A DNA stretch of 37,698 nt from Candidatus Omnitrophica bacterium CG08_land_8_20_14_0_20_41_16. Its GTDB lineage: Bacteria; Omnitrophota; Gorgyraeia; Gygaellales; Profunditerraquicolaceae. The notes beneath the pieces are model-generated. The model had not been told where the DNA came from and searched no databases. It saw only the letters and a list, made by a program, of their open reading frames with translations. The DNA lies in the NCBI GenBank assembly GCA_002774445.1, contig PEYI01000051.1, positions 1 to 37,698 of the forward strand, written 5' to 3'. Positions 1 to 37,698 of the stretch are shown piece after piece. The translations under genes were made by a program, and so were the position numbers. Each line of letters starts with the position of its first letter. Position 1 is the first letter of the stretch.

Positions 1-73
1 AAAACCTCACGCACGGTTTGATGAGGGGGCGGTGGAAACACAATTCGGCTGTGCGCCACTGCTCTACTCTACT
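1..73 (+). mobile_element. Group II intron 3' end (domain V 3' arm and domain VI), partial
   Basis: The window opens inside what reads as intron domain V: the end of a GAAA-type tetraloop, then ACCTCACGCACGGTTT, which matches the 3' arm of the conserved 34-nt catalytic hairpin including its CG bulge. After the linker GATGA comes a domain VI-like hairpin: GGGCGGTGG (27-35) pairs over nine positions with CCACTGCTC (56-64), with two G-U pairs and an inner CACA/TGTG stem. The 3' tail CTCTACTCTACT leaves A66 as a plausible bulged branch-point adenosine 6-7 nt before the 3' splice site, near position 72-73. Any intron-encoded reverse transcriptase would lie upstream of the window. Recognition rests on sequence and fold pattern; the 5' half of domain V cannot be seen. 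Confidence 0.8.
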
Positions 74-77
74 AAAT

Positions 78-152
78 CTCGACGAGAAAATTTGTGTAAT
101 CTTTTAAAAATCTGTGTAATCAACAGCCCTGAACGATTTTTGTGAAGGGCTG
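78..152 (+). repeat. 75-nt composite palindromic repeat, copy A (rplJ leader)
   Basis: This element is identical at 74 of 75 positions to 25981-26055 upstream of rpmJ. It contains two AATCTGTGTAATC-like modules and a terminal hairpin, CAGCCCT (124-130) with AGGGCTG (146-152). In copy B the element continues leftwards into GATTACACAGATT. Here that left half is missing, and the group II intron end sits where it should be. Confidence 0.9.
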
Positions 153-180
153 GAATAGTAAATAAAGGAGAAAGTGCGGG

Positions 181-711
181 GTGAAAAAGTTAGGGTTAAT
201 TTTTAAGGAGGCATCGGGAAACCGCATCAAAGGGACTTTAAAGAAATCCGATGCTGTCTTTATCGTTAAGTATTCAGGGGTATCCAGCCCTGATTTATCT
301 TTTTTAAGGCAGGCCTTAAAGGGCTCTCAAGCCTCGCTCTTTGTGGTTAAGAATAGTGTTGCCCGCAGGGCATTAAAGGATTCCGGATTAGAGCTTTTGA
401 TTAAAATGATCGAAGGCCCCTGTGGTTTGGTTTTTATGAATGGTGAACCTATAGCAGCAGCGCAGGCCGTATGTAACTTTATCAAAGAACACGGAGAGTT
501 AAAGCTTGAAGGTGGTTTCTTAAAAGACAAAGTCTTAGAGAAGAAAGATATAGAGGCCATGTCAAAACTTCCTTCTAAAGAAGTTTTGAGGGCGCAAGTA
601 GTTATGACATTAAATTCGCCGATATCGGGTTTAGTAATTACCTTAAATCAGCTATTGGCGAAATTTATTTATTGTATAGATCAGATAAAAAATAAAAAGA
701 CTAATTCATAG
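181..711 (+). CDS. rplJ: 50S ribosomal protein L10
   Basis: L10 forms the base of the ribosomal stalk and anchors L7/L12 dimers to 23S rRNA near L11, where translation GTPases bind. The 176-residue product has the L10 N-terminal domain (FIVKYSGVSSPDLSFLRQAL near residues 27-46, then VVKNSVARRAL) and a C-terminal helical L12-binding segment. The start is GTG with GGAG at 167-170, ten nt upstream. The usual partners rplK and rplA lie outside the window; an intron end and a palindromic repeat sit immediately upstream. Adjacent rplL supports the call. The roughly 30-nt spacer between repeat and start leaves little room for the long L10-binding leader known from E. coli. Confidence 0.98.
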   Translation: MKKLGLIFKEASGNRIKGTLKKSDAVFIVKYSGVSSPDLSFLRQALKGSQASLFVVKNSVARRALKDSGLELLIKMIEGPCGLVFMNGEPIAAAQAVCNFIKEHGELKLEGGFLKDKVLEKKDIEAMSKLPSKEVLRAQVVMTLNSPISGLVITLNQLLAKFIYCIDQIKNKKTNS

Positions 712-791
712 CTCATAGCTGATAGCTCATAGGAAAAGATTTTCCTATGAGCTAAGAACCATGAACTAAGAGCCAAACAAGGAGGAAGGAA
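712..791 (+). repeat. rplJ-rplL spacer with perfect 15-bp hairpin
   Basis: TAGCTCATAGGAAAA (723-737) and TTTTCCTATGAGCTA (740-754) are perfect reverse complements with only GA between them. The core is preceded by a partial direct repeat (GCTCATAGCT at 711-720, then GATAGCTCAT) and followed by GAACTAAGAGCC. The rplL Shine-Dalgarno GGAGG lies at 781-785. There is no T-run after the stem, so this does not look like an intrinsic terminator. Confidence 0.85.
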
Positions 792-1175
792 ATGGCAAGC
801 GTAAAATTAGACGAAATGATTAAGTCCATAGAGGTGATGACGGTTTTAGAATTAGCGGATTTAGTCAAGGCCTTGGAGGAGAAATTCGGAGTTAAGGCGA
901 ATATGCCGATGATGGCTGTTCCGGCGGCAGGCGTTCAGGCAGGGGCAGCAGCCGTAGAGGAGAAATCTACCTTTTCGGTAGTTTTAACTAATGTCGGCGC
1001 TAACAAGATAGCGGTTATCAAGGAAGTGCGTACAATAATTAGTCTTGGTTTAAAAGAGGCCAAGGATTTAGTTGACGCTGCTCCCAAATCTTTAAAAGAA
1101 GGCGTTGCAAAAGAAGAAGCTGAAGAGATCAAAAAGAAACTTGAAGCAGTAGGCGCTACCGTCGAACTAAGATAA
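792..1175 (+). CDS. rplL: 50S ribosomal protein L7/L12
   Basis: L7/L12 is the multicopy stalk protein that recruits EF-G, EF-Tu, IF2 and release factors and stimulates their GTPase activity. The 127-residue product shows the expected layout: an N-terminal dimerisation helix (about residues 1-35), an Ala/Gly/Val-rich hinge (about 38-58), and a C-terminal domain with [19 protein letters not shown] and the [19 protein letters not shown] helix pair. Length is normal. GGAGG six nt upstream of the ATG gives a strong initiation site, fitting the need for several copies of L12 per L10. Confidence 0.99.
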
Positions 1176-1372
1176 GTTTAGTAGCGGAAAACATGGGACC
1201 GTGGGGCTGTCCGATAATAGCCTTTTGGTACACAGAAACGGAATTATTAAAATTTCTCCCGACGAGAAAAAATTTGGTCTTGCTGAAAAATATCGGTTTG
1301 GACGAATTCTCGGACAGCCCCCCGTTTCTATTTTTGGCTGAGAGCTCAGCCAAAAAGGAACTATAAAACCTA
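1176..1372 (+). repeat. rplL-rpoB spacer: two hairpins
   Basis: GGGGCTGTCCGA (1203-1214) pairs perfectly with TCGGACAGCCCC (1310-1321), enclosing a 95-nt AT-rich loop. A compact palindrome follows: TTTTTGGCTGAG (1331-1342) with CTCAGCCAAAAA (1345-1356). In E. coli this same spacer holds an attenuator and an RNase III site that lower rpoBC output relative to the stalk genes. The position is analogous, but the second hairpin ends in an A-run rather than a T-run, so a transcript-processing role fits better than simple termination. The only purine-rich site before rpoB is AAGGA at 1355-1359, partly inside the stem and 13 nt from the ATG. Confidence 0.75.
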
Positions 1373-4300
1373 ATGATTAAACGCAAAAGTTTTGCCAAGT
1401 TTAAAGAGGTATATAACATACCCAACCTTTTAGATGTTCAGCTTGAGGCCTTTCGCGAATTCCTTCAGCTTGACGCCCCTTTAAGTGAAAGAAGGCATCA
1501 GGGCCTGCAGGAAGTCTTTTCCGATATGTTTCCTATTGAGAACCTTAAGCGTACGGTAAAGTTGGAGTTTATTAGTTATTCTTTAGGCAAGCCAAAATAT
1601 AATATGACTGAGTCTAAGATCCGCAGCCTTACTTATGCCCTTCCCCTTAAGGTAAAATTCCGCCTGACTACCCCTAAGGAGGCCAAAGAGCAGGATGCGT
1701 ACTTTGGCGAGTTGCCTTTAATGACCAATACCGGCAGCTTTATTATTAATGGCGATGAGCGTGTAGTGGTAAGCCAGCTGCAAAGGTCGCCGGGCGTCTC
1801 TTTCGAAGAAGAGGATCATCCTACCGGAAAGAAGATATTTTACGGCAGGGTTATACCTTACCGCGGGGCCTGGTTAGAATTTAAATATGACCTTAGTGAA
1901 ACAATTTTAGCTTATGTTGACCGCCGGAGAAATTTTCCTGCAACGCAAATCTTGAGGATACTTGGTTTTTCCGAGGATAAAGATATAATCGCCGCCTTCG
2001 GCAAGGAATATCCGGAGATCATCAATACCTTAAAGAAAGACTATACCAAGAATAAAGAAGAAGCCTGCATGGATTTTTACCGTAAGATGCGTCCTACGGA
2101 GCCAGTCACAAAAGAAGTAGCAGAGGCTTTATTTTATAGATTATTTTTTGATCCGGGACGTTATGATTTGGAGCGCGCAGGTAGGTTCATCTTAAACAGA
2201 AAATTAGGCATGGACGTATCTTTAGAGAAGCGAATCCTTGATTCGGATACCGTGATTAAAGTAATAGAGTATTTGATTAATCTTCACTCCGGCATAGGAG
2301 AGATTGATGATATAGACCATTTAGGGAACCGCCGCGTTAAAACCATCGGCGAATTAATCCAGAATCAGGTACGTATTGGCTTAAGCCGCGTAGAAAGGTC
2401 CATCCGCGAAAGGTTAAGTTTATTAGGTGAATTTGATACTCTTAATGTGCATTATTTGATCAATTCCAAATTATTATCCAACCAGATTCGTGATTTCTTT
2501 GCCCGTTCTCAGCTCTCTCAGTTTATGGATCAAATAAATCCTCTGGCCGAGATGGCCCATAAAAGAAGGTTAACTGCTTTAGGCTCGGGAGGTTTATCCC
2601 GTGAACGCGCTGGTTTTGAAGTAAGGGATATTCATCCTTCTCATTATGGCCGGCTCTGTCCTATTGAAACTCCCGAAGGCCCGAATATTGGTTTGATTGC
2701 ATCGCTTAGCACATTTGCCAGGGTTAATACCTTAGGCCTTCTTGAGACTCCATATCGCAAAGTTGAGGATGGCCGGGTAACCAAGAAGATTGATTACCTT
2801 ACCGCCGATATCGAAGAAGATAAGATTATCGCTCAGGCAAATGTTCCCTTGGATGAAAATGGTTATTTTGTAGAAAAAGAAGTATCCTGCCGCTATAAGA
2901 ATGATTTTCCCAAGATTTCCGCTAAGCAGGTTCAATATATGGATGTTTCTCCTAAGCAGTTAGTCTCTGTAGCTGCTTCTTTGATTCCTTTCTTAGAACA
3001 TGATGATGCTAACCGCGCGCTTATGGGTTCAAATATGCAGCGCCAGGCAGTCCCCTTGATGATTACCGAGGCGCCAATTGTAGGGACTCAGATGGAGGAG
3101 AAGGTAGCGCGCGATTCCGGGACAGTAGTTGTGTCCAAAGATAGCGGCAAGGTAACCAGCGTAGATGCCTCCTCTATTACGGTTGGCAAAAAGATTTATC
3201 GCTTAAAGAAATTCTTACGCACTAATAATAACACTTGTCTAAATCAAAGGCCGATTGTGAAACTCGGAGACAGGATTGATAAGGGCGATATAATCGCAGA
3301 TGGGATAAGTTCTAAGAATGGTGAGTTGGCTTTAGGCAAAAATGTATTGGTTGCTTTTATGCCTTGGCGCGGGTATAACTTTGAAGATGCTATTCTTATC
3401 AGTGAAAAGTTAGCTAAAGAAGATGCCTTTACCTCTATACATATAGGAGAGTTTGAGGTAGAAGCTACGGAGACTCGTTTGGGCAATGAAGAGATAACCC
3501 GCGATATCCCCAATGTTAGCGAAGAGGCCTTAGCTAACCTTGATGAGAACGGTATTATTCGTATCGGCGCAGAAGTTGCTTCAGGAGATATATTAGTCGG
3601 TAAGATTACTCCTAAAACTAATTCTGAACCTTCTCCTGAAGAGAGGCTTTTAAGGGCTATATTCGGCGAGAAGGCGGGGGATGTCCAGGATACTTCTCTT
3701 ATTGTTCCTCCTGGAGTTGAGGGCGTAATTATAGATGTGCACGTTTTTGCGCGCAAGGACCGCGGCAGAAAGAGCAAAGAAGAAAAAACAAAAGAATTAG
3801 TTAAGATCCGCGAATTAAAGGCCTATTATAAACAGGAGATAGAATTTGTGCAGGCTGAGAAGGTAGTTAGGCTTGCCCAGCTTCTTAGTATTGATAAGAA
3901 AAAAGTAGAAAAGTATAATTTTAGCGATAATGAAGAGGCGAAAAATTTAGCTGCTTCATTTGATGAGCAGATACAGGAATTAATTTCTGAGGAAGAGCAG
4001 GAACTCGAAAAAGTAAGGCGTGGGGACGAACTTCCTGCCGGGGTATTAAAGAGGGTCGTAGTTTATATCGCTACTAAACGCAGGCTTGCTGAAGGAGATA
4101 AGCTTTCCGGACGCCACGGAAATAAAGGTGTGGTCTCCAGGATTATGCCCGAAGAGGATATGCCTTATATGTCGGATGGTACGCCGGTGGAAGTAGTGCT
4201 TAATCCTTTGGGTGTTCCTTCACGCATGAACGTAGGCCAGATTTTAGAGTGCCATTTAGGCTGGGCGGCAAAGGTATTAGGGCTTTATGTTGGCACTCCT

Positions 4301-4777
4301 GTTTTTGACGGCGCCAGCGAAACAGAGATCAAAGAAATGCTTAAAAAAGCAGGTTTGCCCGATGACGGCAAGACTACCCTTTATGATGGTTATAGCGGCC
4401 AACCCTTTGAGCATAAGATTACCGTGGGATATATGTATGTGATGAAGCTTATTCATCTCGTTGCTGAAAAGATTCATGCTCGTTCTATCGGCCCTTATTC
4501 ATTAGTTACCCAGCAGCCATTAGGCGGTAAGGCGCAGTTCGGCGGGCAGAGATTAGGAGAAATGGAAGTTTGGGCTTTGGAGGCGTACGGAGCGGCATTC
4601 ACTTTACAGGAAATGCTCACCGTAAAAAGCGACGATGTTTTAGGGAGAACGCGTATCTATGAGGCCATTGTTAAAGGCGAACAGCACCTGACTCATGGAA
4701 CTCCGGAGTCATTTAACGTTTTAATTAAGGAACTACAGGGTTTGTGTCTGGATATCCGGACAGAAAAGGCGAAATAA
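1373..4777 (+). CDS. rpoB: DNA-directed RNA polymerase subunit beta
   Basis: This is the catalytic beta subunit of RNA polymerase. The 1134-residue product is compact compared with E. coli (1342) and lacks the large lineage-specific insertions. Visible landmarks are the fork and rifampicin region [20 protein letters not shown], then [40 protein letters not shown], the C-terminal [15 protein letters not shown], and the clamp-anchor end [20 protein letters not shown]. In the rifampicin pocket, residues aligning with E. coli N518 and S531 are I388 and T401. The TAA stop overlaps the rpoC ATG by one base, so the two subunits should be translationally coupled. Confidence 0.99.
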
Positions 4778-7700
4778 TGGATGAGATAGTTTCCTTTGAT
4801 AGTATTTCCATAAAAATAGCATCTCCTCAGATCATAAAGTCATGGTCTAAGGGGGAGGTGAAGAAGGCCGAAACGGTTAATTACCGAACTTTGAAGCCGG
4901 AAAAGGACGGCCTTTTCTGCGAGAAAATTTTTGGCCCGGTACGCGACTGGGAGTGTAACTGCGGTAAATATAAAGGAATTAAGTTTAAGGGAATTACCTG
5001 CGATCGTTGCGGGGTTACCATTGACCGTTCAAGTGTTAGGCGCGAGCGCATGGGCGTTATTGAGCTGGCAACTCCGGTAACGCACATCTGGTTTTTTAAG
5101 GCAGTCCCTTCTCGCATGTCCGCGTTGTTGGATATCGGATTGCGCGACTTAGAGAAGATAATTTATTATGAGGAGTATGTTGTAGTTGACCCCGGAACAA
5201 CACCATTAAAGAAAAAAGAACTTCTTTCGGAAGAAAAATATCAGGAAGCAATTGGTAAGTATGGCGCTAACTTTAAAGCCAAGATAGGCGCTGAGGCAAT
5301 CCGCGATCTTTTAAAAGAATTGGATTTAGACGCTCAATGCAAGAAGTTGCGCAGGGATCTTGAGAAGTCCAAGGATGCCTTAGGGAATCACAAAGTATTA
5401 AAGAGTTTAAAGGTCGTAGAAGATTTTAAAAAGTCAGGCAATCATCCGGATTGGATGGTTTTAGAGGTTGTGCCGGTAATACCACCGGATTTAAGGCCGT
5501 TAGTCCCTCTTGATGGCGGCAGGTTTGCAACCAGTGACCTCAATGATTTATACCGTCGTGTAATCAACCGTAATAATCGCTTAAAAAAATTGATGAATTT
5601 AAATGCGCCGGAAATTATCATTCGTAACGAGAAGCGTATGCTGCAAGAGGCAGTAGATGCCTTATTTGATAATGGCAGGCATGGTAAGCCGGTCATGGGC
5701 GCCAATAATCGTTCTTTAAAGTCCCTTTCTGACATGTTAAAGGGTAAACAGGGACGGTTTAGGCAGAATCTTTTAGGTAAGCGCGTGGATTATTCCGGCC
5801 GTTCCGTTATTGTTATAGGCCCGGAATTAAAGCTTCATGAATGCGGGCTTCCGAAGCAAATGGCCTTGGAATTATTTGAACCTTTTATCATTAAGAAGTT
5901 AAGAGAAAAAGGTTTTGTGCATACCATAAAAGGCGCGCGCAGGATGGTTGAACGGGGAAAGATTGAAGTTTGGGATATTTTGGATGAGGTAATCAAAGAT
6001 CATCCGGTGCTTTTAAACCGTGCTCCAACTTTACACCGTTTAGGTATTCAGGCCTTCCAGCCGTTATTAATTGAAGGCAAGGCCATAAAAATACATCCTT
6101 TGGTCTGTACTGCTTTTAATGCTGATTTTGACGGCGATCAGATGGCAGTTCATGTTCCGCTTTCTTTAGAGTCACAATTAGAGGCAAAAATATTAATGTT
6201 TTCGGCAAATAATATATTCTCTCCTGCCGACGGCCGTCCCGTAGTCACTCCTACTCAGGACATAATCCTCGGGGTTTCTTACATGACTAAGGAGAAGCCG
6301 GGTGTCAAAGGGGGTGGCAGGGTCTTTGCTAGTGGTGACGAGGTAATTGTCGCTTACAATGACGCGGCAGTAGATTTACACGCTAGTATAAAATTTAGAG
6401 TTGGAGGTTTGTTTGATTTAGATGATAAGAAATTTATTTCTCTTAAACAGAATATTACTACTACCGTAGGCAGAGTAATATTTAATCAGGTTCTTCCGGC
6501 TGAATTTGGTTTTGTAAATATGGAATTAAATAAAGGCAGGGTTTCAGATATTGTGGTTGAATGCTATCATAGGTTTGGCCAGGGCGCGGTCATTAAGTTG
6601 TTAGATGATATTAAAAGGATGGGTTTTGAGATGGCAACCTTAGCTGGCATATCCATAGGTATAGATGACCTTCAAGTGCCTCCTGCTAAGCAGGAAGTTT
6701 TAAAAGAGGCAAAAGAAAAGGTATTCAAGGTTGAGGACCAGTATCATAAGGGCGTGATTACCGATAGCGAACGTAAAGCTAAGATAATTGATATTTGGAC
6801 TCACGCTACTGATGAGATTTCCGATCTTTTATTCAAAGGTATGGATCCCTTTAATCCTATTTTTATGATGGCGGATTCCGGGGCGCGTGGTTCGCGGCTC
6901 CAGGTGAGGCAGTTAGCCGGTATGCGCGGGCTTATGGCTAAGCCTTCGGGAGAAATTATAGAAAATCCGATTACCGCAAACTTTAAGGAGGGCTTAAACG
7001 TCCTGGAATATTTTATCTCAACCCATGGCGCGCGTAAAGGCCTTGCGGATACCGCCCTTAAGACTGCGGACGCAGGTTATTTAACTCGCAGGCTTGTTGA
7101 TGTCGCTCAAGAGGTTATTGTTGCCGAGGATGACTGCGGGACTTTAAATGGTATTACCGTATCGGCGATTATTGAAGGAGACGAAGAAGTAGTCTCCTTA
7201 AAAGACCGCATCGTAGGGAGGACCGCCTTAGATAACATTGTGGATATTATTACCGATGAAGTCATTGTTGAGGCGGGCCATGAAATAACCGAAGAGAAAG
7301 CCCAGATGATTGAGAGGCTGGGGATTGAAAAAATACGCATTCGCAGCCCTTTAACTTGTGAAAATGACCGGGGGATTTGCACTAAGTGTTATGGCAGAAA
7401 TCTGGCTACGGGTAGGATTGTAGAGTTGGGTGAGGCAGTGGGCGTTATAGCAGCCCAAAGCATAGGCGAGCCGGGTACACAGCTAACCATGAGGACATTC
7501 CATATCGGCGGCACTGCCTCTAGGAAGGTAGAGCAATCCTTTATAAAATCCAAAAATAAGGGAGTTGTTAAATATCATAACATAAGGATTACCGCTAAAA
7601 ATAAGGAGTTTATCGTCTTAAACCGTAATGGTTTTGTCAGTATTAATGATAAACAGGGAAGAGAACTGGAGCGTTTTTCTGTGCTTCAGGGCGCTTTTAT

Positions 7701-8793
7701 AAACATTGCTGACGGCGCGGAGGTGGCTAAGGGTGTTTCTTTTATCCGCTGGGATCCTTATACTATACCAGTTTTAACCGAAGTTGCGGGGACTGTAAAA
7801 TACGAAGACTTAAAAGAAGACGTAACAGTCAAGAAAGAGCTTAACTTGGTTACTAAATTGACCGAACATGTGGTAGTGGAGCATAAGCAGGAATATCATC
7901 CACAGGTAATTATTCTTGATGCATCCAAGGAAGTCTTAGGGATTTATCCTATTCCTATCGGAGCCCATATTTTGGTTAAGGACGGCCAGTATGTCGGCGG
8001 CGGTGATCTTTTGGCTAAGATACCGCGTATGATAGTTAAGACTAGGGATATTACCGGAGGGCTCCCGCGCGTTGCTGAGCTATTTGAAGCGAGAAGGCCT
8101 AAGGACCCGGCGGTAATCAGCGAGATTGATGGGTTTGTGGAGTTTGGCGAGACCAAAAAGGGGCAGCGCGTAATCATTGTTAAATCTATTACCGGAATGG
8201 AGAGGGAATATGTTATCCCGCACGGTAAGCATCCGAATGTTTATAAGGGCGATAAGGTTAACGCGGGGCAGCAGCTCACCGACGGTCCGGTAGTCTTGCA
8301 GGATATTCTACGCGTCTGCGGCGATAAGGCCCTCCAGGAATATTTGGTTAATGAGGTTCAGGAAGTCTATCGCCTTCAGGGCGTATATATTAATGACAAG
8401 CATATTGAGGTGATTATCCGCCAGATGCTCAAAAAAATTAGGGTTGAGGATCCCGGCGACACAGAATTTTTAGCGACGCAGCAGGTAGATAAATGGACGT
8501 TCCAAAAAGAAAATTCCCGGATTATTAAAAAAGGCGGAAAACCGGCCATGGCTACTCCTTTATTATTAGGTGTAACCAAAGCCTCTTTGACTACCGAAAG
8601 TTTTATCTCTGCGGCCAGTTTTCAGGAGACAACAAGGGTATTAACCGCGGCAGCTGCTTTAGGTAAGCGCGATGAATTATTTGGTTTAAAGGAGAATATT
8701 ATAGTCGGACACCTGATTCCCTCGGGGACAGGTTTTTCTGACCATCGCAATATAGAAGTTGTCAAAGTTACCGAGAGCGAAAAGAAAGACTGA
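4777..8793 (+). CDS. rpoC: DNA-directed RNA polymerase subunit beta'
   Basis: This is the second catalytic subunit. The active-site motif [10 protein letters not shown] lies near residues 448-457, with three Asp for the catalytic Mg2+. The N-terminal zinc ribbon has C60, C62, C75 and C78; the second zinc site is visible as [13 protein letters not shown] plus an upstream Cys in EDDCGTLNG. The trigger-loop region [16 protein letters not shown] is present. The start is taken as ATG 4777 (1338 residues), giving the standard [11 protein letters not shown]-terminus and a TAATG junction with rpoB. An in-frame GTG at 4744 would add 11 residues that match nothing in the family. A 92-nt palindromic spacer follows. 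Confidence 0.98.
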
Positions 8794-8885
8794 TAAGAGA
8801 CTAAATAGATGAGGTTACGTGTACCGTTTACCGTTACGGTTAACGGTGAGCGGTTAACGCTACGTGTACATTAGAGGTAAGTGAA
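8794..8885 (+). repeat. rpoC-rpsL spacer: ACCGTTAACCG-type palindrome
   Basis: CCGTTTACCGT (8824-8834) pairs with ACGGTTAACGG (8836-8846) with one mismatch. TACGTGTAC occurs as a direct repeat at 8816-8824 and 8861-8869, flanking the palindrome. The 11-mer CCGTTTACCGT recurs in the rpsN-rpsH spacer (20369-20379), together with CGTGTACCGTT-like sequence. The rpsL Shine-Dalgarno GAGG at 8873-8876 lies just outside the element. Confidence 0.75.
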
Positions 8886-9275
8886 ATGCCTACAATTTCG
8901 CAGTTAATCAGAATCGGAAGAAAATCCAAGAATAAGAAGAGTAAGTCACTGGCTTTAAAGGGATGCCCGCAGAGGCGCGGGGTCTGCCTTCAGGTGCGCA
9001 CGATGACGCCTAAGAAACCTAATTCTGCCCTGCGTAAGATTGCCAGGGTTCGGCTTACAACAGGCATAGAAGTTACTGCTTATATACCCGGAGAGGGGCA
9101 TAATTTGCAGGAGCATTCCATAGTTTTGGTCAGGGGTGGCCGGGTTAAGGATTTGCCCGGGGTAAGATACCATATCATAAGGGGTACATTGGATACCGCG
9201 GGGGTTAACCAGAGAAGAAGATCACGTTCAAAATACGGAGCGAAGAGGCCGAAAGAAAGCGCTCCGGTTAAATAA
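8886..9275 (+). CDS. rpsL: 30S ribosomal protein S12
   Basis: S12 sits at the decoding centre of the small subunit and controls accuracy. The 129-residue product carries the conserved loops [20 protein letters not shown] and [17 protein letters not shown], including the Asp that is methylthiolated in many bacteria and the two Lys of PKKPNS where streptomycin resistance changes arise. It looks wild type at those positions. The residue before TPKKPNS is Met rather than the usual Thr. It heads the str group rpsL-rpsG-fusA-tuf. Confidence 0.99.
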
Positions 9276-9440
9276 AGAAGTTTCGCACAGTAAGTGCGCA
9301 CTTGCCAATCGCCTCACAAGAGGGGCACTTTGCCATCCGATTGGCAAAGGTGCCTTTTATGGCAAGGTGCGCTAGACAAAAGCTTGAGGTGCTCTCCCGC
9401 CTTTGGCGGGATCTCACTAAACAAAAACTAGAGGAGTTCG
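9276..9440 (+). repeat. rpsL-rpsG spacer: nested palindromes
   Basis: GCGCACTTGCCA (9296-9307) pairs with TGGCAAGGTGCGC (9360-9372) with a one-base bulge. Inside it GGCACTTTGCCA (9324-9335) pairs with TGGCAAAGGTGCC (9342-9354), again with one extra G. Next comes a diverged copy of the CGCTAGAC...TGCTC motif (9370-9394), then TCCCGCC/GGCGGGA around TTT. The rpsG Shine-Dalgarno GAGGAG follows at about 9431. The two nested arms carry the same +1 G bulge, which suggests one arm set was copied from the other. Confidence 0.8.
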
Positions 9441-9911
9441 ATGAGACGTAGAAAAGCTCAGGAAAAAGAGATATTAGCAGACCCGAAATTTGATAGCAAG
9501 ATTGTATCTAAGTTTATAAATATGATTATGCTTAAAGGTAAAAAGTCAATTGCCGAGAGGATAGTCTATGGCGCTTTTGAGATTGTTAAAAAGAACCTTA
9601 ATGAGCAGGATATTTTAAAGGTTTTTTATAAGGCGTTGGATAACGTCCGTCCGCGCTTGGAGGTTAAGCCTCGTCGCGTGGGTGGCGCAACTTACCAGGT
9701 CCCGATTGAGGTGCGTTCTGAGCGCGGCACGTCAATCGCGCTGCGCTGGATACGCGATTTTGCCCAGAATAAAAAAGGCAAGCCTATGGAGCAAAAACTC
9801 GCCGAAGAGATTATTGCCGCCTACAAGGGCGAAGGTTCAGCGATAAAGAAGAAAGATGATACGCACAAGATGGCTGAGAGTAATAAGGCCTTTGCGCATT
9901 TTAAGTGGTAA
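9441..9911 (+). CDS. rpsG: 30S ribosomal protein S7
   Basis: S7 is the primary assembly protein of the 30S head and lines the E site. The 156-residue product has the family's [17 protein letters not shown] motif and a helical C-terminus ([13 protein letters not shown]). Length is standard. Its stop at 9909-9911 lies about 45 nt before the chosen fusA start. In E. coli S7 is the translational repressor of the str mRNA; no equivalent site was recognised here. Confidence 0.99.
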
Positions 9912-9955
9912 ATATCAAGGGACTGTCCCCGAAGGGGGTTGTTCTTAGGGAATGT

Positions 9956-12058
9956 ATGGAGCATAAGGTTTCTTTAGATAAAATCAGGAATATCGGAATT
10001 ATCGCGCATATTGATGCCGGTAAGACTACTACCAGCGAGCGCATATTATTCTATACCGGGAAAAACTATAAGCTGGGAGAAGTGCAGGAAGGCACGGCTA
10101 CTATGGACTGGATGGTTCAGGAGCAGGAAAGGGGTATTACCATTACCGCGGCCGCAACTACCTGCATTTGGAAAGATACCCATATTAATCTTATTGATAC
10201 TCCGGGCCATGTGGATTTTACCATTGAGGTAGAGAGGTCACTGAAGGTTTTAGATGGCGCGGTAGTGATTTTCTGCGGAGTAGGCGGGGTTGAGCCTCAA
10301 TCAGAGACAGTTTGGCGTCAGGCTGACCGTTATGGAGTCCCAAAGATCGCCTTTGTAAATAAAATGGATAGGGCAGGGGCGAATTTTTTAGAGGTAATTG
10401 ACCAGATGCATAAAAGGTTAGGTGCAAATGCCGCGGCAATTCAGATTCCTTTTGGAAAAGAAGCTGATTTTAAGGGTGTTGTTGATTTAATTGAAAAGAA
10501 ATTAGTTTATTATAAAGATGATTTAGGAAAGGATTTTGAGTTAAGAGAAATACCCGCGCAGATTATGCCGGAGGTTGTAAAACTGCATACGCTTATGATT
10601 GAGAGGCTGGCAGAGGTGGATGACAAGATTATGGAAGATTATTTACATAACAGGGAAACTTCCATAAAAGATTTGAAGTCAGCGATTAGGAGGAGTGTTA
10701 TTGCCAATAAGTTTGTGCCGGTTCTCTGCGGTTCAGCATTCAAGAATAAGTGCGTGCAGTTAGTTTTGGATGCGGTAAAGGATTATCTTCCTTCTCCTTT
10801 GGATTTACCTCCCATTAAAGGGATCAATCCGGAGACAGGGGAGTTTGAAGAGATTAAGGTTTCCGAGAAAGCGCCTTTCTGCGCTCTATGTTTTAAAGTA
10901 GCCACTGACCCTTACGTGGGCAAAATTAATTATATTCGCGTTTATTCGGGGACACTGGCGGCAGGTACCTACATATATAATGCCTCCAGAAGAGAAAGGG
11001 AGAGAATTACTAAAATAGTTAGGATGCACGCTAACCATCAGGAGATTATGGATAGTATTTCTTGCGGCGAGATTGGCGCTGCTGTGGGGTTAAAGGGGAC
11101 TAAGACCGGCGAAACACTCTGCACTGAAAAGAATCCCATACTTATTGAAGCAATGCGTTTTCCGGAGCCGGTTATTCAGCAGGCTATTGAGCCTAAGACT
11201 AAAGATGCGCAGGAGAAACTTGGGCTGGCTTTACATAAATTAGAAGAAGAAGACCCGTCTTTTCGCGTTAGTTATAATCAAGAGACCGGGCAAACTCTTA
11301 TTGCAGGTATGGGGCAGTTACATCTGGAAATAATCATTGATAGAATCTTACGCGAATTTAATGTTGAAGCTCAAGTAGGCCAGCCTCAGGTAGCTTATCG
11401 GGAGACGCTGACTAAGAAAGTCAGGTCAGTAGGCAAATTCATATCTCAGACTGGCGGCCATGGGCAGTATGGGCATTGTGTTTTGGAGATGGAGCCTCAG
11501 GAGATACCCGGAACAGGAATAACTTTTGAAGATAAGATTAAAAGCGGAGCTATACCGCGTGAATTTATACCGGCAGTGAAAGAGGGAGTTATGAGTTCGG
11601 CTAAAAATGGAGTATTGGCTGGGTATCCTGTTAATGACGTAAAGGTAGTTTTAGTGGATGGCTCTTTTCATGAAGTTGATTCATCGGAATTAGCCTTTAA
11701 GATGGCTGGGTCGTTGGCATTTAGCGATGGCCTAAGAAAAGCCGGCCCGATTTTATTAGAACCGATTATGGATATAGAAGTAGTTATCCCGGAAGAATTC
11801 ATGGGGCAGGTTATCGGAGACTTAAGCAGCCGCCGGGCGAAAATAGTTTTGCTTGCTCAGCGCATGCACCTGCGTACGATTCGCGCGAACATTCCCTTGG
11901 CGGAAGTATTTAATTATGCTACCATAATAAGGTCCTTAACACAGGGCCGCGCATCTTATACAATGGAGCCTTCTTTTTACACTGAAGTGCCTTCACATAT
12001 AGCAGAAAAGATTGTTACGGGTTTTGCCGCTACGGGTTCGACCAGAAAGAGTCTTTAA
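9956..12058 (+). CDS. fusA: Elongation factor G
   Basis: EF-G is the GTPase that drives translocation and, with RRF, ribosome recycling. The 700-residue product has G1 [10 protein letters not shown] (residues 17-26), switch [16 protein letters not shown]3 [10 protein letters not shown]4 NKMDRAG, and domains II-V with the domain IV segment [16 protein letters not shown]. The start is ATG 9956, giving [20 protein letters not shown]. An in-frame GTG at 9905 overlapping rpsG would add 17 residues not expected in the family. The upstream AGGG at 9947-9950 is a modest ribosome-binding site. Only 14 nt separate it from tuf. Confidence 0.98.
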
Positions 12059-12072
12059 AAAAAGGGGGGAAA

Positions 12073-13278
12073 ATGGCTAAAGAAAAATTTGTAAGGAATA
12101 AGCCGCACGTAAACATAGGGACTATCGGCCACATTGATCACGGTAAGACCATGCTGACTTCCGCGATTACTAAGGTTTTAGCCAAGTTGGGTAAGTCAAC
12201 AGCGCGCGAATACGCGGATATTGCCAAGGGCGGGACAATAAGAGACGAAACAAAAATTGTTACTATTGCCGTTTCCCACGTTGAATACGAGTCAGATACC
12301 CGCCACTATGCGCACATTGACTGTCCCGGGCACGCAGACTATATCAAGAATATGATTACCGGGGCCGCGCAAATGGATGGCGCGATATTGGTAGTTTCTG
12401 CGGTTGACGGCCCTATGCCTCAGACCAGAGAACATATTCTCTTAGCAAAGCAGGTTAATGTTCCTTCAATGGTTGTGTTCTTAAACAAAGTAGACTTAGT
12501 TACTGATAATGAATTAATAGATTTAGTTGAAATGGAGATTAGGGAGTTGCTTACCAAATACGGATATCCGGGAGACAAGACTCCGATTATTCGTGGTAGC
12601 GCATCTAAGGCTATTGCCGCGGCTGGCGATCCTAATAGCCCTGATTGTAAACCAATCTTAGACTTAATTAAGGCCTGCGATGAGTTTATACCTTTACCGG
12701 TAAGAGATTTGGATAAACCGTTACTTATGGCAGTTGAAGACGTGTTTAGTATTGAAGGCAGGGGAACCGTCGGAACCGGCAGGATTGAACGCGGGAAAGT
12801 TAAGCTTAATGAAGAAGTTGAGCTTGTAGGTTTAAGGCCGGAGGTAAAGAAAACCGTAGTTACCGGCATTGAAATGTTTCGTAAGCTTCTTGATGAGGGG
12901 CAGGCTGGAGATAACGTAGGTTTACTTTTAAGGGGCGTTGAAAGAAAAGATATTGAACGCGGTATGGTTATTGCTGCGCCTAAGTCTATTACCCCGCATA
13001 CCAAATTCAAGGCTCAGGTTTATATTTTAACTAAGGAAGAAGGCGGAAGGCATACCCCGTTTTTTAAGGGTTACAGGCCGCAGTTCTATTTCCGCACTAC
13101 TGATGTTACCGGAAACGTTGCTTTACCGGCGGGCGTAGAAATGGTTATGCCCGGAGATAACGTGAGCTTAGAGGTAGAGTTGATTATACCTATCGCCATG
13201 GAAAAGGAATCGCGTTTTGCCATCCGCGAAGGCGGGCACACAGTAGGCGCGGGTGTTGTTACAGAGATTATTGCTTAA
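12073..13278 (+). CDS. tuf: Elongation factor Tu (variant switch I)
   Basis: EF-Tu delivers aminoacyl-tRNA to the ribosomal A site. The 401-residue product has GHIDHGKT (residues 19-26), DCPGH (83-87, H87 being the equivalent of catalytic E. coli His84), NKVD, and intact domains II and III ([30 protein letters not shown]). The oddity is switch I: residues 57-74 read [18 protein letters not shown] where most bacteria have PEEKARGITINTAHVEYET. T64 keeps the Mg-coordinating Thr, but the RG before it is replaced. Residue 27 is Met after GKT, usually Thr. Planctomycete EF-Tu, as remembered, shares this pattern. The strong Shine-Dalgarno GGGGGG precedes the ATG. Confidence 0.97.
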
Positions 13279-13395
13279 TTCGCACCGTCGAAGGCGGAGC
13301 TCATTAAAGGATTGAGGAGGAGATCCTTGACATCTTCGATGTCAAGGATTAATTCGCCCCGACCAAGCGCAAGCGAGCGTCGGGGCTCATTAAAT
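13279..13395 (+). repeat. tuf-rpsJ spacer: chained hairpins, 47-nt repeat copy 1
   Basis: Three modules follow one another. A small stem at CCGTC-GAA-GGCGG ends in GAGCTCATTAAAGG. Next, ATCCTTGACATC (13323-13334) pairs perfectly with GATGTCAAGGAT (13338-13349) around a 3-nt loop. Last, GCCCCGAC (13356-13363) pairs with GTCGGGGC (13379-13386). Positions 13345-13391 are identical to 19218-19264 upstream of rplX. The only G-tract upstream of the rpsJ start, GGGG at 13382-13385, is inside the last stem. Confidence 0.9.
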
Positions 13396-13704
13396 ATGCC
13401 AAACGAGCAGAAGATTCGTATAAAGTTAAAGGCCTATGATCATCGTCTTTTGGATCAAGCGGTCTTAGAGATTGTTGAGACGGTTAAGCGGACCGGCGCA
13501 AAAATAGCCGGTCCGGTGCCCCTTCCTAATAAACGGGAGATTTATACCGTTTTACGTTCTCCGGTTATTGATAAGAAATCGCGCGAGCAGTTTGAATTGT
13601 GCACGCATAAGCGGCTTATTGATATATTTGAGCCTACATCTAAGACGATTGATTCGCTAAAGAAGCTTAATTTGCCCGCAGGGGTGGATGTAGAGATAAA
13701 ATAA
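13396..13704 (+). CDS. rpsJ: 30S ribosomal protein S10
   Basis: S10 is a 30S head protein; in E. coli it also joins the NusB-NusE antitermination complex. The 102-residue product has [33 protein letters not shown] and the terminal DVEIK. The start is ATG 13396 ([11 protein letters not shown]). The open frame extends another 28 codons upstream, but that segment reads through palindromic spacer DNA and has no family similarity. No free Shine-Dalgarno is visible: the nearest candidate is locked in the GCCCCGAC hairpin. rplC begins one base after the stop. Confidence 0.98.
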
Positions 13705-13705
13705 G

Positions 13706-14314
13706 ATGACTGGAATATTAGGTAAAAAAATAGGAGTGACTCAGGCCTTTACCGAAGATGGTTCTCTAGTCTCTGTTACGGTTATTGAGGCAGGCCCTTG
13801 TTCGGTATTAGCAATAAAGAATAAGAGCGTTCAGCTTGGTTTTGAGCAAATTAATGAAAAACGCCTTAAGAAACCTATCGCGGGCTATTTTAAGAAAATA
13901 AATGTTTCTTGTCGTAAGTTTATCAGGGAAGTGCCTAAAGATCCCTCTAAGGAATACAGGGTTGGGGAAGAGCTTAAGGTTGATATTTTTGCTCCCGGAG
14001 ATTTTGTGGATGTTACGGGGGTATCTAAAGGCAAGGGTTTTCAAGGCGGTATGAAACGTTGGCACTGGAAGGGCGGGCCGCGAACTCACGGTTCAACTTC
14101 GCATCGGCGCGTCGGTTCAATTGGTTCGTCTACGACACCCGGAAGAACATTCAGGGGGCATCATATGCCCGGGCATATGGGAGCGGAAAGAGTAACCCTA
14201 GAGAATTTAAAGGTCATTAAAACTGACCTTGAGAATAATATTCTTTTAGTTAAGGGCGCCATTCCCGGATGTAAAAATGGCTATGTTATTATAAAGAAAG
14301 CTAAGAAAAAATGA
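13706..14314 (+). CDS. rplC: 50S ribosomal protein L3
   Basis: L3 is an early 50S assembly protein whose loop reaches towards the peptidyl transferase centre. The 202-residue product begins [17 protein letters not shown] and carries the conserved loop [20 protein letters not shown] followed by [20 protein letters not shown] and [13 protein letters not shown]. The loop has Trp-His-Trp-Lys where many bacteria have a His-Phe type sequence. The Gln of GFQGGMKR (methylated in E. coli) is present. It is one base downstream of rpsJ, so coupled translation is likely. Confidence 0.99.
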
Positions 14315-14405
14315 AATTTAGTTCTCAAGTTCTCAGGTTCGCAAGTTCTTGTGTTTAAACTCAAAAACTCGCGAACTATAGAACTATAGAACTATAGAAC
14401 TAAAA
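14315..14405 (+). repeat. rplC-rplD spacer: 40-bp palindrome plus 8-bp tandem repeat
   Basis: Positions 14337-14376 form a 40-nt imperfect palindrome centred on GTTTAAAC: 17 of 20 arm positions are complementary, with outer arms GTTCGC/GCGAAC. Directly after it GAACTATA is repeated three times in tandem (14373-14396) plus a partial GAACT. Those repeats can also pair with the AGTTCT copies at 14320-14335, extending the hairpin. No clear Shine-Dalgarno precedes rplD; the repeat ends four nt before its ATG. Confidence 0.85.
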
Positions 14406-15062
14406 ATGGAAGCAATAACCTTACCTATATATAATACTGAAGGCAAAGAGATAAATAACATTAAACTAGACCTTTCGGTTTTTGACGGGGTGATCAATGA
14501 AGCTGCTATGCATCAAGCAGTTAATGCCTATCGCGCTAATCAGAGGAAAGGTTTGGCCGCGACTAAAACCAGGGGCGAGGTCTCCGGAGGCGGTAAAAAA
14601 CCCTGGAAGCAAAAGGGCACAGGACGGGCGCGCGTAGGCTCCACTCGTTCGCCTTTATGGCGCCATGGAGGCGTTGTCTTTGGCCCGCACCCAAGGGATT
14701 TTTCTTATGTCCTTCCGGCTAAGATAAAGTCGCTTGCTTTAAAGTCAGGCCTCAATGCCAAGGTAAGGGAGAATAATTTAATTGTTTTGGATAGTTTAAA
14801 GATAGAGAAGCCTAAGGTTAAAGATGCCCTTAGGGTTTTCTCTAATTTAAAATTAATAAATAATGCTAAATCCGCAAAAAAGCTTAGCGTGCTTTTATTA
14901 TTGGATAAGATAAGCGATTCTTTGAGGCTTTCCCTAAGGAATATTAGTTTCCTAAATTTTAACCTTGCACAAGATACCCATGTTTATGAGGTAATGGCAA
15001 ATAAGAAATTAGTAATTACTAAAGATGGTTTAACTCAGCTTATTAACAGGCTAAAGAAATGA
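14406..15062 (+). CDS. rplD: 50S ribosomal protein L4
   Basis: L4 is a 50S assembly protein lining the peptide exit tunnel. The 218-residue product has the extended-loop signature GEVSGGGKKPWKQKGTGRAR then GSTRSPLWRHGGVVFGPHPR, followed by LALKSGLNAKVRENNLIVLD. In E. coli L4 represses the S10 operon; the corresponding leader is not recognisable here. rplD overlaps rplW by ATGA (15059-15062), so re-initiation coupling is expected. Confidence 0.99.
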   Translation: MEAITLPIYNTEGKEINNIKLDLSVFDGVINEAAMHQAVNAYRANQRKGLAATKTRGEVSGGGKKPWKQKGTGRARVGSTRSPLWRHGGVVFGPHPRDFSYVLPAKIKSLALKSGLNAKVRENNLIVLDSLKIEKPKVKDALRVFSNLKLINNAKSAKKLSVLLLLDKISDSLRLSLRNISFLNFNLAQDTHVYEVMANKKLVITKDGLTQLINRLKK

Positions 15063-15346
15063 ATTACTCCCAGGATATAATTAAAGCTCTTATACGCACG
15101 GAAAAATCAACCCGGTATGAACCGAATGGGAAATATCTGTTTTTGATAAGCCCTGAAGCGAATAAAATCCAGGTTAAGCGCGCGGTAGAGCAAATTTACA
15201 AGGTAAAGGTTAAAGATGTAAACACCCTTATCTCGCCAGGAAAATTAAAGAGAGTGCGTTATCATTTGGGCAGGACGCCGGAACTTAAGAAGGCAATTGT
15301 AACTTTAAAAGAAGGCCAGAAGATAAGTGAGGCCACCCCGTCATAG
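15059..15346 (+). CDS. rplW: 50S ribosomal protein L23
   Basis: L23 sits at the tunnel exit and is the docking site for trigger factor and SRP. The 95-residue product contains LIRTEKSTRYEPNGKYLFLI, EANKIQVKRAVEQIYKVKV and GRTPELKKAIVTLKEGQKI, all standard. It starts inside the last codons of rplD through an ATGA overlap, and rplB follows after 15 nt. Confidence 0.98.
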   Translation: MNYSQDIIKALIRTEKSTRYEPNGKYLFLISPEANKIQVKRAVEQIYKVKVKDVNTLISPGKLKRVRYHLGRTPELKKAIVTLKEGQKISEATPS

Positions 15347-15361
15347 GCGTGGTCATTTAAT

Positions 15362-16198
15362 ATGGGCTTAAAATATTTTAAACCGACAACACCATCGCGC
15401 AGGCATATGACCGGGCCGGATTTTAAAGAGATTACTAAAGATAGGCCGGAAAAGTCCCTGTTGCTTCCTTTAAAGAAGAGCGGAGGCAGAAACGCTTATG
15501 GAAGGATTACCTCAAGGCACCGGGGTGGCGGGCATAAGCGGATGTTAAGGATTATTGATTTTAAGCGCGACCTCTTTGAAGTCCCTGGTAAGATTATTGC
15601 TGTTGAATATGACCCTAATCGTTCTTCAAGGATAGCTTTAGTTGAATATCCCAATAAAGAGAGAAGATACATATTAGCGCCCATAGGTTTAACAGTGGGC
15701 CAGACGGTTATCTCTTCTAACGCGGGAGATGTAGAGATCGCAACAGGTAATTGCCTTCTTTTAAAACATATTCCTTCGGGAACCATGATTCATAATATAG
15801 AGTTGAGCAAGGGCCAGGGCGGGCAGATTGTGCGCTCTGCAGGTTCAAGCGCTCAGATTATGGCTAAAGAGGGAGAATCCGCGCATATCAAACTTCCTTC
15901 CGGAGAAGTGAGATTGGTAGGCCTTGAGTGTCACGCGACTATCGGCCAGGTCGGAAACGTAGAACACCAAGCTCTTTATTTAGGCAAGGCAGGCAGAAAT
16001 AGGTGGCTTGGCGTGAGGCCGCAGTCAAGAGGCTCGGCGATGAATCCGGTGGACCATCCTCATGGCGGCGGTGAAGGTAAGGCCGGGCAGGGTAATCCTC
16101 ATCCGGTAACCCCATGGGGAAAACCCACCAAGGGCTATAGAACCAGGAAACCGAAAAGATATTCTAATAAGTTTATTCTTAAGAGAAGGAAGCCATAA
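15362..16198 (+). CDS. rplB: 50S ribosomal protein L2
   Basis: L2 is needed for subunit joining and the integrity of the peptidyl transferase centre. The 278-residue product has the RNA-binding domain ([20 protein letters not shown]) and the C-terminal loop [20 protein letters not shown] containing the conserved His of HPHGGG. Length and motifs are normal. Its stop shares a base with the rpsS start (TAATG), the first of two consecutive one-base overlaps. Confidence 0.99.
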
Positions 16199-16485
16199 TG
16201 CCAAGATCCCTCAAAAAAGGTCCATTTGTTGAAGAGAGGTTATTAAGAAAAGTAGACCAGCAGCATAAGTCCGGCACGCGCCAGGCAATTAAGACTTGGT
16301 CAAGAAGTTCCACCCTTATCCCTGATTTTGTAGGGCTTACCTTTGCCGTGTATGATGGAAAAAAACACGTTCCGGTATTTGTTACCGAAAATATGGTGGG
16401 GCACAAGCTGGGAGAATTTGCTCCTACTCGGATATTCAGGAAGCACGGCGGCGTTAAGGCCAAGAAGGCGCTGGAGAAGACGTAA
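16198..16485 (+). CDS. rpsS: 30S ribosomal protein S19
   Basis: S19 works with S13 in the 30S head and contacts the A-site finger. The 95-residue product reads [58 protein letters not shown] and ends with the usual basic tail. It overlaps both rplB and rplV by one base (TAATG at each junction). Confidence 0.99.
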
Positions 16486-16817
16486 TGATAGCTAAGGCAG
16501 AAGGAAAATTCTTAAGGGTATCGCCGACTAAGGTTAGCCAGGTTATGGATTTAATCCGCAATAAGGATGCTAAAGAAGCCGTAAGTATACTTTTCCATCT
16601 TAATAAGCGCCCTAAGGAGTATTTGATTAAGATACTAAAGTCGGCGATTGCTAATGCCAAGGTTAAAGGTTTTAATGTTGAACAATTATATATATCTAAG
16701 ATTATCTGTAATGTGGGCCCAAGCTGGAAAAGGTTTAAAGCAGCTGCTTTTGGCCGTGCGCAGCCGATATTGAAAAGAACCGCGCATATTAAAATTGAGT
16801 TAGATTTAAAAGAGTAG
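16485..16817 (+). CDS. rplV: 50S ribosomal protein L22
   Basis: L22 lines the exit tunnel with L4; its beta-hairpin tip is where macrolide resistance changes occur. The 110-residue product shows LRVSPTKVSQVMDLIRNKDA, LLKILKSAIANAKVKGF-like helix sequence (here LIKILKSAIANAK) and the hairpin GPSWKRFKAAAFGRAQPILK ending in HIKIELDLKE. No deletion is apparent at the hairpin tip. The TAG stop abuts the ATCC hairpin that starts at 16818. Confidence 0.98.
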   Translation: MIAKAEGKFLRVSPTKVSQVMDLIRNKDAKEAVSILFHLNKRPKEYLIKILKSAIANAKVKGFNVEQLYISKIICNVGPSWKRFKAAAFGRAQPILKRTAHIKIELDLKE

Positions 16818-16886
16818 ATCCTGCGCATAGCGCAGGATTAATTAACGCTAACCGCCAGAGGCAGCGTTAATTAAGGAGAGTAAATA
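16818..16886 (+). repeat. 58-nt double hairpin, copy 1 (rplV-rpsC spacer)
   Basis: ATCCTGCGC (16818-16826) pairs with GCGCAGGAT (16830-16838) around ATA. TTAATTAACGCT (16838-16849) then pairs perfectly with AGCGTTAATTAA (16863-16874). The block 16819-16876 recurs at 26692-26750 upstream of rpsK with one insertion and one substitution. The Shine-Dalgarno GGAG starts directly after the second stem. Confidence 0.92.
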
Positions 16887-17585
16887 ATGGGTCAAAAGGT
16901 CAGCCCCTTGGTTTTAAGATTAGGTTTTATTCGTAACTGGAATAGCCGTTGGTTTGCTTCTCGTGCGGATTATCCTAAGTTTATTCATCAGGATTATAAT
17001 ATTCGTAAGTTTATCAAGGAGAGATTTAAACAAGCGGCAGTTTCCAAAATTGTTATTGAGAGACTGTCGGAAAAGATAAAAATCAGGATATTTAGCGCCC
17101 GTCCGGGTATTATTATCGGAAGGCATGGCGCTGATATTGAGCGTTTAAGAGAAGACTTAAATAGCATGGTCAAGCAGGAAATAGCCATTGATATTGAAGA
17201 GATAAAGAATCCTGCTTGGGACGCCCAGTTGGTCGCGGAGAATATCGCTTTTCAGCAGGAGAAAAGGGTGGCTTTCCGCCGGGCTGTCAAGCGCGCCATG
17301 GAACAATCTATAAACTCCGGTGTCAAGGGGATAAGGGTCTGTTGTGCCGGCCGCCTTAACGGAGCAGAGCTGTCCCGTACCGAAATGTATAAAACAGGCA
17401 AGGTTCCGCTTCAGACATTTCGCGCGGATATAGATTATGGTTTTGCCGAGGCTTTAACTACTTACGGCCTTATCGGCGTTAAAGTCTGGATTTATAAAGG
17501 GGATATATTGGGCAAAAAAGAAGCAAGAGAAGGCGTTGTCGAGGAGGATAAAACTGCTCTCCCCCTGCGCCCTGACACAAAATAG
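16887..17585 (+). CDS. rpsC: 30S ribosomal protein S3
   Basis: S3 forms part of the mRNA entry channel with S4 and S5 and has helicase activity. The 232-residue product has the N-terminal MGQKVSPLVLRLGFIRNWNS, a KH domain with GIIIGRHGADIERL, and the C-terminal domain (GVKGIRVCCAGRLNGAELSR, then LQTFRADIDYGFAEALTTYG, IGVKVWIYKGD). Length is normal for the family. A GGAG five to ten bases before the ATG follows the double hairpin. Confidence 0.99.
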   Translation: MGQKVSPLVLRLGFIRNWNSRWFASRADYPKFIHQDYNIRKFIKERFKQAAVSKIVIERLSEKIKIRIFSARPGIIIGRHGADIERLREDLNSMVKQEIAIDIEEIKNPAWDAQLVAENIAFQQEKRVAFRRAVKRAMEQSINSGVKGIRVCCAGRLNGAELSRTEMYKTGKVPLQTFRADIDYGFAEALTTYGLIGVKVWIYKGDILGKKEAREGVVEEDKTALPLRPDTK

Positions 17586-17744
17586 TAATAACCTTTACGG
17601 GCTTCGGGGGATTTCGCTAGACCAAAACATAAAGTGCTCGTGATCCTGCTTCCTAACCGCCACAAAATTCTCTTCGATAATTTTTGTGGCACTCGCAGGA
17701 TTTCGCTAGACCAAAACATAAAGTGCTCAAGGAGATAAAATAAG
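17586..17744 (+). repeat. rpsC-rplP spacer: 29-nt repeat (two copies) around a two-level hairpin
   Basis: The 29-nt motif ATTTCGCTAGAC...AAAGTGCTC occurs at 17611-17639 and again identically at 17700-17728. Between the copies ATCCTGC (17643-17649) pairs with GCAGGAT (17695-17701), enclosing GCCACAAAATT (17659-17669) paired with AATTTTTGTGGC (17679-17690). The inner loop CTCTTCGAT matches CTCTTTGAT in the rpsD-rpoA spacer although the arms there are unrelated. AAGGAG follows the second copy as the rplP Shine-Dalgarno. Confidence 0.9.
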
Positions 17745-18161
17745 ATGCTTTTAATGCCCAAGAGAGTAAAATACCGTAAATTACAAAAGGGCCAACGCCG
17801 CGGGATTGCTACTTCCGGAGCGGATTTAGCTTTCGGTGAATTTGGATTAAAGAGTAGGGATAATGGCTGGCTTAAGAATAACCAGATTGAAGCCGGCCGC
17901 GTAATTATTGCCCGGCAGCTGCATAAAGGCGGCAAGCTTTGGATTAGGGTATTTCCGGATAAATCCATAACCAAGAAACCGGCAGAAGTGCGTATGGGCA
18001 AAGGTAAGGGCGATCTCGACCATTGGGTAGCGGTGATTAAAAGAGGCAAAATATTATTTGAGTTAGGCGGTGTCCCTGAGGAGTATGCCCGTCACTGTTT
18101 TCGCCTCGTAGCTTTCAAGCTTCCCTTGAGGACAAGGTTCGTAACCCGTACGCGTAGATAA
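17745..18161 (+). CDS. rplP: 50S ribosomal protein L16
   Basis: L16 organises the A-site tRNA elbow region of the 50S subunit. The 138-residue product has MPKRVKYRKLQKGQRRG, then GAFGLK-equivalent FGEFGLKSRDNGWLKNNQIE, RIFPDK-like WIRVFPDKSITKKPAEVRMG and GKGDLDHWVAVIKRGKILFE. The chosen ATG gives MLLMPKRVKYRK; the ATG three codons later is possible. The stop and the rpmC start are one base apart. Confidence 0.99.
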   Translation: MLLMPKRVKYRKLQKGQRRGIATSGADLAFGEFGLKSRDNGWLKNNQIEAGRVIIARQLHKGGKLWIRVFPDKSITKKPAEVRMGKGKGDLDHWVAVIKRGKILFELGGVPEEYARHCFRLVAFKLPLRTRFVTRTRR

Positions 18162-18162
18162 A

Positions 18163-18369
18163 ATGGAAAAGCAAGAGAAAGCAAAAGAATTAATTAATTT
18201 ATCCAGGGTCGAACTCTTAGAGAAGGAAAAGGGTTTAAAAGACGAACTCTTTAAGCTAAACCTTCAACGTTACGCGGGAAGGGTGGAGAAGCCGCATATG
18301 TTCTCTTTAATTAAGAGGTCAATAGCGCGCATTGAGACTATTCTTAACCTAAAGGAAAGAAAAATATAA
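18163..18369 (+). CDS. rpmC: 50S ribosomal protein L29
   Basis: L29 is a small two-helix protein near the tunnel exit next to L23. The 68-residue product has LSRVELLEKEKGLKDELFKL and the family-typical LNLQRYAGRVEKPHMFSLIK then RSIARIETILNLKE. No separate Shine-Dalgarno is visible; coupling from rplP (one-base gap) would explain initiation. It overlaps rpsQ by one base (TAATG). Confidence 0.97.
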   Translation: MEKQEKAKELINLSRVELLEKEKGLKDELFKLNLQRYAGRVEKPHMFSLIKRSIARIETILNLKERKI

Positions 18370-18665
18370 TGGGCGAGAGAAAAGAATTTACAGGCACGGT
18401 AGTAAGCGATAAGATGCAAAAGACTGTGATCGTCAAGGTCTTAAGAATAAGCAAACATCCCAAGTATTCGCGTATTATGAAAAGCTATAATAAGTTTAAG
18501 GCCCATGACGAAAAAGGCGCTGCTAAGTTAGGGGATATTGTACGCATAGAAGAGACCAGGCCTCTTTCAAAAGATAAACATTTTAGGGTATTGGAGGTAA
18601 TTAAAAAAGCCGAGGCCTCTGATATCCAGATAGATGAAGAACAGATCCTGAAGGAGATTAAGTAA
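18369..18665 (+). CDS. rpsQ: 30S ribosomal protein S17
   Basis: S17 is an OB-fold primary binder of 16S rRNA. The 98-residue product shows EFTGTVVSDKMQKTVIVKVL, HPKYSRIMKSYNKFKAHDEK and GDIVRIEETRPLSKDKHFRV, followed by a short acidic C-terminal tail. It shares single bases with both rpmC and rplN (TAATG at each end). Confidence 0.98.
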   Translation: MGERKEFTGTVVSDKMQKTVIVKVLRISKHPKYSRIMKSYNKFKAHDEKGAAKLGDIVRIEETRPLSKDKHFRVLEVIKKAEASDIQIDEEQILKEIK

Positions 18666-19033
18666 TGATTCAGTTGCGCAGCATATTGGATGTGGCGGAT
18701 AATACCGGAGCCAAGCGCGCATCTATGATTGGAGTCTTGGGCAAGAAAAATTCCCCTATTGCCCAGATTGGAGATATCATTAATGTAAATATCAAGGAAT
18801 CTTCTCCGGGTGCCGCGATAAAGAAGGGCGAAATAGGACGGGCAGTAATAGTCAGGACTAGGCATCCGATAAGGCGTTCAGATGGTTCTGTTTTGAGGTT
18901 TGACCGTAATGCCATAGTTTTTATAGATGACCAATCTAATCCTAGGGGCACGCGCGTATTCGGGCCGGTAGCGGGCGAACTAAGAGAGAAGAATTTTACC
19001 AAGGTTATATCTTTAGCTCCCGAGGTTATATAA
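18665..19033 (+). CDS. rplN: 50S ribosomal protein L14
   Basis: L14 is a beta-barrel at the subunit interface contacting 16S helix 14 and the silencing factor RsfS. The 122-residue product begins MIQLRSILDVADNTGAKRAS and has SDGSVLRFDRNAIVFIDDQS and NPRGTRVFGPVAGELREKNF, all standard. It is the last gene before the longest repeat-filled spacer of the window. Confidence 0.99.
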   Translation: MIQLRSILDVADNTGAKRASMIGVLGKKNSPIAQIGDIINVNIKESSPGAAIKKGEIGRAVIVRTRHPIRRSDGSVLRFDRNAIVFIDDQSNPRGTRVFGPVAGELREKNFTKVISLAPEVI

Positions 19034-19268
19034 GTGAGGACATAAGTTATGGCGCGGTATATAAAAAACAATTTAAATTTAAGCGACATAACTTATATGT
19101 CCGAACTTATCCCGTCAGCTGCAAGCGGATTTCTAAGAAATCCGCGCAGCGTTTTGCTGACGGGATCCTGGCAGTTAATCACTGCGAAAATTTATTCTAA
19201 ATTTTCTTGTAACTGCCAGGATTAATTCGCCCCGACCAAGCGCAAGCGAGCGTCGGGGCTCATTTAAA
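19034..19268 (+). repeat. rplN-rplX spacer: four hairpins in tandem, 47-nt repeat copy 2
   Basis: Four palindromes run head to tail. (1) GGACATAAGTTATG (19038-19051) with CATAACTTATATGTCC (19087-19102). (2) ATCCCGTCAGC (19109-19119) with GCTGACGGGAT (19156-19166), containing GCGGATTTC/GAAATCCGC and GCTGC/GCAGC. (3) ATCCTGGCAGTTA (19165-19177) with TAACTGCCAGGAT (19210-19222), containing GAAAATTTA/TAAATTTTC. (4) The GCCCCGAC/GTCGGGGC hairpin, where 19218-19264 is identical to 13345-13391. Adjacent hairpins share their AT or GGAT ends. Confidence 0.92.
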
Positions 19269-19580
19269 GTGCAAAAAATCAGAAAAGGTGATATAGTTCA
19301 GGCAATTAAGGGTAAGGATAAGGGCAAGAAAGGCAAAGTTTTAAATGTATCTTTAGAAACCGGCCGGGCCCTTATTGAAGGGATAAACTTAGCCAAGAAA
19401 CATAAGCGTCAGACGAGCCAGGGCCAGAAGGGCGGGATTATTTCTATTGAGATGCCGATAAGCATCTCTAATATTGCTTTAGTCTGCAAGAGTTGTAATC
19501 ATGCGACTAGGGTAGGTTTCGAGATAATGAAAGACGGAACAAAGTCTAGAATTTGCAAGGTTTGTAAAGAGGCTGTATAA
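19269..19580 (+). CDS. rplX: 50S ribosomal protein L24
   Basis: L24 is an early assembly protein with a KOW domain. The 103-residue product has KIRKGDIVQAIKGKDKGKKG and a C-terminal Cys cluster C73, C76, C96, C99 of zinc-ribbon type, which occurs in some bacterial L24 families. The start is GTG, and the only G-rich tract upstream (CGGGG at 19254-19258) is in the 3' arm of the GCCCCGAC hairpin. rplE follows after two bases. Confidence 0.97.
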   Translation: MQKIRKGDIVQAIKGKDKGKKGKVLNVSLETGRALIEGINLAKKHKRQTSQGQKGGIISIEMPISISNIALVCKSCNHATRVGFEIMKDGTKSRICKVCKEAV

Positions 19581-19582
19581 AG

Positions 19583-20137
19583 ATGATGCCGAGACTATTA
19601 GAAAAATATAGGAAGGAAATGGTCCCTGAGATGATGCGGGAGTTTGCTATTAAGAATAGAATGGCTGTCCCTCGCTTAGATAAGATTGTGGTTAATATGG
19701 GCGTAGGCGAAGGGGCGCAGGATATTAAAATCATAGAGAAGTGTATGGATGAGCTGGCGGCAATAACCGGGCAGAGGCCGATTATGCGCAGAGCCAAGAA
19801 GGCTATTGCAAACTTTAAGATTAGAGAGGGGGCTCCTATCGGCTGTAAGGTTACGCTGCGCAGAGCGATGATGTATGAATTTATGGACAGGTTAGTTAAT
19901 ATTGCCCTTCCCCGTATTCGTGACTTCCGCGGGGTCTCTTTAGATGCCTTTGATAAGGCAGGAAATTATACTTTAGGTTTAAGCGAACAGGTGATATTTC
20001 CTGAAATAGAGTATGATAAACTTACTCGGACACAGGGCATGGATATTACTTTTGTAATTAAGAATGTTAAAACAAAAGATCAGGCGCGCTCGCTGTTGAA
20101 ATTATTCGGCATGCCTTTTAAAACAGGAAAAGATTAA
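19583..20137 (+). CDS. rplE: 50S ribosomal protein L5
   Basis: L5 binds 5S rRNA and bridges to S13 in the 30S head. The 184-residue product has [20 protein letters not shown], the core [20 protein letters not shown] then [22 protein letters not shown] (seen as consecutive blocks), [20 protein letters not shown] and the C-terminal [26 protein letters not shown] at the start leaves two adjacent possible initiators. It overlaps rpsN by one base. Confidence 0.98.
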
Positions 20138-20322
20138 TGGCTAAAAATTCACAGATAGCTCGATGGAAAAGGAAGCCTAAGTTTCCGGCGCGTCAATATA
20201 ACCGTTGCGCGATATGCGGGAGGTCAGGCGGATATTTACGCAGGTTTAAGTTATGCCGCATATGTTTTCGGGAATTGGCCTGGCAGGGGATGATACCGGG
20301 GGTAAAAAAAGCGAGCTGGTAG
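20137..20322 (+). CDS. rpsN: 30S ribosomal protein S14, zinc-binding short form
   Basis: S14 completes 30S head assembly. This is the 61-residue type Z form: C24, C27, C40 and C43 make a Cys4 zinc site in [20 protein letters not shown], and the end is [11 protein letters not shown]. Genomes that also carry the Cys-less long form switch between them under zinc control, but only this form is in the window. It overlaps rplE by one base (TAATG). Confidence 0.99.
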
Positions 20323-20424
20323 TTACAGGTTAATTTAATATCACGTTGCGTGTACCGTTAACCGCTAACCGTTTACCGTATGACGGTACACGGTAAACGT
20401 AACGTTAATTTTACGGAGAATGTA
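20323..20424 (+). repeat. rpsN-rpsH spacer: ACCGTTAACCG-type palindrome
   Basis: Two mutually exclusive stems are visible: TGTACCGT (20351-20358) with ACGGTACA (20383-20390), and GTTTACCGT (20371-20379) with ACGGTAAAC (20390-20398). The 11-mer CCGTTTACCGT is shared with the rpoC-rpsL spacer. GGAG at 20415-20418 serves rpsH. Confidence 0.75.
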
Positions 20425-20820
20425 ATGTCAAGGTCAGATTTAATAGCCGATGTATTCACAATCATACGCAATGCTATTATGATTAAGAGGGATATTGTAG
20501 ATGTCCCGGCATCAAACACCATAAAGGCGATTCTGGATATCCTTAAAAAAGAAGGGTATATTGAAAATTTTAAACTTATTGAGGATAAAAAGCAGGGTTT
20601 GGCCCGAATTTATTTAAAATATGTTGCCACTAAGCCGGCAATCAGGAATATTAAGCGCGTTTCCCGTCCGGGGCTGCGTCTTTATGTAAAACACAAAAAG
20701 GTTCCGATAGTCTTAAGAGGGAAGGGGATTGCAATAATATCTACGCCTAAGGGCGTGGTGACTGATACAGTCGCGCGTAAAGAGGGGTTGGGCGGAGAAG
20801 TTATCGGTTATGTGTGGTAA
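20425..20820 (+). CDS. rpsH: 30S ribosomal protein S8
   Basis: S8 is a primary 16S binder of the central domain and, in E. coli, the spc operon repressor. The 131-residue product has MSRSDLIADVFTIIRNAIMI, SNTIKAILDILKKEGYIENF, VSRPGLRLYVKHKKVPIVLR and the end KEGLGGEVIGYVW. The start ATG 20425 has a good GGAG; an in-frame ATG at 20380 would translate 15 residues of palindrome. rplF begins 14 nt after the stop. Confidence 0.98.
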   Translation: MSRSDLIADVFTIIRNAIMIKRDIVDVPASNTIKAILDILKKEGYIENFKLIEDKKQGLARIYLKYVATKPAIRNIKRVSRPGLRLYVKHKKVPIVLRGKGIAIISTPKGVVTDTVARKEGLGGEVIGYVW

Positions 20821-20834
20821 GCGAGGATTTGTTA

Positions 20835-21389
20835 ATGTCTAGGATAGGAAAGAAAGTTATAGTAGTGCCTAAGGAAGTAAAGGTGGAAGTTAAAGATAAT
20901 GCTATTTTTGTTGAGGGCCCTAAAGGAAAACTGAGCAGGGTTTTATCGCCGCGTATAACTTTAGAGATAAAGGATGGCCAGATTTTAGTCAAGAGGGCCG
21001 CTGATACCAAAATGGATAAATCTCTGCATGGTTTATTCCGCGCCCTCATTGTTAATATGATCAAAGGCGTTACCGAGGGCTATAAAAAAGAGCTTGAAAT
21101 AATCGGCGTAGGTTTTAAAGCCGGAGTGCAGGGGAGTAATTTAAATATGAGTTTAGGTTTTTCCCATCCGGTAAACTTTTCAATTCCTCAAGGAGTAAAA
21201 ATAGAGGCGCCTAAACCGACTCATCTAGTTATAAGCGGGATAGACAAGGAGCTTATTGGCAGGGTTTCTAGCGAAATACGCGCTGTATACCCGCCTGAAC
21301 CTTATAAGGGCAAGGGTATTCGTTTCTCAGGTGAATATGTAAAGAAAAAAATAGGCAAGGCTCAGGCAACTGGTACTGGTGGTAAATAA
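20835..21389 (+). CDS. rplF: 50S ribosomal protein L6
   Basis: L6 lies at the base of the stalk next to the sarcin-ricin loop. The 184-residue product has two repeated domains with SRIGKKVIVVPKEVKVEVKD, GVTEGYKKELEIIGVGFKAG and the C-terminal PPEPYKGKGIRFSGEYVKKK. The start is ATG 20835 with GAGGA seven nt upstream; a GTG at 20814 overlapping rpsH would add seven residues. Confidence 0.98.
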   Translation: MSRIGKKVIVVPKEVKVEVKDNAIFVEGPKGKLSRVLSPRITLEIKDGQILVKRAADTKMDKSLHGLFRALIVNMIKGVTEGYKKELEIIGVGFKAGVQGSNLNMSLGFSHPVNFSIPQGVKIEAPKPTHLVISGIDKELIGRVSSEIRAVYPPEPYKGKGIRFSGEYVKKKIGKAQATGTGGK

Positions 21390-21468
21390 AGTGAACCCCG
21401 TTGCAAACTATTGCGTAACGGGAATATTTAGAGGTTTATAACGGGAATGACTGGAGGTTTGCAACGGG
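21390..21468 (+). repeat. rplF-rplR spacer: 14-bp stem enclosing the rplR start region
   Basis: ACCCCGTTGCAAAC (21395-21408) pairs perfectly with GTTTGCAACGGGGT (21457-21470). The 3' arm includes the first two bases of the rplR GTG start (21469-21471), and the Shine-Dalgarno GGAGG (21453-21457) touches the stem. The 48-nt loop holds two AACGGGAAT copies (about 21418-21426 and 21440-21448). Confidence 0.88.
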
Positions 21469-21828
21469 GTGAATAAAAAAGAACTTTCAAGGTTAAAGAG
21501 GCATAATCGAATCAGATTAAGAATGCATGGGACAAAGACGAAACCGCGTTTAGTGGTTAAGCGCAGCCTGAATAATCTTTCCGCCACGGTAGTTAATGAC
21601 GTAGAGAATAAGGTTATTTTTTCTTTGTCTACAGTTAATAAAGAATTTAAGCAGGAAGTCAAGAATTCGGGGAATGTTAAGGCCGCGGAAATATTCGGCC
21701 AGTTTTTTTCTCGGAAGGCTAAGGAAAAGGGTATAACCAAGATTATCTTTGACCGTGCCGGCTATTTATACCATGGCAGGATAAAGACATTTGCCGAATC
21801 TTTAAGAAAAGGCGGAATGGAGTTTTAA
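21469..21828 (+). CDS. rplR: 50S ribosomal protein L18
   Basis: L18 binds 5S rRNA with L5. The 119-residue product shows [39 protein letters not shown] and the C-terminal [20 protein letters not shown] then [11 protein letters not shown]. The start is GTG, placed by the family N-terminus and a GGAGG 11 nt upstream; this codon lies in the 3' arm of a 14-bp stem. rpsE follows after three bases. Confidence 0.98.
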
Positions 21829-21831
21829 TCT

Positions 21832-22284
21832 ATGCGTGAATTGAGCATTGGACAGCAATCGGAATTGATTGAGAAGGTAATTACTATTAATCGCGTAACT
21901 AAAGTTACCAAGGGCGGGAAAAAGCTGCACTTTAGCGCCCTCGTTGTTGTTGGAGATACTAAGGGCAATGTGGGTTTCGCGCTGGATAAAGCAAACGAAG
22001 TCGCAGATGCAATACGTAAGTCATTAATCAAGGCCAAGAAGAGCCTCTTTAGAGTTCCGCTGGTGGGTTCAACTATACCTCATGAAATTATAGGCCATTA
22101 TGGCGCGGCTAAAGTTATGCTTAAACCTGCCTCAGAAGGCACAGGCGTAATTGCCGCCGGGCCTGTGCGCGCCATCTGCGAGGCCGTGGGGATTAAAGAC
22201 ATATTGACTAAGTGTTTGAAATCCAATAATCCGATAAATGTTATCAAGGCAACTGTGGAAGGCTTAAAGAACCTAAAGGTTTAA
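21832..22284 (+). CDS. rpsE: 30S ribosomal protein S5
   Basis: S5 lies at the mRNA entry tunnel and affects accuracy. The 150-residue product has the dsRNA-binding domain ([40 protein letters not shown]) and the second domain with [40 protein letters not shown]. Only nine bases separate it from rplO, so rpmD (L30), which usually sits between them, is absent. Confidence 0.99.
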
Positions 22285-22293
22285 AAGGAAGAA

Positions 22294-22761
22294 ATGGAAG
22301 AGCAGATAGGTTTACATAATCTTAAAGTTCCATTGGGCAGTCACAAGGGCCGCAAATATTTAGGCAGGGGTTCTAGCTCCGGCCATGGAAAGACCTCTAC
22401 CCGAGGCAGCAAGGGACAGACTTCAAGAGCGGGAAGGCATTTTTATTTGGGGTTTGAGGGAGGGCAATCGCCCTTAATCCGCAAAATGCCTAAACGCGGA
22501 TTCGTTAATATTTTCAAAAAGGAATTTCAGATCGTTTCTTTAAGGAGTATCGATAAGATAAATAGTGCCCTGATTAATCCGGCGTTACTTAAAGCCAAGG
22601 GCTTGATTAAGGATAAAGAAAAACCGGTAAAGATTTTAGGCAACACAGATTTGAAAACAGCAGTTACTATACAGGCGCATGCTTTTTCTGAACAGGCAGC
22701 GGAAAAGATTAAGAAAGCAGGCGGCAAACCGGAAATTATTACAATTAATGCCATTAGTTGA
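22294..22761 (+). CDS. rplO: 50S ribosomal protein L15
   Basis: L15 is a late 50S assembly protein. The 155-residue product has the glycine-rich N-terminal arm (GRGSSSGHGKTSTRGSKGQT, then SRAG), FEGGQSPLIRKMPKRGFVNI and a C-terminal globular part ending AEKIKKAGGKPEIITINAIS. It overlaps the chosen secY start by 14 nt. Confidence 0.98.
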   Translation: MEEQIGLHNLKVPLGSHKGRKYLGRGSSSGHGKTSTRGSKGQTSRAGRHFYLGFEGGQSPLIRKMPKRGFVNIFKKEFQIVSLRSIDKINSALINPALLKAKGLIKDKEKPVKILGNTDLKTAVTIQAHAFSEQAAEKIKKAGGKPEIITINAIS

Positions 22762-24106
22762 TTTTAGCCCTTTAGTTAATTCTTTTAAGATTCCGGATCT
22801 AAAAAGGCGCCTTATTATTACCGGCGCGTTAATCGCTGTATACCGGGTGGGTTGTTATATCCCTACCCCGGGGATTGACGGTGGGGCTTTAGCGGAATTC
22901 TTCAGTCGCATTGCCCGCACTCAAGGCGGAACGATCTTTGGCATAATTAATATGTTTTCCGGCGGGGCTATGGAGAAGCTTACCATATTTGCCTTAGGAA
23001 TTATGCCCTACATATCTTCCTCAATTATTCTGCAGCTTTTAACCGCGGTTATTCCGGCTTTGGAAAAGATGGGCAAAGAGGGCAAGGCAGGTTATGAGAG
23101 GATAAACCAATTTACACGCTATGGCACGGTAGGCTTAGCTGCTATCCAATCGTTTTTTATTGCCTTATGGCTTGAGAATCCGGCGCGTTTTGAGGGATTG
23201 CGGATAGTGATGAGCCCTGGGTGGGGGTTTAGAATAATAACTGTCTTGACACTTAGCACCGGAACGATATTTATAATGTGGTTAGGTGAGCAGATAGAAG
23301 AGAGAGGGATTGGTAATGGCATATCTTTGGTAATTACCGCGGGTATAATCTCTAGGATTCCGGCGGCTATGTACCAGTTGTTTGTTTTGGTATCTCCCTT
23401 TGCCGCCAGCCGCAGGCAGATCCAGCCGGCCACCTTAATAATTATGGCCATATTTTTAGTGGCCGTAGTTTTTTCCGTAGTCATGATTACTCAAGGTGTT
23501 CGAAAGATACCCGTACAATACGCGCGCAGGATTGTGGGTAGGAAGATTTATGGCGGGCAGTCTACTTATATACCCTTAAAAGTGGACACCTCAGGAGTTA
23601 TTGCTATTATCTTTGCCCAGTCCATAATACTTTTTCCCGCCACGCTGGCATCGTTTATTCCTAATCCGGGATTCCAGAGATTAGCGCAAAACTTAATCCG
23701 CGGGCAGGTGCTTTATACCGTAATTTACGGTCTTCTAATAATTTTCTTTTGCTATTTTTATACTGCCATAGTCTTTAATCCTCAAGACCTATCCGAGAAT
23801 ATGAAAAAATACGGTGGTTTTATCCCGGGGATACGCCCCGGCGCCCCTACGGCGGAGTTCTTAGATTACGTGATGACCAGGATTACCTTAGCCGGCGCGG
23901 CGTTTATCGTGGTTATCGCCATATTTCCGGATTTCATTATGGCTTGTCTAAAGGTTCCTTATCTGGTCGCGTCTTTCTTTGGCGGGACGGGTATATTGAT
24001 TATCGTAGGCGTTATGCTGGATAGCTTAAGACAGATTGAGTCGCATCTTTTGACGCACCATTATGAAGGTTTTATCAAGAGCGGGCATATGAGGGGAAGA
24101 AGATGA
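22748..24106 (+). CDS. secY: Preprotein translocase subunit SecY
   Basis: SecY is the inner-membrane protein-conducting channel. The 452-residue product begins MPLVDFSPLVNSFKIPDLKR, followed by the first transmembrane helix and the plug-region signature YIPTPGIDGGALAEF, the TM2 MFSGGAMEKLTIFALGIMPY, and the cytosolic loops VRKIPVQYARRIVG and QDLSENMKKYGGFIPGIRPG. Ten membrane segments fit the hydrophobicity pattern. ATG 22748 is chosen because the open frame upstream runs through rplO in another frame. No strong Shine-Dalgarno is seen, so coupling to rplO is likely. It overlaps adk by ATGA. Confidence 0.97.
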   Translation: MPLVDFSPLVNSFKIPDLKRRLIITGALIAVYRVGCYIPTPGIDGGALAEFFSRIARTQGGTIFGIINMFSGGAMEKLTIFALGIMPYISSSIILQLLTAVIPALEKMGKEGKAGYERINQFTRYGTVGLAAIQSFFIALWLENPARFEGLRIVMSPGWGFRIITVLTLSTGTIFIMWLGEQIEERGIGNGISLVITAGIISRIPAAMYQLFVLVSPFAASRRQIQPATLIIMAIFLVAVVFSVVMITQGVRKIPVQYARRIVGRKIYGGQSTYIPLKVDTSGVIAIIFAQSIILFPATLASFIPNPGFQRLAQNLIRGQVLYTVIYGLLIIFFCYFYTAIVFNPQDLSENMKKYGGFIPGIRPGAPTAEFLDYVMTRITLAGAAFIVVIAIFPDFIMACLKVPYLVASFFGGTGILIIVGVMLDSLRQIESHLLTHHYEGFIKSGHMRGRR

Positions 24107-24747
24107 TGCGCATTGTTCTATTGGGGCCTCCGGGGGCAGGAAAGGGCACGCAGGCTAAAGCCTTGGCGGAAAAATTAGGTATCGCGCATATATCTACCGG
24201 AGACATCTTAAGGCAGAATGTTAAAGACGCAACTCTTTTAGGCAAGGAGGCCAAAGGGTTCATGGATCGCGGCCTGCTTGTCCCAGATGAACTGCTGAGT
24301 AAAATGCTTCAGGATAGGTTTACCCAGGGCGACGTAAAAAAAGGGTTTATTCTTGATGGTTATCCGAGAACGCTTGCTCAAGCCAAGACATTAGAAGAGG
24401 TCGTTAAACTTAAAGGTATGGAGATAGATTTAGTAGTTTATTTGGATTCAAGCGACAGTGTAATTATTCAAAGGTTATCGGGTAGATTGGTCTGTTCTAA
24501 ATGCGGGGCTATCTTCCATATAAAAAATATGCCTCCTCAAAAAGAAGGCCTTTGCGATAAATGCGGCGGTTCACTTTATCAGAGGACCGATGATAAAGTT
24601 GATACGATTAAGAAACGTTTAGAGGTTTATAAAAAAGAGGCAGCTGTTTTAATAAAATACTATGAGCGGCAAAATAAATTGTATCGTGTGGCTGCGGATG
24701 GCAAGGCTTCTGATGTACTTGCTAAGATAGCTGCCCTTGCTAAATAG
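24103..24747 (+). CDS. adk: Adenylate kinase, zinc-lid type
   Basis: The enzyme interconverts ATP + AMP and 2 ADP. The 214-residue product has the P-loop GPPGAGKGTQ (residues 8-17), the NMP-binding STGDILR, GYPRTLAQA, and a lid with a Cys4 zinc site (C131, C134, C151, C154). ATGATG gives two possible starts at 24103 and 24106. The position between secY and map is the classic one. Its TAG stop overlaps the first base pairs of the hairpin at 24745. Confidence 0.98.
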   Translation: MMRIVLLGPPGAGKGTQAKALAEKLGIAHISTGDILRQNVKDATLLGKEAKGFMDRGLLVPDELLSKMLQDRFTQGDVKKGFILDGYPRTLAQAKTLEEVVKLKGMEIDLVVYLDSSDSVIIQRLSGRLVCSKCGAIFHIKNMPPQKEGLCDKCGGSLYQRTDDKVDTIKKRLEVYKKEAAVLIKYYERQNKLYRVAADGKASDVLAKIAALAK

Positions 24748-24899
24748 TTTCCACTGAAAAAGCGGAAACTATGATTACACAGATTATAAAAGCAGATTTC
24801 AGAGATTAAAACAGCGTCGAAATTTATCTGTGTAATCTTTTCTAAAATCTGTGTAATCAAGTTATTGCTGGGTTTTTCAGCAATAACTAAATAATAAAG
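24748..24899 (+). repeat. adk-map spacer: chained hairpins with GATTACACAGATT modules
   Basis: TAGTTTCC (24745-24752, including the adk stop) pairs with GGAAACTA (24764-24771). GATTACACAGATT (24773-24785) faces ATCTGTGTAATC (24826-24837) and AATCTGTGTAATC (24846-24858). AGTTATTGCTG (24860-24870) pairs with CAGCAATAACT (24878-24888). Little space remains before the map ATG at 24900, and no strong Shine-Dalgarno is seen there. Confidence 0.88.
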
Positions 24900-25643
24900 A
24901 TGGTTCCTTTAAAGTCTGAAGAAGACCTTAAGATGCTTCAAAGATCGGGCCAGATTTTGGGCAGGGTAATGAAAGGATTGGAGAAAATTGTTAATCCTGG
25001 TATCTCAACTCTCCAAATTGACCGGCTTGCCGAAGAACTTATAGTTGGAGAAGGCGCCAAACCGGCATTCAAGGGTTACCAAGGTTTCCCGGCAGCTATA
25101 TGCGCTTCTATAAATGAAGAGATTGTGCATGGCATACCGGGCAAGAGGGTTCTTGAGGAAGGCGATATTATAAGCTTAGACTTGGGAGTAAATTTATCTG
25201 GTTATTTCTCTGATGCGGCAATTACTTTAGCCGTAGGCAAGATAAGCCCTGAAGTTATGAAGCTTATTCAAGTTACCCGCGAAGCTTTAGCCGAAGGGAT
25301 AAAAAAAGCTATAATCGGAAATAATCTATCGGATGTATCGCATCGGATTCAGAGTTTTGTTGAAGGTAATGGATTCTCAGTAGTCAGGCAGTTCGTAGGC
25401 CATGGTATAGGAAAAAACCTGCATGAAGAACCTGAAATACCTAACTTTGGCAGGCCGCATCAAGGCCCAATATTAAAAAAGGGTATGGTTTTAGCTATTG
25501 AGCCGATGGTAAATATGGGCAGCTGGGAATCCGAAATATTGCCTAATGGTTGGACCGCAGTAACCAAGGACAGGCAAGTCTCAGCGCATTTTGAACATAC
25601 GATAGCGCTAACCGAAGAGGGCCCGGTAATACTGACTGGATAA
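24900..25643 (+). CDS. map: Methionine aminopeptidase, type I
   Basis: The enzyme removes the initiator Met from nascent proteins. The 247-residue product has the pita-bread fold residues in order: H77, metal ligands D94, D105, H168, E201 and E232, in [58 protein letters not shown] and [13 protein letters not shown]. There is no N-terminal zinc-finger extension. It sits between adk and infA as in many bacteria. Confidence 0.98.
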
Positions 25644-25713
25644 AGATGATCTAGTATTTGACCTCACTTTCGTTCGGTCAACTATTTCACTAGACCAAAA
25701 CATAAAGTGCTCA
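25644..25713 (+). repeat. map-infA spacer: TTGACC hairpin and 29-nt repeat copy 3
   Basis: TTGACC (25658-25663) pairs with GGTCAA (25676-25681). Positions 25684-25712 are the third copy of the 29-nt motif of the rpsC-rplP spacer, with one mismatch (TTTCACTAGACC instead of TTTCGCTAGACC). The motif ends one base before the infA ATG, so no ordinary Shine-Dalgarno exists. Confidence 0.88.
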
Positions 25714-25929
25714 ATGAAAGAAGAACTCATAGAGACAGAGGGAAAGATTATTGAAGCGCTGCCTAATGCGATGTTTAAGGTAGAGCTTGAGAATGGGCAT
25801 ATGGTGCTTGCGCATGTATCGGGTAAGATGCGTATGAATTTTATAAGAATTTTACCCGGGGACAAAGTAAAATTGGAACTTTCCCCTTATGATTTAAGCA
25901 GGGGGAGAATAACCTTTAGGAATAAATAG
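25714..25929 (+). CDS. infA: Translation initiation factor IF-1
   Basis: IF-1 occupies the A site during initiation. The 71-residue OB-fold product has [60 protein letters not shown] and TFRNK, the full family length. The start ATG lies one base after a copy of the 29-nt repeat, with only CATAAAGTGCTCA upstream and no Shine-Dalgarno. Confidence 0.98.
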
Positions 25930-26078
25930 AAAATATAGGGCTTCACAAAATTGCTTATTTTATGATTACACAGATTAAAGCTCGACGAGAAAATCTGTGT
26001 AATCTTTTAAAAATCTGTGTAATCAACAGCCCTGAACGATTTTTGTGAAGGGCTGTAGAAAATAAGGAAGGTGCGGGA
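25930..26078 (+). repeat. infA-rpmJ spacer: nested palindrome, 75-nt repeat copy B
   Basis: This is the most complete copy of the composite element. CTTCACAAAA (25941-25950) faces TTTTGTGAAG (26041-26050). Inside lie GATTACACAGATT (25964-25976) and two AATCTGTGTAATC modules. CAGCCCT/AGGGCTG closes the right end. 25981-26055 matches 78-152 at 74 of 75 positions. GGAAGG at about 26065 precedes the rpmJ GTG. Confidence 0.9.
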
Positions 26079-26192
26079 GTGAAAGTAAAAGCGTCGGTAA
26101 AAAGAATCTGCGACAAGTGTAAGATCGTGAAAAGGCAAGGGGTAATCAGGGTGATCTGTTCTAACCCTAAGCATAAGCAGAGGCAGGGATAA
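26079..26192 (+). CDS. rpmJ: 50S ribosomal protein L36
   Basis: This 37-codon gene begins with GTG and encodes [20 protein letters not shown] followed by [17 protein letters not shown]. That is the complete zinc-containing L36, with ligands C11, C14, C27 and H32. It sits between infA and rpsM as is typical. The start context GGTGCGGGAGTG resembles those of rplJ and leuD, both also preceded by repeat elements. Confidence 0.98.
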
Positions 26193-26269
26193 TTTAATTC
26201 GCCTCCGCCGTTTTAATTCGCTTTGCGAATGCAAAACGAATCAGCGGGGGCTCATTAAGGAGAAACGTA
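26193..26269 (+). repeat. rpmJ-rpsM spacer: AATTC-hairpin-CTCATTAA module
   Basis: After TTTAATTC, GCCTCCGC (26201-26208) pairs with GCGGGGGC (26244-26251) with one G-U. Inside, CGTTTT (26209-26214) pairs with AAAACG (26233-26238), and ATTCGC (26216-26221) with GCGAAT (26225-26230). The module ends in CTCATTAAGGAG, which runs into the rpsM Shine-Dalgarno. Its flanks match the elements before rpsJ, rplX and rpoA while its arms do not. Confidence 0.88.
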
Positions 26270-26683
26270 ATGCCAAGAATTCTGGGTGTGGATATACCTA
26301 AAGAAAAAAGAATTGAGATATCCCTGACCTATTTATATGGTATTGGCAGGCCATTATCTAATAAAATTCTTAAAGAGGTGAATATTGATCCTAATAAGCG
26401 CGCCAAGGATTTAAGCGAAGAGGAGGTAGCGCGCATAACTAATACCCTTCAGAAGAGCGGGTTAAGGCTTGAAGGGGATTTACGCCGGGATATCGCGCAG
26501 AATATTAAGAGGCTTATGGATATCGGTTCTTGGAGGGGTTTAAGGCATAAAAAAGGGCTTCCGGTAAGGGGCCAGCGCACGCGGACCAATGCCCGGACTA
26601 GAAAGGGGCCGCGTAGGGGGAATATGGCAGTAATTAAGAAGGCGGGACCGGTAAGGGCAGCGGCGCCAAAGACAGGTAAGTAG
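26270..26683 (+). CDS. rpsM: 30S ribosomal protein S13
   Basis: S13 contacts the P-site tRNA and bridges to L5. The 137-residue product has [32 protein letters not shown], the H2TH-like segment, the [20 protein letters not shown] then [12 protein letters not shown] block, and a basic C-terminal tail about 10-15 residues longer than in E. coli. AAGGAG lies seven nt before the ATG. Confidence 0.98.
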
Positions 26684-26758
26684 AATTAAGGTCCTGCGCA
26701 TAGCGCAGGATTAATTAAACGCTAAACGCCAGAGGCAGCGTTAATTAAGGGGGGATTA
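26684..26758 (+). repeat. 58-nt double hairpin, copy 2 (rpsM-rpsK spacer)
   Basis: TCCTGCGC (26692-26699) pairs with GCGCAGGA (26703-26710). TTAATTAAACGCT (26711-26723) pairs with AGCGTTAATTAA (26737-26748) with one bulged A. The block differs from 16819-16876 by one inserted base and one substitution. The GGGG that follows serves as the rpsK Shine-Dalgarno. Confidence 0.92.
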
Positions 26759-27148
26759 ATGGCAACTAAAGAAAGGGCAAAAAAGAAGAAGATAGCCAAA
26801 GGTATAACTTCCGGCATTGCCCATATTCAAGCAAGTTTTAATAATACCATTATTACTATAACCGACAGACAGGGGAATGTTTTGGCTTGGTCTACCCCGG
26901 GTATTGTAGGTTATGGCGGTTCGAAAAAGTCTACTCCTTTTGCCGCTCAGATAGCTGCTTCTGATGCTGCCAGAAAAGCAAAAGAGATAGGCCTTAAAGA
27001 AGTTGAGGTTCGCGTTAAGGGTCCGGGTTTTGGCAGGGAATCTGCCATCAGGGCGCTTCAGGCCGCGGGGCTTGTTATAACCTTGATTAAGGATGTAACT
27101 CCTATTCCGCATAATGGATGCCGGCCTAAGAAAAAAAGGAGAGTGTAG
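26759..27148 (+). CDS. rpsK: 30S ribosomal protein S11
   Basis: S11 forms the platform around the E site near the Shine-Dalgarno helix. The 129-residue product has [60 protein letters not shown] and the end [17 protein letters not shown], including the Asn-Gly prone to isoaspartate formation. rpsD starts five nt after the stop. Confidence 0.99.
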
Positions 27149-27153
27149 AAATT

Positions 27154-27789
27154 ATGGCGCGTTATACTGATGCAGTTTGCAGGCTCTGCCGCAGGCAGGG
27201 GGAGAAGTTGTTCCTTAAAGGCACAAAATGCACTACGGAGAAATGCCCGGCAAACAAAAGGGCATATGCTCCGGGGCAGCATGGAGAAAGCAGGAATAGA
27301 AGGCGCAAAATTTCTAACTATGGTTTACAGTTGAGAGAGAAGCAGAAGGTTAAGAGGATTTATGGTGTGTTAGAGAAGCAGTTCCGCAGGTATTTTAAGA
27401 TTGCCTCAAAAGCTAAGGGCATTACCGGAAGGGTGCTCTTGCAATTATTAGAAAGAAGATTAGATAATGTAATCTTTCGCGCGGGGATAGGTATATCCAG
27501 ATCCCAGGCTCGGCAGATTGTGCGGCACAACTTTATTTTTGTCAACTCAAAAAGGGTGAATATCCCCTCTTTTTTAGTGGATAAAGACGATTTAGTGCAG
27601 GTTAAAGCTAAAGAAAAGGCATTGAATAAAATAAAGGATAACCTGGAGTTATCCAAAGACAGGGCTGTGCCCAGCTGGATAGAGTTCAAACCTGTTGATT
27701 TTAGCGCCAAGGTTTTAAGGCTTCCGGAGAAGGACGATATCGGGCAGACGATACAGGAGCAGTTGATCGTTGAGTTGTATTCGAAATAA
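27154..27789 (+). CDS. rpsD: 30S ribosomal protein S4, zinc-binding form
   Basis: S4 is the primary 16S 5'-domain binder and part of the mRNA entry helicase. The 211-residue product has an N-terminal Cys4 site (C9, C12, C26, C31), RAYAPGQHGESRNRRRKISN, and an S4 RNA-binding domain with LLQLLERRLDNVIFRAGIGI, SRSQARQIVRHNFIFVNSKR. It is placed between rpsK and rpoA as usual. Confidence 0.99.
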   Translation: MARYTDAVCRLCRRQGEKLFLKGTKCTTEKCPANKRAYAPGQHGESRNRRRKISNYGLQLREKQKVKRIYGVLEKQFRRYFKIASKAKGITGRVLLQLLERRLDNVIFRAGIGISRSQARQIVRHNFIFVNSKRVNIPSFLVDKDDLVQVKAKEKALNKIKDNLELSKDRAVPSWIEFKPVDFSAKVLRLPEKDDIGQTIQEQLIVELYSK

Positions 27790-27930
27790 TACTTTGATAT
27801 CCCGTCTCGTAAACTTGCGGTGAAATTCTCTTTGATAATTTCACCGCACTCGACGGGATCAATTCGCACACATCACTTACTCTCCGCCTACGGCGGATCG
27901 TAAGTGATGTGCTCATTGAGGAGAAAATAG
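27790..27930 (+). repeat. rpsD-rpoA spacer: two-level hairpin plus 12-bp hairpin
   Basis: ATCCCGTC (27799-27806) pairs with GACGGGAT (27852-27859), enclosing GCGGTGAAATT (27817-27827) with AATTTCACCGC (27837-27847) and loop CTCTTTGAT. After CAATTCGCA, CACATCACTTAC (27869-27880) pairs with GTAAGTGATGTG (27900-27911), itself enclosing TCCGCC/GGCGGA. CTCATTGAGGAG then provides the rpoA Shine-Dalgarno. The first unit has the same ground plan as the rpsC-rplP hairpin. Confidence 0.92.
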
Positions 27931-28923
27931 ATGGGTATGAAATGGAGAGATTTTCAATTACCAAAGAGATTAGAATGCGAAGAGGCCAGCTACACTAATG
28001 CCTACGGCAAGTTTTCCGCCGCGCCTTTTGAAAGAGGCTATGGCGTTACTTTGGGAAATTCATTAAGAAGAGTGCTGCTTTCTTCTATAGAGGGAAGCGC
28101 TGTAACTAATATTAAAATTTCCGGGGTTGCGCATGAATTTTCCACTATCCCCGGGGTATTGGAGGATGTGCCGGAGCTCATATTAAATATAAAAAGCATT
28201 ATTTTAAACTCCCACTCCAAGATACCCAAGACTCTAACAATTAAGGCTAACTCTAAGGGGGAGATTAAAGCTAAGGATATTGAGGTGGATGAGACAATAG
28301 AGATAATTAACCCCGATCTCCATATAGCGACTTTGACTAAAGACACCAAATTGAATATTGAGATGGAAGTTTCTCGCGGGCGCGGTTATGTAATCGCGGA
28401 GTTAAATAAAAAAGAAAATAAGGATATAGGCATGATTCCCATTGATGCGATATTCGTTCCTATAAGGAATGTAAACTTTTTTGTGGAGAATACCCGCGTA
28501 GGGCAAAGGACAGATTATGATAAATTGATTCTTGAAATTTTTACCAACGGGGCGATTAGCCCTAAGGACGCGCTTTTGTATGCTTCAAATATTCTGCAAA
28601 GGCATCTTGATATATTCGTTAGTTTTGGCCAGCTTTCCGAAGATATAGCGGAGGAAGAGCCGGAGATGACTAAAGAAGATGCAGCCCTCTATGAAAAATT
28701 AAAGCTTTCTATTGCAGAACTTGAATTGTCCGTACGCAGCTCAAATTGTTTAAGGGAAGCAGGGATTAAAATTATCGCGGATTTGGTTAAGAAGACCGAG
28801 GATGAAATGCTTGCTTTTAAAAATTTCGGTAAGAAATCGTTGACTGAGATTAAAGAGCTGCTTATGAGTATGGGTTTAACCTTAGGGATGCAGGTAGATC
28901 CTAAAAAACTAAAGAAGGCTTAA
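27931..28923 (+). CDS. rpoA: DNA-directed RNA polymerase subunit alpha
   Basis: Alpha dimerises to nucleate RNA polymerase assembly. The 330-residue product has the N-terminal domain (KFSAAPFERGYGVTLGNSLR, RVLLSSIEGSAVT), the second half ERGYGY-equivalent SRGRGYVIAELNKKENKDIG, and the C-terminal promoter and activator-binding domain (LELSVRSSNCLREAGIKIIA, FKNFGKKSLTEIKELLMSMG). Length and domain order are standard. rplQ starts four nt after the stop. Confidence 0.99.
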   Translation: MGMKWRDFQLPKRLECEEASYTNAYGKFSAAPFERGYGVTLGNSLRRVLLSSIEGSAVTNIKISGVAHEFSTIPGVLEDVPELILNIKSIILNSHSKIPKTLTIKANSKGEIKAKDIEVDETIEIINPDLHIATLTKDTKLNIEMEVSRGRGYVIAELNKKENKDIGMIPIDAIFVPIRNVNFFVENTRVGQRTDYDKLILEIFTNGAISPKDALLYASNILQRHLDIFVSFGQLSEDIAEEEPEMTKEDAALYEKLKLSIAELELSVRSSNCLREAGIKIIADLVKKTEDEMLAFKNFGKKSLTEIKELLMSMGLTLGMQVDPKKLKKA

Positions 28924-28926
28924 AAA

Positions 28927-29505
28927 ATGAGACACGGTAAGCAGAGGCTGCAATTAAATCGTTTTACTAGTTGGCACAAGGCTACCTTAAAGAGTTTAGC
29001 CAAGAATATGATTATTCATCAGAATATTAAGACTACATTATCCAGGGCTCGCGCAGTCAAGCCTTTGGTAGAAAAGCTTATCTCTCTATCTAAGGCCAAT
29101 ACCTTAAGCGCGAAACGCCAAGCCTTTAAGGTTCTTGGGGATCACAAGCTTGTCTCTTTACTTTTTAAGGATATCGGGCCGCTTTTTTCTAAAAGAAACA
29201 GCGGCGGCTATACCCGGATTATAAACCTGATTAAGCGCCGGGGTGATAACGCTCAGATGGTAATTTTTGAGCTTACCGAGAAAAAGGTCAAAGAGGCGAA
29301 GAAGGTAAAGAAGGCTAAAGGTTCTAATGCGGAGCCTAATGCAGAAGAGCCGGTAATAACTAAGGAGAAAACGAACGAAGAAAAGAAAGTTGTGAAAACG
29401 GCGCCGGCCTTGGTTAAAGAGAGGCAGGAGCTAATTAAGAAGCCCGCCAGAAAGTTCTTAAGCGGCATAAGGAAAATCTTTAGGAAAAAAGGTGATTCAT
29501 TATAA
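28927..29505 (+). CDS. rplQ: 50S ribosomal protein L17 with long basic/acidic tail
   Basis: L17 lies near the tunnel exit. Residues 1 to about 118 are a normal L17 (MRHGKQRLQLNRFTSWHKAT, NMIIHQNIKTTLSRARAVKP, GGYTRIINLIKRRGDNAQMV, IFELTE). The remaining roughly 70 residues are a low-complexity Lys/Glu/Ala tail ending KKPARKFLSGIRKIFRKKGD. Total length is 192 against the usual 115-135. Such tails occur in several phyla; its role here is unknown. It is the last gene of the superoperon. Confidence 0.96.
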   Translation: MRHGKQRLQLNRFTSWHKATLKSLAKNMIIHQNIKTTLSRARAVKPLVEKLISLSKANTLSAKRQAFKVLGDHKLVSLLFKDIGPLFSKRNSGGYTRIINLIKRRGDNAQMVIFELTEKKVKEAKKVKKAKGSNAEPNAEEPVITKEKTNEEKKVVKTAPALVKERQELIKKPARKFLSGIRKIFRKKGDSL

Positions 29506-29679
29506 CAGCCCTTCACAAAAATCGTTCAGGGCTGTTGATTACACAGATTACCAGAGATTACACAGATTTTTCCGTCGGAGATTTAATCTGTGTAATCTGC
29601 TTTTAATCTTTTAATCAGAGATTGCTGCCTATTTTTAGAATATTTCAGCAATCTCTTATAATAAAAAGAGGTTAATTTT
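29506..29679 (+). repeat. rplQ-aminotransferase spacer: inverted 44-nt repeat copy C and GCTG/CAGC hairpin
   Basis: 29506-29549 is the exact reverse complement of 109-152. A second GATTACACAGATT, an AATCTGTGTAATC and a GAGATTGCTG (29618-29627)/CAGCAATCTC (29646-29655) hairpin follow. 29614-29655 is identical over 42 nt to 33297-33338. The CAGCCCT arm begins immediately after the rplQ stop, so this hairpin closes the ribosomal superoperon. Confidence 0.9.
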
Positions 29680-30864
29680 GTGCGTATAGATACGCGGTTA
29701 GCTGAACGCCTTAAAGAAGTCAGGCATTCCTCAACCCTTCTTATAACCTCAAAGGCCAAGAAGTTAAAATCCGAAGGTTTTGATATTGTAAATTTAGCTG
29801 CGGGAGAACCGGATTTTGATACTCCTGATTTTGTGAAGGCTGCGGGAATAGAAGCGATAAAGTCTGGTTTTACCAAATATACGCCTACCACCGGGATACC
29901 GGAATTAAAAGAGCTTATATCTGAGAAATTCAAAAAAGATAATCGCTTAGAGTACGGGCCTAACCAGATTGTAGTTTCTTGTGGCGCGAAACATAGTATA
30001 TTTAATGCTTTATTTGTCTTAGTAAACCCCAAGGATGAGGTATTAATCCCACAGCCTTACTGGGTAAGTTACCCTGAGATGGTTAATTTATGCTCAGGTT
30101 TGCCGCGTTTCATTAAGACTCTACCGGAAAATGACTTCAAAGTTACCCCCCGCCAACTTAAAGAACAGCTAAACTCAAAGACCAAGGTGTTTATCTTAAA
30201 TAGCCCTTCTAATCCTACGGGATGCGTTTATACAGAAGATGAGTTAAGGGAGATAGCCGGGATTTGCGTAGAAAACAAGATTTTTGTTATTAGCGACGAG
30301 ATTTACGAAAAATTAATCTACGATGGGTTAAAACACATATCTATAGCTGGTTTTAATAAAGATATCTATGATTTAACTATTACTATCAACGGTTTGTCCA
30401 AAAGTTATTCTATGACCGGCTGGCGCATAGGATACCTCGCCGCAGCCCCTGATATCGCGGAAGCAGTATCAAGGTTACAAGATCACTCTACCTCAAATCC
30501 TAATTCCATAGCCCAGAAAGCGGCGGTAGCCGCATTAAGTTACCCCGGCGGAGATTTTTTTAGTAAAGTAGTTTATGAATTCCAAAATAGAAGAGATTAT
30601 TGCATGGAAAGATTAACGAAAATGGCCAAGATTAAGGCAGTCAAACCCAAAGGCGCATTTTACATATTTTGCGATATAAGCAAGACGGGTTTAAAATCTT
30701 CAGTTTTTGCTGAGCGTCTGCTGGGGGAGAAATATGTCAGCCTTATCCCGGGTGATAGTTTCGGGATGGCCAATTACATACGTATGAGTTTTGCCGCAAG
30801 TATGGAGCAGCTTAAAAAGGGGATGGATAGATTGCGCGGCTTTCTAGAAGGAGTAGGCCAATAG
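29680..30864 (+). CDS. PLP-dependent aspartate-type aminotransferase (class I)
   Basis: The product is a fold-type I aminotransferase of 394 residues, closest in pattern to bacterial aspartate aminotransferases of subgroup Ib, which exchange amino groups between aspartate/oxaloacetate and glutamate/2-oxoglutarate. Visible residues are FDIVNLAAGEPDFDTP (about 34-49), NSPSNPTG (about 174-181), D206 in ISDEIYE, the Schiff-base Lys K241 in INGLSKSYSMTGWRIGY, and an Arg in YIRMSFA near the C-terminus for the substrate carboxylate. The start is GTG with GAGG upstream. Other amino-acid specificities (aromatic, Glu/prephenate) cannot be excluded. It stands 15 nt before the LeuC-type gene. Confidence 0.9.
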   Translation: MRIDTRLAERLKEVRHSSTLLITSKAKKLKSEGFDIVNLAAGEPDFDTPDFVKAAGIEAIKSGFTKYTPTTGIPELKELISEKFKKDNRLEYGPNQIVVSCGAKHSIFNALFVLVNPKDEVLIPQPYWVSYPEMVNLCSGLPRFIKTLPENDFKVTPRQLKEQLNSKTKVFILNSPSNPTGCVYTEDELREIAGICVENKIFVISDEIYEKLIYDGLKHISIAGFNKDIYDLTITINGLSKSYSMTGWRIGYLAAAPDIAEAVSRLQDHSTSNPNSIAQKAAVAALSYPGGDFFSKVVYEFQNRRDYCMERLTKMAKIKAVKPKGAFYIFCDISKTGLKSSVFAERLLGEKYVSLIPGDSFGMANYIRMSFAASMEQLKKGMDRLRGFLEGVGQ

Positions 30865-30879
30865 TTAGGGGGAAGCTTT

Positions 30880-32133
30880 ATGGAAAAGACGATCGCGGAA
30901 AAGATATTAAGCGCGCATGCCGGAAAAGAACTTGTTGCCGGTGATTTTGCGGTATGCAAAGTTGATTTTACCTTTGGCCAGGACGGCACCAGCTCAATAA
31001 TTATTGATAGAATCAAGGAACTGGGTTTAAAAGAACTTAAAACTAAATTTTGCATGGTAATTGACCATAGTGCGCCATCCCCTAGTGAAGGCGTATCGGC
31101 CGTGCATAAAAAGATGCGTAGTTTCGCGCGGGAGTTTAAGGCCCCTCTCTTTGATATTGGCTGCGGGGTTTGTCATCAGGTTATTCCTGAGTCCGGAGAA
31201 GTCCTGCCCGGGAGCTTAGTCTTGGGAGCAGATTCGCATAGCTGCACTTATGGGGCATTAGGCGCATTTTCCACGGGGGTCGGCTCAACGGATTTAGCTA
31301 TTACCTTGGCTGCGGGTAAGAATTGGTTTAAGGCCCCGCAAACTATAAAAATAATAATTAAGGGCAAGGCTCCTAAAGGGGTATATCCTAAAGATATAAT
31401 ATTGCATATTATTACTGCCGTAAAAGCTGACGGGGCGGCTTATAGGGCTCTGGAGTTTTCCGGTCCGGTTATTGATAATATGGATATGGATGGCCGTTTT
31501 ACTATTGGCAATATGACAGTAGAAATGGGGGCCAAGGTGGGTTTTATGCCTGTGGACAAAACTACTATTAGTTGGTTTAAGTCTAAGGGAGTTAACCCTT
31601 CTAAGATACACCCTGTTTTTGCGGATAAAGAGGCGAAATATGAAGATGCATTAGAATTTGATATATCCGCTCTTAAGCCGCAAGTCTCGCTTCCTCATAG
31701 CGTAGATAGCGCCAAGCCGGTTTCAGATTTAGGGCAGGTTAAAATCAATGAGGCATTTTTAGGGACGTGTACAAATGGGCGCTTGCAGGATTTAAGGATT
31801 GCTGCTAAAATATTAAAAGGCAGGAGCGTTGCCTTAGGGATAAGGTTTATTATAGCTCCTAGTTCGCGCTTGGTTTTTTTAGAGGCATTAAAATTAGGCT
31901 TGGTAGATATATTTATTAAGGCAGGGGGAGTTATCGTCGCTCCGGGTTGCGGGCCGTGTGTCGGAACGCATAATGGTATACCTGCGGATTCAGAAATAGT
32001 TATATCTACTGCCAATAGAAACTTTAAAGGGAGAATGGGTAATCCTGGCGCTTTTATCTATCTGGCTTCGCCGGCGACTGTAGCTGCTTCAGCAATTAAA
32101 GGGTATATTGCTGATCCCAGAGAGTTTTTGTAA
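30880..32133 (+). CDS. leuC: LeuC/homoaconitase-type [4Fe-4S] dehydratase, large subunit
   Basis: The 417-residue product belongs to the aconitase superfamily as a stand-alone large subunit (archaeal-type LeuC/HacA length). Cluster ligands are C297, C357 and C360 in GTCTNGR and APGCGPCVG. Substrate-side motifs are GADSHSCTYGALGAFSTGVG and NRNFKGRMGNPGAFIYLASP. The partner small subunit is at 33362, separated from it by pilT. The family covers isopropylmalate, homoaconitate, citramalate and aconitate-type substrates. The neighbouring dehydrogenase looks like isocitrate dehydrogenase rather than LeuB, so an aconitase role is possible. The leuC symbol reflects family, not proven substrate. Confidence 0.88.
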   Translation: MEKTIAEKILSAHAGKELVAGDFAVCKVDFTFGQDGTSSIIIDRIKELGLKELKTKFCMVIDHSAPSPSEGVSAVHKKMRSFAREFKAPLFDIGCGVCHQVIPESGEVLPGSLVLGADSHSCTYGALGAFSTGVGSTDLAITLAAGKNWFKAPQTIKIIIKGKAPKGVYPKDIILHIITAVKADGAAYRALEFSGPVIDNMDMDGRFTIGNMTVEMGAKVGFMPVDKTTISWFKSKGVNPSKIHPVFADKEAKYEDALEFDISALKPQVSLPHSVDSAKPVSDLGQVKINEAFLGTCTNGRLQDLRIAAKILKGRSVALGIRFIIAPSSRLVFLEALKLGLVDIFIKAGGVIVAPGCGPCVGTHNGIPADSEIVISTANRNFKGRMGNPGAFIYLASPATVAASAIKGYIADPREFL

Positions 32134-32148
32134 AGGAGGGTTTATATA

Positions 32149-33195
32149 GTGGAGATAAGGGAGCTGCTTATCGCGTGTATTGAAAAAGACGCTTCAGACT
32201 TGCATATCACTGAGAAAGAACCGCCGATACTACGTTTAGACGGAAAATTGCAGCGCACCAATGCCGAAGTTTTAAATAAGCAAGATTTAAAGAAAATGAT
32301 TTATGCCATCCTTACCAACCCTCAAAAAGAGAAGCTTGAGAAGGATCTGGAACTAGACTTTTCACTTGCCCTTCCGGGCTTGGACAGGTTTCGCGTAAAT
32401 GTGCATCTGCAAAAAGGCTCGGTAGAGGCAGCCTTCAGGTGCATCCCCTTGGAGATACCCACTATTGAAGGTTTGGGCCTGCCTCAAATTATAGCTGAGC
32501 TTGCGCGTAAGTCCAATGGCTTGGTTTTGATAACCGGCCCAACCGGGATGGGTAAAACCACTACCCTGGCTACGATGATTAACTTAATTAATAATGAGAG
32601 GGAATGCCTTATTCTTTGTATTGAAGATCCGATTGAGTTTATATTTGCCAATAATAAAAGTATTATTAAACAGAGAGAAGTTTATTCCGATACGCGTTCT
32701 TTTGCTGAAGCCTTAAGGCACGCTTTAAGGCAGGATCCTAATGTTATTGTCGTTGGTGAGATGCGCGACCTGGAGACTATTTCAACAGCTCTTACCGCGG
32801 CAGAGACCGGGCATCTGGTTTTAGCTACTCTGCATACCCCTGACGCGCCTCAAACCATAGAGAGAATTATTGACGTTTTTCCTCCCTATCAGCAGCAACA
32901 GGTTAAACTCCAATTAGCAGACTGCCTTCAGGGGGTAGTTTCTCAGTTACTGCTTCCTCACGCTTCCGGAAAAGGGCGGGTCCTGGCTACCGAGGTTATG
33001 ATTGCTACCGCGGGCATAAGGAACCTGATACGCGAACAGCAAATTGAGCAGATACCTACGCTTATGCAGACAGGTTCTCAATACGGAATGCGCACAATGG
33101 ATAAATCTCTTAAGGAGTTAACCCAGCAAGGCTTAATTAGCCTTGATATTGCGCTTTCCAAGGTTAAGAATTCCGAAGAGTTTAAGCAGCTATAA
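32149..33195 (+). CDS. pilT: Type IV pilus retraction ATPase PilT
   Basis: PilT is a hexameric ATPase at the inner membrane that powers pilus retraction. The 348-residue product has an N-terminal SDLHITEKEPP, Walker A TGPTGMGKTT (about 129-138), the Asp box CIEDPIEF (E159, D160), Walker B VIVVGEMRD, the His box TGHLVLATLHT (about 220-230) and an AGLIRE-like AGIRNLIRE near the C-terminus, which distinguishes PilT/PilU from PilB. The start is GTG with GGAGG upstream. No other pilus gene is in the window, and it splits the two dehydratase subunit genes. PilU is the main alternative. Confidence 0.93.
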   Translation: MEIRELLIACIEKDASDLHITEKEPPILRLDGKLQRTNAEVLNKQDLKKMIYAILTNPQKEKLEKDLELDFSLALPGLDRFRVNVHLQKGSVEAAFRCIPLEIPTIEGLGLPQIIAELARKSNGLVLITGPTGMGKTTTLATMINLINNERECLILCIEDPIEFIFANNKSIIKQREVYSDTRSFAEALRHALRQDPNVIVVGEMRDLETISTALTAAETGHLVLATLHTPDAPQTIERIIDVFPPYQQQQVKLQLADCLQGVVSQLLLPHASGKGRVLATEVMIATAGIRNLIREQQIEQIPTLMQTGSQYGMRTMDKSLKELTQQGLISLDIALSKVKNSEEFKQL

Positions 33196-33361
33196 AACCC
33201 GTCCCTTTTTTGTATGGAAACAATCAGAAAGGCGCGGGACTTAGGTATATAAAGAGGTCGCTGAAAAATTACTAAAAACTACACCAGCGACCTCTGATCA
33301 GAGATTGCTGCCTATTTTTAGAATATTTCAGCAATCTCATAAATAAGAAAGAAGGGGCGGG
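33196..33361 (+). repeat. pilT-leuD spacer: three hairpins
   Basis: CCCGTCCCTTT (33198-33208) pairs imperfectly with AAAGGCGCGGG (33228-33238). GAGGTCGCTG (33254-33263) pairs with CAGCGACCTC (33285-33294). GAGATTGCTG (33301-33310) pairs with CAGCAATCTC (33329-33338). The last two meet at the palindrome CTCTGATCAGAG. 33297-33338 is identical to 29614-29655, and the middle hairpin recurs at 37518-37556. The spacer ends GGGGCGGGGTG at the leuD start. Confidence 0.9.
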
Positions 33362-33880
33362 GTGAACCTACAAGGCAAGGCCATTAAGCTGGGGGATAAT
33401 ATTAACACGGATTTCATTATTTCCGGAAGGTATAAATTTGCTATCACTGATATAAAAGAATTAGCCAAGCATATCATGGAGGACATTGATCCGGATTTTC
33501 CCTCTAAGATTACGCCGGGAAAATCCGTAATTGCAGCGGGCAGGAATTTTGGCATGGGCTCTTCCCGTGAACAGGCTCCTTTAGTGATAAAAGAAGCAGG
33601 CATTGTGGCAGTCTTGGCCGAGAGCTTCGGCCGCATATTTTATCGCAATGCCTTTAATATCGGCCTATGTTTAATTGAAACAGATACGGATAAAATTGAT
33701 GAAGACGACATTTTAGATATAGATTTAGATAAAGGCGCGGCGAGGAATATAACTAAAAACATAAACCTTGAAATTAAGCCTTTCCCTAAGTTTATGCAGG
33801 AATTGTTGAAAGAGGGAGGGATTATTAATTATTTCAAGAAGTACGGAGAACTTAAAGTTAACTCAGTAGATGGCGCATAA
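33362..33880 (+). CDS. leuD: LeuD/homoaconitase-type dehydratase, small subunit
   Basis: This is the swivelling small subunit partner of the LeuC-type protein. The 172-residue product has GDNINTDFIISGRY (about 11-24), GRNFGMGSSREQAP with the active-site S67-S68-R69, and AVLAESFGRIFYRNAFNIGL. In this family the loop after GRY is thought to set substrate choice (YLRT in methanogen homoaconitase, YLVY-like in isopropylmalate isomerase, from memory). Here it reads YKFA, matching neither. The GTG start is supported by family alignment. It overlaps the following dehydrogenase by 11 nt. Confidence 0.9.
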   Translation: MNLQGKAIKLGDNINTDFIISGRYKFAITDIKELAKHIMEDIDPDFPSKITPGKSVIAAGRNFGMGSSREQAPLVIKEAGIVAVLAESFGRIFYRNAFNIGLCLIETDTDKIDEDDILDIDLDKGAARNITKNINLEIKPFPKFMQELLKEGGIINYFKKYGELKVNSVDGA

Positions 33881-34955
33881 AATAACCCTGATTCCCGGTG
33901 ACGGCATAGGCCCTGAGGTAACCTTTGCGGCCAAGAGATGCATTGAGGCTACCGGTGTGAAAATAGAATGGGATGAGGTTCTCGCTGGTTCTGACGCTCT
34001 TAAGGCAACCGGAGAGCTATTGCCGCAAGGCGTATTAGATTCCATAAAGAAGAATAGGGTTGCCTTAAAAGGGCCGATTATAACTCCCATCGGAGAAGGT
34101 TTTAGGTCGGTAAATGTAGCTATAAGGCAGGCGCTTGATCTTTATGTCTGCGTCCGGCCAGCCAAGTCTTACCCGGGGGTAAAGAGTAATTATAAAGATA
34201 TAGATTTAGTGATTATCCGCGAGAATAGCGAAGATCTTTATGCGGGGATAGAGTTTGAGGAGGGCCTCACTCAAACCAAGGAGTTAATTAAAAAGATAGA
34301 AGATTATAGTAAAAAACGAATCCGTTCGGATTCAGGAATATCCATTAAGCCCATATCTAAATTTGCTTCAACAAGGATAGTTAAATTTGCTTTTGAATAT
34401 GCGATGGAACATAATCGTAGAAAAGTAACTATCGGGCATAAGGCAAATATTATGAAATTTACCGACGGGCTATTCTTGAAAATCGGCAGGGAAGTGGCTA
34501 AAGAATACTCCGGCAGGGTAACCTTTGAAGAAGCCATAGTGGATAATATGTGTATGCAGTTGGTGCAGAAGCCGCGTAACTATGATGTTTTGGTTCTGCC
34601 TAACCTTTATGGAGATATCCTTTCAGACCTTTGCGCCGGGCTTATCGGCGGATTAGGTATTGCACCGGGCGCTAATATCGGAGATGGCCTTGCGGTGTTT
34701 GAGGCGGTACACGGTTCAGCCCCTAAATACAAAGGCTTAAATAAGGTAAATCCTGTGGCGATGATTCTATCCGGGGTGCTTATGCTTGATTATCTAAATG
34801 AAAAGAAAGCAGCCTTAGCCTTAGAGGGCGCGGTTAAAGAAGTTATATTAGAAGGGAAGAAGGTTACCTACGACTTTAAATCCAACCCCAATGATTCTAA
34901 TATAGTTGGCACTCAAGAAATGGCGGATGCGGTTATCAAGAAGTTAAAAGATTGA
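33870..34955 (+). CDS. Isocitrate/isopropylmalate dehydrogenase family, isocitrate-type
   Basis: The 361-residue product is a beta-decarboxylating dehydrogenase. The substrate loop GFRSVNVAIRQALDLYVCVRP has S80, N82, R86 and R96 in the arrangement of isocitrate dehydrogenase rather than LeuB. R117 (IIRENSEDLYAGIE), catalytic K191, and metal ligands D225, D249 and D253 (LYGDILSDL) are present. HGSAPKYKG has Lys-Tyr (286-287) where E. coli NADP-IDH has K344-Y345, while NAD enzymes often have Asp-Ile, so NADP use is possible. Homoisocitrate dehydrogenase is an alternative. The 11-nt overlap with leuD indicates tight coupling. Confidence 0.88.
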   Translation: MAHKITLIPGDGIGPEVTFAAKRCIEATGVKIEWDEVLAGSDALKATGELLPQGVLDSIKKNRVALKGPIITPIGEGFRSVNVAIRQALDLYVCVRPAKSYPGVKSNYKDIDLVIIRENSEDLYAGIEFEEGLTQTKELIKKIEDYSKKRIRSDSGISIKPISKFASTRIVKFAFEYAMEHNRRKVTIGHKANIMKFTDGLFLKIGREVAKEYSGRVTFEEAIVDNMCMQLVQKPRNYDVLVLPNLYGDILSDLCAGLIGGLGIAPGANIGDGLAVFEAVHGSAPKYKGLNKVNPVAMILSGVLMLDYLNEKKAALALEGAVKEVILEGKKVTYDFKSNPNDSNIVGTQEMADAVIKKLKD

Positions 34956-35032
34956 AAATCCCCCCGAAAATCCACCCGTCGGGTGTCTTTCCGGAAAATC
35001 CACCCGTCGGGTGTCTTTCGTGACATGGCATT
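34956..35032 (+). repeat. 28-nt tandem repeat of small hairpins (isocitrate-type dehydrogenase gene to mdh)
   Basis: Positions 34966-34991 and 34994-35019 are identical 26-nt copies (GAAAATCCACCCG then TCGGGTGTCTTTC) at a 28-nt period. Each copy folds on itself through CACCCG/CGGGTG. A partial CCCCCGAAAATCC precedes the first. No Shine-Dalgarno is evident between the repeat and the mdh ATG at 35033. Confidence 0.9.
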
Positions 35033-35953
35033 ATGAAAATATCTATTATCGGAGCGGGGAATGTGGGGAGTTTAACTGCTATGCGCCTTGCTCAGGCCGG
35101 CTTAGGCGATGTTGTGCTTATTGATATTCTTAAAGATTTAGCCTTTGGTAAGTCTTTGGATTTAGAAGATGCCCGTCCGATTTTAAGTTCCCATTATAAT
35201 ATTGAAGGCTCGGAAGACATAAACAAGATTAAGGATTCAGATATAATAGTGATTACCGCCGGTATGGCGCGCAGGCCCGGGATGGCCCGCGAGGAACTTT
35301 TCTCTAAGAACTCTCAGATACTAAAAGGCGTGTCTTTGAATATAAAAAGCCTTGCTCAGGGCGCTAAGGTTATCGTAGTAACCAATCCTTTAGACCTTAT
35401 GACTATTCTTGTTTTAAAGGTAACCGGCTTTAAGCCAAATCAAGTATTTGGTATGGGTATCAGTTTAGATGCGGCAAGGTTCGCTAATATTATCGCCAGG
35501 GAATTGAAATTATCAGTTAATGATATTGAGGCGATGGTAATCGGCGCCCATGGTGAGGCGATGCTTCCTCTGCCAAGCCACTCAAAAGTAAAAGGAGTAA
35601 GTTTAAATAAGGTTATTACTGGCGAGAGGGTAGAACAACTCGTAAAGGAGACAATAGGCAGAGGCGCGGAGATAGTAGCTGCGTTAGGTACGGGCAGCGC
35701 GTTCTTTGCTCCGTCCGCGGCAATCGCGCGGATGGCCGGTATGATTGTTAAAGATGAAAAGAAAATAATCGGCGCTTGCGCGTATTTAGACGGTGAATAT
35801 GGAATAAAAGATATTTGTATCGGTGTCCCCTGTCGTTTAGGTAAACAAGGGATTGAAAAAATTATTGAATTAGATTTAAATAAAGAGGAAAAGAAAGCAT
35901 TCCTTAAATCTGCTAATAAACTTAAAGAACAATATAGCAGCATAACAATATAA
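35033..35953 (+). CDS. mdh: Malate dehydrogenase
   Basis: The enzyme interconverts malate and oxaloacetate with NAD. The 306-residue product is of the LDH-like MDH group: IGAGNVGSLTAMRLA Rossmann start, D31 for NAD, the substrate-specificity loop ARRPGMAREEL with R81 (LDH would have Gln here) and R86, N118 in VTNPLD, D146 and R149 in ISLDAARF, and catalytic H173 in GAHGEAM. Length is normal. It follows the isocitrate-type dehydrogenase, supporting a TCA-type cluster. Confidence 0.95.
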   Translation: MKISIIGAGNVGSLTAMRLAQAGLGDVVLIDILKDLAFGKSLDLEDARPILSSHYNIEGSEDINKIKDSDIIVITAGMARRPGMAREELFSKNSQILKGVSLNIKSLAQGAKVIVVTNPLDLMTILVLKVTGFKPNQVFGMGISLDAARFANIIARELKLSVNDIEAMVIGAHGEAMLPLPSHSKVKGVSLNKVITGERVEQLVKETIGRGAEIVAALGTGSAFFAPSAAIARMAGMIVKDEKKIIGACAYLDGEYGIKDICIGVPCRLGKQGIEKIIELDLNKEEKKAFLKSANKLKEQYSSITI

Positions 35954-35964
35954 CAATAGTAACA

Positions 35965-37260
35965 ATGGCCGAATATGATCTAGTCGTAATCGGCGGGGGT
36001 TGGGCAGGTTTTAACGCCGCGCTTCGAGCTAAGAAATTGGGTTTAAAAGCAGCCCTTATTGAGAAGTCTTTTATAGGAGGCACCTGCTTAAATTTAGGAT
36101 GCATACCTGCCAAAACATTAATCCAATCCGCTAAAGTATTTAGCCTTACCAAGAAATCTTCTGATTTCGGAGTTGATAATTTAAATCCTAGCATAAATTT
36201 CTTAAAAATACAGGAAAGAAAAACCAAGCTTGTAGCAGGGCTGCGTCTGGGAATGCAGTCTATGCTTAAGGGGGTTGATTTCTTTAACGCTGAGGCGCGG
36301 GTCGTTTCTCCCCAAGAAATAAAATTAGGCGAGAGTATTATTAAAACAAAATTTATATTAGTTGCCTCCGGTTCAAGGCCTGCAGAATTAAGCCAACTTA
36401 AATTTGACGGTAAAAAGATTGTCTCAAGCAATGAGCTCCTCGCTTTGAAAGAAATTCCGGCATCACTTTTAATTATTGGGGGAGGGGTTATCGGATGCGA
36501 ATTTGCCAGCTTATTTTCTAATTTAGGCACGCAAGTAGCAATAGTAGAGAAGATGCCCCGGCTTCTTCCCGGAGAAGATCCTGAGATAGCTAAAAAAATA
36601 GAGAATATATTTAAGAAGAAAGGCATTAGAGTAAATATTGATAGTGACGTTAGAAGTGTCAATTTAGATAATTCTAACCTGATTTTAGTCTCTGTTGGCA
36701 GATCTGCTCAAGCTGGCTCATTGGGCCTGGAAGAATCAGGGGTAAGGTTAGATAGGGGCAGGGTTATAGTTGATGAGTATCTAAAAACTAATATAGATAC
36801 TATTTATGCTGCCGGAGACTGCACTGCCAAGGTCATGCTTGCCCATTTTGCCGGCTATCAGGGCCGCCTTGCCGTAGATAATATTTTTGCAAAGGCTAAT
36901 AGCAAAAAAGCAGATTCATCAAGCGTGCCTAATTGCATATTTACTGATCCTGAGATTGCTTCTGTGGGTTTAAATGAAGAGAGGGCAATTATGGAAGGCA
37001 GAGGTATAAATATAAACAAATTTGATTTCTTAGGTTCAGGCATGGCGCGGATACTTGACGAAACCCAGGGTTTTTTAAAGATAATCTCGGATAAAAGGAG
37101 TGGCGTAGTTTTAGGGGCTTCAATTATAGGGCCAAAGGCAACTGAAACCATAGGTATTTTAACCTTAGCTGTTTCCTGCCGCCTTACGATAGAACAGCTT
37201 GAGAAGACAATATTCGCGCATCCTACCCTTAGCGAATCTATAGGCGAAGCCTTAAAATAA
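35965..37260 (+). CDS. lpd: Dihydrolipoamide dehydrogenase-like flavoprotein, shortened
   Basis: The 431-residue product reoxidises dihydrolipoyl groups with NAD. It has the FAD motif VVIGGGWAGFNAA (7-19), redox-active C41/C46 in GGTCLNLGCIPAK, the NAD motif IIGGGVIGCEFASLFSNLG, and the catalytic His-Glu pair in AHPTLSE (H419, E424). Family members usually have 455-475 residues. The missing stretch lies after GIRVNIDSDVRSVN, where a beta-meander before ILVSVGR is reduced. The ATG has no Shine-Dalgarno (ATAACAATAGTAACAATG). It is paired with a lone lipoyl domain 22 nt downstream. Another family member (mercuric-reductase-like) is less likely given that neighbour. Confidence 0.87.
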   Translation: MAEYDLVVIGGGWAGFNAALRAKKLGLKAALIEKSFIGGTCLNLGCIPAKTLIQSAKVFSLTKKSSDFGVDNLNPSINFLKIQERKTKLVAGLRLGMQSMLKGVDFFNAEARVVSPQEIKLGESIIKTKFILVASGSRPAELSQLKFDGKKIVSSNELLALKEIPASLLIIGGGVIGCEFASLFSNLGTQVAIVEKMPRLLPGEDPEIAKKIENIFKKKGIRVNIDSDVRSVNLDNSNLILVSVGRSAQAGSLGLEESGVRLDRGRVIVDEYLKTNIDTIYAAGDCTAKVMLAHFAGYQGRLAVDNIFAKANSKKADSSSVPNCIFTDPEIASVGLNEERAIMEGRGININKFDFLGSGMARILDETQGFLKIISDKRSGVVLGASIIGPKATETIGILTLAVSCRLTIEQLEKTIFAHPTLSESIGEALK

Positions 37261-37282
37261 GTTCCAATCCGGAGGTTTGAAA

Positions 37283-37519
37283 ATGACCAAAATAGTTTTG
37301 CCTGAATTGGGCGGGGGGCAAAAAAAGGCCACAGTTTCTTATTGGTATTTTAAAGTAGGAGAAAAAGTAAGCGAGAAAGATGATTTGGTCGAACTTACCA
37401 CAGATAAGGCTGCCTTTAATCTGCCCAGCCCTTGCTCAGGAACTCTCACGGAGATTATTATACCCGTTGGCGAGGCGGCTGAGGTAGGTATTACCTTAGG
37501 GGTAATTGAAGAAAGCTGA
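37283..37519 (+). CDS. Free-standing lipoyl (biotinyl/lipoyl attachment) domain protein
   Basis: The whole 78-residue product is one E2-type lipoyl domain: MTKIVLPELGGGQKKATVSY, then KVGEKVSEKDDLVELTTDKA with acceptor K42 in the DKA turn, PSPCSGTLTEIIIPVGEAAE and GVIEES. GGAGG lies seven nt before ATG 37283; a TTG two codons earlier is not needed. It lacks any E1-binding or acyltransferase domain. A stop and a hairpin follow, so it is not merely cut by the window edge. It probably serves as a lipoyl carrier with the adjacent dihydrolipoamide dehydrogenase; the acyl-transferring partner is not in view. A biotinyl carrier is less likely because the motif is DKA rather than MKM. Confidence 0.88.
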   Translation: MTKIVLPELGGGQKKATVSYWYFKVGEKVSEKDDLVELTTDKAAFNLPSPCSGTLTEIIIPVGEAAEVGITLGVIEES

Positions 37520-37698
37520 GGTCGCTGAAAAATTCCTAAAAATCATCAGCGACCTCTGATTACACAGATTACTTTCCCGCCATAGCGGGATCCCGCCAGA
37601 GGCGGGAAAGATTACACAGATGCGTGCCAAGTTAAGCTCTTTCTTAGTCTAACCGATGTGAGTTCGGGACATAGCAATTGTCTGTTTGGCTATGTAGT
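37520..37698 (+). repeat. 3'-end spacer: GCTG/CAGC hairpin, GATTACACAGATT modules, truncated palindrome
   Basis: GAGGTCGCTG (37518-37527, overlapping the TGA stop) pairs with CAGCGACCTC (37547-37556). Two GATTACACAGAT copies (about 37557-37570 and 37610-37621) flank CTTTCCCGC (37572-37580) paired with GCGGGAAAG (37602-37610). Near the edge ACATAGC (37669-37675) pairs with GCTATGT (37689-37695) in sequence of unknown nature. No coding region is seen here. Confidence 0.8.

Follow-up and report, generated by a model that had tools for sequence, protein, structure and literature searches.

The window analysed here, 37,698 nucleotides long, is the entire contig C50 of a fragmented metagenome-assembled genome (MAG) of the Omnitrophota (1,184,571 bases in 98 contigs) and is bounded by two copies of one group II intron, with the 3' end of one (copy A) at the left and, not mentioned in the original prediction, the 5' end of another at the right. 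Copy A interrupts a palindromic repeat at the head of the rplJ-rplL-rpoBC genes, as the original prediction had stated, and the same repeat recurs uninterrupted further along the contig. The features are as follows:

1-72, forward strand: 3' end of intron copy A, with the loop and 3' strand of domain V (D5, 1-19), domain VI (D6, about 23-70), the branch-point A (66) and the terminal CTCTAC ending at 72; based on an RF00029 match, on other contigs that start likewise, and on the D5-D6 fold and its covariation with seven relatives.
73-152, forward strand: 3' exon of copy A, the right half of the interrupted palindromic repeat, with a 98-99% match to uninterrupted copies at C50:25976-26055 and C47:9012-9091.
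181-711, forward strand: rplJ (ribosomal protein L10), the first gene 3' of copy A and on the same strand as the intron (PF00466, E 1.1e-21).
792-1175, forward strand: rplL (PF00542 and PF16320).
1373-4777, forward strand: rpoB (RNA_pol_Rpb2 domains).
24773-24858, no strand assigned: uninterrupted repeat copy with arms in the order + - -, from the repeat-arm scan.
25938-26055, no strand assigned: uninterrupted repeat copy, the reference of the original prediction, with an empty site at 25964-25975 (GATTACACAGAT followed by T); fold of -38.2 kcal/mol, z -5.1.
29506-29640, no strand assigned: uninterrupted repeat copy in the opposite orientation, from the repeat-arm scan.
37558-37621, forward strand: 5' exon of the second intron copy, with two GATTACACAGAT arms, the second abutting the intron exactly, from the repeat-arm scan.
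37622-37698, forward strand: 5' end of the second intron copy (77 nt), beginning GCGTGCCAAGTTAAGC and cut by the contig end; it aligns with the 5' ends of homologous introns.

The first 72 nucleotides of the window align to RF00029 with 23.7 bits (E 0.0068, model positions 18-77) as a 5'-truncated match, in agreement with the original prediction of a group II intron end at this point. The curated gathering score of RF00029 is 40, and a search of the whole window with Rfam at gathering score returns no match, because D5 is cut by the contig end. Where the same 3' end is found with D5 complete, on contig C31 (40-127), the score rises to 48 bits, and the 5' arm of D5, whose absence would have spoken against an intron, is present on this sister copy. 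In eight related D5-D6 stretches the same pair of hairpins forms, with 97.3% of cells paired, and D6 displays compensatory changes among the relatives, such as G-C to A-U. D5 and D6 lie at the 3' end of the intron with a bulged branch A, as is characteristic of group II introns, and the D5 triad AAGCCGUG is AGC in all eight aligned introns. The 3' splice site reads CTCTAC/T, which places the boundary at 72 and the first exon base at T73, within the interval of 72-73 estimated earlier. At the other extremity, all copies begin with GCGTG, a GUGYG-like start that deviates from the consensus at position 2 and matches the GCGCG or GCGTG of homologues, whose boundaries are fixed by an interrupted open reading frame (ORF; the intron on contig C11, see below) and by the exon-binding sequence EBS1.

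The repeat restarts directly at position 73 (TAAATCTCGACGAG...), consistent with its predicted resumption within a few bases of the intron, and continues through the core CTCGACGAG (78-86), an arm with one change (90-101), a further arm ATCTGTGTAATC (110-121) and an outer hairpin CAGCCC...GGGCTG (124-152). The uninterrupted copy at 25964 reads GATTACACAGATTAAAGCTCGACGAG, exactly as first reported. The left half of the repeat had been described as replaced by the intron end; it is indeed absent from the window start, although it is not lost, being missing there because it sits on the far side of the intron. In general the repeat is modular, and GATTACACAGAT is the arm of this intergenic palindrome. 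Outer hairpins, which vary, flank it on both sides; between them, one or two arms on one side and one or two reversed arms on the other enclose a short core, for instance CTCGACGAG or CTCCGTCGGAG. The arms and core are conserved among several distinct outer hairpins, and the repeats often lie just before a start codon; the copy at 25938-26055, for example, is directly upstream of an rpmJ-like ORF (ribosomal protein L36, identified by eye), and repeats also occupy spacers of other ribosomal operons. The genome contains 92 exact copies of GATTACACAGAT, with 12 occurrences in the window compared with 0 expected. In the 5' exon at the right end of the window, the two arms lie on either side of a 40-nt GC-rich inverted sequence.

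The intron is not confined to the window. Twelve contig ends (C30, C35, C45, C49, C50, C51, C72, C73, C79, C84, C86 and C98) read GATTACACAGAT followed immediately by GCGTGCCAAG, with shorter intron stubs on C51, C79 and C98, and thus provide the left repeat halves running into an intron 5' end that the original prediction had sought. The ends of C27 and C32 stop at GATTACACAGAT with one or no intron base, giving a total of 14 ends at the 5' exon. Conversely, twelve contig ends (C16, C27, C30, C31, C39, C40, C42, C46, C50, C60, C62 and C79) start within the intron 3' end and proceed to T, C60 retaining just the last three intron bases. A genome search for the intron 5' end finds it at contig ends only and always after GATTACACAGAT, if a single chance match and the diverged intron on C11 are set aside. 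Counted from contig ends rather than from closed sequence, the genome therefore holds about 12 to 14 near-identical copies, and at least 12, and it is at these copies that the assembly breaks. The presence of an intron at the head of this operon was called unusual; the placement is real, yet copy A is not a lone oddity but one of at least 12.

The rpsF and ssb-rpsR-rplI genes are neighbours in the usual bacterial gene order, and when contig C73 (ending in pth-rpsF) is joined to C60 (starting with ssb-rpsR-rplI) an intact repeat results, which matches the uninterrupted C47 copy at 74 of 75 and 54 of 57 positions. The 3' exons of C31, C62 and C42 read TAATCAGG... and are without the repeat core; an empty form of these exons was not seen in the genome stretches read. 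We note that in these three insertions TAATCAGGTATAATCC follows the intron in place of the core. Searches of the MAG and nine other genomes with the C11 intron did not recover the interior of the multicopy intron, and the reverse transcriptase (RT) of copy A itself is not in the assembly. The only RT found in the MAG is that of the C11 intron. On C31, the codons just ahead of a stop align with the end of this RT, a weak hint that the multicopy intron may also encode an RT.

The first downstream gene is on the same strand as the intron in 12 of 12 cases (two-sided sign test, ~0.0005), as is the upstream gene in 13 of 14. With names beyond rplJ, rplL and rpoB taken from translations read by eye and not from a family search, the downstream genes comprise rplJ, ssb, recA, gatB, argC, panB, a homoserine dehydrogenase-like gene and others, while those next to 5' junctions include rpsF, carB, accC and tsaD. 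Because the repeat arms lie on both strands, this orientation bias suggests either that spliceable insertions were selected or that insertion prefers one strand. We looked for rplA as the upstream partner of the window and found it absent from the MAG. In four congeners the order nusG-rplK-rplA-rplJ-rplL is found throughout, with a short, intron-free rplA-rplJ spacer, and copy A is thus most likely located between rplA and rplJ, its upstream neighbour being deduced from these congeners.

A complete but diverged intron of the same lineage is located on contig C11 (6720-8625), with matches to group-II-D1D4-6 and D5. Its RT matches the group II RT/maturase family TIGR04416 at 410 bits and includes domain X; no endonuclease domain is reported. 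Among the solved RTs closest to it is the class C enzyme GsI-IIC. The C11 intron splits a small ORF between codons 2 and 3; by eye, this ORF resembles a RelE/ParE-like toxin gene. The ORF has no match in Pfam or NCBIfam; it is preceded directly by a gene that weakly matches an AbrB/MazE antitoxin, and about 660 nt separate the intron from the end of an upstream tmRNA (RF00023). Related introns in four other Omnitrophota MAGs (G019, G085, G081 and G079) and one Peregrinibacteria MAG (L222) share the same 5' and 3' ends and D5 as well as, where assembled, an RT that is 67-88% identical to that of C11, but differ in their 5' exons, each of which matches the EBS1 of its own intron. Six homologous introns have a 7-nt EBS1 loop, located at about nt 211-223, that pairs with the final 7 nt of the respective 5' exon if G-U pairs are allowed. 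In G079, five contigs (C1, C41, C42, C51 and C61) break where a related intron begins, in each case following the 13-nt exon ACAGKACTTTGTT; the sites are otherwise unrelated and have no constant upstream hairpin. This exon fits the near-identical G081 intron, which has EBS1 AACAAAG and a candidate EBS2, ACTGT. The RT of L222 (Candidatus Peregrinibacteria LBUS01000022.1) is 87% identical to that of the Omnitrophota intron, and EBS1 and the intron ends are also shared, which likely reflects transfer between phyla or misbinning.

Every examined copy of the multicopy intron sits at the same 12-letter word GATTACACAGAT, which coincides by position with the intron-binding sequences IBS2 plus IBS1. 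We conclude with high confidence that the window is bounded by two copies of a single multicopy group II intron, which is IIB-like and not class C and most likely retrohomes to the repeat-arm word GATTACACAGAT. Group IIB introns recognize IBS1, IBS2 and IBS3 and have an AGC triad; here the triad is present, and an IBS2 match is clear in G079 and G081 but weak in the other homologues. The original prediction had instead proposed a class C (IIC) intron that recognizes the palindrome as a hairpin or terminator. Such an intron would account for insertions inside or beside hairpins, and the RT of the C11 relative lacks an endonuclease domain, as in class C, and has GsI-IIC among its nearest solved structures. 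However, class C introns carry a CGC triad in D5 (PMC4424553, PMC7923331), whereas the triad here is AGC; the EBS1-IBS1 pairing of the six homologues comprises 7 bp rather than 3-4 bp; G079 and G081 show a good match to IBS2, in place of which class C introns use a hairpin, and no constant hairpin lies upstream in G079; and in the window's genome both inner and outer arms are used at variable spacing to the outer hairpin. We consider this reading very improbable, and rejected the class C assignment on the D5 triad, the EBS1 length and the exon conservation. Rather, what makes the palindrome a target is apparently the homing word that forms the arm of many copies, and not the hairpin as such.

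That repeats and intron constitute one composite mobile element, with the intron having carried the repeats around, is less probable still. Both are multicopy here, and neither was found in the four congeners, from all of which the repeat is absent, as such an element would lead one to expect; yet at least 16 multi-arm repeats in the same genome are uninterrupted by the intron, and the intron sits in different arms and repeat subtypes. Within the family, repeats are abundant in the window's genome, G063 and G105 and fewer in G003, G007 and G052, but no related intron was found in G105 or G007, both of which bear repeats. The location of all copies at contig ends, where assemblers err, and the missing interior could alternatively be taken to mean that errors of assembly or binning in repeated sequence produced the joins. 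This is the least credible of the explanations, given the single-base agreement among twelve 3' junctions and among twelve 5' junctions beside core genes (rplJ, ssb, recA, gatB and argC; rpsF, carB, accC and tsaD), and given that joining the rpsF and ssb ends restores the expected repeat.

Retrohoming to the repeat arm would operate through a 12-nt IBS2+IBS1 site, GATTACACAGAT with T as the next base, in which the predicted IBS1 is CACAGAT and the predicted IBS2 is about GATT. The EBS1 of the multicopy intron would accordingly be close to ATCTGTG, in a loop that lies beyond the 78 nt available at the 5' end. Insertion may occur at replication forks, which provide primers for endonuclease-less introns (PMC4424553), and would employ either the intron's own endonuclease-less RT or that of the C11 intron acting in trans. 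Transcripts would then be spliced, leaving the operons functional, with a predicted spliced junction of GATTACACAGAT followed by TAAATCTCG at both rplA-rplJ and rpsF-ssb. Because the arm word is present at tens of places in the genome, one EBS specificity would open up numerous operon spacers as harmless landing sites and thereby permit proliferation to at least 12 copies. As judged from sequence, the intron behaves as a homing IIB type and finds its homing word in a palindrome dispersed through the genome; the EBS1 and EBS2 of the copies are predicted.

Three kinds of target are described for bacterial group II introns, namely homing sites, terminators and attC sites (PMC4424553). The closest precedent for the Omnitrophota intron is the group IIB pair TeI3/TeI4 of Thermosynechococcus elongatus (PMC2882425), which likewise occurs in many near-identical, mostly intergenic copies per genome, and in which EBS changes set target families, one in repeated IS200-type elements and another inside other introns (PMC2882425). 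In contrast, the Omnitrophota intron, from a different phylum, is one family on a dispersed palindromic intergenic repeat, and each of the 12 scored copies lies in the sense orientation relative to its downstream gene, in some cases within ribosomal-protein operons. Class IIC and IIC-attC introns (PMC7923331, PMC4424553) also insert into palindromic DNA between genes, and share with the C11 relative an RT without endonuclease, but are distinct from the Omnitrophota intron in its AGC triad, long EBS1 (in homologues) and IBS2-like specificity, with no hairpin requirement seen. In Pseudomonas putida KT2440, group II intron copies are similarly found at dispersed extragenic palindromes, two of nine being associated with REP sequences (PMC1525189), whereas every copy seen of the Omnitrophota multicopy intron is in the repeat; the likeness to REPs is one of position, the repeat sequences not having been compared. 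A pattern scan across GTDB for repeat-linked intron 5' ends, from which the records of the window's genome were perhaps excluded, returned none, as did a scan of viral contigs. In literature searches we found no paper containing the 13-mer GATTACACAGATT and none pairing group II introns with Omnitrophota.

Group II introns in bacteria tend to be few in number and rarely disrupt housekeeping genes (PMC6003770, PMC2882425). The homing-type intron described here is present at 12 or more copies in a small genome, sense-oriented in essential operons; it reaches this number because an intergenic repeat family contains its short target word. The copies explain the fragmentation of the MAG at these points, and may also explain the absence of genes such as rplA. 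We suggest, with confidence evenly divided, that this lineage has adopted a genome-wide repeat as its homing site and recurrently occupies core operon spacers (rplA-rplJ, rpsF-ssb), where splicing in the sense orientation would be required, such that the repeats may serve as a safe-harbour library through which a 1.2-Mb genome can bear a heavy load of introns.
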